In this document: one piece after another, positions 1-54,300 of the stretch
How the letters are laid out: each line of letters opens with the position of its first letter
Numbering within the stretch: position 1 is the stretch's first letter
IMG/VR virus record: IMGVR_UViG_3300047667_000790
Coordinates: 1-54,300 of that record
DNA length: 54,300 bases
Origin: a virus
Direction: 5' to 3' (one strand)
Notes under the pieces: model-generated
Databases searched by the model: none
What the model was told of the DNA's origin: nothing
The model's input: only the letters and a program-made list of their open reading frames with translations
Made by a program: the position numbers and the translations under genes

Positions 1-2
1 CT

Positions 3-929
3 GTATATTTGGGTGAGGTTAGGGTGGATGTTGTTAATGGGACTGCAGGCACAGAATACCCAATTGGGACAGCCGAAGTAACCTCAAGCAACATATATGA
101 TGCGTTGACCATTTGTTCAGAACGTGGGTTCAATCGCATACATATTCTCGGAGACCTGACTATTCCTGCAGATGTAGATGTTAGTGACATTACGTTTGAA
201 TCGGATAACATCCGAAGCGCGGTGGTTACTGTGATCAATGGTGCAATAACCACAAACACTGTATTCAGACTCCTAACCGTTGAGGGTACTATGAGTGGGA
301 CTATTTCCGTCCGTGAAGCGTTGGTTAGGTACATCGTTAATTTTGAGGGCGATATGTATGATACTGACCTGCAGGGTTCTATTTCCCTTGGTGCTACACT
401 AGCATACCACCGATTTATTAATTGCTTCGGAGCAGCCTTAAATCCATCAGTAGCTGGTGTAACGATTGATATGGGTGGGGATAAACATGTAGTATTCCAC
501 GGATTTAAAGGTTTACTTGAGGTAAGCAATATGACATCTGCGACAGCAGTACTGCTTCTTGGGTTAGATGGTGGTGCAGTATCCTTTGCATCTGATGTGA
601 CTGCTGGTCTTGTATATGTTGTTGGGATTGGGGGTGTAAATGCTGACTTGTCTGGGCCTAGCGCCACTATCAACACAACTGCATTGATTGGCACCCAAAC
701 TATACAGACTGCGGTATGGGATGCTATACTGGATGACCATTTGGGTATTGGTACTACCGGTGAAGCACTTAATAAGAGTGATACTAAGCTTGATGAAATT
801 CATAAGCTGCACGGTCTCGATCCTACCAACCCATTGGTTGTTTCGTCTACAGAAAGAAGTGCTGGTGTTGATGTTGTACAGGATATTACAGACGATGGTA
901 ATGGCACAGTAACCGTAACGAGGCAGTAA
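3..929 (+). CDS. Virion structural protein, 5' partial
   Basis: The reading frame is open to the left edge of the window, so the true start lies outside; a TTG at position 9 is the first possible start inside but has no reason to be used. At least 306 residues are visible, rich in Gly, Thr, Ile and Val with a beta-strand-like pattern and no membrane segment. The C-terminal 40 residues (LGIGTTGEALNKS then HGLDPTNPLVVSSTER and a TVTVTRQ end) resemble tails of phage tail or baseplate-associated proteins. The next gene begins 3 bases after its stop. The function in the particle is inference. Confidence 0.6.
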   Translation, partial: VYLGEVRVDVVNGTAGTEYPIGTAEVTSSNIYDALTICSERGFNRIHILGDLTIPADVDVSDITFESDNIRSAVVTVINGAITTNTVFRLLTVEGTMSGTISVREALVRYIVNFEGDMYDTDLQGSISLGATLAYHRFINCFGAALNPSVAGVTIDMGGDKHVVFHGFKGLLEVSNMTSATAVLLLGLDGGAVSFASDVTAGLVYVVGIGGVNADLSGPSATINTTALIGTQTIQTAVWDAILDDHLGIGTTGEALNKSDTKLDEIHKLHGLDPTNPLVVSSTERSAGVDVVQDITDDGNGTVTVTRQ

Positions 930-932
930 CAC

Positions 933-2021
933 GTGGCTATCAATAAAGGTACACCCACAGATATTGCTTTACAGGGTTTAAACAACCCCGATGACGTTTT
1001 ATCGTTAGCCTTACAGGGTTTTCTAGAGACAGACTTAGCAATCTTCGGGGACATCACTATCGGTGGTGAAGCCACTATATCAATAACACGAAACCTACAA
1101 TCTACTGGTATTATCAACCTAGAAGGTGAGGCTGGATTAGAAGCTACCCTTAACCATAATTCCACAGGTGCACTTAACCTCAATGGCAGCAGCACAACCC
1201 GCAGAATATTTGGTTACCAGTCAACAGGTATCATTGCTCTAAGTGGCAATGGAACAATAGATACAACCATCACCCCTACAGAACCAGCAACAATAGTTCT
1301 TGGTGGTACAACACAGATCAGTGTTACTCGCAACCTAGCATCTTCTGGTAATGTAATTATATCCGGTGATGCTGCCAACGCAAGAACATTTGCATATGTA
1401 AGTAGTGGTCTTGTTATTATTGCCGGTGATACAGCCATAGAGTTCATACCAGAGGACTTCGCGATAGATTCATCTGGTGGTGTGGTAATTGGTGGAGAAG
1501 CCATAGTATCAGCTACAGTCACGACCAGCAACCAAAGGCCGGGAGGTGCTGGTAGTATTGCTGCACACGCATATGCATTGTCTGTAAGGATGCATGATGA
1601 AGAAATATACCGAGACTACATAGAACGCCTTGAGTTAGCTAGAGAAAGACAGAAGAAGAAGTTTTCTAGAACCTACACTAATAAATCTACAGGAAGTGTC
1701 AAGGTAAGTGGTGAAGCTAAGGTAACATCATCTACAAATAAGACTGATGATTATTTGGTTGATTATACCGAATGCAAAGAGATAGATGATATAATATTAA
1801 CAGAAGATGCCATGCTAATTTCTGGTGATCTGGTTGGTGGTGTGTATGCCGATGGTGTTGTTAGACACACACCAATTGATACTGTTATGAAAGTAACCAA
1901 ACGACGTGAAGTTATTAATAATATAATACGGTTAGAGGATATTGATTTAGTTGGTGGTGGTATTTTGTCTCAAGATGATAGAGATGAAAACGAACTATAT
2001 GAGCTTGATTTGGTATCCTAG
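933..2021 (+). CDS. Repeat-containing virion structural protein (GTG start)
   Basis: 362 residues starting at GTG, 3 bases after the previous stop, so probably translationally coupled. The first 200 residues and a later stretch contain about eight short repeats of the form S-T/S-G-x-I/V-x-I/L-x-G-x-A, spaced 22-30 residues (for example STGIINLEGEA, SSGNVIISGDA, SSGGVVIGGEA), which suggests a beta-solenoid or stacked beta-hairpins. Residues about 205-245 are a charged helical stretch (ERLELARERQKKKF), and the tail is acidic. No known family recognised. The repeat architecture and the preceding gene suggest a fibre or surface component of the virion; this is inference. Confidence 0.6.
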   Translation: MAINKGTPTDIALQGLNNPDDVLSLALQGFLETDLAIFGDITIGGEATISITRNLQSTGIINLEGEAGLEATLNHNSTGALNLNGSSTTRRIFGYQSTGIIALSGNGTIDTTITPTEPATIVLGGTTQISVTRNLASSGNVIISGDAANARTFAYVSSGLVIIAGDTAIEFIPEDFAIDSSGGVVIGGEAIVSATVTTSNQRPGGAGSIAAHAYALSVRMHDEEIYRDYIERLELARERQKKKFSRTYTNKSTGSVKVSGEAKVTSSTNKTDDYLVDYTECKEIDDIILTEDAMLISGDLVGGVYADGVVRHTPIDTVMKVTKRREVINNIIRLEDIDLVGGGILSQDDRDENELYELDLVS

Positions 2022-2029
2022 CATAAATA
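2022..2029 (+). promoter_or_regulatory. T4-type late promoter (CATAAATA)
   Basis: CATAAATA differs from the T4 late consensus TATAAATA at the first base and lies 30 bases before the ATG at 2060. Confidence 0.5.
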
Positions 2030-2059
2030 TACTTACAATCTTAATGGAGTATAATAAAA

Positions 2060-2446
2060 ATGTCATGTTCAGCAAAGCAGATAGCAATAAAGGCGGGTCA
2101 AGCAGCACTAGCTGCGGTAAAATCAGAATATGATAATGCTTTAGGTGCTCTTAAATCACTAGCTCCGGGTGGATTTCCAACTAGACAAGATTTTGAAGCA
2201 GCAAAAGCACTTGCACATGCAGATGCTAAAGTTAAATTAGCGGCATATAAGGCTCAGGTTGGGACACTCGCTGGCCTATGTGCAGCCATATTACCACTAG
2301 ACCTTTTAAAAGTTGAGGCTATCACAAACGCGGAAGAGGTTACTAATACTACATTGGCCGCAGGGTTAACAAGTGGAGCAGCAGCTGCCGCAGCAATAGC
2401 AAAAAGCGTACTCGATAAGGCACTAAAGGATAACCTACTATGCTAA
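2060..2446 (+). CDS. Ala-rich hypothetical protein
   Basis: 128 residues, strongly Ala-rich (LTSGAAAAAAIAKS near the C-terminus) and predicted mainly helical. Has a late-promoter sequence upstream and overlaps the next gene by 7 bases. A hydrophobic stretch around residues 72-85 (LAGLCAAILPLDLL) could be a weak membrane segment. No family recognised. Late promoter and neighbours suggest a virion or assembly role. Confidence 0.6.
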   Translation: MSCSAKQIAIKAGQAALAAVKSEYDNALGALKSLAPGGFPTRQDFEAAKALAHADAKVKLAAYKAQVGTLAGLCAAILPLDLLKVEAITNAEEVTNTTLAAGLTSGAAAAAAIAKSVLDKALKDNLLC

Positions 2447-3276
2447 TAAAAAACATTCTTACAGAACAACCGTTAAAAGACTTTGAGCCTATTGGGGATT
2501 TTGATAAAAGTTCATCATTTCGTGACAAACGAGATAGGACTATGATTAAGAATCCAAGGTTTAAAGAAATTATGACTAAAAAATTCAAAAATACAAACTA
2601 CGATATTAACATGTATTTTGTCAACTCACCAGCAGCCAATAAACATACTGAAGTGGGTGGTGTTAGTTTGGAATGGGTTAGAGAAAACCTTGGAGATGAA
2701 GTTGCAGATAAAGTTGAGCCAAACTACCAAGAGGATTCACAGGTTAATATAATATTTACAAACAATAAAGGTTCTGAGAGACTTAACATGACACCGTGGA
2801 TAATTGCCCATAGGATGGGGCATGCGTTCGGAGCTAATAATGGTAGAGGGATGGGAAGTCAGTACAGGAGCTATGATGAAATAGTCGAGGCTATAAGCAG
2901 AGAATTTAAGATGATATTTCATGATGTTTATGGTATTAAAAGGTTTAGCAGTAATAAAAAAGGACCAACCGATAGGGAAAGTCAGTTACTAATGAAGCAC
3001 CTAGCCCACAACATATGTACATTCAAATCAGCACGCGATAAGAATTTGAGAGATTACTTTGAATTATACAATGAACTATTTGCGCAACACATGATAAATG
3101 GCCGAATACGCTTCAATGAATTGCCATTGCGTTTTAAAGCTGGCAGTGATATAATATCAGTTCGTGATAAAGAAGCATATGAGGAATTGAAAGATCTGGA
3201 CTCCCTAGCTAACACATTAGAATATTATTTCGATGAAATGTTAGGCGAGGCTGAACAGCACGTTCTGGTTATGTAA
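2440..3276 (+). CDS. Zincin-like protein with degenerate HExxH motif
   Basis: 278 residues. Residues 118-130 read MTPWIIAHRMGHAF, the pattern of a gluzincin active-site helix, but the catalytic Glu of HExxH is Arg (H124-R125-M126-G127-H128). Further acidic and His residues follow (YDEIVEAISREFK, MKHLAHNIC). The motif is read directly; that it derives from a metalloprotease and may have lost peptidase activity is inference. N-terminal residues 1-40 are polar and charged. It sits in a late-type gene group, so a virion-associated role is plausible. No signal peptide. Confidence 0.6.
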   Translation: MLIKNILTEQPLKDFEPIGDFDKSSSFRDKRDRTMIKNPRFKEIMTKKFKNTNYDINMYFVNSPAANKHTEVGGVSLEWVRENLGDEVADKVEPNYQEDSQVNIIFTNNKGSERLNMTPWIIAHRMGHAFGANNGRGMGSQYRSYDEIVEAISREFKMIFHDVYGIKRFSSNKKGPTDRESQLLMKHLAHNICTFKSARDKNLRDYFELYNELFAQHMINGRIRFNELPLRFKAGSDIISVRDKEAYEELKDLDSLANTLEYYFDEMLGEAEQHVLVM

Positions 3277-3293
3277 TAACATAGGATAATATT

Positions 3294-3539
3294 ATGAAAC
3301 ACAAGATTCCAGATTATACCTTCGACCCTGATGCGGAATATGGCATGGACGTTGAAGTTGAGATAACTACGGCATACATCAAAGAATATAGTATTAAAAT
3401 AAAAAATTATAACTTACAAAAACTATTGGTTGAAATATCTGAACTTGAAATTGATTTTGATAGTAATTCTGTTTTGGGAATACGCGTGTTTAATGTGTTG
3501 CATATAGCCCTAGATAACCTACTTAACCGGAACAGGTAA
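3294..3539 (+). CDS. Hypothetical protein, 81 aa
   Basis: Preceded by AGGATAATATT and an ATG. Sequence is acidic with a helical C-terminal half (LQKLLVEISELEIDF). It ends in TAA and the ATG of the next gene follows directly, implying coupled translation. No family recognised. Confidence 0.55.
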   Translation: MKHKIPDYTFDPDAEYGMDVEVEITTAYIKEYSIKIKNYNLQKLLVEISELEIDFDSNSVLGIRVFNVLHIALDNLLNRNR

Positions 3540-4136
3540 ATGATACTCTCAAGAGAGCATAAGTTCGTATTCATATCAACACCCAAGACAGGCTCACATA
3601 CATTCTTTAAGCTATTGCCCGAACAGTTCAATGGCAAGCGTATGGATGGGCCATTTCACAGAACGGAGATGCCTATCAATACTGAGGGGTACACGGTGTT
3701 CTCTACGGTAAGAAACCCATATGAACGGCTGGTGGCACTATGGAACTCATTGTTACACACAAAGCCCGACCCCCATGCATATAGGGACACGTGGCTATCT
3801 GTAATACGTAAAGATGACTTTTTAACCTTCTGTAAGTTTGCAGCTAAAAACAAAGATAAAATTGAGACTATGGCAGATGTAAGGATGCCAACACTCATGA
3901 TGCCGCAGCATAGATGGTATAGAAGGCTACCAGATAATGTAATACCTTTACACCTTGAGAATATAGATGAAGAATTTCATGCGTTGCCATTTGTCACAGA
4001 CCGTGTTATAATCCCACATGAGCTTAAACGAAGACATGCTACATGGGATGATCTTAAAACAGATGAGATCATAGAGTGTGCTAACCAATGGGCGGGTGAA
4101 GATTTTGAGAAGTTTGGATATAACAAAGAGGAATAA
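3540..4136 (+). CDS. Sulfotransferase family protein
   Basis: 198 residues. The N-terminus has the 5'-phosphosulfate loop (FISTPKTGSHTFF, residues 11-23), and residues 55-67 have the 3'-phosphate binding motif (STVRNPYERLVAL); both are hallmarks of PAPS-dependent sulfotransferases of the Sulfotransfer_2 type. The family moves a sulfo group from PAPS to a hydroxyl or amine of a carbohydrate or small molecule. The substrate cannot be read. A phage copy might modify a virion or host surface glycan; that is inference. Start codon directly follows the upstream stop. Confidence 0.8.
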   Translation: MILSREHKFVFISTPKTGSHTFFKLLPEQFNGKRMDGPFHRTEMPINTEGYTVFSTVRNPYERLVALWNSLLHTKPDPHAYRDTWLSVIRKDDFLTFCKFAAKNKDKIETMADVRMPTLMMPQHRWYRRLPDNVIPLHLENIDEEFHALPFVTDRVIIPHELKRRHATWDDLKTDEIIECANQWAGEDFEKFGYNKEE

Positions 4137-4139
4137 TGT

Positions 4140-4430
4140 ATGAATAGTGTAGATTTTTGTTTTTGGTTACAAGGATATTTTGAACTACAAGAGGGTGATG
4201 AGCCGTTGACAGCAAAACAGGTGGAAGTATTAAAGAACCATTTGTCATTAGTGTTTAAACATGAAATTGATCCAATGCGTTTAAATGAAACACAAGCCAC
4301 CGAAGCTGAATTAAATGAAGCACACACACCCTACCATACCGTAATGGGGATGTTCCCACTGCTTGACGGTAATAAACTCACCAATGTTAATGATTTTCCT
4401 AGTGGCAATGACCCACTTATTAGGTGCTAA
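4140..4430 (+). CDS. Conserved small phage protein, 96 aa
   Basis: Begins 3 bases after the sulfotransferase stop. The first 45 residues (DFCFWLQGYFEL, then LTAKQVEVLKNHLSLVF and KHEIDP) match, from memory, a short protein common in phages and prophages whose function is not known to me. The C-terminal half is polar. Probably co-transcribed with its neighbours. Confidence 0.6.
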   Translation: MNSVDFCFWLQGYFELQEGDEPLTAKQVEVLKNHLSLVFKHEIDPMRLNETQATEAELNEAHTPYHTVMGMFPLLDGNKLTNVNDFPSGNDPLIRC

Positions 4431-4432
4431 GC

Positions 4433-4717
4433 ATGTGTAAAGAACCAGAGAATTTCCCAGAAGAAGATGTTGAAAAAATAGAATCAACTGTTGAAAATTG
4501 GGAAAATGGTAAACTGGGTAATGATGAAAGGTATGTAAAGAGGTCAGATGATATTGCTGTTAAATTATCTCAGCTTATGAGAGATATAGATGCATCTGAT
4601 TTTTTAAAACGAAAAGTTACAGAAGAGCAACAGCAAAGATTTAATGATCTTATCCTTGAACGCGCAAAACATTCAGATAATATCGAAATACGTGAAGGCA
4701 AGAAAACATTATATTAA
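4433..4717 (+). CDS. Hypothetical acidic helical protein, 94 aa
   Basis: The ATG at 4433, 2 bases after the upstream stop, was chosen over an in-frame GTG at 4424 that would overlap the preceding gene. The product is charged and helical (EEDVEKIESTVENWENG; then DFLKRKVTEEQQQRF). No family recognised. Confidence 0.55.
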   Translation: MCKEPENFPEEDVEKIESTVENWENGKLGNDERYVKRSDDIAVKLSQLMRDIDASDFLKRKVTEEQQQRFNDLILERAKHSDNIEIREGKKTLY

Positions 4718-4733
4718 ATACTAAGGATAATAT

Positions 4734-5381
4734 ATGAGCGAACTACCACATAACCAAATAATTCATAAAATACAACTTCCCGAAAATGTGGTAGCTGCAT
4801 ATACTGAACCACATAGAGTATACCATAACATTGATCACCTTCAATACATGATTCATAATCTAAGGACATTGTATTCAGACCTACCTAAGGATGTTTTTGA
4901 TGCAACCCTGTGGGCTATCATGTACCATGATATTGTTTATAACATACCTTCTAAAAAACAAACAAATGAAGAACTAAGCAGTGATCTTTTTATTGCCGAA
5001 CACGGGGATCACAGTTTAGTGGTAGAGATTGCACAGGCTATACGTTGTACCGAAGGACACCAGTTAGATTTTGAATATAGTATCAAAAATGAAATAGCTG
5101 AAAAAATGGGGCGTCCAACTCCAGCATGGAGCATTGTGAGTACTCTTATTGACCTTGACTTATGGGCACTAAGTGATGAAGAACTATACCTTGAAAATAA
5201 TGATAAGATAAAGCTTGAAAATAATGCATCAGATGAGCAATGGGTTATAGGTCGTAGTAACTGGCTTGGATCATTCTTACAGCGTGATAATATTTACTAC
5301 ACTACCCTTGGAAAAACACGAGAAGCTGAGGCAAGGCGTATACTACAAGCTGACTTAGATAATCTAAACAGTCTAAAATAA
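4734..5381 (+). CDS. HD-superfamily metal-dependent phosphohydrolase
   Basis: 215 residues. Residues 26-40 (PHRVYHNIDHLQYM) supply H31 and H35, and residues 61-70 (AIMYHDIVYN) supply the His-Asp pair H65-D66; NEELSSDLF follows. This is the pattern of the widespread 'predicted HD superfamily hydrolase' family of about 200 residues, which binds divalent metal and is thought to act on nucleotides or other phosphate esters. The substrate is unknown. Preceded by AAGGATAATAT and ATG. Possible roles: nucleotide scavenging or removal of a host signal nucleotide; neither is shown by the sequence. Confidence 0.8.
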   Translation: MSELPHNQIIHKIQLPENVVAAYTEPHRVYHNIDHLQYMIHNLRTLYSDLPKDVFDATLWAIMYHDIVYNIPSKKQTNEELSSDLFIAEHGDHSLVVEIAQAIRCTEGHQLDFEYSIKNEIAEKMGRPTPAWSIVSTLIDLDLWALSDEELYLENNDKIKLENNASDEQWVIGRSNWLGSFLQRDNIYYTTLGKTREAEARRILQADLDNLNSLK

Positions 5382-5428
5382 TAAATATTATTGAATGAAA
5401 TTATACAACTTAAAAAAAGGAGGAAATC

Positions 5429-5446
5429 ATGTTTAGTAATTTATGA
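5429..5446 (+). CDS. Possible 5-codon leader ORF (MFSNL)
   Basis: A perfect Shine-Dalgarno AAGGAGG (5417-5423) stands 5 bases before an ATG that opens a reading frame of five codons, stopping at TGA. The next gene has its own ribosome site (TAAGGAG, 5451-5457). Either a translated leader peptide or the relic of a lost gene start. Confidence 0.3.
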   Translation: MFSNL

Positions 5447-5465
5447 TACTTAAGGAGTAACTAAC

Positions 5466-6092
5466 ATGAAAGCAAAAACTATACCTACAGAACCATTCCT
5501 TTTTACTTATAAGGTTTGGGATGCATTTTACTGCATTTATGTATTTAAATCTTCTGATTTGGAGGAGGTTTACGAATATCACAACAATCTTCCATATGAG
5601 ATGATATCCCAATACGTTTATTTAAAAGACCGCTACTGTATAAATGGTGGACCGTACACTATCCGGGTAGAAAACACCCGCTACATAATACATGGTCACT
5701 TCGGTGATAAAGTTCAGATGCCACGTATCAAGCGAAGAATAAAAAACTACAGTGATTATTCCACTACCCCCGATATTTGTTACGTAAAAGGTAACCCAAA
5801 TAAAATAAAGCGTGGCTACCATAAAGATAAATGGGGTGGCATGCACTGCATGGACATGACATATAAGCATGATTTTATAACTGGTGGGCATTTTAGAGCC
5901 TTCAGCAACACGAATGAGAGACGAGCTAACTGTGGGGACGCGTGTGACTATGGCGTGAATGTGGTACGTGGTGCTAGGAGAATGGGGACATTAATTGATC
6001 CATGGGACGGCATACCCAATTCTACAGCAAAAAACATATACAGTTGGAAAGCCCACGGCAAAAGACGAAAGCAATGGAAACCAAAGTATTGA
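5466..6092 (+). CDS. Hypothetical basic protein, 208 aa
   Basis: Starts at ATG 9 bases after TAAGGAG. Rich in aromatic and basic residues, with a very basic tail (KAHGKRRKQWK) that could bind nucleic acid. Cys and His residues are spread (RYCING, GGMHCMDMTYKHD, RANCGDACDYG) without a clear zinc motif. No family recognised. Confidence 0.6.
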   Translation: MKAKTIPTEPFLFTYKVWDAFYCIYVFKSSDLEEVYEYHNNLPYEMISQYVYLKDRYCINGGPYTIRVENTRYIIHGHFGDKVQMPRIKRRIKNYSDYSTTPDICYVKGNPNKIKRGYHKDKWGGMHCMDMTYKHDFITGGHFRAFSNTNERRANCGDACDYGVNVVRGARRMGTLIDPWDGIPNSTAKNIYSWKAHGKRRKQWKPKY

Positions 6093-6102
6093 CAGCCCTG
6101 AT

Positions 6103-6110
6103 ATAAATAC
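6103..6110 (+). promoter_or_regulatory. T4-type late promoter (TATAAATA)
   Basis: Exact TATAAATA 24 bases before the ATG at 6135. Confidence 0.65.
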
Positions 6111-6134
6111 TATTATACTACGCGGTAATGTATT

Positions 6135-6437
6135 ATGACATTAATGGGTAATTTAAGGACTTCTGTAATGTGCATGGTGTTATCAACTCATGTATATGCT
6201 AGTGATTTACTAATCACCTTTAGATCACAAGAATCGATGAAGCCTAATATTATATTAGAATACAGTGATATGGAAGTTATATATGATGGGCCAAATACTT
6301 TGCGCGTAGAGATTGGTGGTATTAAAATTCAACGTAAGATTAGGTTAGTGAAATCTAAAACTTTCGATTTAGATTTCACTGACAAGCACGCATACCGTGA
6401 TAGATATTTTAGAAAGACCAGATACAGCCCACGTTAG
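6135..6437 (+). CDS. Small possibly exported protein, 100 aa
   Basis: The N-terminus (residues 5-23: basic residue then VMCMVLSTHVYASD) resembles a short signal peptide with cleavage after Ala-22. The mature part is predicted beta-rich and ends strongly basic (YRDRYFRKTRYSPR). Own late promoter. Function unknown; export is inference. Confidence 0.55.
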   Translation: MTLMGNLRTSVMCMVLSTHVYASDLLITFRSQESMKPNIILEYSDMEVIYDGPNTLRVEIGGIKIQRKIRLVKSKTFDLDFTDKHAYRDRYFRKTRYSPR

Positions 6438-6442
6438 ATATT

Positions 6443-6664
6443 TTACTGATGACTATTATCAATCACTAATAGTAATTTAGATATTCTAGTCCTTAGCCTA
6501 ATAAGTTCAGAGCTAGCTGCTTGCTTCTCCGATAACTTTCTAATGATGGCATCTATCTTGTTTATATCCGACTGCAAGTTTTGCCCCAAGGGTTCTTTAC
6601 GAACCCCAGACATTGTTAAATTCTTCCTGATGTACTTATCTTTTAATTCTATAACTTCAGACAT
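6443..6664 (-). CDS. Hypothetical coiled-coil protein, 73 aa (minus strand)
   Basis: One of few minus-strand genes. Charged and helical, with heptad-like Leu and Ile in residues 32-68 (SDINKIDAIIRKLSEKQ). A sigma70-type promoter TTGACA-18-TACAAT reads toward it. It converges on the preceding plus-strand gene with a 5-base gap. No family recognised. Confidence 0.55.
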   Translation of the reverse strand: MSEVIELKDKYIRKNLTMSGVRKEPLGQNLQSDINKIDAIIRKLSEKQAASSELIRLRTRISKLLLVIDNSHQ

Positions 6665-6688
6665 AATTCATTTCCTATATATCATCTA

Positions 6689-6718
6689 ATTGTACTACAA
6701 ATAGTATTTTGTTGTCAA
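6689..6718 (-). promoter_or_regulatory. Sigma70-type promoter, minus strand
   Basis: On the minus strand TTGACA (6718-6713), an 18-base spacer and TACAAT (6694-6689), about 25 bases before the ATG at 6664. Confidence 0.5.
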
Positions 6719-6837
6719 TATTTTAATTAGGTGGATAATTTTTTAAAAATTATTGTAATTTTTGACCAATTCTTTTTCTTTATATTTCAATAACTTACAG
6801 AAAAACTTTCTAATAAATTAATAATTGAGTGGAGAGC

Positions 6838-6845
6838 TATAAATA
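6838..6845 (+). promoter_or_regulatory. T4-type late promoter for scaffold and capsid genes
   Basis: Exact TATAAATA, 62 bases before the scaffold ATG at 6908. The rest of the 243-base interval from 6665 is very AT-rich and holds only this site and the minus-strand promoter. Confidence 0.65.
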
Positions 6846-6907
6846 ATTGTGTACGTTTATACCAGAAGCGTATGGTTATAAACTATTTTAAAACTGAGGA
6901 GTTTGCT

Positions 6908-7891
6908 ATGGAAGAGTTGCTTCAACAATTAGTAGAGAATGAACTACTAACAGAAGATACCAAAAAAGAGCTTACTGAAGCTATCACTAAGCAAAACAAT
7001 GAGCTTTTAGAAGCTCGTATTGTTGAGCACAAAGCGGAAGTAGAAGCTCAAGTTCGTGTAGAACTACAGGAACAATATCAGGCTGATAAAGAAGCCTTAA
7101 TCGAAGCTATTGACACTAAGGTGGAAGAGCATTTGAAAGAAGAACTTGATGAATTGCGTGACGACATTGAACGTTTCCGTGATTTGGAAGTTGAGTACGC
7201 TGAAAAGCTATCTGAAGCTAAAGAGGAATTAAGTGAAGTCCTTAAAGGTGACATTGAAGAACTTGTTGAAACTATTGACACTTTCTTGGACATGCGTCTT
7301 GCTGAAGAAGTTAAAGAATTGAAAGAAGATATTGACAATGTTAAGCGCCTACAATTCGGTGCTGAAATTTTCGAAGCATTCGAAGGTATGTTTGCTAAGA
7401 AGTTTGTTGATGAAAATGGTCTTGAAAAAGATCTAACTGAAAAAGAAAATCGTTTGAGCGAGTTGTCTGCAAAATTGGATGAAGCGTCTAACGAGTTGAA
7501 AGTTATTAAGCGTGAGAAGAAGCTTGCTGAGGTTCTAGAACCCCTACATGGCCGTTCACGTGAAGTTATGGAAGCAGTGCTAAAGAATATCGCAACTGAA
7601 AAGTTGACGGAAGCTTATGACCACTACATTCCAAAAGTTCTACACGAAAGCACTAGTGTTGTCGTGGAGTCGGAGAAGGAACCTGCTAAAAAGTCAGAAG
7701 TACTAGCCGAGGGTGATGCTGTAGACACCAAGCCTGTTAAAGGTAAAGTAATTACAGAAGGAACGGTTGTCGCTACTGGCGATACCGAACAATTGATTGA
7801 AGAATCAGTTGAACTTGAGAACGAATTACCAGAAGCCGTTAAGAAGCAACTTGCACGCTTAAAGCATCTTGGTGGTTTTAACTCACAATAG
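6908..7891 (+). CDS. Prohead core scaffold protein (gp22-like)
   Basis: 327 residues, extremely Glu/Lys-rich and almost wholly coiled coil, ending LARLKHLGGFNSQ. Directly upstream of the capsid gene, as gene 22 is of gene 23 in T4; such proteins form the internal core on which the capsid assembles and are later degraded. The ATG at 6908 with GAGGAG before it was chosen over an in-frame ATG at 6872, which would add a 12-residue extension with no ribosome site. Identification rests on composition and position; no residue motif defines this family. Confidence 0.75.
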   Translation: MEELLQQLVENELLTEDTKKELTEAITKQNNELLEARIVEHKAEVEAQVRVELQEQYQADKEALIEAIDTKVEEHLKEELDELRDDIERFRDLEVEYAEKLSEAKEELSEVLKGDIEELVETIDTFLDMRLAEEVKELKEDIDNVKRLQFGAEIFEAFEGMFAKKFVDENGLEKDLTEKENRLSELSAKLDEASNELKVIKREKKLAEVLEPLHGRSREVMEAVLKNIATEKLTEAYDHYIPKVLHESTSVVVESEKEPAKKSEVLAEGDAVDTKPVKGKVITEGTVVATGDTEQLIEESVELENELPEAVKKQLARLKHLGGFNSQ

Positions 7892-7920
7892 AATTACCCC
7901 ATAGGTTAGGAGATAATAAC

Positions 7921-9315
7921 ATGGACAATTCACTTTTCGAACATTGGGACGAAACCAAAGAAGCTTTGCTTGATGGTTTAAAACAGTCTCAGAAAGAAGT
8001 AGTAGGGCCGCTTTTGGAAAACCAAAAGAGGTACTTGATTCAAGAAACAGCAGCGACTGGTTCTATTCAAGCACACGACATTGCTAACTTCCGTAAAACT
8101 TTACTACCAATGATCCGTCGTATCATTCCCGGTACTATCGCTAGTGAGCTAGTGGGCGTACAGCCAATGAGCGGACCAGTTGGTCTAGTATACACTCTTC
8201 GTTACCGTTACGAAGAAAACATGACTCACAATGCTGCGTCATCACAGTTTGGTGGTTTTGACATCACATCAGGCGACGAAGCTTTCGGTAACGCTTCTCC
8301 AGTTCGTCAGTTCTATGCTGGTAACACTGGTGCTGCACAAGCTGCTGGTGCCTCTGGTATCGACACTGCTGGTGGACCTGCTAATATCGATGCTACTACT
8401 GCTGAGGGTGGTGCTTGGGAATCTTCAAGCGACGTAACTACTTATGCTACTGGTACTTCTGACTTCTCTGGATACTCAGTGAACGTTGGTGGTTCTATGC
8501 TAGGTGGTTCTGGTTCATTCGCTGAAGGTAATGGTGGTCGTAAGATGTCACTAGAAGTTATCTCTCAGGCAGTTGAAGCTGGTAGCCGTAAACTACAGTC
8601 TGGTTGGACAATCGAAGCTATGCAAGACCTAAACAGTCAGCATGGTCTAGATATCGAGAGCGAGATCACTAAGGCTCTATCTGCAGAAATCGTGCAGGAA
8701 ATCGACGCAGAAATCATTAACGACCTACTAGCACTATCTGGTACTGTTCGTACCTTTGATTTCGGCAACACTGGTGGTACTACTTATGCTCCTGCATTCG
8801 TAGGTGATCGTTTCGCTAACCTTGGTGTTCGCATCAACGAAGTAGCAAACGTTATCGCTCGTAAGACCCGTCGTGGTGCTGGTAACTTCATCGTTGTTTC
8901 TCCGATGATCGTATCTGTACTTCAGTCTGCTGCTAAATCGGTTTTCGCTCCTGCAGTTGAAGGTTCTTTTAAAGGTCCAAACAACACTGAGCTTGTTGGT
9001 ATGCTAAATGGTCGTATCAAAGTATACAGCTATTTGTGGAACCAAGCTACTCCGGGTGTTTCTTCACCTAATGGTGATGACAAGATCCTAGTTGGTTACA
9101 AAGGTGGAAACGGTGAAGTTGACTCAGGTTACTTCTACGCACCATATGTACCTCTAATGAGTTCTGGTGTGATCGTTAACCCAGTTACTTTCCAACCTGT
9201 TGTTTCTCTAATGACTCGTTATGGTAAAGTTGCTCTTACTGATCCAACTACATCGTTGGGCAATTCAGCTGACTATTATGGTAGAATCAATGTTACGAAT
9301 CTAGATTTCATCTAA
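7921..9315 (+). CDS. Major capsid protein (gp23-like)
   Basis: 464 residues. The N-terminal part (LFEHWDETKEALL, then NFRKTLLPMIRRIIPGTIASELVGVQPMSGPVGLVYTLR across two stretches) is the characteristic start of the T4 gp23 family (HK97 fold); the C-terminal part has the expected VGYKGG and PVTFQPVVSLMTRYGK segments. Preceded by TTAGGAGA. Codon use is markedly different from neighbours: CGT, GGT, AAC, ATC and GAC are favoured and ATA/AGA/AGG are rare, as expected for a very highly expressed gene. Shorter than T4 gp23 (521 aa). A terminator follows. Confidence 0.95.
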   Translation: MDNSLFEHWDETKEALLDGLKQSQKEVVGPLLENQKRYLIQETAATGSIQAHDIANFRKTLLPMIRRIIPGTIASELVGVQPMSGPVGLVYTLRYRYEENMTHNAASSQFGGFDITSGDEAFGNASPVRQFYAGNTGAAQAAGASGIDTAGGPANIDATTAEGGAWESSSDVTTYATGTSDFSGYSVNVGGSMLGGSGSFAEGNGGRKMSLEVISQAVEAGSRKLQSGWTIEAMQDLNSQHGLDIESEITKALSAEIVQEIDAEIINDLLALSGTVRTFDFGNTGGTTYAPAFVGDRFANLGVRINEVANVIARKTRRGAGNFIVVSPMIVSVLQSAAKSVFAPAVEGSFKGPNNTELVGMLNGRIKVYSYLWNQATPGVSSPNGDDKILVGYKGGNGEVDSGYFYAPYVPLMSSGVIVNPVTFQPVVSLMTRYGKVALTDPTTSLGNSADYYGRINVTNLDFI

Positions 9316-9356
9316 GATAAGTTTCAGTGATACTAGTCTACTAGTAAGTTAGAAAA

Positions 9357-9388
9357 TAAAAAAACCTCACTCCGGTGGGGTTTTTTTT
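9357..9388 (+). terminator. Rho-independent terminator after capsid gene
   Basis: A-run, stem CCTCAC/GTGGGG (one G-T pair) with loop TCCG, extended by AAAA/TTTT, then a T8 tract. Lies 42 bases after the capsid stop and isolates the head genes from the next unit. Confidence 0.85.
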
Positions 9389-9408
9389 GCCCTAAAAAAA
9401 GGTAACAC

Positions 9409-9416
9409 CATAAATA
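9409..9416 (+). promoter_or_regulatory. T4-type late promoter (CATAAATA)
   Basis: CATAAATA overlapping the first in-frame ATG (9416) of the nuclease gene; a transcript from here would start near 9422, which supports translation from a later ATG. Confidence 0.5.
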
Positions 9417-9439
9417 TGCATACATTAGGAGATATGGTT

Positions 9440-9871
9440 ATGTACGAATATAGATGCAAGGTAGTTCATATAGTCGATGGTGACACTGTTGATGTAGATA
9501 TTGACTTGGGTTTTGGTGTCTGGATACATAATGAGCGAATACGATTGTATGGGATGGATGCCCCCGAAAGTAGAACAAGAGATTTAGAAGAGAAGAAGTT
9601 TGGTATATTGGCTAAAGAGTTCGTACAGGCTAAATTGCCATTGGGTAGCACACAAAAACTTGTAACTAAATCATATGATTCAACAGGTAAATATGGAAGA
9701 ATACTTGGCACGTTTAAAGTGTTTGATTTTGTTACAGATAGTGAGCAAACTTTAACCGAAATAATGATACGTGACCACTATGCAGTTGCATACTATGGGC
9801 AACATAAAGATGAAGTAGAGCAGGCGCATTTAGAAAATAGGATTAAGTTAATCGAAGCCCAAGGTGTGTAA
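9440..9871 (+). CDS. Thermonuclease-like (SNase) nuclease
   Basis: 143 residues. YRCKVVHIVDGDTVDVDIDLG, RLYGMDAPESR and KYGRILG are the conserved strands and catalytic Asp/Arg/Glu elements of the staphylococcal nuclease family, which cuts DNA and RNA with calcium. No signal peptide, unlike the secreted bacterial enzyme, so it probably acts in the cytoplasm on host or phage nucleic acid. Start: ATG 9440, 8 bases after AGGAG; ATG 9434 is possible, while ATG 9416 lies within the promoter. Confidence 0.9.
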   Translation: MYEYRCKVVHIVDGDTVDVDIDLGFGVWIHNERIRLYGMDAPESRTRDLEEKKFGILAKEFVQAKLPLGSTQKLVTKSYDSTGKYGRILGTFKVFDFVTDSEQTLTEIMIRDHYAVAYYGQHKDEVEQAHLENRIKLIEAQGV

Positions 9872-9912
9872 CAAAGCTGGTACACATATTGTAACCAATG
9901 CGTCACAGTTGT

Positions 9913-9920
9913 TATAAATA
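9913..9920 (+). promoter_or_regulatory. T4-type late promoter for endolysin
   Basis: Exact TATAAATA 21 bases before the endolysin ATG at 9942. Confidence 0.65.
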
Positions 9921-9941
9921 ATAACACATTGGAGATTAACT

Positions 9942-10343
9942 ATGTCATATAAATTTGGTAAAACATCACAAGATAGATTAGATACGTGCCACCCTATATT
10001 ACAAGAACTGGCTAACGAAGTGATTAAACATATTGACTTTACCGTTGTGTGTGGTCACAGGGGCGAGGAAGATCAAAAGGCAGCAGTTGCCAGTAAAGCA
10101 AGTAAGGTTAATTTCCCAAACAGTAAGCACAATTCACTACCATCCATTGCCATTGATGTTGCCCCGTATCCAATAGATTGGGATGACATTAAGCGATTTG
10201 CCTTCCTTGTTGGTATATTTAAAGGGGTAGCAATAGCAAAAGGTTACAAGATACGTTTAGGCTCGGATTGGGATTCAGATGGGGACATTACTGATCACAA
10301 GTTCATGGACTGGCCACACATAGAATTAGTACTAGAGGAGTAG
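9942..10343 (+). CDS. M15-family peptidoglycan peptidase, probable endolysin
   Basis: 133 residues, the usual size of phage L-alanyl-D-glutamate/VanY-type peptidases. The zinc site is visible: a SKHNS...AIDVAPY element (His and Asp ligands) and the C-terminal DWPHIELV element (third ligand His). CGHRGEEDQ matches the family's upstream conserved turn. Expected role: cutting the peptide stem of the host wall at lysis. A late promoter stands directly upstream, preceded by the nuclease gene; a one-TM protein lies two genes downstream. Confidence 0.92.
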   Translation: MSYKFGKTSQDRLDTCHPILQELANEVIKHIDFTVVCGHRGEEDQKAAVASKASKVNFPNSKHNSLPSIAIDVAPYPIDWDDIKRFAFLVGIFKGVAIAKGYKIRLGSDWDSDGDITDHKFMDWPHIELVLEE

Positions 10344-10346
10344 AGT

Positions 10347-10676
10347 ATGCCCACTCTAAGCTTTAAGGAATATTATGATTCCAAGCAAAAGTTACTTTCC
10401 GCATGTGAAAGTATCCCTAGGATACGAAGTGAATACCGTATTACAAAATACTGCAAATTTCCATTTTTTGAATCATTAAGTTCTGAGAATAGGGAATATA
10501 TTGCGTTCAAGCCAAAGGATAGAATTGAAGTCCTTTGGGAAAAGGTGGATGAGTATGATGCTTATCCGGTAGCGAAGAGGATAACCCTTATAACTGAAGG
10601 TCGTAAAGAAGTTTTTCCAATCTGGAATAATAAGAAGATGCATAGTTGGATTGATACCAACACCAACGAAATGTAA
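10347..10676 (+). CDS. Hypothetical protein, 109 aa
   Basis: Begins 3 bases after the endolysin stop with its own AGAGT-type ribosome site, so co-transcribed with it. Basic N-terminal half (YYDSKQKLL, RIRSEYRITKYCKF). No family recognised; a lysis-linked role is possible only from position. Confidence 0.55.
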   Translation: MPTLSFKEYYDSKQKLLSACESIPRIRSEYRITKYCKFPFFESLSSENREYIAFKPKDRIEVLWEKVDEYDAYPVAKRITLITEGRKEVFPIWNNKKMHSWIDTNTNEM

Positions 10677-10732
10677 AAATAAGAGCGTACTCGCATTTAT
10701 TACAATAATAACTTACTAGTTAGGAATTTGAG

Positions 10733-11434
10733 ATGATCACAGAATGGGCAAGCATATTAGAATCATATGGGTGGGGAGCACTGATATTCACCCTCACTGC
10801 GTATGTACTTATTGCATACTTAAAGAAAATGTCAAAAGTGTGGAACTCTAGGGACATCGCTAATGTAAGCGAAGATAATCATTTTATAAGATCCCAATTA
10901 AAGGCGCATCAAGTATTTTCTACTATACAATATAAGGTAAATAATGAAATCCCTACTTTAAAATTTAAAGGGAACACATTTCCAGTTAGGCAAAAACTTT
11001 TTAGGAAGATGCTTGAAGTAAAACTGATAACTGTCAAAGGCATGTTACATAGTATAATAGAAATGAACGTTTTTGGGAAGACACACCCGACTGAATGGTC
11101 CATTGCTGTGCAGAGTGCAATAGACGAAAGTGATTATACATTATCAAATTTAGCATTGCGTGAAGGAATACCAGCTATAGTTGTAAGCGAATATATGGTT
11201 TGGCATTCCGTAAGTACTAAAACCCTAATGGCCTATGTAAATGACTTGGCCATATCCACATTACATGAGACAAATGAATCAAGGACCAGCACACTATACT
11301 CAATTATTGATTTACAAATGTCAGTCATGGTTGGTGATGCAGAGAGGACTCTAATATCACTAAATGGTTCCCTGAGTGGTCTTGTATTCAACGGTGAAAC
11401 CATTGAATCTATGGCAGACGAACACGAACTATAG
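10733..11434 (+). CDS. Single-TM membrane protein, candidate holin-type protein
   Basis: 233 residues. One clear membrane segment at residues 13-30 (WGALIFTLTAYVLIAYLKK) followed by a long soluble domain. The layout and size are like the T4 holin T (218 aa, one N-terminal TM plus large domain), and the gene sits just after the endolysin. I see no sequence match to T, so holin is only a positional suggestion. Ends before the late promoter at 11451. Confidence 0.5.
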   Translation: MITEWASILESYGWGALIFTLTAYVLIAYLKKMSKVWNSRDIANVSEDNHFIRSQLKAHQVFSTIQYKVNNEIPTLKFKGNTFPVRQKLFRKMLEVKLITVKGMLHSIIEMNVFGKTHPTEWSIAVQSAIDESDYTLSNLALREGIPAIVVSEYMVWHSVSTKTLMAYVNDLAISTLHETNESRTSTLYSIIDLQMSVMVGDAERTLISLNGSLSGLVFNGETIESMADEHEL

Positions 11435-11450
11435 CTTTTTGCTCGTTACT

Positions 11451-11458
11451 TATAAATA
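11451..11458 (+). promoter_or_regulatory. T4-type late promoter for neck genes
   Basis: Exact TATAAATA 28 bases before ATG 11487. Confidence 0.65.
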
Positions 11459-11486
11459 TCATTAGATAAATAAAAGGTTAAGTTTA

Positions 11487-14400
11487 ATGGCTATATATGA
11501 CAAATTCGCAGATGCACCGAACAGACTAAAACTTGAAGGTCAAGAGATTACGGTCAAATTAGTCAGAAATGGTGACGGTACTGCAACAATCAAATGGAAC
11601 ATCCCCGTTATTAGCGGCTGTGATGTAGAAAACTTAGTATATGATGGTATTGTAATTACCGTAAGTAATAGACCAGCTAATCATATAACAACGTCCCCCC
11701 AGTCTGGAACATACTATGATGCTGACGCAACATTCGACAGGGACTTACATACTGGTGATAGTATTAATGTTGCATCCGTCGTTGGTGCATTTTACCACGA
11801 TAAGTCAACAGTATCACTAACTGTCAATGACGTTCTAGAAAAAACTCCGTATTATGTTTCTGCATATGCTGTTGACCAAAACGGCAACTATCATAGGGAA
11901 GGTGTGCACGCGTATAGCCTACCAACATCACAGGCTGAAACCCAACAGGCTGGAGATGAGACCCCAGCATATCACGACGTTTTAGTAGACACACCAGAGG
12001 GCATATCAACGAAGGCCCGTACTGGATTAGTGATAGGTACAACCTATAACATTAAACTGCTTATAAATGGTAAGTGTTATGAGTATGATGATTTACTTGG
12101 AAGTGATGTACAAACATTTGAAGACTTGGCATCAACTATCAATAATAGGTTAATCATGTCAACTAACCCAATATTGGGACCATTATTCCCTAATGAAGGG
12201 AAGTATATGGTAGATGTTGACAATGAAACTGTGTACATGTGGGACGGCTCAGCTAATATTGAGCAAGTTTCTACCTTCTTTGGCACTGACCCATCAATCC
12301 CAATATTGGATACCTACTGGTATAAGCCATCAACCGATGCACTTAAGGTCCGTGAGGTTGGTGGGTGGGCATCAGTAACTAGCATTATAAAGTATTCAAG
12401 TGATCCATCAATGCCAGTAGACGGGACTGTGTGGCTTGACAAGGCGTTTAACAGTAATAATGAGTTAGACACCCTTAATACCTCTGGGTGGGTTTGGGAT
12501 GGTGTTACGTGGTGTAAGAAGCCAACTATTATCCAGACACGTAGCCCACTACTCCCACCTGTACTCACATCTAGTGATTATTGGTATAACGAAGAGGATG
12601 GCTCTGTATCTAAACGGAACATAGAATTACGAACATGGGAAGAAGTGAACCCTGTAGTATGGGACACTGACCCCAACACTATAGCTGATGCCAACCATTG
12701 GTACAACCAAGAAACGGAATTAGCTTTAATTAGAGTTAGTGGTGTATGGGAAGAAATTAACAACATACGATACGCAGAGCGTAATAGTGTTGGTGAATTA
12801 GACTCACCTGTTGCCAATCATTACTGGTTAATACCTTCTGAGCAAGTTTTACTTAAGCGTGATGCCACAAATACTGTATGGGTTGACGTAAATGTTGTGA
12901 TAAGCTATAATGATCCCGCTGATCGTGCAAGCTGTGATGCTTGGTGGGATGTTAGCGTTGGTGTTGATAACCTATTCATTTGGGATGCAGTAAACATTAC
13001 ATGGGTTGCTGTCACTAACTTTACACAATCTGCTGTAGATCCAGCCACCACAGTAACTTTAGAAGCTGGGACATTGTGGTATAACCAAGAAACTGAGGTT
13101 ATGCAGAAGATTACCGGATTAAACTGTTCTGATATCCAATACATATGTTCATCATATGACCCAACTAACTTACCAGTAGGTATCGTGTGGTTGAAAACAA
13201 CCGATAACACATGGTATATATGGGACGGCTCTGCGTTCGTATTGATAACCGTTATCGTTGATGAGGATGACCCATACGTTGTTGTTGATGGGATGTTCTG
13301 GTACAATACTGCATCAGATGAGCTATATTTGAGAGTGGTTGGGGTATGGGTATTGCAGGTGTACACCACCGACACACTATCTCCAGCTATCGGTACTTTA
13401 TTTTATGATACACTTGAGGACGCATTACTTGAATGGGATGGTGAAGCTTGGATAGCTGCGTGTGGTTTAGCTGAAGTTGTATTAGACTTTAACAGAAGTG
13501 TATGTTTCGATAACATGACCAACTCCATTAGCAGCAGTTTATTCTCACCATATAACGACATTGATAAGTTTGGCCGTGACCTTATTCGGTTCAAGACATG
13601 CAATACGGGGTGTGACGAGACCATTATAGTAGACGAAATGTCATCGGTAATGTCTAGCTTATCCAAACCAGTAATGTATCAAAACCCAGCCACTGGTCGT
13701 AGCATAAATGAGGCAGGGTCAACCTATAGAGAATTGGGTGTTGGTGACGATGGGACACCCGATGAAAGGCGCAAGCTTCAGGATCAGATTAGAGTAGCTC
13801 TGGGGTCTGTAGGTGTCCAAGTTGAATTGACTAAACAACAACTAGACGAATGTATTGATAATGCACTGTTGATGGTTAGGAAGTATTCTAGCTATTCATA
13901 TCAACATGTAATGTTCTTCATGGATGTTGTTCCTAACCAACAAAGATATTTACTTACTAATAAGTGTGTTGGTTTTAATAAGATCAGCAATATTAATGCG
14001 GCTTACCGTATGAAGGGTGGTGGCCTTGGTCTTGGTCGTGGTGGTGGTATGGGAGGAGGTGATTTGCATGGATATGCAGCAATGCAGCAACTATATCATG
14101 CTGGAAAGTTTGATATGTTGTCTTTTCACCTAGTGTCACAGTACATAGAGGAATTGAATATGATATTTGCTAATAATATTGTATTTGATTTTTACGAAGA
14201 TACCAGAATATTAAATTTCCATCAAGTGTTTTATCATAAAGAGAGGATATTACTAGATGCATTTATTGACCTTCCAGAGCAAAAATTGATGACCAATAGG
14301 TATCTTGAACTGTGGATTAAGAAGTGGGCATTAGCTGAAGCTAAGATGATACTGTCTCAGGTTCGTGGTAAGTTCCAGTCTCTACCGGGGCCAAATGGTT

Positions 14401-14531
14401 CTACGGTATTGAACTCTCAGGAATTAATCACACAGGCTGAAAATGAAAAGGTAGAATTGAGGGAAGAGCTACATGATCGTTCTATGCAAGATCATAACAG
14501 CGATGTCCAATCTCAGTTCTTTATGGGGTAA
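11487..14531 (+). CDS. Giant neck protein: FN3-like + WY-repeat region + gp13-like C-terminus
   Basis: 1014 residues in three parts. Residues about 15-150 look like a fibronectin-III/Ig-like domain (TATIKWNIP ... TPYYVSAYAVDQNGN). Residues about 240-660 contain roughly ten repeats of about 45 residues with the pattern DP...G..WYN..T..LY.R..G.W, as in receptor-facing fibres of other phages. From about 755 to the end (RKLQDQIRVALGSVGVQVELT, LDECIDNALLMVRKYSSY, later MILSQVRGKF) the sequence resembles the gp13 neck protein of T4-like phages, normally about 310 aa. The next gene is gp14-like, which supports this. A Gly-rich linker lies near residue 850. Confidence 0.7.
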   Translation: MAIYDKFADAPNRLKLEGQEITVKLVRNGDGTATIKWNIPVISGCDVENLVYDGIVITVSNRPANHITTSPQSGTYYDADATFDRDLHTGDSINVASVVGAFYHDKSTVSLTVNDVLEKTPYYVSAYAVDQNGNYHREGVHAYSLPTSQAETQQAGDETPAYHDVLVDTPEGISTKARTGLVIGTTYNIKLLINGKCYEYDDLLGSDVQTFEDLASTINNRLIMSTNPILGPLFPNEGKYMVDVDNETVYMWDGSANIEQVSTFFGTDPSIPILDTYWYKPSTDALKVREVGGWASVTSIIKYSSDPSMPVDGTVWLDKAFNSNNELDTLNTSGWVWDGVTWCKKPTIIQTRSPLLPPVLTSSDYWYNEEDGSVSKRNIELRTWEEVNPVVWDTDPNTIADANHWYNQETELALIRVSGVWEEINNIRYAERNSVGELDSPVANHYWLIPSEQVLLKRDATNTVWVDVNVVISYNDPADRASCDAWWDVSVGVDNLFIWDAVNITWVAVTNFTQSAVDPATTVTLEAGTLWYNQETEVMQKITGLNCSDIQYICSSYDPTNLPVGIVWLKTTDNTWYIWDGSAFVLITVIVDEDDPYVVVDGMFWYNTASDELYLRVVGVWVLQVYTTDTLSPAIGTLFYDTLEDALLEWDGEAWIAACGLAEVVLDFNRSVCFDNMTNSISSSLFSPYNDIDKFGRDLIRFKTCNTGCDETIIVDEMSSVMSSLSKPVMYQNPATGRSINEAGSTYRELGVGDDGTPDERRKLQDQIRVALGSVGVQVELTKQQLDECIDNALLMVRKYSSYSYQHVMFFMDVVPNQQRYLLTNKCVGFNKISNINAAYRMKGGGLGLGRGGGMGGGDLHGYAAMQQLYHAGKFDMLSFHLVSQYIEELNMIFANNIVFDFYEDTRILNFHQVFYHKERILLDAFIDLPEQKLMTNRYLELWIKKWALAEAKMILSQVRGKFQSLPGPNGSTVLNSQELITQAENEKVELREELHDRSMQDHNSDVQSQFFMG

Positions 14532-14533
14532 CT

Positions 14534-16228
14534 ATGAGTATAACTAGCCAACTAGAGGCACTATTAAGCAACGGCAATTGTCCAGTTGATGGGGATGGTA
14601 ATTTCATCCCTCCACCTACAGATGATGCTGTTGCGAAGATATGCAGTAATTTTAACCCGGCATTAGATTGTACTAATGACGTACCAAATCCCGCATGGGA
14701 ATTAACTGAGTCCGATGACTCATGTTTGATTGATTCATACATTAATGAAAGCATTCAAATTGGTGGGGCAGTAGTGAACGTACACCGTCTGCTTGGTGTT
14801 CATGAACAAGGCTCATTGCAGGATTTAACTGGGAGTGGTAGTGCCATCTCTAATGGTGATAACCCAAATTTTCCAGCACGCAACGCGTTTGATTTATTTC
14901 AGACACAATGGCGATCAACCCAGTATGGACCTGATGTAATGTCATCGTATATTGGATATGACTTTGGTGAAATACTGTTGGATAATAATAGAAAACGTTA
15001 CAGCATTGAAACCTTTGTAAAGTTTGACGTGTCATCAATAAAAATACACCAAGGGTGTAGAAAAGAAAACCGTGTTACCAAAGCTAGGGTTGAGCGATCA
15101 AACGATGGTGTTAAGTGGTATGGTGTTCAAGTGGTTGACTTGCCAGACTGTGAAGGTGCAGCTAAGGTAAACTTTAAGCGGTCAGTACCTTCTAGGTTTT
15201 GGCGATTGCGCCCAGTTGCATTTAACGGTGGGGCTAATGATGCATGGGAAGTTCAAGCAATACAACTATTAGACTATGAAGCTACCGATGTAAATAACAT
15301 TCAGGATAGAATACTGTTGGAAAATAGGGATAGAGATTACGATGAGAATCCTATCCGTATGAAGGGGTCATACACTCCCGTGGATGTACAGGCATTCCAA
15401 AGTAAACATGGATTTGGTAGCATGTACAGTGGAAATGAATGGGTTTTGGAAATAAGCTTCTCATCTACCATATCAGTATTGGGTAGACCATTTGTGATTG
15501 GTGACATTATACAGTTACCAGCCGAGACTCAATTTACTGCTAGTCTTAAACCTATAAAACGATACCTTGAAATAACTGATGTTGCGTGGAGCACTAACAG
15601 CTATACACCAAATTGGATTCCCACTATGCAGCGTTTGATAGCAAAGCCGGTAATGGCATCGCAGGAGACACAAGACGTGATGGGTAAGCTTACAGAAGAC
15701 CAAGATGAATTGGGTCTCGTTGATATCAATGATGGCAGCAATGACAAACAATATCAAGATTTTTCTGAGATAGCACAAACAATTGAGGCTGATGGTAATA
15801 CTTTAGTTCCTCAGAATGGTATAGATTATGCTGACATTGCAGATGTATCTGCTGAATTCTATGAATGGACTAGGGAAAATTCTGGAACTGGCAGTGATCT
15901 CGTTGCTAGACGGATTGATGCGGTACGTTCACAGTATGGGTACGATGCAATGCCCCCAAACGGAGAGGCATATACACAGGCTGATGAATTTCCACCTAAC
16001 CCGAAAGATGGTGCCTACCATCGCCTAACGTATACTAGTATAAGGTCAGGAATACCAGCACGGCTACATAGATTTTCAGTAGCAAAAAACAATTGGATAT
16101 TTTTAGAAAAGGATCGAAGGGCATTGTTATCACATGTTGGCAATAATGTTAGACGCACTTTACGTGAAGAAACTTCAACGGTCACCCCACCAGATGATAA
16201 GGATGCATACTTGGATGATGAAACGTAA
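14534..16228 (+). CDS. gp14-like neck protein with inserted discoidin-like domain
   Basis: 564 residues, twice T4 gp14 (256 aa). Residues about 110-255 look like an F5/8C (discoidin) domain: FPARNAFD, ERSNDGVKWYGVQVVDLPD, SRFWRLRPV and WEVQAIQLLDYE are its typical strands. Residues about 255-400 (NPIRMKG, VGD/IGDIIQLPAE, YLEITDVAWSTNSYTPNWIP) resemble the core of gp14 neck proteins in marine T4-like phages. Starts 2 bases after the gp13-like gene. The added domain would sit on the neck surface and might bind carbohydrate; that is inference. Confidence 0.65.
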   Translation: MSITSQLEALLSNGNCPVDGDGNFIPPPTDDAVAKICSNFNPALDCTNDVPNPAWELTESDDSCLIDSYINESIQIGGAVVNVHRLLGVHEQGSLQDLTGSGSAISNGDNPNFPARNAFDLFQTQWRSTQYGPDVMSSYIGYDFGEILLDNNRKRYSIETFVKFDVSSIKIHQGCRKENRVTKARVERSNDGVKWYGVQVVDLPDCEGAAKVNFKRSVPSRFWRLRPVAFNGGANDAWEVQAIQLLDYEATDVNNIQDRILLENRDRDYDENPIRMKGSYTPVDVQAFQSKHGFGSMYSGNEWVLEISFSSTISVLGRPFVIGDIIQLPAETQFTASLKPIKRYLEITDVAWSTNSYTPNWIPTMQRLIAKPVMASQETQDVMGKLTEDQDELGLVDINDGSNDKQYQDFSEIAQTIEADGNTLVPQNGIDYADIADVSAEFYEWTRENSGTGSDLVARRIDAVRSQYGYDAMPPNGEAYTQADEFPPNPKDGAYHRLTYTSIRSGIPARLHRFSVAKNNWIFLEKDRRALLSHVGNNVRRTLREETSTVTPPDDKDAYLDDET

Positions 16229-16541
16229 ACCAACTACAGTAGAAACGTTTAGAGCATTTTATGAACTCATGAGTGACGGTTGCACTTTTGCGCCTGATAT
16301 GGTATTCTATGACTGTTGTGTAGAACATGATATTGATTATTCTACGGGAACTGTAAACAGGGCAGAAGCTGATAGGAAGTTGAGAGTGTGTATAAGGGCA
16401 AAGGGGTATCCAATACTATGTTGGGTATACTGGTTGGGTGTTAGACTGTTTGGGTGGGTATCATATTACTTTGGTGACAGTGTACAATCCAGAAAAGAAT
16501 ATAAATTATTAGTAGAAGACAATAAATCTGACACAATGTAA
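16215..16541 (+). CDS. Phospholipase A2-like protein
   Basis: About 108 residues. GCTFAPDMVFYDCCVEHDIDYSTG (in two reads: GCTFAPDMVF; DCCVEHDIDY) matches the PLA2 calcium loop plus CCxxHD helix, with H38-D39 as the catalytic pair, followed by ADRKLRVCI as in the family. A hydrophobic stretch (ILCWVYWLGVRLFGWVSYYF) follows. ATG 16215 overlaps the previous stop by 14 bases; earlier in-frame ATGs at 16203 and before lie deeper inside the neck gene. Expected activity would be cleavage of phospholipid acyl chains, perhaps at entry or lysis; activity is not proven. Confidence 0.65.
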   Translation: MMKRKPTTVETFRAFYELMSDGCTFAPDMVFYDCCVEHDIDYSTGTVNRAEADRKLRVCIRAKGYPILCWVYWLGVRLFGWVSYYFGDSVQSRKEYKLLVEDNKSDTM

Positions 16542-16567
16542 TCCCAGAGCTAAATACAACTCCACTA

Positions 16568-16596
16568 TTGCAAACTTACCCCAAGTTTGTTAAAAT
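16568..16596 (+). promoter_or_regulatory. Sigma70-type promoter of the helicase gene
   Basis: TTGCAA (16568-16573), 17-base spacer, TAAAAT (16591-16596); 18 bases before ATG 16615. The spacer holds an inverted repeat. Confidence 0.65.
16571..16589. promoter_or_regulatory. Inverted repeat inside the helicase promoter, operator candidate
   Basis: CAAACTT-acccc-AAGTTTG is a perfect 7-bp inverted repeat covering the end of the -35 box and almost the whole spacer. A repressor or activator bound here would cover the promoter; an RNA hairpin is not expected since the site is upstream of the start. Confidence 0.4.
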
Positions 16597-16614
16597 ATAT
16601 GAACAGGAGTTTTA

Positions 16615-18105
16615 ATGGCTAATAATAAACAACAAAAATTAATGATTCAGGATATGCTATCTTCATTAGATGTGTATGTCCGAACCGCTGGCATTCTACA
16701 ACCAGCATATTTCGATGCAGGTTACGAACCAATTGTAAAATATATCCACGACTACTACGGTAAGTATAAGGCAACTCCCAGCATAGACCAATTGGATGCA
16801 AAATTCGATATAGAATTGGAAGAAACAAAGAAGATAACACGTGATCGGATAGAATATACCTGCGATGAGATAGAAAAGTTCTGCAGAGAAACAGCGGTTA
16901 AAGATGCATTTTATGAATCTCTTCAAGATATTGAAGATGATAATATGTCTATAGTTTTAGAAAGGGTGTCAACAGCTGTAAAAATATCCCTACAAAAAGA
17001 TACGGGTCTTGATGTATATGAAAATCCAGAGGAAACTCTTAACTCACTCATAGAACTATTTACTCCAATCCCAACCGGAATAGAAGGAATAGATGGGCCA
17101 CTTGGTGGTGGGCTAGTTCGTAAGCAATTTACCCTATTCTCTGCCAACTCAGGTGGTGGTAAATCACTTATGTTGGCAAATATAGGCCGCAACTACTCAG
17201 CTAGAGGTCTAAATGTATTATACATAACATTAGAATTGGCTGAAGAGATGGTATATTTAAGAAACGCATCTATCATTTCTGGAATAGATGCTGCCATATG
17301 GAAGAATCACATACCTGAAATTGCAGCAAAGATAATAGAGAGTGATCCGAGGACAGGTGGTGGTTCGTACATCCTTAAACGGTTACCACAACAATCAAAT
17401 GCATCTGACATGAGGGCGTATCTGGCACACTATGAGGCCGAGTACGGGTGTGTGCCAGATGTAATGCTTGTGGACTATATCGACCTAATGGCACCCAACC
17501 GTGGAATCAGCAGTGTTGGTATATTTGAACAGGATAAACAAAAGGCAGAAGAACTAAACGAAATATTCTTTGAGTTTGATATGATTGGAATATCCGCATC
17601 CCAGCAAAATAGAGATGCAATTAGCATAGGAACACCAAACCAATCTATTATTGCAGGTGGTATATCTAAGGTAAATACAGTCGATAATTATATTTCAATA
17701 TTCATGGATGACATTATGCGCCTTGAGGGTATAATGAATATATATTTCCTAAAAACTAGATCTAGCCGTGGGGTTGGTCATTGTTCACTATTAGACTTTA
17801 ACCCATTAAACTTAAGAATTGGTGACCCAAAGGGTAATGTCAATAGGGGTGTTATGCCTGCTGGCCGCAAGGCAACCATATCCAATATACTTGATGATAT
17901 TAATGGAGAAGCAAAGCCTAAGCAACCAACCGACGTAAACATTGACCTTAAGGGGTTACCGGGGCTAGAAGATGATGACACTGCTGGAACGGTTTCTAAT
18001 GCACCAGAAGAGCTATTTGACTCTGTGCCACCAACGTTGCCTAAATCTAAGGTTACTGAAGAAAAGTCTAAGAATTTAATGGAATTGATGACAAGTTTAC
18101 AATAA
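16615..18105 (+). CDS. Replicative DNA helicase (gp41/DnaB-like)
   Basis: 496 residues (T4 gp41: 475). RecA-type helicase core with Walker A SANSGGGKS (residues 176-184), Walker B PDVMLVDYIDLM, and SASQQNRDA and KTRSSRGVGH elements typical of DnaB-family motifs H3/H4. The first 150 residues form the helical N-terminal domain. The hexamer is expected to unwind DNA 5'-3' on the lagging strand with the primase at 53711. It has its own sigma70-type promoter although flanked by late structural genes. The stop overlaps the next ATG (TAATG). Confidence 0.92.
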   Translation: MANNKQQKLMIQDMLSSLDVYVRTAGILQPAYFDAGYEPIVKYIHDYYGKYKATPSIDQLDAKFDIELEETKKITRDRIEYTCDEIEKFCRETAVKDAFYESLQDIEDDNMSIVLERVSTAVKISLQKDTGLDVYENPEETLNSLIELFTPIPTGIEGIDGPLGGGLVRKQFTLFSANSGGGKSLMLANIGRNYSARGLNVLYITLELAEEMVYLRNASIISGIDAAIWKNHIPEIAAKIIESDPRTGGGSYILKRLPQQSNASDMRAYLAHYEAEYGCVPDVMLVDYIDLMAPNRGISSVGIFEQDKQKAEELNEIFFEFDMIGISASQQNRDAISIGTPNQSIIAGGISKVNTVDNYISIFMDDIMRLEGIMNIYFLKTRSSRGVGHCSLLDFNPLNLRIGDPKGNVNRGVMPAGRKATISNILDDINGEAKPKQPTDVNIDLKGLPGLEDDDTAGTVSNAPEELFDSVPPTLPKSKVTEEKSKNLMELMTSLQ

Positions 18106-18398
18106 TGGAGAAAGTTATGATAGAATCGGATAAAGTAAAAACAGTTACTGTTAACGGTGAGGGTGGGAAAGAAGTTACCCTATATCTCCCTGAGATGGAG
18201 ACTGACCCCGTGCTGAAAGATGCAATTGCACAATATGATGAAATTGTATCAGAGGCCACAAATATTGAATTCCAAAGAAATAAGATTAATATTGCACTAT
18301 CAGCAATGAGGTCTAGGGTGTACGAGTGTGCTCTAGACTTTTATAAAAGAACGAGAACCAACACTACTGAGGAGTCAGAAAATGCCGACAATAGTTAA
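18105..18398 (+). CDS. Hypothetical protein, 97 aa
   Basis: Overlaps the helicase stop by one base, so coupled to it. Acidic, with a helical region (residues 40-80). An in-frame ATG at 18117 could be the true start. No family recognised; proximity to the helicase suggests a replication-phase gene. Confidence 0.55.
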   Translation: MEKVMIESDKVKTVTVNGEGGKEVTLYLPEMETDPVLKDAIAQYDEIVSEATNIEFQRNKINIALSAMRSRVYECALDFYKRTRTNTTEESENADNS

Positions 18399-18624
18399 CT
18401 GTGTAAATAGGGCCGATAATGTTGAAATGTGCCCATGCCAACTTAAAATATATAAAGATAATGATTATGATCTTGAATCATGCGGAGATATAGAAAATAT
18501 TCAATGCCTAATTCTAAACTTACCTAGGCTTGTGGATTTTGGTGAAGAGTATGAAAAATATGTAGACTGTAAGAAAGCTGAGATACTTTCATATCATTCT
18601 TGGTATGAACATACCTACGGGTGA
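18382..18624 (+). CDS. Hypothetical Cys-containing protein, 80 aa
   Basis: Overlaps the previous gene by 17 bases. Contains CVNRADNVEMCPCQ near the N-terminus and single Cys later; a zinc site is possible but not canonical. No family recognised. Confidence 0.5.
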   Translation: MPTIVNCVNRADNVEMCPCQLKIYKDNDYDLESCGDIENIQCLILNLPRLVDFGEEYEKYVDCKKAEILSYHSWYEHTYG

Positions 18625-18642
18625 CATAAAGGATTGCTATAG

Positions 18643-18650
18643 TATAAATA
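18643..18650 (+). promoter_or_regulatory. T4-type late promoter for terminase small subunit
   Basis: Exact TATAAATA 28 bases before ATG 18679. Confidence 0.65.
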
Positions 18651-18678
18651 CCAATACAAACACAGTTAAGGTATTTAA

Positions 18679-19134
18679 ATGAGCAATAATGATAATAAGG
18701 TTACCAAAGTAATTGATCACCCATTGGAAGAGTTCTTTGGTATTGAACGGGGTTCAACTGAAGTCCAAGTATTCGAACGTAAGAATGAAGCTGTTAAATC
18801 AGAATATTACGATGATAAGGACAAAGAGATAGATGATCAGTTTCAGGAAATTTATGATAGTGCTATGGATGGCTACGATGAGCTTGCAGAGGAGCTTCAT
18901 AAGGTTGAGGGCAGATACAAGGCTCGTGTAGGTGAAGTGTCTGTACAGCATCTGAACGCAGCATTAAACGCAGCATCACATAAAGCAAGACTAAAGGAAC
19001 ATAAAGATAAATTGGAATCTAAATTAAAATCTGGACCATCAAGTGTAACAACTAATAACACCTTAGTGGTGGACGATAGAAGTGCGCTATTAGAACAGTT
19101 GCGAAAAAGCATGGCTGGTGGTTCAGATGAGTAG
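18679..19134 (+). CDS. Terminase small subunit (gp16-like)
   Basis: 151 residues (T4 gp16: 164). Shares the T4 plan: a short N-terminal segment with PLEEFFGI, an acidic EYYDDKDKEIDDQF segment, a long two-helix coiled-coil core, a KARLKEHKDKLE region, then a Thr/Asn-rich stretch and a DRSALLEQLRKSM tail, like the gp16 tail. Late promoter upstream and the large subunit three genes downstream. The protein recognises DNA and stimulates packaging by the large subunit. Overlaps the next gene by 8 bases. Confidence 0.7.
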   Translation: MSNNDNKVTKVIDHPLEEFFGIERGSTEVQVFERKNEAVKSEYYDDKDKEIDDQFQEIYDSAMDGYDELAEELHKVEGRYKARVGEVSVQHLNAALNAASHKARLKEHKDKLESKLKSGPSSVTTNNTLVVDDRSALLEQLRKSMAGGSDE

Positions 19135-20212
19135 TTTCCTAACAGAGGGGCGTAAACCAGAAACACAAGGTGTTCGTAATGAAGTTGCAAACTTTGTTTT
19201 GGCTTATTGCATAACAGCAATGTTTTTAATAAAGAACCAAAACAATGAATTAAAGCCCATACACTTTTTTACTTTAGCACATGACTATTTTGGTAAGGGT
19301 AAAAAAAGTGTAAACTTTAATAGTATGGAAAGTGCATCATCAACCTACGACCAAATAACCTTGCGTGCTCCAGTTTCAGAAGAAGCAAGGAAGTTTATAA
19401 ACGAAAAGATATTATCAAATGAAGAACAAGAATACCACATGGTTAGGTCAATAATCAAATATTTAAATGAAGACCCTAACTTTAATAACTTGGTAGCAAC
19501 TACAACTAACAATGGAATAATAAATCATATTGTAATCGACATAGATAATCTGTCAACATCAGGAGCATCTAGTAGTATACTAATTGATAATGCTAATGTT
19601 AATGTTACAAGTACATTAATACCAGTATATGACTTCTCAAATAAGATAGGTGGTATTGGTCAGAAAGAACTGGCAAAGGATTATGGCTATGAATGCCAAC
19701 GAACATTCCTAGAATCAATGTTTGGTATTGACTTAGGGCATGATTCTGGTGTATACTATCAAGCAGCGCACAATAACGGGAAACCTAGTGTAGCTTCTAT
19801 GGAAGCAGCAACTAGGCAAATGTATGATGAGTTTTGTAAGAAACTTAATAGCGGTTTGAGTGGAGCATATGACTCGGCACTTACTGATTTTAAACAAAAC
19901 TTATTATCGTGTATGGTTGATAAGTGTTATGGTACGGGTGACATGAGCGATGCATCCTGTTTATTGTTAAGTAATGATAAGGTTGGGTATGAAAGCTTTG
20001 TACCGTCACAGCTAATTAAATCATTATATAGCGGTACATTGCAAGCGAAATGTCCAAGTCATATCAACCCATCCATACGAATATGCGATGGTGATAAGAA
20101 CGAACTATTTCAATTGCGTTTTAAGAAAGAGAAATATAAGGACAATATAACAGGGTATCGTTATAAGATGTACTTTACACCGTCGAAGGTGGGGAAATAT
20201 TTTACTAACTAA
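19127..20212 (+). CDS. Hypothetical protein, 361 aa
   Basis: ATG 19127 lies inside the last codons of the gp16-like gene (ATGAGTAG), so translation is probably coupled; this start is preferred to a GTG at 19118. Mixed alpha/beta protein with SNPS-like features not recognised; a QMYDEFCKKLNSG helix and KCPSHINPSIRICDGD lie in the C-terminal third. No family recognised. Position between terminase genes suggests a late role. Confidence 0.6.
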   Translation: MSSFLTEGRKPETQGVRNEVANFVLAYCITAMFLIKNQNNELKPIHFFTLAHDYFGKGKKSVNFNSMESASSTYDQITLRAPVSEEARKFINEKILSNEEQEYHMVRSIIKYLNEDPNFNNLVATTTNNGIINHIVIDIDNLSTSGASSSILIDNANVNVTSTLIPVYDFSNKIGGIGQKELAKDYGYECQRTFLESMFGIDLGHDSGVYYQAAHNNGKPSVASMEAATRQMYDEFCKKLNSGLSGAYDSALTDFKQNLLSCMVDKCYGTGDMSDASCLLLSNDKVGYESFVPSQLIKSLYSGTLQAKCPSHINPSIRICDGDKNELFQLRFKKEKYKDNITGYRYKMYFTPSKVGKYFTN

Positions 20213-20223
20213 AGGGAATATAG

Positions 20224-21924
20224 ATGAGCAATAGTGACGACAACAGTAACACGGCTTTTATAGCCAAGTACAAAGCAGCAATAAAGGCAAAATTAAATAG
20301 GCAGGAATTCGCAGCGTATCTTGGGATTAAACCAGATAGTGTTATACGTCGAAGACTAAGCATATATACCGCAACTGGCCTAGACTTGCCACTACTTGAA
20401 AACTGTGTAGATTTTGATGATACTGTTGCTATTGGCGTAGTTAAGGTTGAAAAATTCGAAGAGTTTTATAAGGATATCCTTTATAAGGATTCTGGCCCAG
20501 AAACTATTGATTTAACTTCATCATCAGATAAAAAAATATACATTATAACTGCTGCTCAAAATGCAACACCAATACACGAACCATTCTTTGCTGCATTGTT
20601 AAAGTATTGTGAATTGCGCGATGCCGAGTTGATGGTTATCCCCTATCGTTATAAAAACCCAACGTCTTTATGGTCAGATACTAATAAGGGCGGTGAGTGG
20701 TGGTTTTCATCATTGGAACCTTACCTTGTAGACACTAAAGTTAAGATCACTAAATCTCTACAAATGTTGGGTCAGATTAAAACACAACCAACAGCGGTAA
20801 CCCCACTTTCAGGGTTCGACGCATTCACTGGTTCTGACTCTGCAATTTTAGGTCACCCTAAGGTTCAGTTAAAAACTATTGCTACCCCAAGCAAACAAAT
20901 GCCAAAAATTCTAACTACAACTGGTGCATGTACTGTTGAAAACTATACGGACAGTAAAGCTGGCCATAAAGGTAGGTTCCACCATAACATAAGTGCATTG
21001 GTTGTGGAAGTGGATGGTGATAAGTTCCACCTGCGCCACGTACATGGCGAAGACGACGGTTCTTTCTATGATCTCCAGTATCACTATACCCCAAGGGGAA
21101 GAAGCCTCTACGGGCGTGTAGCAGCGTTTGTACCGGGAGACATCCATGCCGAATTTGTGGATAAGTCTGTAGAGAGGGCAATGTTTGGTGAGGGTTCTAT
21201 CTGTGATGTGTTAAACCCTGAAACTATAGCATACCATGACATTGAAGATTTCTATAGAAGAAACCACCACCATAATGGTAATGATGTAATTGCATTTGGA
21301 AAACACCATTACGGTAGAAATAATGTAGAAGAAGGTTTACAGATGTCTGCCGACTTTATCGATAGGAATGCACGACCAGATACCATGAACCTTATTGTTA
21401 GGGCAAACCACGATGAGGCATTTGATCGGTGGTTGGCTGATGCAGACCCAAAATATGATCCAGAAAACGCAAGGTTTTATTATTATATGAAATTCCACCA
21501 GTTGGATAGTGTAGCTATGACCGATACAGGCTTCTCATACATAGATGCGTTTGAATTCTGGTGTAACAATCCACTAGACCAACTTGGAATACAAAAGAAC
21601 GATAACGTTGTATTTTTAAAGCGAGATGAAAGCTTTGTAGTCGCTGGCATTGAGATTGGGTTTCACGGTGATAAGGGTATAAATGGTAGTCGTGGTAGTG
21701 CACAAGCATTTTCCAAAATTGGACCTAAGACTATTATTGGACATAGCCACTCACCATCCATCACTGAGGGGTGCTATCAGGTTGGGTTAAGTGCACAGAT
21801 TAATTTGGAATATGCAAGTGGCCCATCAAGTTGGTTGCATTCACATTGTGTGGTGTATCCCAATGGCTCACGAGTATTATTAAACGTCATAGATGGTGAT
21901 TGGCGTGGAATTTATGATGAGTAG
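20224..21924 (+). CDS. Metallophosphoesterase with N-terminal HTH, T5 A1-like
   Basis: 566 residues. The five metal-binding motifs of the calcineurin-like phosphoesterase fold can be seen in order: GDIH (305-308), HDIED (338-342), ANHDE (394-398), FHGD (480-483) and GHSHS (506-510). Residues 20-48 look like a helix-turn-helix (RQEFAAYLGIKPDSVIRRR). Size and architecture recall the T5 A1 protein (about 556 aa), which is needed for host DNA breakdown; that relation is from memory and should be checked. A DNA-directed nuclease or phosphatase role is inference. Sits between the terminase genes. Confidence 0.75.
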   Translation: MSNSDDNSNTAFIAKYKAAIKAKLNRQEFAAYLGIKPDSVIRRRLSIYTATGLDLPLLENCVDFDDTVAIGVVKVEKFEEFYKDILYKDSGPETIDLTSSSDKKIYIITAAQNATPIHEPFFAALLKYCELRDAELMVIPYRYKNPTSLWSDTNKGGEWWFSSLEPYLVDTKVKITKSLQMLGQIKTQPTAVTPLSGFDAFTGSDSAILGHPKVQLKTIATPSKQMPKILTTTGACTVENYTDSKAGHKGRFHHNISALVVEVDGDKFHLRHVHGEDDGSFYDLQYHYTPRGRSLYGRVAAFVPGDIHAEFVDKSVERAMFGEGSICDVLNPETIAYHDIEDFYRRNHHHNGNDVIAFGKHHYGRNNVEEGLQMSADFIDRNARPDTMNLIVRANHDEAFDRWLADADPKYDPENARFYYYMKFHQLDSVAMTDTGFSYIDAFEFWCNNPLDQLGIQKNDNVVFLKRDESFVVAGIEIGFHGDKGINGSRGSAQAFSKIGPKTIIGHSHSPSITEGCYQVGLSAQINLEYASGPSSWLHSHCVVYPNGSRVLLNVIDGDWRGIYDE

Positions 21925-21943
21925 TTCGCACTAATATACATCA

Positions 21944-21951
21944 TATAAATA
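21944..21951 (+). promoter_or_regulatory. T4-type late promoter for terminase large subunit
   Basis: Exact TATAAATA 22 bases before ATG 21974. Confidence 0.65.
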
Positions 21952-21973
21952 CTATGTATCGAGGATATGTAGT

Positions 21974-23515
21974 ATGCGCAGAGGTAACCCCAATCTTAAA
22001 AAAGCCCACCAGACAATGGAGGTTACCTATGAGCAGATAGAAGAGTTAAAGAAGTGTATGCGAGATCCTAAGTACTTCATTAGGAGGTACATATACATAA
22101 GCCACCCGGTACAAGGTCGTATAAAGTTTAATTTATATGATTACCAAGAAGATTTAATAGATTCTTACCATAACAATCGATTTAATGTTGTGTTATCAGC
22201 ACGCCAAACGGGAAAGACTGAAACTTCATGTGCTTACATTCTATGGTACACTATATTTAACTCAGATAAAACCGTACTTGTAGTATCTAAGGATGCGGAT
22301 GCTGCAAAGGAAATCATTAAAAAGATACAGGGTATGTATGAAGAGCTTCCACTATGGCTTAAGCCCGGAATACAAGATGATGACTGGAATAAGCACAATG
22401 CTGCATTTGATAACAATTCAAGAATAGTAGCTAGAACAACCACACCTACTTCTGGTCGTGGTCTAGCTATTTCCCTATTATACTGTGATGAGCTTGCGTT
22501 TGTTAAGCCTTATATTCAAAATGAATTCTGGGATTCAGTATTCCCAACACTGTCTACTGGTGGTTCTTGTATTGTTACATCAACACCAAACGGTGATACA
22601 AACTTGTATGCTACAATATGGCGTGGTGGTGAGGCAGAGACTAATGGCTTTAAAGCATCTAGGATATACTGGGATCAACCGCCGGGACGAGATGAAGAAT
22701 TTAAAGAGGATATGATATCTAAACTTGGGGAAAGGAAGTGGCTTCAGGAATTTGAATGTGAATTCATATCATCTGACAACTCACTGTTCGATACTAGGAT
22801 AATTCAGATAGAACAGAAGCGATTTGAAAATATGAAACCAGCATTTTCAATGAACGGTGAGCAAGATTTCTTTAAACCATTGTCACAAGATATGATATAC
22901 TTAGTTGGTGTTGACCCATCTACCGGCAACGGAAATGATTTCTCAACAATTGAGGTATTTGAATTTCCATCTATGCAACAGGTTATGGAATTCAGGTCAA
23001 ATACCGTAAGTGAGGTTGTATTATACTCACATCTAAAGAAAGTGATAGGGTTCTTGGAAAAGTATTCTAATGATGTTTACTTCAGTGTAGAGTCAAATGG
23101 TGTAGGTAGGGCACTGATAGCATTATACATGCAGGATGAGGCACCACCAATGTACGCACACTTTATGAGTGAAGCTGGTAAGAATAAGATGGGTTACACT
23201 ACCACCAATACGTCTAAAAAAGATTGTGCTATAAGATTTAAGAATATGTTTGAGCGTAGGGAGATGACTATATACTCACAAATCCTGTATAATGAAATGA
23301 AGGCGTATATCCGCAAGGGGGAAGGGTTTGAGGCCCAAACGGGAGCAACTGATGACTGTATATCAGCAGTGTACGTTGTAATGCGTATGCTGGATGAGAT
23401 TGCACTGTATGACCCCAGAGCATATGACAAATTATATAGGTTTTCAGAGCAGGCAGCGGGTGATGAATGGTATACCGAAGACAATAATGCACCAATACCC
23501 GGTGGAATGTTTTAA
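21974..23515 (+). CDS. Terminase large subunit (gp17-like)
   Basis: 513 residues (T4 gp17: 610). ATPase domain: Walker A SARQTGKT (75-82) and Walker B LLYCDELAF; coupling motif region IVTSTPNGD. Nuclease domain: VGVDPSTGNGNDFSTIEVF, SVESNGVG and ATDDCISAVYVV give the RNase H-like acidic residues. It pumps DNA into the prohead and cuts the concatemer. Shorter than T4 gp17 mainly at the N-terminus. Has its own late promoter. Confidence 0.95.
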   Translation: MRRGNPNLKKAHQTMEVTYEQIEELKKCMRDPKYFIRRYIYISHPVQGRIKFNLYDYQEDLIDSYHNNRFNVVLSARQTGKTETSCAYILWYTIFNSDKTVLVVSKDADAAKEIIKKIQGMYEELPLWLKPGIQDDDWNKHNAAFDNNSRIVARTTTPTSGRGLAISLLYCDELAFVKPYIQNEFWDSVFPTLSTGGSCIVTSTPNGDTNLYATIWRGGEAETNGFKASRIYWDQPPGRDEEFKEDMISKLGERKWLQEFECEFISSDNSLFDTRIIQIEQKRFENMKPAFSMNGEQDFFKPLSQDMIYLVGVDPSTGNGNDFSTIEVFEFPSMQQVMEFRSNTVSEVVLYSHLKKVIGFLEKYSNDVYFSVESNGVGRALIALYMQDEAPPMYAHFMSEAGKNKMGYTTTNTSKKDCAIRFKNMFERREMTIYSQILYNEMKAYIRKGEGFEAQTGATDDCISAVYVVMRMLDEIALYDPRAYDKLYRFSEQAAGDEWYTEDNNAPIPGGMF

Positions 23516-23519
23516 GTTT

Positions 23520-23527
23520 GATAAATA
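23520..23527 (+). promoter_or_regulatory. Weak late-promoter-like site (GATAAATA), possibly leaderless
   Basis: GATAAATA ends 5 bases before ATG 23533. With T4 spacing (+1 six bases after the box) the transcript would begin at the A of the ATG. Confidence 0.3.
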
Positions 23528-23532
23528 CAGTA

Positions 23533-24060
23533 ATGTGTGATATAATAATACAAGATAGTACATTGATTGAAGCAACTTTAAGTGATTTGCATAACAACAC
23601 TGTTAGCAATTTTGATACTCCACGACAGACAACTGCCGGTAGAGTACAAGTAACTCAAAAGATTTTCAATGCAATGCCAAGAAATTCTATAGTAGGGGTG
23701 ACCGCTAAGACTCGCTCCAGTGCTAAAGAATACGTAACTCGTATGTTGTTTTCTAACATTGAGTACGTAGAAGAGGAAGGTGTAGACACATCTACATTTA
23801 CTTCTGCTGATGGTACTGACTATGTAGTTGGTGCTATGGGTTATCGAGATAACGATGTTAAGGTTGGATGTAACTGTCTTGACTTTTATTATCGTTTTGC
23901 TGTATGGAATAGCAAAGAGGGTAGTCTGCTGGGAAGCGTACCACCACCCTATGTTAAGAAAACAGATAGCGAACCAGCCAACCCCAATCAAGTGTCGGGG
24001 ATGTGCAAACATCTTATCGCACTGACGGATGAGCTAAAAAGAGAAAGATTCTTAAAGTAA
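23533..24060 (+). CDS. SWIM-type zinc-finger protein
   Basis: 175 residues from ATG 23533; a TTG at 23518 directly after the terminase stop is an alternative. Residues 113-160 contain C113-x-C115 (GCNCLDFYYRFAVW) and MC158KH160, the CxCx(n)CxH zinc pattern of SWIM domains, which bind DNA or proteins. Similar proteins with this motif occur near packaging or head genes of large myoviruses, from memory. No ribosome site is evident. Precise function unknown. Confidence 0.6.
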   Translation: MCDIIIQDSTLIEATLSDLHNNTVSNFDTPRQTTAGRVQVTQKIFNAMPRNSIVGVTAKTRSSAKEYVTRMLFSNIEYVEEEGVDTSTFTSADGTDYVVGAMGYRDNDVKVGCNCLDFYYRFAVWNSKEGSLLGSVPPPYVKKTDSEPANPNQVSGMCKHLIALTDELKRERFLK

Positions 24061-24072
24061 TCATTTAAAGTG

Positions 24073-24100
24073 TTGATAATTATAAGGAGCATCGTATAAT
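24073..24100 (+). promoter_or_regulatory. Sigma70-type promoter of the gp32 gene
   Basis: TTGATA (24073-24078), 16-base spacer, TATAAT (24095-24100). Transcription would start near 24107, giving a leader of about 90 bases that contains the four 10-bp repeats. Confidence 0.7.
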
Positions 24101-24128
24101 GACCCCATTACCGATATCCTTCAAGATA

Positions 24129-24168
24129 TATAAAGTAATATAAAGTAATATAAAGTAATATAAAGTAA
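24129..24168 (+). repeat. Four tandem TATAAAGTAA repeats in the gp32 leader
   Basis: Four exact, contiguous 10-bp copies end 27 bases before the gp32 ATG, the ribosome site (ATAAGGAGAAG) lying in between. In RNA they give an unstructured A/U-rich stretch. In T4, gp32 represses its own translation by cooperative binding to an unstructured A/U-rich leader, so this is a good candidate operator. Confidence 0.7.
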
Positions 24169-24195
24169 ACTAAGAAACCTATAAGGAGAAGTAAG

Positions 24196-25230
24196 ATGGC
24201 AAGACGTTCATTAAAAGATCTACGTGAGCACATTAGTAAATCTGCAAATAATGGCAACAACACAGGTGGGCAATTCTATCCACACTGGAAACTACCAAAG
24301 GATGGCGAAACCAGAATTCGGATCACAGAAGATCCTGATGAAGAGAACCCGTTCATTGCGTACATTGAATACATGGAACACAAACTTGAAGTTGACACTG
24401 ATCGTGCAAACGCTGAAAGTGATTGGATTAGAGTACCATGTATTAAAAACTTGGGTAAAAACCACAACTGTCCACTATGTGAACATTCAAGCAAGCTGTA
24501 TAAGGCAAAAGATGAGGATGCTGGTAAGTACTTTTACCGCGAATTATTTGCTCTTCTTCGTGGTGTTGTTGTAGAAGATGGCCTTGAGTATGCAGAAGGT
24601 GAAGAAACTCAAACGGGTAAAGAGCTAGTATTCAAATTCAGCTACCAGTTGAGCAATGCACTTAAAAGCGAGATGGGAAAGCTAGATGATGACGATATGT
24701 TTTGGGATTTGGAAGAAGGCATAGACTTTATTATCCAAAAGAAAATGGTTAAGGGTAAAGGCGATAAGGAATATGGGAAGTATGACGTTGGTAGCAGCTT
24801 TGCTAGACGACCAAGTGACGTTTCTCAATATAAGGATGCTGTTACTGATCAACCATTGTCGGCTCTTATCCCAGAAATCCCATCATATGATGAGGCAGCT
24901 GCTGCACTAGCTAGACACTTTAAGTTTAAGTCTGGTGGTGCTGGCCAATCATCTGGCGATGACGATGACGATAACTCAACCAGCGAAGACGAATTGATGG
25001 CACAAATCAACCGTAAGCGCCGGGATAAGAAGAAAGTTGTAGAAGAGGAAGCACCCGTGAAGGCTGCTAAATCTAAAGTGGTCGAAGACGAGAAAGATGA
25101 AGAGGATTTTGATGACATCCCTTTTGATAAAGAAGATGCTGATGATTCCGATGACAGCATTTTAGATTCTCTTCGTGACGATGACGATGATGATGACGAT
25201 GATGATATCCTTTCTCAACTGAAAGGGTAA
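24196..25230 (+). CDS. Single-stranded DNA-binding protein (gp32-like)
   Basis: 344 residues (T4 gp32: 301). N-terminal basic LAST-like start (ARRSLKDLREH), an OB-fold core with the zinc site C82...H90-N-C92-P-L-C95 as in T4 gp32, then a long charged linker and a very acidic C-terminus (nine successive Asp followed by ILSQLKG), the segment that in T4 contacts other replisome proteins. The acidic tail is encoded by a GAT/GAC run at 25177-25206 that could slip. Coats single-stranded DNA in replication and recombination. Own sigma70-type promoter and repeat leader. Confidence 0.9.
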   Translation: MARRSLKDLREHISKSANNGNNTGGQFYPHWKLPKDGETRIRITEDPDEENPFIAYIEYMEHKLEVDTDRANAESDWIRVPCIKNLGKNHNCPLCEHSSKLYKAKDEDAGKYFYRELFALLRGVVVEDGLEYAEGEETQTGKELVFKFSYQLSNALKSEMGKLDDDDMFWDLEEGIDFIIQKKMVKGKGDKEYGKYDVGSSFARRPSDVSQYKDAVTDQPLSALIPEIPSYDEAAAALARHFKFKSGGAGQSSGDDDDDNSTSEDELMAQINRKRRDKKKVVEEEAPVKAAKSKVVEDEKDEEDFDDIPFDKEDADDSDDSILDSLRDDDDDDDDDDILSQLKG

Positions 25231-25250
25231 AATCTAGTCGGAAACCATAT

Positions 25251-25273
25251 GGGTGTGGTGTAAAAGCCACACT
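25251..25273 (+). other. Hairpin between gp32 and uvsX genes
   Basis: GGGTGTGG and CCACACTC pair over 8 bp (one G-T) around an 8-base loop. No T-tract follows, so it is more likely an mRNA-stabilising or processing hairpin, or a weak attenuator, than a standard terminator. Confidence 0.45.
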
Positions 25274-25311
25274 CATTCTATATCATAAATCTTATAAGGA
25301 GAATAATACTA

Positions 25312-26418
25312 ATGTCATCATTTATGGAAAAATATAAAAAGAACTTGGCCAAGCAAGATGGCCTTAATTTAGAACTACTACCCCCAACATATTTCTTAAA
25401 CACTGGCAACTATGCCTTGAATAAGCTTATGACTGGCGACTTTGAAGGTGGAATTCCACAGGGAAGACTGGCATGCTTCTCAGGACATTCTAGCTCTGGT
25501 AAGAGTTTGGTAGCTGCCAGCACCATTGCCCAAATCATCAAGGATGGTGGATATGGTTTTGTTATAGATTCGGAAACCTCTCTGGACTCTGCGTTTATGA
25601 CAAACTGTGGTGTTGATGTTGACAGCCCCAACTATCAGTATATTGGTGTTGATGGAATTCCACAAGCAACTGCACAAGTTAATAACATACTTAAAATGTA
25701 TCGAGAAACAGGTGAAACCACACGTGGTCTTATCGTAGTCGATTCGCTTGATATGTTATTAACTGATACTGAACAGAAGCGATTGGATTCTAAGGGAGAT
25801 ATCGGTGGTGACCAAGGACAACAGGCCAAGCAACTGAAGGCCACACTTAAGACTTGGGTACACTCACTCAACAATCTACCTGTAAGCATCATATGCACTA
25901 AACAGCCATACGTTGAGCAAGACCCAATTAAGGCACTTGAGAACCCATGGAAAATTACGGAATCTTTGAAGTTTGCATTCAGCCAAATCATTATGTTTGA
26001 AAAACTGCAATTCAAAAAAGAAGAGAATGGTAAAAAATCTCATAGGGGATTTACCCTTAAGAGCGTATCATACAAAAACCGTATTGGTCGTGAAAAGCAA
26101 GTTGTTAAGATTGAAATTCCTTTTGATCATGGTGTTGAGCCATTCTCAGGGTTAATTGAGATTGCAACTGAGTTTGGTATCATCAGTAAAAATGGTGGGT
26201 GGTATACACCAGTAGCATTTGAAGGTCCAAAGTTCCAGCAGGGTAAAGCCGAAGGGGATATCGACTTCATGAACGTGTTATTAGAGCAGATTAAATCTGT
26301 CAATAATAAGGACATGGAAGTAAATGCAGCACTTGATGACTACGTAAGTGAATCTGAAAAAGGTGAACCAACACGTAAAGCACGCGCAGCACGCAATGTT
26401 CCACCGGGTGATGAGTAA
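25312..26418 (+). CDS. uvsX: UvsX/RecA-like recombinase
   Basis: 368 residues (T4 UvsX: 390). Walker A GHSSSGKS (58-65), Walker B GLIVVDSLDMLL, a GGDQGQQAKQLK loop and VSIICTKQPYVEQ as in phage RecA-type proteins. Promotes strand exchange for recombination-dependent replication and repair with gp32 and UvsW, both adjacent. Preceded by ATAAGGAGAAT. The next gene starts right after the stop. Confidence 0.92.
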   Translation: MSSFMEKYKKNLAKQDGLNLELLPPTYFLNTGNYALNKLMTGDFEGGIPQGRLACFSGHSSSGKSLVAASTIAQIIKDGGYGFVIDSETSLDSAFMTNCGVDVDSPNYQYIGVDGIPQATAQVNNILKMYRETGETTRGLIVVDSLDMLLTDTEQKRLDSKGDIGGDQGQQAKQLKATLKTWVHSLNNLPVSIICTKQPYVEQDPIKALENPWKITESLKFAFSQIIMFEKLQFKKEENGKKSHRGFTLKSVSYKNRIGREKQVVKIEIPFDHGVEPFSGLIEIATEFGIISKNGGWYTPVAFEGPKFQQGKAEGDIDFMNVLLEQIKSVNNKDMEVNAALDDYVSESEKGEPTRKARAARNVPPGDE

Positions 26419-26985
26419 ATGTCTGTTAAGAAAATGCTGGACGCCAAGGATGAGTTTGAATTACAAATCCTTAGTAACTATAAAAATATCCTAGACGATG
26501 TTTTTAAGTTCACTTATAAAGTTGATGGGCGAGTTAACTGGGAGAGAATCACTAGATTCTCCCCCAGTAGTAACTTTGTATCCGTTAGCGGAATAGCTGA
26601 GTTACCAGATGATTATGTTATAGTAGACGAGAATGATAAGGAAACACAAATGCCCGTGAACTTTATTATCCCTATAGTAGCATTGGATGATGGTTCAACT
26701 GCAAGTGATATATCAAAGCACGCTCAGCGTATAGGTACATTCCGGGCAATATTGGGTAATGATGTGGATGCCTACTTTGATATACTTACTGATGCCGAAT
26801 CAACTATGGATGATGTTAATAGAATTGTAAATAAATATGACGCTTCTGAGGATGTACCATTATCTGCAAAAATTGTACCTATTTTTACCAAAGATACACC
26901 AATTCTAGTGGGCTTTGACATGGATGAACTTACGGATGAGCAATTAACATCATTAGCCCTACATACTGAAATATCAAAACAATGA
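26419..26985 (+). CDS. Hypothetical protein in recombination operon, 188 aa
   Basis: ATG follows the uvsX stop immediately, so coupled. Acidic alpha/beta protein with no recognised motif. Overlaps the next gene by 4 bases (ATGA). Position between UvsX and UvsW suggests a recombination accessory role, for instance where UvsY stands functionally, but there is no sequence support. Confidence 0.6.
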   Translation: MSVKKMLDAKDEFELQILSNYKNILDDVFKFTYKVDGRVNWERITRFSPSSNFVSVSGIAELPDDYVIVDENDKETQMPVNFIIPIVALDDGSTASDISKHAQRIGTFRAILGNDVDAYFDILTDAESTMDDVNRIVNKYDASEDVPLSAKIVPIFTKDTPILVGFDMDELTDEQLTSLALHTEISKQ

Positions 26986-27497
26986 AAGTTATTGATGTTA
27001 AAAAACTTAGGGAAGACATCCGTAAGATAAAACTAAAGACATTCAATGACCTTAATGAAAGTCTAGATAACTTAGATGATATACTAGATGAATATAAATT
27101 ATTACATAAGGTTTCAAAGGATTTAGTTAATCTTAAGGGTGCTGACCTTATTGAAGCTTTAGTCTCACAACCAAATGATTATCTATTTTATAGAACATGT
27201 ACCAATTACTTGAAAAAGATACTGGACTACATGGAAAGCTTGCTGCGATATGAAAGGGCTAAAGAAGCTGCAAAGATTCGTGAAACCAAATCAAGAGCAT
27301 CTGATTTGAATGACAGGGCTATTAGTCAATTGATAGACGGTAAAGAGTACATCCAAGATATAACTATAAATGTAATTAAAGTTCGTGAGGTCTATGACCT
27401 ACACTTAACTATAATTGAAGCCTATAACCAGAGAGGGTATGCCCTCAACAACATAACTAAGGCTAGGGTAGCTGAAATACAAAACATTATACTATGA
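26982..27497 (+). CDS. Hypothetical coiled-coil protein in recombination operon, 171 aa
   Basis: Four-base ATGA overlaps with both neighbours. Highly helical and charged (VKKLREDIRKIKLKTFNDL, YMESLLRYERAKEAAKIRE). T4 UvsY is a small helical protein of 137 aa that loads UvsX, so a UvsY-type function is possible from position and fold class only. Confidence 0.6.
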   Translation: MKVIDVKKLREDIRKIKLKTFNDLNESLDNLDDILDEYKLLHKVSKDLVNLKGADLIEALVSQPNDYLFYRTCTNYLKKILDYMESLLRYERAKEAAKIRETKSRASDLNDRAISQLIDGKEYIQDITINVIKVREVYDLHLTIIEAYNQRGYALNNITKARVAEIQNIIL

Positions 27498-28969
27498 AAG
27501 CAAAAATAAAAATAATAGATGAAGTTAACATTGTAGTATCCAATCTACTTGATAGGGACATAAGTAACCTTGCGGATATGTTTGCAGTATACACTAAGGG
27601 CTTTAGGCATAATGCCAGTTATAAGCTTGGTAGGTGGGATGGTAAGATAAAGTTCTTCCATGCAAATGGTAAGTCCTATGTAAAGCTTCTTCCAGAGATA
27701 GTCAAGTACCTCAGTAACAATGATTATACCATTGATATAATTGACAATCGAGTTAATGTTGATTTAACTATTGATGAAATAGACGAGAACTACCTTAAGG
27801 ATAAGGGATATGATGTTGTCCTTGGCCCACATCAGGTACGTGGAGTAAACGCACTAACTGAAGAGGGTGGTGGTATATTTGAAGGTGGGACTGGGGCAGG
27901 AAAAACTCTTATGACAGCGGTTCTATGCCATTTGTATGAAGAGAATCTTAAGTTTAAATGTATTATAATAGTGCCATCATCTGACCTTATTGATCAGACC
28001 AAGGATGAGCTTGTAAAATATGGTGTTGATGTTGGTGAATACAGTGGAACTATGAAAGATATTAACCATACACACGTTGTGAGCACATGGCAAGCTCTAC
28101 AGAATAACAAAGGTATCATTGGACAGTTTAAGGCAGTGATTGTAGATGAGTGCCATGGCGTAGCTGGGGCCACACTACAGGAGATTCTAAATGAACATGG
28201 TGCTGGGTGCTTAGTGAGGTTAGGTCTTACGGGAACCCTTCCAGAAGCCGATATAGACATGATGGCAGTTACTGTAACACTTGGGCATGTAGTTGAAAAG
28301 GTCGAGGCATCTGAGCTTATAGCTAGAGGATGGCTTGCAGAATTGAACTTATACACCTATGAGTTGGTCGAAGATGTGCGTAAAGATTATCATGAATTCT
28401 GTGAAGAGTATCCACAGGAATCTGCTGACATTACTTACAAAGAATACAAAGCAAACTTCTTTGCTGATTTCCAATCGGAAAAGAAATATTTACAAAAGAA
28501 TCCAAATAGACTTGAGTTTCTTGCTAGGCTAATTAATAAGCCAAAAAAGAATACGCTGATACTGGTGCCTAATGTTGAGTTTGGTAGAACCTTAGCTAAA
28601 ATGATACCAAACGCGGTGTTCATTTATGGTAAAGATGTAAAGGCTGTTCGTAAAATATTGTATAGTTCATTTGATGATAAGGATGACATTGTTGCAATAA
28701 CGACATTCCAATTAGCATCAACTGGATTGAATATAAGACGTATTTTTAATTTGTTTTTAGTTGATCCGGGAAAGAGCTATGTTCAAATTATCCAGAGCAT
28801 TGGTCGTGGGTTACGGAAGGCACACGATAAAGATAAGGTAAATGTGTATGACATATACAGTGACTTTAAATTTTCCAAGAGGCATGCAGCTGCAAGGAAG
28901 AAGCATTATAAATTGAAGAATTACCCGTTCAAAAAGAACAAGATAGACTATCTGCCATTAGTGGCATAA
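27494..28969 (+). CDS. uvsW: UvsW-like superfamily 2 helicase
   Basis: 491 residues (T4 UvsW: 503). An N-terminal domain of about 105 residues, then Walker A GGTGAGKT (131-138), DECH box (218-221), LGLTGTLPEAD (motif III), and QSIGRGLRKAHDKD (motif VI). Branch-migrating helicase that resolves recombination intermediates and ends origin-type initiation in T4. Overlaps the previous gene by 4 bases. Confidence 0.92.
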   Translation: MKAKIKIIDEVNIVVSNLLDRDISNLADMFAVYTKGFRHNASYKLGRWDGKIKFFHANGKSYVKLLPEIVKYLSNNDYTIDIIDNRVNVDLTIDEIDENYLKDKGYDVVLGPHQVRGVNALTEEGGGIFEGGTGAGKTLMTAVLCHLYEENLKFKCIIIVPSSDLIDQTKDELVKYGVDVGEYSGTMKDINHTHVVSTWQALQNNKGIIGQFKAVIVDECHGVAGATLQEILNEHGAGCLVRLGLTGTLPEADIDMMAVTVTLGHVVEKVEASELIARGWLAELNLYTYELVEDVRKDYHEFCEEYPQESADITYKEYKANFFADFQSEKKYLQKNPNRLEFLARLINKPKKNTLILVPNVEFGRTLAKMIPNAVFIYGKDVKAVRKILYSSFDDKDDIVAITTFQLASTGLNIRRIFNLFLVDPGKSYVQIIQSIGRGLRKAHDKDKVNVYDIYSDFKFSKRHAAARKKHYKLKNYPFKKNKIDYLPLVA

Positions 28970-28987
28970 CCATAACAGGATAATAAC

Positions 28988-29485
28988 ATGGTAATATCAG
29001 ATGAAAATTCATACCCAATACTTATTGATGGTATAGATACGGCAACACTAACAGATTATTTTTGGGTGTTACAACTACAACTTGATAACGAAATGGACTT
29101 CATGCTTCAGAAGCTGGAAATGTTTGAAGAACAAACAACACCAACTTTAGAGTTTTTAATTGGTGACTACTTAATAGAGGCACCCACTAACTGGAACATA
29201 CTAGTTTATTCGGAAGAGACTGCCCAGTTGGATATTGTAGAAGTATCAGATTTAGCTAGATCAAAGTTCACAGCTGTGGTATACTTGCACAATAAAGGCA
29301 AAGTTGTACCCGGTCCAATAACTGTTGTTGATTATCACCGTGAAGCTCACGTTAGAAATCCTTCACTAAATAAACATACAATGTTATGTCATCACGTTGG
29401 CCCAGATGCATGGGTATGCCTAGCACCAACAGACAACTATAATAAGTATTTGAAGAATTCTCTAGTTGGTGATCTGCTAGAATAA
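28988..29485 (+). CDS. Hypothetical protein, 165 aa
   Basis: Preceded by AGGATAATAAC. Acidic; the middle (YLIEAPTNWNILVYSEETAQLDIVEVSDL) suggests a beta-rich domain; the second half has HREAHVRNPSLNKHTMLCHHVG, with several His and Cys. I have the impression this is a conserved protein in large marine phages but do not recognise a function. Confidence 0.55.
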   Translation: MVISDENSYPILIDGIDTATLTDYFWVLQLQLDNEMDFMLQKLEMFEEQTTPTLEFLIGDYLIEAPTNWNILVYSEETAQLDIVEVSDLARSKFTAVVYLHNKGKVVPGPITVVDYHREAHVRNPSLNKHTMLCHHVGPDAWVCLAPTDNYNKYLKNSLVGDLLE

Positions 29486-29500
29486 CAAGGAGTTATAATA

Positions 29501-29974
29501 ATGGCCGCAAAAAAGAAAAAAAGTACAGTAGCTAAACAAGTATCGATAAGTGAATTACAATCCTTCATTGAAGGTGCAACCGCATTTAATTCAGATGATT
29601 GGCACCCCAATAAGGAACAATGGACTAGAATTGTTGAAATGATTATGACAATTAAACCAGAAGAGACTGTTGTTGTGAACAATGTACCACATGTTGTGAA
29701 TGTACCACAACAAACTCCACAAAGACAGTTTCTACCATCAACGTTTGGTAGTGGTGATGTGGATGGTGATGGTTATGCCCATAATTCTTCAGTAGCGGAT
29801 GGTGGATTTGAAGATTTAAGATCAAAAGCACCTAGGACTGATATGCGAAAAATTAAGGCTGAGAAAACCGGGATTGGTGGTGTAGATGATAATGGTATCA
29901 CAGTATCTGGTATAAAAGTTAAGACACCTAATGTAGATTCATCAAAAGGTGACTATGACACACCATTTGCGTGA
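29501..29974 (+). CDS. Hypothetical protein, 157 aa
   Basis: Lys-rich start (AAKKKKS), one short ordered-looking segment (DDWHPNKEQWTRIVEMIMTIK), then a long Gly/Asp/Pro-rich, probably disordered tail. Good ribosome site CAAGGAG. Overlaps the following polymerase-like gene by 20 bases, implying coupled translation. No family recognised. Confidence 0.55.
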   Translation: MAAKKKKSTVAKQVSISELQSFIEGATAFNSDDWHPNKEQWTRIVEMIMTIKPEETVVVNNVPHVVNVPQQTPQRQFLPSTFGSGDVDGDGYAHNSSVADGGFEDLRSKAPRTDMRKIKAEKTGIGGVDDNGITVSGIKVKTPNVDSSKGDYDTPFA

Positions 29975-30530
29975 TATAACGCAATTCAGTACCCAACTGA
30001 ATGGTAGGCTAATGTGTGGGGACGGTGATTCGATTGTAGAGTTACCATTCTTATACGACCATCTACTTAACGGTGGTTTGGGTTCTGATGTTTTCATATC
30101 AAAAAAAGACTGCAATTCACCAGAGGTTGAATTTTATAACAAAAGCTTTAGTGAAGAGAAGGTTAATTATAAAAAAGAAATGAAGGATACCTCATTAGAT
30201 TGGAATATTCCTAAAAGGTATAAAGAGTTGGATGTTTATGCCTATTTGCTCAATAAACTTAAGGCTGAAGTAAAGAGTTGTGAGTTTAGTGATGATGAGC
30301 TTAGGGTTAGATTTTACCGTGTTAAGATGGAGTTGCGTATTTGGGAAAAAAGAAATTTACTAGATATGTTGCGCTCATTAATTTTTATAGTAAATACACT
30401 AGAAGAACAAAAAATTATATGGGGTACTGGGCGTGGAAGTTCATGTGCATCGTATGCCCTATACCTTATAGGGTTGCATCAAGTAGATAGTGTTGAGTAT
30501 GAATTAGACATTGGTGAGTTTTTTCGCTGA
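29955..30530 (+). CDS. N-terminal half of a C-family (DnaE/PolIII alpha-like) polymerase palm
   Basis: 191 residues. Residues 137-191 (MLRSLIFIVNTL, IIWGTGRGSSCASYALYLIG, VDSVEYELDIGEFF) align by eye with the DnaE palm start 'YFLIVxxFIxWAKxxGIPVGPGRGSGAGSLVAYxLxITDLDPLxYxLLFERFLNP'-type pattern; GRGSS at 159-163 is the dNTP-phosphate binding motif. Residues 85-135 (IPKRYKELDVYAYL ... YRVKMELRIWEKRN) fit the preceding DnaE helices. The protein stops just before the PDFDVDF catalytic motif. There is no PHP domain. The missing part appears to be encoded at 35989. ATG 29955, after AAGGTG, preferred to GTG 29949. The alignment is from memory and needs a profile search. Confidence 0.65.
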   Translation: MTHHLRDITQFSTQLNGRLMCGDGDSIVELPFLYDHLLNGGLGSDVFISKKDCNSPEVEFYNKSFSEEKVNYKKEMKDTSLDWNIPKRYKELDVYAYLLNKLKAEVKSCEFSDDELRVRFYRVKMELRIWEKRNLLDMLRSLIFIVNTLEEQKIIWGTGRGSSCASYALYLIGLHQVDSVEYELDIGEFFR

Positions 30531-30538
30531 AGGTATAT

Positions 30539-30546
30539 TATAAATA
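30539..30546 (+). promoter_or_regulatory. T4-type late promoter
   Basis: Exact TATAAATA 24 bases before ATG 30571. Confidence 0.65.
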
Positions 30547-30570
30547 GTAACATAATGATGGGGTTTAAAA

Positions 30571-30990
30571 ATGGCAAAGAAAAGAAAAGTTAGTAGTGCA
30601 CTTGGTGAAACTGTAGACTTTGATCTAATGAGAGTTAAGCAGAATATCGAAAATCGTGATAAGCCAGACGGTGTTGAAATGCGAGAAAAGTATATCGACA
30701 TCCGTCGTCGTCGTAATCCACGAAGAAATGTGGCAGATTTGGTTACTGAACAGCGAAGTAATGAAACTGACGCACGTGATAAAATACAGCAAAGCAAGAA
30801 GAATAAGCAAGAAGCATTGGCTAAACTGGAAAGTGAAGCTAAACTAGAAGCACCAACGGATATCACGGTAGAGGATGTTGTTGATACCACGGTATCTACT
30901 GAAAAGCCAGACGATACTGAGATACTACAAGCTTCACCTAAGAAGAAAATTGTAAAGCGTACCCAACCTGAGGAGAACTCAGACAAATAA
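30571..30990 (+). CDS. Hypothetical charged protein, 139 aa
   Basis: Begins KKRKVS and contains an Arg-rich segment (YIDIRRRRNPRRNVADL), then an acidic tail ending KKKIVKRTQPEE. Likely partly disordered and nucleic-acid-binding. Late promoter upstream; its stop overlaps the co-chaperonin ATG by one base. No family recognised. Confidence 0.55.
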   Translation: MAKKRKVSSALGETVDFDLMRVKQNIENRDKPDGVEMREKYIDIRRRRNPRRNVADLVTEQRSNETDARDKIQQSKKNKQEALAKLESEAKLEAPTDITVEDVVDTTVSTEKPDDTEILQASPKKKIVKRTQPEENSDK

Positions 30991-31319
30991 TGGAAGCTAA
31001 TATGCGTAAAGAAATTGACCCAGTACATAACCAGATTTTGTTCCAATTTGTAGAAGACACAACTAGGGGCAAGTTTAATGAGAAATCCAACGGGGGCATT
31101 CTACTTGTTGAAGATAGTAGCAAGCAAGTGGAACATTGTAGATGGGGCACGGTAGTATCAACTGGACCGAATGTTAAGGACGTTGTAGAGGGTGAAGTTA
31201 TTCTCATAAACGCCCTAATGTGGACTAATGGTTTTAGGATGACAGACACCGATTACTGGATAACTTCTGAACCCGAAATAATTGCTAAATGGGTCGATGA
31301 CAATAGTCTTCCTAGTTAA
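30990..31319 (+). CDS. GroES-like co-chaperonin (gp31 analogue)
   Basis: 109 residues, the size of GroES and T4 gp31 (111). PVHNQILFQFVED at the start, a mobile-loop-like GKFNEKSNGGILLVED, and the GTVVSTGPNV...GEVILINALMW strands fit the GroES beta-barrel. T4 gp31 replaces GroES so that GroEL can fold the capsid protein; the same is expected here. The one-base TAATG overlap links it to the upstream gene and its late promoter. An in-frame ATG 12 bases downstream is an alternative start. Confidence 0.8.
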   Translation: MEANMRKEIDPVHNQILFQFVEDTTRGKFNEKSNGGILLVEDSSKQVEHCRWGTVVSTGPNVKDVVEGEVILINALMWTNGFRMTDTDYWITSEPEIIAKWVDDNSLPS

Positions 31320-31331
31320 ATAAATATACCC

Positions 31332-32216
31332 ATGAGATCTTATATTTTCCCCACAATAGTAATGTTGGCAGCATTGGCACTCGCAGCTGGTGCAGCCTTA
31401 TTTACTATACTTGGATTTCGAGAATTATTTGAACCGTCATTAAAGATAACCTTAATGGCAGCTTCAATTGAACTCGGTAAGATTGTTGCCGTATCTGCAC
31501 TATATCAGTTCAAGGATGTTCTGGGGTGGATATCAAAACTATTCCTACTATTCCTAATTATTGTTGCTATGGCAGTTACTTCTATGGGTGTTTATGGATA
31601 CCTATCAAGTGCATACCAACGGGATTCGTTGGCAATAACCCAGAACAGTGCTAAGCTTGAGCTTTTAAGTAGCAGGAAAGCAGCCTTAGAGCAACGCCTA
31701 GGCGGTATGGATCAACAGATAGCAAACGTACCAGAGGCATACGTGTCGAAGCGTATGGAGCTTATATCAACGTTTAAACCCGAACGTACATCAGTATTGA
31801 ATGAACTGGACGTGCTAGAACAACAAAACCTAGATTTAACACTAGATAAGCTTAGCAAAGAGACCGAATTTGGTGCAATATTGTTATTAGCTAACTCAGT
31901 AGATTGGCTAGATGCAGATAATGCAATGTTGTATTTTATACTGGCAGTCATATTCATCTTTGACCCGATGGCAATAGCCTTGACGTTTGCGTCTAACGTA
32001 GGGTATGCTAAGGCTGCTTCAGACACAGCTAAGAAAAATGATACTGTTGAACCTGTAGTTGTTGACCAACCCACATCTAGTTTAAATGATGATGAAGTTA
32101 AAAGCATAGCTACAGCCCTTAGTGACTTGGCAAATGAAGTTAAAGAAATGAAGAATTCCACCCCAAAGAACAATCGTTCTGAAATATTAGATAACATGAG
32201 AAAACAAAAAGCTTGA
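31332..32216 (+). CDS. Integral membrane protein with periplasmic or cytosolic coiled coil
   Basis: 294 residues with four probable membrane segments (about 5-28, 38-58, 67-92, 197-220) and a coiled coil at 100-180 between the third and fourth. The tail is charged. No ribosome site is visible; AATAAATA ends 5 bases before the ATG, so a leaderless late transcript is possible. Similar membrane proteins occur in large myoviruses, from memory, with no known role. Confidence 0.6.
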   Translation: MRSYIFPTIVMLAALALAAGAALFTILGFRELFEPSLKITLMAASIELGKIVAVSALYQFKDVLGWISKLFLLFLIIVAMAVTSMGVYGYLSSAYQRDSLAITQNSAKLELLSSRKAALEQRLGGMDQQIANVPEAYVSKRMELISTFKPERTSVLNELDVLEQQNLDLTLDKLSKETEFGAILLLANSVDWLDADNAMLYFILAVIFIFDPMAIALTFASNVGYAKAASDTAKKNDTVEPVVVDQPTSSLNDDEVKSIATALSDLANEVKEMKNSTPKNNRSEILDNMRKQKA

Positions 32217-32241
32217 TAACCCAACCATAATCTTGTATAAT
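32213..32241 (+). promoter_or_regulatory. Sigma70-type promoter of clamp-loader operon
   Basis: TTGATA (32213-32218), 17-base spacer, TATAAT (32236-32241); 25 bases before ATG 32267. Confidence 0.75.
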
Positions 32242-32266
32242 CGTCCCCTTATAAGGGAATTGATAT

Positions 32267-33199
32267 ATGTTAAAAAAACTATGGGTACGATCATACATGC
32301 CCACCAAACTTGAAGATTATGTTTTTCAAAATGAACACAACAGGGTTCAATTTACCAAATTCGTAAAAGATAAATCCTTCCCCCATTTGCTGTTGAAAGG
32401 ACATAAGGGTTCGGGCAAGACTACCATGGCCCTTATCCTTAAGAATGAACTCGGCATACTCGACGGTGATTTTAAATTTCTAAACTCAGCGGATGATAAC
32501 TCTATTAATGTGGTTCGTAATGTTATTAAACCTTTTAGTGAATCAATGCCTCTTGGTGAATTTAAGGTAGTCCTATTAGACGAAGCTGAGTTTTTAAGTA
32601 CAGAAGCACAGAAAGCATTATGTGGTATGCTGGAGCGATACTCAGATACTGTCAGGTTTATATTAACATGTAATAGACCACACAAGATAATACCTGAACT
32701 CAAATCACGGTGTACAGAATTCTCCTTTAATGAATTTGATAAGAAGTCAATGGCAACACATGTATATAAAATCCTGAAGAACGAGGGTGTTACGGTGTCC
32801 AGTGTTGAACTGCTTATGGGCTATGTTAATGAAAGCTACCCAGACATGCGTAAGATACTGCAAAACCTAGAGACTAACGTTATTGATGGGGTATTAGAGC
32901 CAGCAAATGGCAGTGATGAGAAAAGCCAACTCCTTTTGGACATTGTTGACCAGCTAAGTGCAGGTAAATGGTTAGAGGTTAGGGCCGGTATTGTACAGAA
33001 CATTGAGGAGCATGAATGGGATGAGATTTATAGATTTCTATACGATAACTTAGATCAAATTGAAGGCTTTGATAACACAGACAATTGGAAGTGTGGTATC
33101 ATTATACTTGCAGATCATATCAGGTTTCATTATCAGGTTGCTGACCCTGAAATAAATTTCAGCGCATGTATGATAAGACTATCAGGAGTTATTAAATAA
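32267..33199 (+). CDS. Sliding clamp loader large subunit (gp44-like)
   Basis: 310 residues (T4 gp44: 319). AAA+ ATPase: Walker A GHKGSGKT (45-52), Walker B VVLLDEAEFLS, sensor 1 FILTCNRPHKI, and the SRC motif (LKSRCTEF) that supplies the arginine finger. With the small subunit it opens the ring clamp and loads it on primed DNA. Own sigma70-type promoter; overlaps the next gene by one base. Confidence 0.92.
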   Translation: MLKKLWVRSYMPTKLEDYVFQNEHNRVQFTKFVKDKSFPHLLLKGHKGSGKTTMALILKNELGILDGDFKFLNSADDNSINVVRNVIKPFSESMPLGEFKVVLLDEAEFLSTEAQKALCGMLERYSDTVRFILTCNRPHKIIPELKSRCTEFSFNEFDKKSMATHVYKILKNEGVTVSSVELLMGYVNESYPDMRKILQNLETNVIDGVLEPANGSDEKSQLLLDIVDQLSAGKWLEVRAGIVQNIEEHEWDEIYRFLYDNLDQIEGFDNTDNWKCGIIILADHIRFHYQVADPEINFSACMIRLSGVIK

Positions 33200-33519
33200 T
33201 GACAAGAGAATTACAATTAGATGAAGACCAAGCAAGACTAGACTTAGATAACGTATCTAAGTTTTCTGACAAAAATCAACGTCTGGCATGGAGACGTAAG
33301 CGAACAAAAATGGATGAGTTGTTAGCAAAAATTCTGCCATACGAAGAACAAATCTTGGAGATAATCTACGAGAAGCAATCAATTATGGATGATATTGAAG
33401 TCGTGCGGAAGGCAATGGTAAAAGAATGTGTTCACCCTGCTGACTATCTTGTGCATAAGGGAAACTTTATACTGTGCAAATTTTGCAAAAACAAAATTGT
33501 AATTAACAATGGCAAATAA
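33199..33519 (+). CDS. Hypothetical protein with C-terminal zinc ribbon-like motif, 106 aa
   Basis: Helical N-terminal 75 residues, then CVHPADYLVHKGNFILCKFC, giving C..H..CxxC as a likely zinc site. Located between the two clamp-loader genes, overlapping both (1 and 11 bases), so expressed with them. No family recognised; perhaps a small replication or transcription accessory factor. Confidence 0.55.
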   Translation: MTRELQLDEDQARLDLDNVSKFSDKNQRLAWRRKRTKMDELLAKILPYEEQILEIIYEKQSIMDDIEVVRKAMVKECVHPADYLVHKGNFILCKFCKNKIVINNGK

Positions 33520-33967
33520 GCTTGATATCTTCAAGGTATTGGAAAAGGTAGACGATTTTGACATCGACTACTTTAATGGGCTAACTGATGATGAGAAGAA
33601 GTCGTTAGCACCCTACGTACTTATGTTGTGGATGTCAGGTACTAAGTCTCAAACCCAGCTGATACAACTAAATGTGTTTATGAATTCATTAGTATTTAAG
33701 ATTCCACCTGAACATAGTGGTTTGTTATATAAGTTAGCATGCGTTGCTAGTGATGGCAAAAGAAAGAAGTACAATTGGGTAGGTAAGAAAACCAAAAGCA
33801 AGAAATATGCAACGGCAACCGATGTGCTAAGTAGATATTATAGATGCAGTACGACAGAAGCTCTTGGGTATATTGGTATTCTTAACTATGATGATGTTGC
33901 TGAAATTGCCATGGAACTTGGTGAACAGGACGATACACTGAAGAAAATCAAAAAAGAGATGAAATGA
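33509..33967 (+). CDS. Clamp loader small subunit (gp62-like)
   Basis: 152 residues (T4 gp62: 187). The LTDDEKKSLAPYVLMLWMSG start, the KKYNWVGKK segment and the following helical VLSRYYRCSTTEALGYIGIL resemble gp62 of marine T4-like phages. The product would bind the gp44-like ATPase in a 1:4 complex. Context next to gp44 supports it; sequence similarity is weak, as is usual for gp62. Confidence 0.65.
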   Translation: MANKLDIFKVLEKVDDFDIDYFNGLTDDEKKSLAPYVLMLWMSGTKSQTQLIQLNVFMNSLVFKIPPEHSGLLYKLACVASDGKRKKYNWVGKKTKSKKYATATDVLSRYYRCSTTEALGYIGILNYDDVAEIAMELGEQDDTLKKIKKEMK

Positions 33968-34650
33968 GTAGTAGTGGTACATATTTTGAATGCAAGCACT
34001 GTTTAAAAAAGTTCATAAGTGAACGTTATTATAACAAACATGAATGTGAACAAATGAAACGGTTTAAACTCCTTGGGACAAATAGGGGCAGTATTGCATA
34101 TTCATGTTATTGCTCTTGGGCAACGCATAAAGGATATCGTAAGCCAACAGTAGACCATTTTATAGACTCAAGAAAATTCAAAGCATTTTTTAGGTTCATT
34201 GAATTCTCAAATAAAATGGCATTACCTGCAAGGGATAGATACATTGAGTACATGACTAGCTTAGGTATTAATCCTGTTGACTGGACAAAGAAAATTGTAT
34301 ACGAACATTACATAACTGAATTTGATAATATCTTTTCCCCAGAGGATCAAGCTGCGATAACTGTTGATACCGTATTTGAACTCGCTAGAATATACGAATG
34401 TGAGACCGATGACATATTCACATACATGGAGGCTAACACGCTACTGCAATTAGTTCAAGCGAAAAAACTTTCACCTTGGGTGTTGCTATTTTCAAATAAG
34501 TTTATAAGTTTTATTCAAAATGATATGACCCGAGAACAGAGAATCATGTTAAAGACTAACATGGACATAACTTCATGGGAGGTGATATTCAAAAAATCAG
34601 TAAAGACGGCAAAGAAAATGCAGACCTATGTAAATGCGTTGGGTATTTAA
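33964..34650 (+). CDS. Hypothetical protein with N-terminal C2HC zinc finger, 228 aa
   Basis: Residues 10-28 show C10-x2-C13-x12-H26-x-C28, a zinc finger. The rest is helical (KFKAFFRFIEFSNKMALPARDRYIEYM). It overlaps the gp62-like gene by 4 bases (ATGA) and is the last gene of the clamp-loader operon. It has the length of the T4 helicase loader gp59 (217 aa) but I see no sequence match. Converges with a minus-strand gene, sharing 4 bases. Confidence 0.6.
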   Translation: MSSSGTYFECKHCLKKFISERYYNKHECEQMKRFKLLGTNRGSIAYSCYCSWATHKGYRKPTVDHFIDSRKFKAFFRFIEFSNKMALPARDRYIEYMTSLGINPVDWTKKIVYEHYITEFDNIFSPEDQAAITVDTVFELARIYECETDDIFTYMEANTLLQLVQAKKLSPWVLLFSNKFISFIQNDMTREQRIMLKTNMDITSWEVIFKKSVKTAKKMQTYVNALGI

Positions 34651-34886
34651 CCGCAACCCCAGTTACTGATTGGGTAGATTCTACTTGTTGAATGGGGTGG
34701 TATTTGGAACTGTGAATAACCAGCCCAACAATTAACCCATTGGGGTGTGTGGTTAATAATACGCATATATGGCATCTGCATACCATATTTGTCGAACACG
34801 GGGACTTGTTGACAACAACTATAACTATTTGACAGTGGTGAAAAGCATAGTAGGGTTATAAGTATGAGTAGTGATATTTTATACAT
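34647..34886 (-). CDS. Small exported Cys-rich protein, 79 aa
   Basis: Typical signal peptide (MYKISLLILITLLCFSPLSNSYS) with cleavage expected before the CC pair at 24-25. The mature part is about 55 residues, polar, ending PISNWGCG, with four Cys that could form disulfides. Start overlaps the upstream minus gene stop by one base. The lipobox is not canonical (S-Y-S-C), so a lipoprotein is unlikely. Function unknown. Confidence 0.6.
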   Translation of the reverse strand: MYKISLLILITLLCFSPLSNSYSCCQQVPVFDKYGMQMPYMRIINHTPQWVNCWAGYSQFQIPPHSTSRIYPISNWGCG

Positions 34887-35278
34887 TATTCGAGTTCTCC
34901 AGTTGAAGGAAGTCCCTTTGAAAGGATTCCCGATGATATGATTGCTGACCGGCGTACCGATAAGGCTTCGGAATTTTGCTTTATTTGGTCGTATATTCGT
35001 TGTGAATTTAATGACATGGGTTCAACTGGCACACCAGTTTGGACAGATGTTGCAGTTGTTGCAGCTACATCAGACTCTATCTCACTCAGCCTATAGTCAT
35101 TGAGTGACAAGTGGAGTTCTATGCTTCTGAATTCACTCAACACGTTAGCACTGAGTATATCATTTTTACTAGCAAGATTATTGTTAGCCCAAAAAATTGC
35201 ACCAGATATTGAACTAACGATTGTTATAACACCTATTATCATAGATATGTTGTCGTTGATTGATTTTAGTATGGCCAT
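34886..35278 (-). CDS. Single-TM protein with coiled coil, 130 aa
   Basis: One membrane segment at residues about 11-32 (ISMIIGVITIVSSISGAIFW) followed by a soluble, largely helical domain. With the exported protein downstream it forms a two-gene minus-strand unit, shaped like an i-spanin/exported partner pair or a type-II holin plus antiholin, but no match is seen. No clear promoter found. Confidence 0.55.
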   Translation of the reverse strand: MAILKSINDNISMIIGVITIVSSISGAIFWANNNLASKNDILSANVLSEFRSIELHLSLNDYRLSEIESDVAATTATSVQTGVPVEPMSLNSQRIYDQIKQNSEALSVRRSAIISSGILSKGLPSTGELE

Positions 35279-35300
35279 AGGTTATGATTATCCATTATTA

Positions 35301-35308
35301 TATAAATA
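35301..35308 (+). promoter_or_regulatory. T4-type late promoter
   Basis: Exact TATAAATA 31 bases before ATG 35340. Confidence 0.6.
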
Positions 35309-35339
35309 TATATATGTTATTTACACTGAAGGTTAACAA

Positions 35340-35999
35340 ATGAGAGATATAGAAAACTGGATAGATATAGACACAAAACGGGTTGGATTGCTATCCAAAT
35401 CTGATTGGACACAATTACCAGATAGTGGGCTTAGTAAAAGCTGTGTTATTGAATGGAAGGTCTGGCGTGGTGCTATGCGTAAAGTCAATAAGCATATCTA
35501 CGATCAACCGTTGGTGGCAGTTGTTGTTATTAAAGAGTTGCAGGACAGTTTACCCAAAAATGTATACGCTGATAACACTGTGCAGGTAGCATCTGACGGC
35601 CCAATTATACCACAACCTAAAGAGAAAACAATAGACGACATCCGGGACTTACCTGAAGGTAAAATTTACGGCAAGACTAAACTTGAGGTTGAATATAGAA
35701 GTAAAATACTTAAGGCATCACCCCCATTGGAATTATCATTCCTATACTCAGAACGTCTTAGTCAGGCTATTGACTACTTATCAGACAACGGTACTGCGTT
35801 CCCGTTGCTTGACGTTCTTTCTGAAAGTTTGGGCAAGTCCACGGAAGAAGTAGCAGTTAGTATACTCAAAAAGCAAACAAATACTATCAATAGTTTTGCA
35901 ACCATTGAACGTGGCTATATCGAATGCTTGAAAGACGTAAATAAATCTGCTACAATGTCTGATATAAAAGAGGCTCTAGTTAAATTCGATGGATATTGA
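35340..35999 (+). CDS. Tail-assembly-chaperone-like protein
   Basis: 219 residues. Near the N-terminus, RVGLLSKSDWTQLPDSGLS followed by EWKVWRGAMRKV has the RxxLLxxSDWTQLPD...WxxYRxxLR pattern of phage tail-fibre assembly chaperones (XkdW/caudovirales chaperone type). The rest (residues 60-219) is not recognised: a Pro-rich linker, then a helical C-terminal domain. A late promoter fits a tail function. Its last 11 bases overlap the polymerase-like gene downstream. Confidence 0.55.
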   Translation: MRDIENWIDIDTKRVGLLSKSDWTQLPDSGLSKSCVIEWKVWRGAMRKVNKHIYDQPLVAVVVIKELQDSLPKNVYADNTVQVASDGPIIPQPKEKTIDDIRDLPEGKIYGKTKLEVEYRSKILKASPPLELSFLYSERLSQAIDYLSDNGTAFPLLDVLSESLGKSTEEVAVSILKKQTNTINSFATIERGYIECLKDVNKSATMSDIKEALVKFDGY

Positions 36000-36558
36000 T
36001 ATAGACCTGATACCGGGCGTAGACCCACGTGAGTTGTTTAGAAATGCTATACCAGCATCGATGGTAAATGATGGTGTGTTGAAGAAGCACCCCGTAGGAT
36101 ATTACTTCCAAGATATACCTGTAGATAAAGTAACTGGGCTATCAGCAATACCATACAAAGAGTCTGAAGACTTCGGGTATTATAAAATAGACCTACTCAC
36201 CGTTAATATACTCAAATCATTTGACTCAAAAGAAGAAATGGTTAGGCTGCAGAAGATAGAACCTAATTGGAATTTATTAAAAGATGCGAAAGTTGTTGAA
36301 AAGCTATTCCATCTTGGTAAGCACTACAGTGTAATCAATAAGGTAAAACCAAAAAGTATTCTAGCATTAGCTGATGTGTTTGCATTAATCCGACCAAACA
36401 AAAGACCACTGCTTGATAAATACATTGAGAACCCAGAGAAATACCGAACTGAGTTGTACACTAAGCGTGCACCGGAAGATATGCGCAAAGCACACGCTAT
36501 ACCATATGCAATCTTGATTGTATTACAATTACATTTAGTTGAGCAAGGAAGACTATGA
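35989..36558 (+). CDS. C-terminal half of a C-family (DnaE-like) polymerase palm, with catalytic Asp residues
   Basis: 189 residues. MDIDIDLIPG matches the DnaE PDFDVDF motif (D4, D6 = catalytic pair); KKHPVGYYF (32-40) matches KHAGGVVI; GYYKIDLLTVNIL (63-75) matches GLVKFDFLGLRTL with D68 as the third catalytic Asp; KPKSILALADVFALIRP matches the DnaE 'FEDIxALxALxRPGP' segment; HAIPYAILIVLQ matches 'TYGIILYQEQ'. About 90 residues between D6 and KHPVG are missing relative to DnaE. All from memory alignment. Overlaps the upstream gene by 11 bases and the downstream by 4. Together with 29955-30530 it would complete a palm. Confidence 0.65.
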   Translation: MDIDIDLIPGVDPRELFRNAIPASMVNDGVLKKHPVGYYFQDIPVDKVTGLSAIPYKESEDFGYYKIDLLTVNILKSFDSKEEMVRLQKIEPNWNLLKDAKVVEKLFHLGKHYSVINKVKPKSILALADVFALIRPNKRPLLDKYIENPEKYRTELYTKRAPEDMRKAHAIPYAILIVLQLHLVEQGRL

Positions 36559-36908
36559 GAAAATTAACTGAAATACTAGCGGAAAAACAATTTAACTTGA
36601 GCAATACCGAGAAGGCTATCATTGCGTCTATGTCAATATCACCTACCCCCGAAATGTCATATGGTGTGGTTACTGGTGCACGAAACTCAGTCACTGCACG
36701 TAAGCAATTAGAAGCAGTAGGTTTGATAAATGTTGATGATGAAACCAAAACAGCTGAGCTTACATCTGCGGGTACTCAAGTATTAACTTATGAGAACCTC
36801 ACAGATGAAGCTGGTGAGCTAACCGATAGGGGTAAGGAACTTGTAGACCGGTATAAGTCAGATATCGGTGAATGGAAAAAGTTCGAATCATTTAAGCGTT
36901 TTACTTAA
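36555..36908 (+). CDS. Winged-helix-like protein, 117 aa
   Basis: Four-base ATGA overlap with the polymerase-like gene. Residues 14-70 (LSNTEKAIIASM, TARKQLEAVGLINVDDETKTAELTSAG) look like a winged helix with wing, then TDRGKELVDRYK repeats the 'LTxxG' theme. A DNA-binding accessory protein is possible. Converges with a minus gene, 8-base overlap. Confidence 0.55.
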   Translation: MRKLTEILAEKQFNLSNTEKAIIASMSISPTPEMSYGVVTGARNSVTARKQLEAVGLINVDDETKTAELTSAGTQVLTYENLTDEAGELTDRGKELVDRYKSDIGEWKKFESFKRFT

Positions 36909-37329
36909 GTCGTTTCCTTACTATTTCTATACCCTGAGAAACTTCCTTCTTCTTTCTCTTTCTAATCTTAGATGGGCCATCCATATTAAAATGTGGTAAT
37001 GGTCCAATAACCCTAGTTACGTAATCTAGGGGGAAAGCTCGTAGTATATTTTCAGTAGACTCACTAAGACCTCTCCTAGAGAATTCAATGGAAATAGGAT
37101 ACCTATCACCATTGGTATGATACCACTCATCTGCAATCTCAATCAAGGTTTCTTCATCAAACCGTTCAGGACCACATAGATCAATAACATACCCGTATAT
37201 GTATTTCTTTGATACGTTATCAACTATATTAAGAAAACTTTTGTCGTTATAACGTATAAGCGTTATGAACTGATATCCTTCATAGTCATCTGGATGTGGT
37301 TCTACTACCAATGGAAATTTCTTACTCAT
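36901..37329 (-). CDS. Hypothetical protein, 142 aa (minus strand)
   Basis: Alpha/beta start (FPLVVEPHPDDYEGYQFITLIRY) and a basic tail (KIRKRKKKEVSQGIEIVRKRLK). Overlaps the plus-strand gene end by 8 bases. On the minus strand TATAAT lies at about 37381-37376 but no good -35 box. No family recognised. Confidence 0.55.
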   Translation of the reverse strand: MSKKFPLVVEPHPDDYEGYQFITLIRYNDKSFLNIVDNVSKKYIYGYVIDLCGPERFDEETLIEIADEWYHTNGDRYPISIEFSRRGLSESTENILRAFPLDYVTRVIGPLPHFNMDGPSKIRKRKKKEVSQGIEIVRKRLK

Positions 37330-37445
37330 GATTAAGATCCTTTATTATTTCATACACTTAATATCTATAGCCATTATATCCCGAAGTCACAATAACTAAC
37401 ATGTATATTAAAACACAACCGTTTATGCTGGGAATCCAGTATGGG

Positions 37446-39107
37446 CTATAGTGCTGGTAATTGGTATATGTATGCCTTACCTGACCCATCAGTAACACCA
37501 TCTTCAGTTTCACCCTGTGCACCAACTATTGCATAGTTTCCATCTATTGCCACAGACGATCCGAATTGGTCAGCACCACTAGTACCATGTGCATTTGGAT
37601 TATCTAATGTAAATAATAATGCCCCAGTAGTGACATTAAATATGTATGCCTTACCTGAACTAAAACCATCAACATCATCTTCGTTAGATGCACCAGCTAT
37701 AGCATAATTACCACCTATGGCTACAGTCTGAGCGAAACGGTCACCAGTACTAGTACTGTATGCATTTGGGTTATCTAATGTAAATAATAATGCCCCAGTT
37801 GTAACGTTAAATATGTATGCTTTACCTGAAAGACCACCGGCATCAGCCTCGTTGTATGCACCAACTATTGCATAGTCTCCACTTATTGCAACAACGGATG
37901 CAAAGTAGTCAGTAGCACTAGTACTGTATGCATTTGGATTATCTAATGTAAATAATAATGCCCCAGTCGTGGCATTAAATATGTATGCCTTACCTGAACC
38001 GTTACCACCAGCATCATCTTCGAAAGGTGCACCAGCTATAGCATAATTACCACCTATGGCTACAGTCTGACCGAAACGGTCATCATTACTAGTACTATAT
38101 GCATTTGGATTATCTAATGTAACTAATAATGCCCCAGTTGTGACATTGAATATGTATGCCTTACCACTACTGGTGCCACCAGCATCATCTTCCTTCCATG
38201 CGCTAACAATTGCGGAGTTTCCATCTATTGCTACAGAATATCCGAAACGGTCATCTAAACTTGTACCGAATGGGTTTGGGTTATCTAATGTAAATAATAA
38301 AGCCCCAGTTGCAACATTAAATATGTATGCCTTACCGGAATCATTACCATTAGCATCATTTTCACCCCACGCACCAACTATTGCATAGTTTTCACTTACC
38401 GCAACAGATATCCCGAAGTAATCAGAAGCAGTAGTGCCGAATGAATTTGGGTTGTCAAGTGTATGTAATAGTGCACCGGTTGTAACGTTAAATATGTATG
38501 CCTTACCACTACTGGTGCCACCTGCATCATCTTCTGAATATGCCCCAACTATTGCGTAGTTACCACTTAGAGATGCACTGTTTCCGAAAACGTCTTGAAA
38601 ACCAGTACCGTATGCATTTGGGTTATCTAATGTATGTAATAATAATGGTGCACTGATTGGTGGTGTAATAGATGGTGTAATAGATGGTGTAATAGATGGT
38701 GTAATAGATGGTGTAATAGATGGTGTAATAGATGGTGTTACTGCTGGTGTTACTGCTGGTGTTACTGCTGGTGTTACCGTTACAGAGGGTAAAGATAGAT
38801 AATCCCATACCATAAGATGTGCAATACCGACAGTTGGTGCATCAAAATCTACAGTTATGGTTGATTCATCGGTAAGTGTAATTGACACAAAATCTTTTTT
38901 AGTAATATCTTCACCGTTCTCATCATATATTCGGAGTATTAATGATTTTGATTGCCTACCATGTATTATAACCCAAGAGGCTCTTGGGTATTCTATCTTG
39001 AATCTATATGACCAAAAACCAGCACCAACCAACTCACTCGCGTTGATTGCATGCTTTCCTGTCACCAAGTCGATGTATACTGGAACAATTCTACTGTTAT
39101 TAGTCAT
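37446..39107 (-). CDS. Seven-bladed FG-GAP-like beta-propeller protein
   Basis: 553 residues. Residues about 1-105 form a globular N-terminal domain. About 105-150 is a Thr/Pro linker of 4-residue units (AVTP x3, SITP x6). The rest has seven near-identical blades of about 55 residues, each with LLFTLDNPNAYxTS, DxFGxSVAIxGNYAIVGA, EDDAGG and SGKAYIFNVTTGA. This is the FG-GAP/integrin-alpha-type propeller. Short loops after TS and after AGG vary between blades. A minus-strand late promoter at 39144-39137 points to a virion protein; receptor-binding or decoration is inference. Confidence 0.8.
   Translation of the reverse strand: MTNNSRIVPVYIDLVTGKHAINASELVGAGFWSYRFKIEYPRASWVIIHGRQSKSLILRIYDENGEDITKKDFVSITLTDESTITVDFDAPTVGIAHLMVWDYLSLPSVTVTPAVTPAVTPAVTPSITPSITPSITPSITPSITPSITPPISAPLLLHTLDNPNAYGTGFQDVFGNSASLSGNYAIVGAYSEDDAGGTSSGKAYIFNVTTGALLHTLDNPNSFGTTASDYFGISVAVSENYAIVGAWGENDANGNDSGKAYIFNVATGALLFTLDNPNPFGTSLDDRFGYSVAIDGNSAIVSAWKEDDAGGTSSGKAYIFNVTTGALLVTLDNPNAYSTSNDDRFGQTVAIGGNYAIAGAPFEDDAGGNGSGKAYIFNATTGALLFTLDNPNAYSTSATDYFASVVAISGDYAIVGAYNEADAGGLSGKAYIFNVTTGALLFTLDNPNAYSTSTGDRFAQTVAIGGNYAIAGASNEDDVDGFSSGKAYIFNVTTGALLFTLDNPNAHGTSGADQFGSSVAIDGNYAIVGAQGETEDGVTDGSGKAYIYQLPAL
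38662..38769. repeat. 12-bp minisatellite encoding the propeller linker
   Basis: Six exact contiguous copies of GGTGTAATAGAT (38662-38733) followed by three exact copies of GGTGTTACTGCT (38734-38769) and one diverged copy. In-frame units of 4 codons, so copy-number changes alter linker length without frameshift. Confidence 0.9.
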
Positions 39108-39136
39108 TTATAAAAAACCTTTTATATGATTATATG

Positions 39137-39144
39137 TATTTATA
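39137..39144 (-). promoter_or_regulatory. T4-type late promoter, minus strand
   Basis: TATTTATA on the plus strand reads TATAAATA on the minus, 30 bases before the propeller ATG at 39107. Confidence 0.6.
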
Positions 39145-39155
39145 AATGCTCCAGA

Positions 39156-39163
39156 CATAAATA
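39156..39163 (+). promoter_or_regulatory. T4-type late promoter (CATAAATA)
   Basis: CATAAATA 27 bases before ATG 39191, divergent from the promoter at 39137-39144. Confidence 0.5.
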
Positions 39164-39190
39164 GTACCATAGACGATTGGAATATATTTT

Positions 39191-39976
39191 ATGAAAAAGA
39201 CAAGACTTTTTGAGTTTATGAAAAATAAGCGATTTGAACTAACTGATTCAGAATTTGAAGTATCGGCTGAACCCAACCCATTCACCAACCCTAAGAAAAG
39301 TGTTATGATGGCAGATGATGATATTACAGGGAAAGTGCGGCTTCGTGGCAAAGAAAGATATCATGACTTGGTAAACCGCATTGATGCATTAGATAAAATG
39401 CTTGACGCTGAGATGGGTTTAGATTATGATGAGAAGTATAAGACTAGTAAAGACGAAGATGATTACTATTTAAATACAAAAGATAGATCATATCGTAAAA
39501 ATGAATTCAACGATGAGGAAGATGTTGATGATATTGATGCTGATGCTGGGTGGGCCTTTATGCGTAATCTTGCAGATGAAGATGATATGGGAGATGACTT
39601 CAACATGGACTTGGAATCTGATGAGCAAGACATGGATGTTGACACCGGCATGGATGCCGACCCTGATTCTGATATGGAAGATGATATGGAAGATGATATG
39701 GAAGGTCCAGAAGAACTCCCGTATGAAGGTATAGTTAGGGCAGTCAAGGGTGCTTATTTAGTATCCAAGAAAGAACAAGCGGACGAAACCTTCACTGAGG
39801 TATGGATGTACAATGTTGGAAAGAAGTATGACGATGAAGCCAACATCCGTAAAGCTATACTTTCTGGTACTGACATTGACCCAACTAAGAACTTCTCTGA
39901 GGATGGCACACAGGAGGCCGTTATAACATCAGTAGGTAATGTTCAATTTCTAACACTGGTGGGAATACCTGATTAA
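39191..39976 (+). CDS. Conserved T4-like structural protein, 261 aa
   Basis: N-terminal KKTRLFEFMKNKRFEL, a YHDLVNRIDALDKMLDAEMGLDYD segment, a long Asp/Glu/Met-rich acidic middle (residues about 110-170), and a C-terminal folded domain (EGIVRAVKGAYLVSKKEQADETFTEVWMYNVG; DIDPTKNF; VGNVQFLTLVGIPD). From memory the C-terminal domain is conserved in marine T4-like phages as an uncharacterised virion protein. Late promoter supports this. Confidence 0.65.
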   Translation: MKKTRLFEFMKNKRFELTDSEFEVSAEPNPFTNPKKSVMMADDDITGKVRLRGKERYHDLVNRIDALDKMLDAEMGLDYDEKYKTSKDEDDYYLNTKDRSYRKNEFNDEEDVDDIDADAGWAFMRNLADEDDMGDDFNMDLESDEQDMDVDTGMDADPDSDMEDDMEDDMEGPEELPYEGIVRAVKGAYLVSKKEQADETFTEVWMYNVGKKYDDEANIRKAILSGTDIDPTKNFSEDGTQEAVITSVGNVQFLTLVGIPD

Positions 39977-39977
39977 C

Positions 39978-40006
39978 TTGTGTTATCTTTAACATTATGA
40001 TATAAT
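39978..40006 (+). promoter_or_regulatory. Sigma70-type promoter with extended -10
   Basis: TTGTGT (39978-39983), 17-base spacer, TATAAT (40001-40006) preceded by TGA (extended -10); 24 bases before ATG 40031. Confidence 0.65.
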
Positions 40007-40030
40007 ATTCCTTTAAGGAGAAATTATCTA

Positions 40031-40474
40031 ATGGATACAAAAACAGTAAATTTAGAAGATATTGGAAAAGAACATGTTTCTGGAGAAAACCCAGATGGTG
40101 CTGACCTCACATCTGAGGTTCTATCTGCCCTTGGAATTTTGCAAGATCAGGTACAGCAGAATGAACCAGAGTATGTTGAGCCAGATAATCTCCCAGAAGA
40201 AGATATAGCAAACTTCCGTAAACTATATCAACTATCAAATGAGACAATTGGTAGTTATATGCACACAGCCGCGAAACTTCAGGACAACATTAAAACAGCA
40301 AAGACTTCTTATAAGGTTGACCTGTATACCAAAAAGTTTAAAAAGATTAAAGAAAAGTTTCAGGATGAATTAGCTAGAAATATTCAACTTGAAACATTCT
40401 TTAAGGATAATGGTATTGAACCTACAGTGGAAGTTGTTACTGAAGATGCTACTCCTGAGAGTGAAGTTAAATGA
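40031..40474 (+). CDS. Hypothetical protein, 147 aa
   Basis: First gene of a six-gene operon ending with the spanins. Acidic with a helical middle (YKVDLYTKKFKKIKEKFQDELARNIQLETFF). ATGA overlap with the kinase gene. No family recognised. Confidence 0.55.
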   Translation: MDTKTVNLEDIGKEHVSGENPDGADLTSEVLSALGILQDQVQQNEPEYVEPDNLPEEDIANFRKLYQLSNETIGSYMHTAAKLQDNIKTAKTSYKVDLYTKKFKKIKEKFQDELARNIQLETFFKDNGIEPTVEVVTEDATPESEVK

Positions 40475-41079
40475 TTATAGGGGTATCTGGTGCACAGGGT
40501 CAAGGCAAATCAACACTTATAAGTGATTGTGATGCTAGTAACTCTGGTGGGCGTAAGTTATGGCTACAGACCTCTAGAAAACTACTCATCGATTGGGGAT
40601 ATACATTGGGCGACGTTAATAAGTATGCCCCATTAAAAGTTAAATTTCAAGATGAAATTATTAAACGACATGAGAAATCACTAATCTGGGCACTTGAACA
40701 AGCATCAGAAGCTAAGCATGTGTTTTTATCTGAAAGAACATTTGCAGACATATTTACTTATGCCCTTGCATCAATAGGCCCACACAATGAATATTCCAAT
40801 TGGCTAGATGAGTATGCAGAAAAGTGCTCAGAAGCTCAAAAGAAGTATTTCCATACAGTGTTATTTCTGCAGGGCAGGGAATATGTCCCGGAGGATGACG
40901 GTGTTAGGTCTGTAAATATTCATTTTGCACATCTTGCAAATTCAATGATATTACATTATGCTGAAACATTCTCGAATAATGACTCGTTACTTGTTGTTAA
41001 TGTGTCTGATAGGAAATCAAGAGTTCAACACTTAAATGCTAGAATAGCTAAAATAAAGGAAGAAAATAAATGGGCATAA
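40471..41079 (+). CDS. P-loop kinase/ATPase, NadR/dNMP-kinase-like
   Basis: 202 residues. Walker A GAQGQGKST (7-15). A SERTFADIFTYALA segment with acidic/Arg residues and HTVLFLQGREYVPEDDGVRS fit the AAA_28/NadR-like P-loop kinases, some of which phosphorylate nucleosides or NMN. The substrate cannot be read. ATGA overlap upstream and 10-base overlap with the exonuclease gene. Confidence 0.75.
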   Translation: MIIGVSGAQGQGKSTLISDCDASNSGGRKLWLQTSRKLLIDWGYTLGDVNKYAPLKVKFQDEIIKRHEKSLIWALEQASEAKHVFLSERTFADIFTYALASIGPHNEYSNWLDEYAEKCSEAQKKYFHTVLFLQGREYVPEDDGVRSVNIHFAHLANSMILHYAETFSNNDSLLVVNVSDRKSRVQHLNARIAKIKEENKWA

Positions 41080-41678
41080 AGATACACGACATAATTGCAA
41101 TAGACTGTGAAACTAGTGGCATGAACCTAAATGCAAACAGATGCCTTAATCAGAATTCTGTAGCACATGGATACCAAGCAGTATCATGGGGCATTGTTAT
41201 TACCGACACTGAAACCTTTAAGGTTAAGGATGAACTATACGTCATGATCAAATGGAATGGTAAATCCAAATGGAATGCAAAAGCTGAGAGTATACATGGC
41301 CTTAGTAAGGAATACCTTGAAGAACATGGTATGGATGAGGAAGACGCAGTTGTTGAAATCATGGAGTTCCTGATGAAGCATCTGGATATTACAGCACCAC
41401 TGTATTGCCTTGGGCATAATGTCGTATCGTTTGATATTCCTTTCCTGAAAGATTTGTTCACTCGATATGAGTTATCAGACATTAAGTTTGGGCATAGACA
41501 CCTAGACACGTTTGCACTTTCTATGGGTACGGTACAGGAGTTTGATTCTGACACACTATTCAAACGTGTTGGGCTTAAGGATAGGGGTGAGCATAACGCA
41601 TTAGAAGATGCAAAAAACGCACTTGAAGTGTATCGGAGACTAAATAAAGCATGGACACAGATGTTAGCGAAAAGTTAG
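41070..41678 (+). CDS. DEDDh-family 3'-5' exonuclease (DnaQ/DexA-like)
   Basis: 202 residues. ExoI IAIDCETSG (D12, E14), ExoII GHNVVSFDIPFL and ExoIII GEHNALEDAKNALEVYRRL (H and D) make up the DEDDh site. T4 DexA is a similar 227-aa exonuclease; DnaQ (epsilon) is the proofreading subunit of DnaE. Given the DnaE-like halves upstream, a proofreading role is possible, but a DexA-type role is equally possible. Confidence 0.88.
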   Translation: MGIKIHDIIAIDCETSGMNLNANRCLNQNSVAHGYQAVSWGIVITDTETFKVKDELYVMIKWNGKSKWNAKAESIHGLSKEYLEEHGMDEEDAVVEIMEFLMKHLDITAPLYCLGHNVVSFDIPFLKDLFTRYELSDIKFGHRHLDTFALSMGTVQEFDSDTLFKRVGLKDRGEHNALEDAKNALEVYRRLNKAWTQMLAKS

Positions 41679-41869
41679 AACAGTTAAGAAAAACCATTAT
41701 TGATATGGATAAGGCTTATAAAAAAGATTTCAATGCACATAAAAATGCAATAAACTTAACGGCTAAGAAATTATCAATATTAAGGCTAGAACTTAAGGCA
41801 GCTAAAGATCAGATTAGGACACTGAAATCTGATGTTAGTAGCCTTAAGTCTTCAATACGGAGAACGTGA
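41651..41869 (+). CDS. Small coiled-coil protein, 72 aa
   Basis: Overlaps the exonuclease end by 28 bases. Entirely helical with heptads (LSILRLELKAAKDQIRTLKSDVSSLKS). The stop overlaps the next ATG (TGATG). No family recognised; may assist the spanins downstream. Confidence 0.5.
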   Translation: MDTDVSEKLEQLRKTIIDMDKAYKKDFNAHKNAINLTAKKLSILRLELKAAKDQIRTLKSDVSSLKSSIRRT

Positions 41870-42294
41870 TGTTTAGTTATATCAAAATTGCTTTATTTGT
41901 AGCTACTATAGGTGCCCTAGGATCAGCATATGCATACCATACAATCACCGTTGCTGAGTTCAAGGCCGATGTTGCCCAGTTAGAGGCAAACAATCATACA
42001 CTCAAGGAGAACAACGCATCTCTTATGGTGGCAGCTGAAAATAATGCAGCTAAAGTTCTTGAACTAGAGACGCAGAGAGATGAAGAACACTTAGCTGTTG
42101 TTAACCTAACTATCAAAACCCAAGAATTGGAAGAGGATAGGAAAAAGTTCATGCGAATATTTAAGGATCATAACCTTACCAGACTTGCACGTGCTAAACC
42201 GGGGCTAATAGAGACTCGTATTAATAATGCCACGGATGCCGTATTTAAGCAAGTGGAAGATCACAGCAAGGAGATTCAAGATGCGGATATGTAG
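41869..42294 (+). CDS. Inner-membrane spanin (Rz-like)
   Basis: 141 residues. N-terminal membrane anchor (IALFVATIGALGSAYAYHTITV) and a long periplasmic coiled coil (residues 28-90), then a RLARAKPGLIETRINNATD tail: the i-spanin plan. ATG 41869 is preferred to GTG 41866. The o-spanin gene begins inside its 3' end, the normal Rz/Rz1 arrangement. With the o-spanin it fuses inner and outer membranes at lysis. Confidence 0.8.
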   Translation: MFSYIKIALFVATIGALGSAYAYHTITVAEFKADVAQLEANNHTLKENNASLMVAAENNAAKVLELETQRDEEHLAVVNLTIKTQELEEDRKKFMRIFKDHNLTRLARAKPGLIETRINNATDAVFKQVEDHSKEIQDADM

Positions 42295-42688
42295 CCTATT
42301 GATTGCACTATCACTGTTAGGTGGTTGTTCATGGTTTGGTGGTTCAGAAATCTTACCAGAACCTATTGTTGTTACAAAGATTGAAACAGTACCTCTTCGG
42401 ATATACCAACCACCATTACCAGCCCAGATAGATATGGTTGGTATTACTTGGTTTGTCATTACTGAAGAGAATGCTGAAGAGAAATTCAAGGAAATCGAAA
42501 AGATTCTTGATGGCCAAGTAGTCATATTTGCATTAACCCCCGATGGTTATGAAAAAATGGCTGGAAACCTCCAAGAAATGCAAAGATATATCCTACAACA
42601 AAAAGAACTAATCCTATATTATCGCCATGCCACTAGTGATAGTGAAGGCACAACTGCTGCAGATTGGTTGAAAAATAATCCTGAATAA
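42281..42688 (+). CDS. Outer-membrane lipoprotein spanin (Rz1-like)
   Basis: 135 residues. MRICSLLIALSLLGGC has a lipobox LGGC with Cys16 as the lipidation site, followed by a Pro-rich region (ILPEPIVVTK, QPPLPAQ). ATG 42281 overlaps the i-spanin end by 14 bases in another frame. Longer than lambda Rz1 but a usual size for separate o-spanins. Shows that the host has an outer membrane. Confidence 0.82.
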   Translation: MRICSLLIALSLLGGCSWFGGSEILPEPIVVTKIETVPLRIYQPPLPAQIDMVGITWFVITEENAEEKFKEIEKILDGQVVIFALTPDGYEKMAGNLQEMQRYILQQKELILYYRHATSDSEGTTAADWLKNNPE

Positions 42689-42728
42689 TCAAGATATTAT
42701 CAGTTATGAACTAAGATCGTAACCGATT

Positions 42729-42736
42729 GATAAATA
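42729..42736 (+). promoter_or_regulatory. Late-promoter-like GATAAATA
   Basis: GATAAATA 31 bases before ATG 42768; first base differs from the consensus. Confidence 0.35.
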
Positions 42737-42767
42737 TATCTGAATGCCAAAAGGATTATAGTATAAC

Positions 42768-43160
42768 ATGACACTTAAAAAGTACAATGACTCCAGTGAT
42801 CTGGTTATTTTAGCTGAATATAAAGACCCATTAGACAATGAATACTTCTTTTTATTGGATGAGTCATTGAATCAAATTTCATTTGCTACTAAGAGTGTGG
42901 GTGCAGCCAAGGGGTTTAAAGACTTTCTTATGAAGCACCCGTATATGACTGGTATGGCTGTAGCTGTTGGTATGAATGCATTAGACACTTATAAGTCGAA
43001 CAAGAGGCTCACTACCCGTTTTTTCGCCACCACACAAATAGAGCGTGAAATGTATAAGAACATGTCTGAAGAATTAGCTAAGGGTGGCAACTATACTATA
43101 TTGAAGCGTGGCAAACGCGTCAAGGGTGGATGGCTTTGGGAATTAAAAAAGAAGGGTTAA
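42768..43160 (+). CDS. Hypothetical protein, 130 aa
   Basis: Contains an amphipathic/hydrophobic segment (HPYMTGMAVAVGMNALDTY) and a basic tail (LKRGKRVKGGWLWELKKKG). Weak late promoter before it. Four bases separate it from the next gene. No family recognised. Confidence 0.55.
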   Translation: MTLKKYNDSSDLVILAEYKDPLDNEYFFLLDESLNQISFATKSVGAAKGFKDFLMKHPYMTGMAVAVGMNALDTYKSNKRLTTRFFATTQIEREMYKNMSEELAKGGNYTILKRGKRVKGGWLWELKKKG

Positions 43161-43164
43161 ACAC

Positions 43165-43506
43165 ATGAGAAGCCTATTTGATATAATGGGATTGACCGAA
43201 AATAAGAAAGAAGATGAAAGAAGGGCAGTTTTCAAGGAAACAGACCCCATGTCTCCGTTCCCCAATGATACAATAACTGCCCTCCAGCGAGAAATAAATA
43301 AAGGTGCAAAGGATTTAGAAAAGGATTGGGATAATGCTTTAGAGCTTGTGGATAATAGCTTTTCTGAACTAGAAGTCCCTAAACCAAAACCCCAACAAAC
43401 AAAACGATGGGAACAGTATAATGTTCTTATCGCAACTGCCGTCAACGACCTATATGAAGCACGTGGGTTAGAAGGTAGTTGGAGAACTACCAAAACTAAT
43501 AAATAG
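43165..43506 (+). CDS. Hypothetical protein, 113 aa
   Basis: Helical and charged, with a Pro/Lys linker (VPKPKPQQTKRW) and a C-terminal helix. Lies directly before a large putative structural gene. No family recognised. Confidence 0.55.
   Translation: MRSLFDIMGLTENKKEDERRAVFKETDPMSPFPNDTITALQREINKGAKDLEKDWDNALELVDNSFSELEVPKPKPQQTKRWEQYNVLIATAVNDLYEARGLEGSWRTTKTNK
43498..43505 (+). promoter_or_regulatory. Late-promoter-like AATAAATA
   Basis: AATAAATA at the end of the previous gene, 21 bases before ATG 43527. Confidence 0.35.
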
Positions 43507-43526
43507 AATATAACGAGGTTACTACT

Positions 43527-45593
43527 ATGAACAAAGACATTTTACGGTTGCTTGAACTATCTGGACAGAAAGAGAAAAGCATCACTGTTAGTAAATTATA
43601 CGAAGGCTATAAGGTTAACCCTGCTGCCGACGAAGATGGTATGGATGCCATTAAAGGTCTTGAAGGACCATTCCGAATGAAGAATGGTCGTGTTGTATAC
43701 TATGACCCGAAAGAGGGCAAGTACTATGATAGACGTACTGATATGTATTTGTCAAGGGAAGAAGCAGCTGCTCTACATGAAGCTGGCACACAATTCAATG
43801 AAGGGGTTATCCTCCATGCTACTGGCGAAGATAAATCAATATCTCTACGTTTAGAAGCCATGTTGGGTATGCTGCAAGTGGCATCTGTATTACATAACAA
43901 TGGTTATGATAATTTTGAAGTAACTGATGCTGATGGTAAGCGTGCACCAATTAAAGTTGATGACCTTTATAAAGTTGTTGAAGAATCTGATTCACCTGAC
44001 GTAGAAAATGTATATGAAATGTCTAAGAATGAAAGAAAACCAAACGAAAAAGAAAGTAGGGAAATGATTAAGGATTGTATTACTCAGCACCTGAAAAGAA
44101 TGCCATACACCACGGCAGTGTCTCAATCATACGAGTTGTCCATGACTTATTTTGTTGACAGTGGCTTTTATGACCTAGATACGTTCCAAGGTATGTTCGA
44201 TGAGGTAGTTGATGACATTGGTGATGTGGATGGTGAACATCCACTAGATTATCAACATCGCCTTAAGTCTGAAGGTGTTGCAAAGGGTCGCCCAAGTGAT
44301 CTTAAGCATACTGGTGGTCTATCACAAGCTACTAACCAAAGTGAAAAGAAAGCCCTTAAAGCTAAAGAACGTCAACAGGGTAAGGAAGCTGCAAAGGTTA
44401 CAGAAGGTGATAAATCTGACTATTCTTCATGGAAAGAAAGTGTTAGTAAAAAGCATGGTTCTGAAAAGATATCATTTTTTGGTGATGAAAAAGACCTTGC
44501 CGGTGCAACTGTAACTGTTGATGGTAAGAAGAAATCTGTAGGTACATGGGACGGTACTAAGGGTGTAGTTCATGAATCAGCCCAAGACATCGTTGAAGCT
44601 ACAAAACCAAGTGCAGAATTGATATCTAATGCTGCTGATAAATTAAAAAGTAAATTGGTTGGTGATAAAGTAGACCCTAAGGCTGGTATTCGTAGAGAAC
44701 CAACTAAGCCTAATGCTACCACAAAGGTTGTAGACTCGTCACGTGATGTAGTTGAAGGTGAAGATGAAACAGCACCAGCATTTGCAAAGGGTGATAGTGT
44801 TATGTACAAAGACTCTAAAAAGGTAGTGGTTGTGGCAGACGGCCCAGCTAATATGGTAGGCATCTCAGATAAAGCTGATGGTAAGGTCGATATGGTTAAA
44901 TCTTGCGATTTGACCAAAGCTACCACATCAGTTGAAGAAGCTGCAGCAAGAATAATGGAGCTAAGCAAGGGTACACTACGTAACTATATTGACAAAGCTA
45001 CTACTTCACAAATGTATAAGGATGAGGACAATGCAGACCGGGATCATAGGCGAGGTAGGGGTAGTGTAGCTAAAACAAAACAACCACAACATTACCGTGA
45101 CTCTAAGCAAACACGTGAGAAGGGTATCGGTGCTGCAAGTGTTAAGGTAGCTCGTAAAGACAGAGAAGATATGCGTGCAAGGGCTAATGAGGGTAACGTG
45201 AGTGAGGCAATGATGGCATCACCTGCTAACCTATTCATTAACAGTGATCTACCAGCCAACGCTGTAGATGATGCTGATCTAAAGGGTGAGCGTACTGGCC
45301 AGAAGGACCGAACAACTGTTAAAAATAAAGTCCCTAAGGAAGTTATTGGTGCTATCAAAAAGAGAGTAGCCGAAATTAAAAAATCTATTGAAAGATATGA
45401 TGATAAGGGATATAATGATCTAAGTGTTAAAGAGAATGCAGTTGATGCTCTTGAGCAAATTAGTGACAATCTGGCCCGTGGAGATCATGAAGGTTTCATG
45501 GAAGCGCAAATGTTCTTCCTAACCCTAATGAGTCCAATATGGGATCTGTTTCCTGCGCAGGTAGTAAATTATCTAGCAAAGGGATCTGAATAA
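43527..45593 (+). CDS. Large putative virion protein, 688 aa
   Basis: Lys/Glu/Asp/Ala-rich and mostly helical or disordered, with folded-looking parts at residues 1-150 (ILRLLELSGQKEK; FRMKNGRVVYYDPKEGKYYDRR) and at the C-terminus. Composition is like internal head or core proteins that are cut by a prohead protease, but no family is recognised. A strong terminator follows. Confidence 0.55.
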   Translation: MNKDILRLLELSGQKEKSITVSKLYEGYKVNPAADEDGMDAIKGLEGPFRMKNGRVVYYDPKEGKYYDRRTDMYLSREEAAALHEAGTQFNEGVILHATGEDKSISLRLEAMLGMLQVASVLHNNGYDNFEVTDADGKRAPIKVDDLYKVVEESDSPDVENVYEMSKNERKPNEKESREMIKDCITQHLKRMPYTTAVSQSYELSMTYFVDSGFYDLDTFQGMFDEVVDDIGDVDGEHPLDYQHRLKSEGVAKGRPSDLKHTGGLSQATNQSEKKALKAKERQQGKEAAKVTEGDKSDYSSWKESVSKKHGSEKISFFGDEKDLAGATVTVDGKKKSVGTWDGTKGVVHESAQDIVEATKPSAELISNAADKLKSKLVGDKVDPKAGIRREPTKPNATTKVVDSSRDVVEGEDETAPAFAKGDSVMYKDSKKVVVVADGPANMVGISDKADGKVDMVKSCDLTKATTSVEEAAARIMELSKGTLRNYIDKATTSQMYKDEDNADRDHRRGRGSVAKTKQPQHYRDSKQTREKGIGAASVKVARKDREDMRARANEGNVSEAMMASPANLFINSDLPANAVDDADLKGERTGQKDRTTVKNKVPKEVIGAIKKRVAEIKKSIERYDDKGYNDLSVKENAVDALEQISDNLARGDHEGFMEAQMFFLTLMSPIWDLFPAQVVNYLAKGSE

Positions 45594-45618
45594 TTAATAG
45601 TTAATAATTGTTCATACC

Positions 45619-45643
45619 AAAGGGGACTACATGTCCCCTTTTT
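45619..45643 (+). terminator. Rho-independent terminator
   Basis: AAAGGGGAC and GTCCCCTTT pair over 9 bp around a TACAT loop, followed by Ts; 25 bases after the 688-aa gene. Its 3' side is close to the ribosome site of the next gene. Confidence 0.85.
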
Positions 45644-45655
45644 ATTGAGGTAAAT

Positions 45656-45823
45656 ATGTACGTTTGTTTTTGTGGTGATAAGACGGAAGAAGAAATCATA
45701 GAGTCCATACACTCTGGAAACAACACTATGGAAGCACTCATGTGTGAATTAGATGTTGGGACTGGTTGTGGGTCTTGCAGGTATTTAGTAGAACGAATAC
45801 TACAAACAGCAGTTACTTCTTAG
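45656..45823 (+). CDS. Bfd-like [2Fe-2S] ferredoxin, 55 aa
   Basis: MYVCFCGDKTEEEIIESI ... GTGCGSCRYLVE: four Cys (C4, C6, C38, C41) in the C-x-C-x31-C-x2-C pattern of bacterioferritin-associated ferredoxin (and of the BFD-like domain in NirB/NifU). Bacterial Bfd of about 64-73 aa binds a [2Fe-2S] cluster and helps release iron from bacterioferritin. ATG 45656 has TGAGG before it; the upstream frame to TTG 45608 runs through the terminator. No iron gene is nearby. The redox partner is unknown. Confidence 0.8.
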   Translation: MYVCFCGDKTEEEIIESIHSGNNTMEALMCELDVGTGCGSCRYLVERILQTAVTS

Positions 45824-46376
45824 TATTAGATATTAAACTGCTAATTAGCCTATTCTTCTTCCTTGATTCATTAAGTTCTTTAAGCTGGCGAGTTTCTTCA
45901 AATAGCTTAAGAAACTTTACCTTTTCATTAGCATAATATTCTTCTTGTAGTTCTTTCTTAGACTTAGAAGATAGTGGTTCTTTCTCTTTCTCTTTTGTTT
46001 TGGATAGAAGTGCTTTTATTTTATCATTGATATCCTTCTTGCGAGTAGCCTCGAATATAATACTATTTGAAGACTCTTTAAACAACCCTGCATTTTTAGA
46101 ATTACTTTCAAATATAGGGTCAGTGTTTTTAAACACTTTATACTGTTCGGATATGGCTAGGTCAGAACCACCAAAGGCTTTAAACAAATATACCTTAGAT
46201 TTGTCATAGTTATCAAATTCAAATTCATATATACCGTCTTTAACTTCTTCCATGCCAAGCTTATCCACTACCAGAACACTTGAATCGTCCAGTGTTTCCC
46301 ATACTTGGATAGTTGGTGCAAGACCAGTAGCCGGTGCATCGCCAATTGTAAATGAAGCTGATATGATTTTCTTCAT
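45813..46376 (-). CDS. Hypothetical protein with N-terminal beta domain, 187 aa
   Basis: Residues 1-80 (ISASFTIGDAPATGLAPTIQVWE; GIYEFEFDNYDKSKVYLFKAFGG) look like a small beta-sandwich that I recall from phage tail or fibre-linked proteins; residues 100-187 are a Lys/Glu-rich coiled coil. A minus-strand late promoter lies upstream. Overlaps the Bfd-like gene end by 11 bases. Confidence 0.6.
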   Translation of the reverse strand: MKKIISASFTIGDAPATGLAPTIQVWETLDDSSVLVVDKLGMEEVKDGIYEFEFDNYDKSKVYLFKAFGGSDLAISEQYKVFKNTDPIFESNSKNAGLFKESSNSIIFEATRKKDINDKIKALLSKTKEKEKEPLSSKSKKELQEEYYANEKVKFLKLFEETRQLKELNESRKKNRLISSLISNTKK

Positions 46377-46394
46377 AGTTCCCTCTGTTAATAC

Positions 46395-46402
46395 TATTTA
46401 TA
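46395..46402 (-). promoter_or_regulatory. T4-type late promoter, minus strand
   Basis: TATTTATA on plus (TATAAATA on minus), 19 bases before ATG 46376. The remainder of 46377-46496 holds a TATAAT at 46439-46444 on the plus strand without a clear -35. Confidence 0.6.
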
Positions 46403-46496
46403 CTATTGTTATTTATCAAAGTATCTGTTATACTTGCATATAATAAATTGTAACTAAAGAGCGGGTTCTTATCTCTTTTTATTTTAAAGGATACCA

Positions 46497-47042
46497 ATGG
46501 AAGTATTTAACAGTAATAAATGGAAATTAAGATTTTTGCGAATGGCATATCAGTCAGCAGCATGGTCTAAGGACACATCAACACAGGTTGGTGCATGTAT
46601 CGTAACCCCAGACGGCAAGCCAAGGTCATTTGGATTTAATGGGATACCAGTGGGCATAGACGATGATGTGCCAGAACGTTATGAAAGACCAGAGAAATAT
46701 AACTGGTTTGAGCATGCTGAACGTAATGCAATATACTTGGCAGAAAGATCATTGAGTGGTTGTATATTATTTGTTACCCACTTACCCTGCCCAGATTGTA
46801 TGCGAGGTATAATTCAGTCTGGTATAACATCAGTGGTTGTTGACAAGTTTAATGGTGGCGGGCTTAGAACTAGTGACTTTTGGGATGATAAGGCTAAGAT
46901 AACATTCACTATGATGGATGAGGCTAAAATAAATGTTGACTTCATATACTCTGATGTTAAACTTGAACGAATCGGAACTGAGCTATTTGTAGTACCTCGA
47001 ATGGAGGGAGAATGGATGGAGATGGCAATAAATGAAACTTGA
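46497..47042 (+). CDS. dCMP deaminase-like
   Basis: 181 residues (T4 Cd: 193). Zinc cytidine/deoxycytidylate deaminase motifs HAE (H73, E75) and PCPDC (C98, C101), plus the early DTSTQVGACIV strand. Converts dCMP to dUMP to feed dTTP synthesis; pairs with DHFR at 51594. Overlaps the kinase gene by 11 bases. A -10-like TATAAT lies 52 bases upstream. Confidence 0.9.
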   Translation: MEVFNSNKWKLRFLRMAYQSAAWSKDTSTQVGACIVTPDGKPRSFGFNGIPVGIDDDVPERYERPEKYNWFEHAERNAIYLAERSLSGCILFVTHLPCPDCMRGIIQSGITSVVVDKFNGGGLRTSDFWDDKAKITFTMMDEAKINVDFIYSDVKLERIGTELFVVPRMEGEWMEMAINET

Positions 47043-47526
47043 TAATGTAAAAACGAATCCAGAAATAATTGTGATGGTTGGTCTTCCCGGCAGTGGAAAA
47101 AGTACATGGCGGGATAATTTTCTTTCTGACAAATCATACGTTATTGTTTCCAGTGATGATGAGATAGAAGCGATGGCAGCTGCTGATGGGACTGACTATA
47201 ACAGAGGCTTTCAGAACTATATTGGTAAAGCCACAGCAATTAGTCAGCAAAAGTTTAAAGAAGCAGTAAATACCCATAAGAACATCATTTGGGATCAAAC
47301 TAACCTGAACCCAAAGAAAAGGAAAGGGATATTACAACAAGTGCCAAAGCATTATAAAAAGATTGCAGTTGTATTTGAAGTTGATCCTGATGAGCTACAA
47401 TCTAGGTTAGATAAACGTGAAAAGAGTACGGGTAAGAGAATACCTTCCAATGTAATGCAAAGCATGGCCAAAAGCTATGTTAAGCCATCACGGGCAGAGG
47501 GGTTCGATGAAGTAATAATTGCATAG
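47032..47526 (+). CDS. Polynucleotide kinase-like (5' kinase domain)
   Basis: 164 residues. Walker A GLPGSGKST (17-25), SSDDEIEAM, IIWDQTNLNPKKR and VFEVDPDELQSRLDKRE match the N-terminal kinase domain of T4 Pnkp. Unlike T4, the phosphatase domain is absent; a HAD phosphatase is encoded separately at 49683. Likely repairs 5' ends of nicked RNA or DNA. Confidence 0.85.
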   Translation: MKLDNVKTNPEIIVMVGLPGSGKSTWRDNFLSDKSYVIVSSDDEIEAMAAADGTDYNRGFQNYIGKATAISQQKFKEAVNTHKNIIWDQTNLNPKKRKGILQQVPKHYKKIAVVFEVDPDELQSRLDKREKSTGKRIPSNVMQSMAKSYVKPSRAEGFDEVIIA

Positions 47527-47537
47527 GAGCATAGGAC

Positions 47538-48152
47538 ATGTTAATCAGGAAGGAAGACAACTATAATGTAACCGGAGAATCTGTAAATCAACTACCGTTG
47601 ATTTTAGCATTGAATTCTGGTGGGGAACCACTTAATTGGATTACATATCAGGATAGTGCTTTCTATTCAGCTAAGGGGAAAATCCTATGGCAGACTGGTA
47701 AGTATGAAGTGCTTCTACGTGGTGGTACTAATGCTGCAACAGGTAAGCAGTCTACTCTAATGGTAGACACTATTGTTGCGTTAGACAATAACACTAGTCC
47801 ATCAAAGTATCGTAGGGACACACCTGCACTAATCAACCGTGAGTTGTTTGCACGTGACAGGCACCTGTGTGCTTACTGTGGGAACAAGTATAACTTAGCT
47901 AAGCTAACACGTGACCACGTTTTGCCACGCTCTAAGAACGGCCCAGACGTGTGGGAGAACGTTGTTACTGCATGCCGTACCTGTAATCAGAGAAAGGATG
48001 ATAGGACGCCTGAACAGGCTAAGATGGCGCTGTTGTACATACCATATGTACCATCATACAATGAGACATTGATTCTTAAAAATAGAAATATTTTAGATGA
48101 TCAAATGACATATTTGATGAAGGGTGTTTCAAAGCACAGTAGGTTGCATTAA
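47538..48152 (+). CDS. HNH endonuclease
   Basis: 204 residues. The C-terminal half has RDRHLCAYCGNKYN, RDHVLPRSKNGPDVWENVV and CRTCNQRK: the beta-beta-alpha-metal HNH site with two CxxC zinc pairs. The N-terminal 100 residues are a separate domain found with such HNH enzymes in phages and bacteria, from memory. Could be a free-standing homing endonuclease or a packaging/degradation nuclease. Ends just before a terminator. Confidence 0.88.
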   Translation: MLIRKEDNYNVTGESVNQLPLILALNSGGEPLNWITYQDSAFYSAKGKILWQTGKYEVLLRGGTNAATGKQSTLMVDTIVALDNNTSPSKYRRDTPALINRELFARDRHLCAYCGNKYNLAKLTRDHVLPRSKNGPDVWENVVTACRTCNQRKDDRTPEQAKMALLYIPYVPSYNETLILKNRNILDDQMTYLMKGVSKHSRLH

Positions 48153-48160
48153 ATAACGGG

Positions 48161-48181
48161 GGGGCTTTTAGGCCCCTTTTT
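48161..48181 (+). terminator. Rho-independent terminator
   Basis: GGGGC (48161-48165), TTTTAG loop, GCCCC (48172-48176), T5 tract; 9 bases after the HNH stop. Confidence 0.85.
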
Positions 48182-48212
48182 ATTGCTTTATTTTTATTTA
48201 GGCCCATATTCG

Positions 48213-48241
48213 TTGCCTTATTGTTACCATTATGTTATACT
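48213..48241 (+). promoter_or_regulatory. Sigma70-type promoter
   Basis: TTGCCT (48213-48218), 17-base spacer, TATACT (48236-48241); 24 bases before ATG 48265. Confidence 0.6.
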
Positions 48242-48264
48242 TGTCGGAGAAAAAAGGAAACTAT

Positions 48265-49068
48265 ATGAGCTTTAAAGTATACGGTGGGTTGAAACTAGAA
48301 GGAATAACTACATTAGAAGATTCCTTTAAGTTTATTGAGACAGTAAGAGGATTAACTGAAGTCTGGGTAGAGAAGAGAGTAGCCCACGACATTAAAGTAT
48401 TAGCATGTTTAATACACGATATGTACCATTGTGTTGGGATTAATATTTTAGAAGGTGATGAAAGCGTAAGCAATGATGAAAGTCCATTGCTAGCTGCAAC
48501 AACAAAAATATTTGAAGGTAATCGTTCTGCACCATCCCATGAAACTGAGTATGTTTTATCCTTAGGATTTCATAAGGATGCGGTTGTTGCCATTCCATTC
48601 TTTCCAGAAGACAGTGCTATACCCGAATTATTAGAACTACCAAACGTTAATGAGTTTGGATATTGGGACAACGTTGATCCACTAGAGGGTGTCCCTTATG
48701 ATGAGTGGGAATTGCGTGGTAAAATTTGGAATGAGGTTTTACACGGTTCTGGTATCCCAGCAGAAACTATGCTTACTGTTAGACTAGCAGATTCAAAATA
48801 TCTAGTTCCAAGAGATGAGTTTATGGCAGACATAACATCTGTTGAAAACAGAACCAAGTCATTGGTAATGAATATAGCATATGATAGAGCATATAAACTA
48901 TTAGAAAAAGTAGATAACATACCTGCCGATCAGTTCTCGCGATATCTACAGAAAACTGCAGCAAATGCAATCGAAGATATTAAAAAAGAAATTGATGGAA
49001 AATTAAATGAAAAACTCACAATGAAAGATTTAGAGAAACCACTTACAGGAGAAGCAAATGACGCATAA
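48265..49068 (+). CDS. Hypothetical protein, 267 aa
   Basis: ATG 48265 follows AAAAGGAAA and is preferred to an in-frame TTG/ATG at 48232, which lies within the promoter. N-terminal alpha/beta part (SFKVYGGLKLEGITTLED), His/Cys in LIHDMYHCVG, helical C-terminal 90 residues. First gene of an operon with MazG-like and HAD genes; overlaps the MazG-like gene by 11 bases. No family recognised. Confidence 0.6.
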   Translation: MSFKVYGGLKLEGITTLEDSFKFIETVRGLTEVWVEKRVAHDIKVLACLIHDMYHCVGINILEGDESVSNDESPLLAATTKIFEGNRSAPSHETEYVLSLGFHKDAVVAIPFFPEDSAIPELLELPNVNEFGYWDNVDPLEGVPYDEWELRGKIWNEVLHGSGIPAETMLTVRLADSKYLVPRDEFMADITSVENRTKSLVMNIAYDRAYKLLEKVDNIPADQFSRYLQKTAANAIEDIKKEIDGKLNEKLTMKDLEKPLTGEANDA

Positions 49069-49681
49069 AGATTTTCAAACATTAGCAATTAGAACGGAAT
49101 CAATCGTAGATAGTATCGAGTCAACTGAGCTTGACTTGCAAGTGTTCGAGGATGCATTATCCGCAGCAGTGAACATCATTGATGTGCTAGATGTTTATAA
49201 AAAGAGTTTATTTTACGGCAAAGATTTAGACAAAGAAAAGATTCTTACGAAGTTAGCAGTTGCTCAAGGGGATATAGAAGATGCACTGGCTGGTATTATT
49301 GAGTCAAGGCGCATACGAGATGATATACAAGTAGGGGTTGAGCTAAGCATTGATCCTAGGGTATTCCATGCAATCTTGGGAACTATCACTGAGCATGGTG
49401 AGATTGCCCATGCATTACTGACTGGCATGAACAGTGAGGATGGAATTGACCTTGTTAACATGTGTGAAGAGTTAGGTGATTCTGATTGGTATAAGGCATT
49501 GTTCTATGAAGCCACTGGAATTGGTTGGGGCGATGTACAAGCAATGATTATTAAGAAGTTAGAATTACGGTACAGTGATAAGATCTTTACTAAAGAAGAA
49601 GCCGAAAGTCGGGATTTAGTTGCTGAGCGCCAATTACTACATGATGCTATTAATGAAGCAATAGCTGAGTATACAGCATAA
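49058..49681 (+). CDS. MazG-like nucleotide pyrophosphohydrolase
   Basis: 207 residues. The second half shows EHGEIAHALLTG, CEELGDSDWYKALFYEATGIGWGDV and KLELRYSDKIFTKEEAESRDLVAER, i.e. the ExxE...ExxD acidic metal site of the all-alpha NTP-PPase superfamily and its following 'KLxxRYP.KF...A..R....E' end. These enzymes hydrolyse (d)NTPs or (p)ppGpp-type alarmones to monophosphates. The N-terminal 95 residues are extra helices. Confidence 0.75.
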   Translation: MTHKDFQTLAIRTESIVDSIESTELDLQVFEDALSAAVNIIDVLDVYKKSLFYGKDLDKEKILTKLAVAQGDIEDALAGIIESRRIRDDIQVGVELSIDPRVFHAILGTITEHGEIAHALLTGMNSEDGIDLVNMCEELGDSDWYKALFYEATGIGWGDVQAMIIKKLELRYSDKIFTKEEAESRDLVAERQLLHDAINEAIAEYTA

Positions 49682-49682
49682 T

Positions 49683-50273
49683 ATGCCACCTAAAATGGAC
49701 AAACCTGTCATAGTGTTTGATTTAGATGATACTCTAATTGACTTGAAGACTGAACTATATACGGCACTACATACTGACTTTGGTAAGGATAGAGTGCCAC
49801 ATTGGTCATTGTGGGACACCCACAATGTTGAAAATATTGTGGGGATAGGCGTAAAAGAATTTATTAAGTGCTCTGTTAAGCATGAAATATATTTAACAGC
49901 TAAGCCTAATATTTTCGCTAAGCCTATGTTAAAGGATTTATCTGCGAGGGGATATCATGTTGTTATTCTAACAGCACGTGGTGGGTTTGTCCCTAAGGCA
50001 TTTGAGAAGACGGAAAAATACTTAGCAGACCATGATCTTGTATGTGACGAACTGATTATTAGTAACATTGGTGAAAACAAAATGGACAGTCTAACAAAGT
50101 TTGATAATATAAAATGCACAGTTGATGATAGTGCCAAGAACTGTAAAGATATGTTGGCGTCAGGTAAGGTTGAGCATGTATTTCTACATGCTCTCCCCAA
50201 TAACGTTAATAGCTTAGAGTATATACGGATACATAATTTGTATCAAATATATCCTTACCTTGGGTTATCTTGA
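49683..50273 (+). CDS. HAD-family phosphatase
   Basis: 196 residues. VFDLDDTLID (D13, D15) is HAD motif I; VVILTARGG is motif II (Thr); a Lys follows (NKMDSLTKF) and TVDDSAKNC is motif IV. Fits 5'(3')-deoxynucleotidases or the 3'-phosphatase part of Pnkp. It may complete end repair with the kinase at 47032. Starts 1 base after the MazG-like stop; overlaps the minus-strand phoH gene by 19 bases. Confidence 0.82.
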   Translation: MPPKMDKPVIVFDLDDTLIDLKTELYTALHTDFGKDRVPHWSLWDTHNVENIVGIGVKEFIKCSVKHEIYLTAKPNIFAKPMLKDLSARGYHVVILTARGGFVPKAFEKTEKYLADHDLVCDELIISNIGENKMDSLTKFDNIKCTVDDSAKNCKDMLASGKVEHVFLHALPNNVNSLEYIRIHNLYQIYPYLGLS

Positions 50274-51046
50274 TCGAAATCTTCCATGGCACATATCCAA
50301 GCTTTAACAAATTCACTACGAACAATATCTTCTTTCTTGAACACAATTTCATCAAAGTTGGGTATTGTTCTAGCGATTTGTAAAAACCGCTCCATACCGG
50401 ATTTATCATTTCCAGATTTATACAAATCTGTTTGTATCTGGTCACCGACTATAAGTAGGTTAGAGTCGTCACCCACTCTAGTAATTACCGAATTCAATTC
50501 CCAAAAATTAAGGTTTTGTACTTCATCGACAATAATTACGGCATCGTCCCAGTTAAGGCCACGAACAAAAGATGTTGGCATGAATTCAATAATACCAGCT
50601 TCTTTAAGGTTATCATAACTGTTGTTGTTTCCCATTAGGAATCCTACAATATCCCTATATGGTGCTTCGTATGGTTCAAGTTTCTCGGAAACTGTACCCG
50701 GAAGGTGTCCTAATTCTCTTGTGGAGACTGCACTGCGTACAATGATTATGCGTTGCTGTGGTTGTTCTTTTGATAAAACATCAGTTAGTGCTAGGTACAT
50801 TGCTGCTAATGTTTTTCCTGTACCGGCTGAACCATTTGCAATAATGTGGTTGCCGTTATAATATGATTCAAACATTTCTTTTTGTGGGGGGTTGAGCGGG
50901 TTTATTACTTTTAGATCGTGGAGTGACCATGACTTTTTTCTTCGTTGTTCGGTCATAGCCATACCGTTATTTACAAGGCCACTTTTTAGGAGTTTAAGTT
51001 CGTATTCTTTATGGCCAACAGCCTTTGCTTGTTTTTTTCGTGACAT
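50255..51046 (-). CDS. phoH: PhoH-like P-loop ATPase
   Basis: 263 residues. Walker A GSAGTGKT (72-79), IIIVRSAVSTRELGHLPG, AVIIVDEVQNL (Walker B) and LLIVGDQIQTDL are the hallmark motifs of PhoH/PhoH2 helicase-ATPases, frequent in marine phages; the biochemical role in infection is unsettled, with RNA helicase activity reported for relatives. Preceded by GGAGAC ribosome site. On the minus strand, transcribed away from the DHFR operon. Confidence 0.9.
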   Translation of the reverse strand: MSRKKQAKAVGHKEYELKLLKSGLVNNGMAMTEQRRKKSWSLHDLKVINPLNPPQKEMFESYYNGNHIIANGSAGTGKTLAAMYLALTDVLSKEQPQQRIIIVRSAVSTRELGHLPGTVSEKLEPYEAPYRDIVGFLMGNNNSYDNLKEAGIIEFMPTSFVRGLNWDDAVIIVDEVQNLNFWELNSVITRVGDDSNLLIVGDQIQTDLYKSGNDKSGMERFLQIARTIPNFDEIVFKKEDIVRSEFVKAWICAMEDFDQDNPR

Positions 51047-51098
51047 ATTAATGTCTCCATGTTGTAGGTTAGTTTTTGTTCGTTACTGCTACGGTATA

Positions 51099-51113
51099 TT
51101 ACGAATCAGGCAT
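51099..51113 (-). CDS. Possible 4-codon leader ORF (MPDS) before phoH
   Basis: On the minus strand a very strong Shine-Dalgarno AGGAGGTGA (51127-51119) stands 5 bases before ATG, which reads four codons then TAA. The phoH ATG follows 52 bases on with its own site. Same layout as the mini-ORF at 5429. Confidence 0.3.
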   Translation of the reverse strand: MPDS

Positions 51114-51174
51114 ATGCGTCACCTCCTATAAAATGAATTACATAGTCAAGATTGAGAACTATACTAATCTAACA

Positions 51175-51203
51175 TTGACAAAGGTTGTAGTCTGAGATAG
51201 AAT
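51175..51203 (+). promoter_or_regulatory. Sigma70-type promoter P1 of DHFR operon
   Basis: TTGACA (51175-51180), 17-base spacer, TAGAAT (51198-51203). Confidence 0.6.
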
Positions 51204-51225
51204 TGCAACAATGTCTCAAGCGTTC

Positions 51226-51253
51226 TTGACAGTTATCGAATACTAAATATACG
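51226..51253 (+). promoter_or_regulatory. Sigma70-type promoter P2 of DHFR operon
   Basis: TTGACA (51226-51231), 16-base spacer, TATACG (51248-51253); 37 bases before ATG 51291. Tandem with P1. Confidence 0.5.
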
Positions 51254-51290
51254 ATAACTATAATTATTTATAACAGACTGGAGATAATAA

Positions 51291-51593
51291 ATGGAAGAAG
51301 AATTTATCCTTGATATGTCAAAGACTTACATATACGAAGGTGATGAGTATATTGCCACGGGTAAGTACGCTGAGAAAGTAAACTTGGAGGAAGATGAAGA
51401 ACCTAGACGTAGAAGGTCAAATCGCCACCCAGTAAAAAAGAGCACAGCACATAATGTGCAAATACAAATAACCCCAGCCCCCCAACGGGGCAAGTCACAG
51501 GCTAGTATGGTAGGGGTATCAAAAGTAGAAAAATGGGTATATGCAAACGAACTGTATATGGTTCACGACATGTTAGATGAGGAAGATGATTAA
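51291..51593 (+). CDS. Hypothetical protein, 100 aa
   Basis: Starts after GGAGATAATAA. Acidic with a short basic Arg cluster (EPRRRRSNRHPVKKS), probably disordered in the middle. Its TAA is followed directly by the DHFR ATG. No family recognised. Confidence 0.55.
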   Translation: MEEEFILDMSKTYIYEGDEYIATGKYAEKVNLEEDEEPRRRRSNRHPVKKSTAHNVQIQITPAPQRGKSQASMVGVSKVEKWVYANELYMVHDMLDEEDD

Positions 51594-52091
51594 ATGAAAG
51601 CGATTATTGTAGCAGTTGACCGAATGGGTGGCATTGGTAAAGACAATGGCATTCCATGGAAATATAGCGAAGATATGAAATACTTTGCAGCAACAACAAA
51701 AAATAGCACATGTATTATGGGCCGTAAGACATATGAGAGTATATTGCCATACATTGGCAATAGGACTAGCCTATTACCCCACCGTCAGTGCCTCGTAGTG
51801 ACCAGTAACGATGAATATGAGGTAACAGGTGCCAGTAGAGTAAGAAGCCTCACAGAGGGCTTAAAAGAAGCCTCATATGATAATGTGTTCTTCATTGGTG
51901 GTGCGTCGATATACATGGAAGCGTTGGGGCATATAGACACGGCATACATCACCACCATCCCAGATGACTATGATTGTGATGTAAACATAAATAATGTTAT
52001 TGGTTATGTTGCATCAAGCTTTGATTATGTGAGTGGGGAAGTGTCAGCTGCTGGGTTGAGTTATAGGGTATGGAGTAAAAATACTAGGTGA
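51594..52091 (+). CDS. Dihydrofolate reductase
   Basis: 165 residues. IIVAVDRMGGIGKDNGIPWKYSEDMKYF contains the Met20-loop region and D27, the proton-donor position; IMGRKTYESI, the LVVTSNDEYEV strand and FFIGGASIYMEAL (NADPH-binding GG) follow. Makes tetrahydrofolate for thymidylate synthesis, in line with the dCMP deaminase. Directly follows the upstream stop. Confidence 0.92.
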   Translation: MKAIIVAVDRMGGIGKDNGIPWKYSEDMKYFAATTKNSTCIMGRKTYESILPYIGNRTSLLPHRQCLVVTSNDEYEVTGASRVRSLTEGLKEASYDNVFFIGGASIYMEALGHIDTAYITTIPDDYDCDVNINNVIGYVASSFDYVSGEVSAAGLSYRVWSKNTR

Positions 52092-52122
52092 TAATACTAA
52101 ATATAATTATACTGGAGAAAAT

Positions 52123-52617
52123 ATGAAATTATTTACAATAACCGAGAAGAAGTCAGCCTCCGATGGGACGTATGTTGCACTTAAGGTATCCCCCGAAAGT
52201 AAAAAACTGCTAAAAGAAGTTATCCGTAAGCTGGGAGTCCCATCACCATTAGATACAAAAGATGCACATTCCACTTTAATATATTCCAGAAAGCCCTTAC
52301 CAGACTTTAAGGCTAATGGTAAGTTAAAATCCCCTATTGTTGCTAAATGTAAAAAGTTAACCATATTCCCCACAGATGATGGGAAAGCCTTAGTTATAGA
52401 GCTTGATAATAAGGAAATGCAGGATAGATTTGAAGAAATAATGTCAAAGCATGAAGCCACATCGGATTACGATGAATATAAACCACATGTAACCCTATCA
52501 TATGATTGCGGTGACTTCGACATAAGTAGGATTAATATTTCAGATATGATAGATTCTATTGAATTTTCAGAGGAATATTCAAATAAATTAATACTAGGGT
52601 GGGCATCAAAGAAATGA
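52123..52617 (+). CDS. 2H phosphoesterase, Acb1 (gp57B)-like anti-CBASS candidate
   Basis: 164 residues. Two H-x-T motifs, H49-S-T (DAHSTLIYSRK) and H122-V-T (EYKPHVTLSYDCGD), 73 residues apart, define the 2H family. The GTYVALK start, LHSTL-type first motif and YKPHVTLSYD second motif match, from memory, the T4 Acb1/gp57B protein (152 aa, His44 and His113), which cuts cyclic oligonucleotides made by CBASS defence. A tRNA/2'-5' ligase-like role is the alternative. Good ribosome site CTGGAGAA. Confidence 0.75.
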   Translation: MKLFTITEKKSASDGTYVALKVSPESKKLLKEVIRKLGVPSPLDTKDAHSTLIYSRKPLPDFKANGKLKSPIVAKCKKLTIFPTDDGKALVIELDNKEMQDRFEEIMSKHEATSDYDEYKPHVTLSYDCGDFDISRINISDMIDSIEFSEEYSNKLILGWASKK

Positions 52618-52883
52618 AAAATAGAACAAGATTTGTAGGAAATGTACAAACAACATATAGTGATTGGTCACAGTCATTAGTCAACGCATATCCAGATGGT
52701 TTAAAGTTTGAACTGTTAGCAGGTAAAAAAACTGTGGTGGCATACAGTGGTGGTGTTGATATTGGCCTGTTTAACTTTCAAATAGCACAAGGTGAGCTAT
52801 TTTGGGATAGCGAGCACAACGAGCACATACCCGAGAAAGACCCACAATATCAGAAATTTGATATCAACAAATTTATAAAATAA
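52614..52883 (+). CDS. Hypothetical protein, 89 aa
   Basis: ATGA overlap with the 2H phosphoesterase gene fixes the start at 52614. Small alpha/beta protein (KKTVVAYSGGVDIGLFNF; LFWDSEHNEHIPEKDPQYQKF). The YSGG turn recalls PP-loop enzymes but the protein is too short for one. Function unknown; coupling suggests it could act with its neighbour. Confidence 0.55.
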   Translation: MKNRTRFVGNVQTTYSDWSQSLVNAYPDGLKFELLAGKKTVVAYSGGVDIGLFNFQIAQGELFWDSEHNEHIPEKDPQYQKFDINKFIK

Positions 52884-52899
52884 ACTATATTATTGAGAC

Positions 52900-52907
52900 A
52901 ATAAATA
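52900..52907 (+). promoter_or_regulatory. Late-promoter-like AATAAATA
   Basis: AATAAATA 51 bases before ATG 52959. Confidence 0.35.
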
Positions 52908-52958
52908 TAATATGTAATACCAGTGCATAACACTATAAACAATAACGGAGTACGTTTG

Positions 52959-53666
52959 ATGAATAGTAATAAAAAAGATGTTGGCGAATTATTCATGCTA
53001 GAAAAGCAAGTAAAGTACTATGCACAAACTGTTAATATAACATTACATCACTTCTATATTAACGGGGAAATAGAACACGAAATAGATAAGTACGTTGACA
53101 TGCTTAATGTTATGAAAACATGTGAAGCCCAAGATAAGATTTACATTTACTTGAATACACCGGGTGGGAGCCTAGGAACCACCATTCAAATAATAGCTGC
53201 AATGAACCAATCACAGGCAGAAATAACAACTTTCTTAGAAGGTGATGTTTGTTCGGCAGGAACGATGATATTCTTATCAGGGGATAACTATGTAGTTAAC
53301 GACCATTGTGCATTTATGATCCATAACTGTAGCCATGGTGGGTATGATAAGGGTGCAGCTATTGTATCACAAGTGGATTTCATGAAGACTTATTTCAAAA
53401 AAATGGCTACTAACATATATTCAGGATTCTTAACCGATGATGAAATTACAGATATGCTTGCAGATAAGGATTTCTGGATGGATTCTGATGAAGTAGTAGA
53501 ACGCCTTAACGTGCGTGGTATCGGGGTCGTATTTGATGGCAGGATTGATGACGAGATTGATGAAACGGCATATGAACCTAAACCTAAACCAAAACCTAAG
53601 CCAAAGCCTAAACCAAAAGCTAAGGCTAAAGTTAAGGCTAAAGTTAAGGTAAAAACTAAAGCATGA
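52959..53666 (+). CDS. ClpP-like serine protease with Lys/Pro-rich tail
   Basis: 235 residues. IYIYLNTPGGSLGTT, VCSAGTMIFLSG (nucleophile S99), AFMIHNCSHGG (H122) and the ADKDFWMDSDEVV end (Asp near 169-171) are the ClpP/S14 triad elements. The last 45 residues are a repeat of Lys-Pro then Lys-Ala/Val, unusual for ClpP. ATG 52959, 8 bases after ACGGAG, is preferred to GTG 52923. T4 uses an unrelated S77 prohead protease (gp21); this enzyme might be a prohead protease or act on host proteins. Confidence 0.85.
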   Translation: MNSNKKDVGELFMLEKQVKYYAQTVNITLHHFYINGEIEHEIDKYVDMLNVMKTCEAQDKIYIYLNTPGGSLGTTIQIIAAMNQSQAEITTFLEGDVCSAGTMIFLSGDNYVVNDHCAFMIHNCSHGGYDKGAAIVSQVDFMKTYFKKMATNIYSGFLTDDEITDMLADKDFWMDSDEVVERLNVRGIGVVFDGRIDDEIDETAYEPKPKPKPKPKPKPKAKAKVKAKVKVKTKA

Positions 53667-53692
53667 CTCTTCTTTCAAATAGTTTAATGTTG

Positions 53693-53701
53693 TGATATAA
53701 T
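53693..53701 (+). promoter_or_regulatory. Extended -10 promoter of primase gene
   Basis: TGATATAAT: TATAAT at 53696-53701 with TG one base before; -35 TTTCAA is poor. The ATG follows 9 bases later, so any transcript would start close to it. Confidence 0.4.
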
Positions 53702-53710
53702 ACCACACAT

Positions 53711-54300
53711 ATGGAAACTATTGAAGACTTAGTACGAGATCACTTACCATTAATGCACGGAGAATCATCCAAAGGGTGGAACTCCGTGTATTGTGCTGTA
53801 TGTGGTGATGGTACACACTCAAAAGGCCCCCGTGGTGGCTGGCTCTTTCAGGATGAAATGTGTTTCTACAATTGCTTTAATTGTAGTACAGATGGTAGTT
53901 TTGATCCAGATAGAGAAGCCCCACATTCAAAGAACATGTGGGATATATTCAGAGCATTTGGTATACCAGTAAAGGAAGTAAATGGTCTCCTCGCATCTAA
54001 AATAAAAGATGATAAGAAGCGTGTTACAAAAGCAGAAAAGATAATATTACCATCAATTAAGCAACCTGATTTTTTTAAACCCATAACGGCCTATGCAGAG
54101 GATGACCCATTGGCATGTGAGGCTAGGGACTTCTTGTGGAATAAGTATAAAATGACACAAGATGACTACCCATTCTTCCTGTCTAAAGGTAAAACATCAT
54201 CCGTAAACCCGGATGACATATTCCTTGCAAAGAATCTACTACCACGGATAATTATACCAACATACAAGAACAATGGCGATCTTATGTACTGGCAGGCACG
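53711..54300 (+). CDS. DNA primase, 3' partial at window end
   Basis: At least 196 residues; the frame runs off the window. Zinc-binding N-terminus C28-x2-C31 (YCAVCGDG) and C55-x2-C58 (YNCFNCST), then a LLPRIIIPTYKNNGDLMYWQA segment typical of phage primases just before the TOPRIM region. Expected to make RNA primers with the helicase at 16615. Only the zinc domain and part of the linker are visible, so family assignment (gp61-like versus other) stays open. Confidence 0.75.
   Translation, partial: METIEDLVRDHLPLMHGESSKGWNSVYCAVCGDGTHSKGPRGGWLFQDEMCFYNCFNCSTDGSFDPDREAPHSKNMWDIFRAFGIPVKEVNGLLASKIKDDKKRVTKAEKIILPSIKQPDFFKPITAYAEDDPLACEARDFLWNKYKMTQDDYPFFLSKGKTSSVNPDDIFLAKNLLPRIIIPTYKNNGDLMYWQA

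Follow-up and report, generated by a model that had tools for sequence, protein, structure and literature searches.

In a 54,300-nucleotide stretch of viral DNA (IMG/VR record IMGVR_UViG_3300047667_000790, positions 1 to 54,300; hereafter the window), the gene for a gp32-type single-stranded DNA-binding protein is preceded by four exact tandem copies of a 10-nt unit, and this array probably serves as an operator for translational self-repression by gp32. The array is real and looks functional, and sequence comparison supports its reading as a gp32 autoregulation site. Its recurrence at the same place in related phages, with altered letters, suggests that gp32 may coat its own message and so stop its own production.

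The array and its genomic setting

The ATATAAAGTA array is free of errors, and TRF run on the window reported it with a period of 10, 4.1 copies, 100% match and a score of 82. A probe of two TATAAAGTAA units, with up to three mismatches allowed, found a single site in 54.3 kb, the array itself, against a chance expectation of 0.03, and the array in the 75-nt leader surpassed 500/500 dinucleotide shuffles. These three lines of evidence confirm the four exact repeats that a preliminary description had placed at 24129-24168. When the other 21 intergenic leaders of the window were put through the repeat test, 0/21 reached p<=0.05. Degenerate units continue the array towards the gene, the last of which, TATAAGGAGA (24180-24189), matches the array unit by eye at 7 of 10 letters and contains the Shine-Dalgarno sequence. 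The same four copies occur in a near-identical contig, IMGVR_UViG_3300049783_000824, which differs by one SNP over the 9.1 kb compared; an exact-repeat search of viral contigs returned only this contig and an unrelated phage, L004, in another gene context. In L004, two TATAAAGTAA copies and several GTTCACGTAGG repeats occupy a noncoding stretch between divergent genes (1960-2250).

Table 1. Features of the gp32 leader region in the window
Feature	Position	Strand	Basis
Sigma70-type promoter TTGATA-16-TATAAT, 11/12 matches	24073..24100	+	promoter scan and conservation
Predicted 89-nt mRNA leader, almost unstructured	24107..24195	+	start inferred from promoter; folding
Tandem array, four exact TATAAAGTAA units	24128..24168 (unit starts 24129, 24139, 24149, 24159)	+	TRF, sequence, shuffles
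Degenerate extension of the array: ACTAAGAAAC, C, TATAAGGAGA	24169..24189	+	sequence, comparison by eye
Shine-Dalgarno AAGGAG	24183..24188	+	sequence
gp32 single-stranded DNA-binding protein, 344 aa (ATG 24196)	24196..25230	+	profiles, fold

The gene behind the array had been taken for gp32, an identification borne out by Pfam and PHROG, by the 1GPC profile and by fold matches. Although the Pfam gp32 match scores just above the cut-off, the PHROG match is to a single-strand DNA binding protein, the profile match to the T4 gp32 core (1GPC) and the fold matches are clear, and the predicted fold (mean pLDDT 68, a moderate confidence) best resembles RB69 and T4 gp32. By sequence profile and predicted fold, the protein is a diverged true homologue of gp32. 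A search for DNA similarity between the window and cultured phages found none, and comparison was therefore made through the protein, whose nearest cultured relatives are those of Stenotrophomonas phages CM1/RAS14 and Xanthomonas phage XacN1, at ~35% identity. On the 5' side of the array lie a large terminase gene (21974-23515) and an uncharacterised ORF (23518-24060), while gp32 is followed by a gene for a UvsX-like recombinase (25312-26418).

The placement of the array between a sigma70-type promoter and the ribosome site of gp32 was likewise upheld (Table 1). The promoter scan returned 10 sites against 6.5 expected, and is by itself no proof of a promoter. TTGnTAATTATA and the 16-nt spacer are, however, shared by most of ten diverged phages of the clade to which the window belongs; TTGnTAATTATAAg, this spacer and a -10-like hexamer are kept in most of the ten and are visible in RAS14 and XacN1. 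Given this conservation of the promoter among diverged relatives, the array should lie within the gp32 mRNA leader, with the message predicted from the promoter to start near 24107. In those clade members that possess a significant array, it is located downstream of the conserved promoter, and the scan gave no promoter match on the + strand between the window array and the ATG. A leader peptide of 14 codons (ATG 24099-24101 behind AAGGAG, stop inside the array) was considered and rejected: its start is absent in relatives such as L002 and L091, and the ATG overlaps the -10 box, which would put it upstream of that promoter's transcript. Rfam gave no match at E<=1 in 23900-24400.

From its predicted start to the ribosome site, the window leader is A/U-rich and predicted to lack structure; with an MFE of -4.0 kcal/mol (z 0.8) it folds no better than shuffles. 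Such openness extends to gp32 leaders generally, which are more unpaired than GC-matched controls (0.63 versus 0.51, p 3e-13). A simple search for H-type pseudoknots, which recovered the known T4, T2-type and Mosigvirus structures as positive controls, found no candidate in the leaders of the window, L025 or L153. Candidates in L002 (p 0.02), L014 and XacN1, with p ranging from 0.02 to 0.04, are only suggestive because 15 leaders were tested. In place of an array, the gp32 leaders of RAS14 (L009 1840-1905) and XacN1 (L010 1800-1870) contain two hairpins, the first GC-rich and the second a GUAGC hairpin, together with a TACTAAATA common to both phages.

Two further ORFs of the window contain repeats. 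A large ORF on the minus strand (37446-39107) harbours 57-aa repeats, beta-propeller-blade-like by eye (period 171 nt, 37518-38643), as well as 12-bp repeats (38661-38777) that encode a TPSI/TPAV linker; an ORF at 52923-53666, ClpP-type-protease-like by eye, ends in a KPKPKP/KAKVKA tail from 12-bp repeats (53575-53653).

Repeats in related gp32 leaders

A comparison of leaders in relatives had been proposed in the preliminary description, and it revealed short-period arrays at the same place but with changed letters. The clade comprises ten members including the window, and pairwise identity among their gp32 proteins is mostly 39-60%. When a local repeat test was applied to the full predicted leaders, 7/10 reached p<=0.01 (window, L091, L012, L013, L014, L002 and L151), the remainder giving p values of ~0.06 (L025 and L153) and 0.21 (L147). 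The main period is 10 in the window and L151, 9 in L091, 8 in L002 and L025, 16 in L012, 19 in L014 and 20 in L013. The units themselves differ, being TTTAAGATTA in L151 (period 10), TTAGAAGTC/TTAGTAATA in L091 (period 9) and TAAGAACA in L002 (period 8). Nevertheless, a TAAGAA core is present in 8/10 of the leaders, with 18 occurrences against 2.8 expected, and TAAG-like cores are mostly spaced 8-11 nt apart. In L151 the Shine-Dalgarno sequence is, by eye, in register with the 10-nt array. L147 possesses a second, clearer array (1336-1390) of four to five TAAGATCGTAG-like copies at 11-nt spacing, located between the preceding gene and the predicted gp32 promoter, and thus upstream of the latter; the leader of L148 is identical.

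Beyond the clade, the comparison covered 116 gp32 genes, drawn from both cultured phages and viral contigs after redundancy had been removed at 75% protein identity. The 75 nt preceding each start codon were scored for self-similarity without gaps at lags 5-20, with dinucleotide shuffles as the background, and 161 further intergenic leaders taken from these loci served as controls. At p<=0.01 the test was passed by 24/116 gp32 leaders versus 2/161 controls (Fisher 2.5e-8), and at p<=0.05 by 38/116 versus 13/161 (Fisher 1.9e-7); the other 78 of the 116 gave no significant array by this test. Among cultured phages, which were fetched after the idea had been formed, 7/25 were significant at p<=0.05 and 4/25 at p<=0.01, and in the T4-wide set from viral contigs the counts were 18/41 and 8/41. 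Agrobacterium phage Atu_ph07, which is cultured, has CAATTTAGCA-like repeats in its gp32 leader, and Vibrio phage KVP40 also has an array. Pooled autocorrelation of gp32 leaders shows an excess at lags 9, 10 and 11 (Z 5.6, 4.2 and 3.3) that is not seen in the controls and that remains when the window clade is left out. Control leaders peak instead at lags 3 and 6, as coding sequence characteristically does. The periodic segments run from about -40 to -14, ending at the Shine-Dalgarno sequence, and 32/38 come within 20 nt of the start codon. Relatedness among the phages qualifies these counts: with gp32 clustered at 60% identity, 29% of 46 clusters are significant at 0.01; at 45% identity the figure is ~18% of only 12 clusters, with few lineages carrying the excess and p about 0.01-0.07.

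Apart from work on T4, RB69 and RB49, a search restricted to literature outside subscription journals yielded no description of gp32 leaders with repeats at a 9-11 nt period, and as far as that literature goes the spacing is apparently undescribed. Tentatively, gp32 leaders across T4-like phages may share a lattice whose spacing of about 9-11 nt persists even as its sequence changes, with the unit homogenised separately in each phage; in pseudoknot-free lineages, that of the window included, the lattice alone might then provide mRNA specificity, with gp32 and its repeats diverging together.

Alternative explanations

The repeats might do no more than keep the leader open, giving the 30S subunit and ribosomal protein S1 an A-rich, unstructured place to land and allowing high expression of an abundant protein with no repressor involved. 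Unstructured A-rich leaders favour ribosome loading in general, and gp32 leaders are both A-rich and unpaired. However, openness needs neither tandem repeats nor a 9-11 nt period, and the period is missing from other intergenic leaders of the same phages, A/T-rich ones included, which makes this explanation unlikely. Still less probable is an action of the array in DNA, whether as same-face transcription-factor sites, as degenerate late-promoter boxes (TATAAAGT versus TATAAATA) or as an origin. Ten base pairs are about one helical turn, to which the period of the array is close, the unit shares 6/8 letters with the T4 late box, and the L147 array does lie upstream of a promoter. Against this, the window array is downstream of its promoter, the pooled peak falls at 9 rather than 10.5, and the sense strand is biased towards A (A 0.42, T 0.26); in addition, the units of relatives are unlike TATAAATA, and late promoters were rejected as a general explanation on this ground. 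Separately, TATAAATA boxes ~20-30 nt upstream of ORF starts at window positions 21944, 9913, 39137(-) and 46395(-) suggest T4-type late promoters, the total of 11 boxes in the window being not above chance (7.9).

That the array is a neutral product of slippage in an A/T-rich spacer would be consistent with the low complexity of the unit, with the differences in unit between phages and with the fact that perfect repeat arrays are often young. Yet arrays recur at the same place before gp32 in many phages and not before other genes, and the copy number is unchanged in the near-identical contig; we consider neutral slippage very improbable. An equally low probability is given to recognition of the leader by a different phage repressor that binds RNA, for example RegA, whose preferred sites are A/U-rich and contain UAA triplets. 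RB69 RegA selects AAUAAUAAUAAnA (PMC3014915) and the array is rich in UAA, but RegA sites are found at many genes, whereas the arrays described here are special to gp32 leaders.

Probable autoregulation by gp32

The preliminary description had interpreted the array as a gp32 autoregulation site. This interpretation gains from the identity of the gene, the position in the leader, the predicted unstructured A/U-rich RNA adjoining the ribosome site and the arrays in relatives; two of its components, a contrast with T4 in array structure and a match to monomer size, did not hold (see below). gp32 binding at the array, its cooperativity, the ensuing repression and the role of repeat number we infer as follows. 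A message starting near 24107 would carry a leader of 89 nt for which folding predicts hardly any structure. gp32 produced beyond the available single-stranded DNA would bind cooperatively along the U/A-rich repeats, and the resulting filament would run into the repeat-like Shine-Dalgarno sequence and block the ribosome. In the simplest reading, the repetition of preferred sites would strengthen binding and position the filament across the ribosome site, an arrangement that the repeat-like piece at 24180-24189 fits. As no pseudoknot was found in the window, nucleation and affinity probably come from the repeated sites themselves. Counting against an operator are the majority of gp32 leaders without a significant array, the weaker excess under 45% clustering and the L147 array, since a leader operator would not need one upstream of the promoter.

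It has been described as unclear how gp32, a sequence-independent DNA-binding protein, recognises its own message, and autoregulation in pseudoknot-free relatives of T4 has been stated to be an open matter (PMC535899). An array of four perfect copies that lacks a pseudoknot offers a clean natural test, in which number, spacing and unit can be varied separately, and the recurring 9-11 nt spacing could serve to mark gp32 autoregulation in uncultured phages.

Comparison with known gene 32 operators

In T4, gp32 nucleates on a pseudoknot in its own message and extends from there across UUAAA/UAAA repeats as far as the ribosome site, thereby repressing that message (PMC535899, PMC3014915); both the repeats and the pseudoknot are essential for repression (PMC535899). 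The analogy with T4 is incomplete because this essential element, a 28-nt pseudoknot located 5' of the repeats, was not found in the window, a point that the preliminary description did not raise. RB69 (Mosigvirus) also represses gp32 autogenously, through a pseudoknot and an unstructured stretch to about -45 (PMC535899); in contrast to the window it has the pseudoknot, and its operator sequence is unrelated. The gp32 leader of Mosigvirus mobillu gave p 0.009 in the repeat test. RB49, compared by publications alone, resembles the window in that no pseudoknot has been reported, and is described as keeping UUAA/UUAAA units in a leader whose function was never tested (PMC535899), contrary to a second report that no A+U-rich sequence is conserved there (PMC3014915).

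The preliminary description had set the repeats of the window apart from those of T4 both in sequence and in forming a strict tandem array. The former stands, the unit being the 10-nt UAUAAAGUAA rather than the 5-nt UUAAA of T4; the latter is not a difference in kind, since T4 has UUAAA/UAAA repeats (PMC535899), and a tandem array as such in a gp32 leader is therefore not new. The T4 leader itself scores at lag 5 (p 0.002) in the self-similarity test. Nor was the proposed equivalence of one 10-nt repeat to about one gp32 monomer sustained: it should not be assumed because T4 gp32 covers 7 nt of DNA per monomer (PMC7826291), and repeat periods are 5 in T4 and 8-20 in the clade, with the pooled peak at 9. 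What the window shares with the T4/T2 operator is the gp32 gene, an unstructured A/U-rich leader and short repeats that run into the ribosome site; as in the T4-type operator, its repeats lie just upstream of the Shine-Dalgarno sequence, with a unit and period that differ from those of T4.
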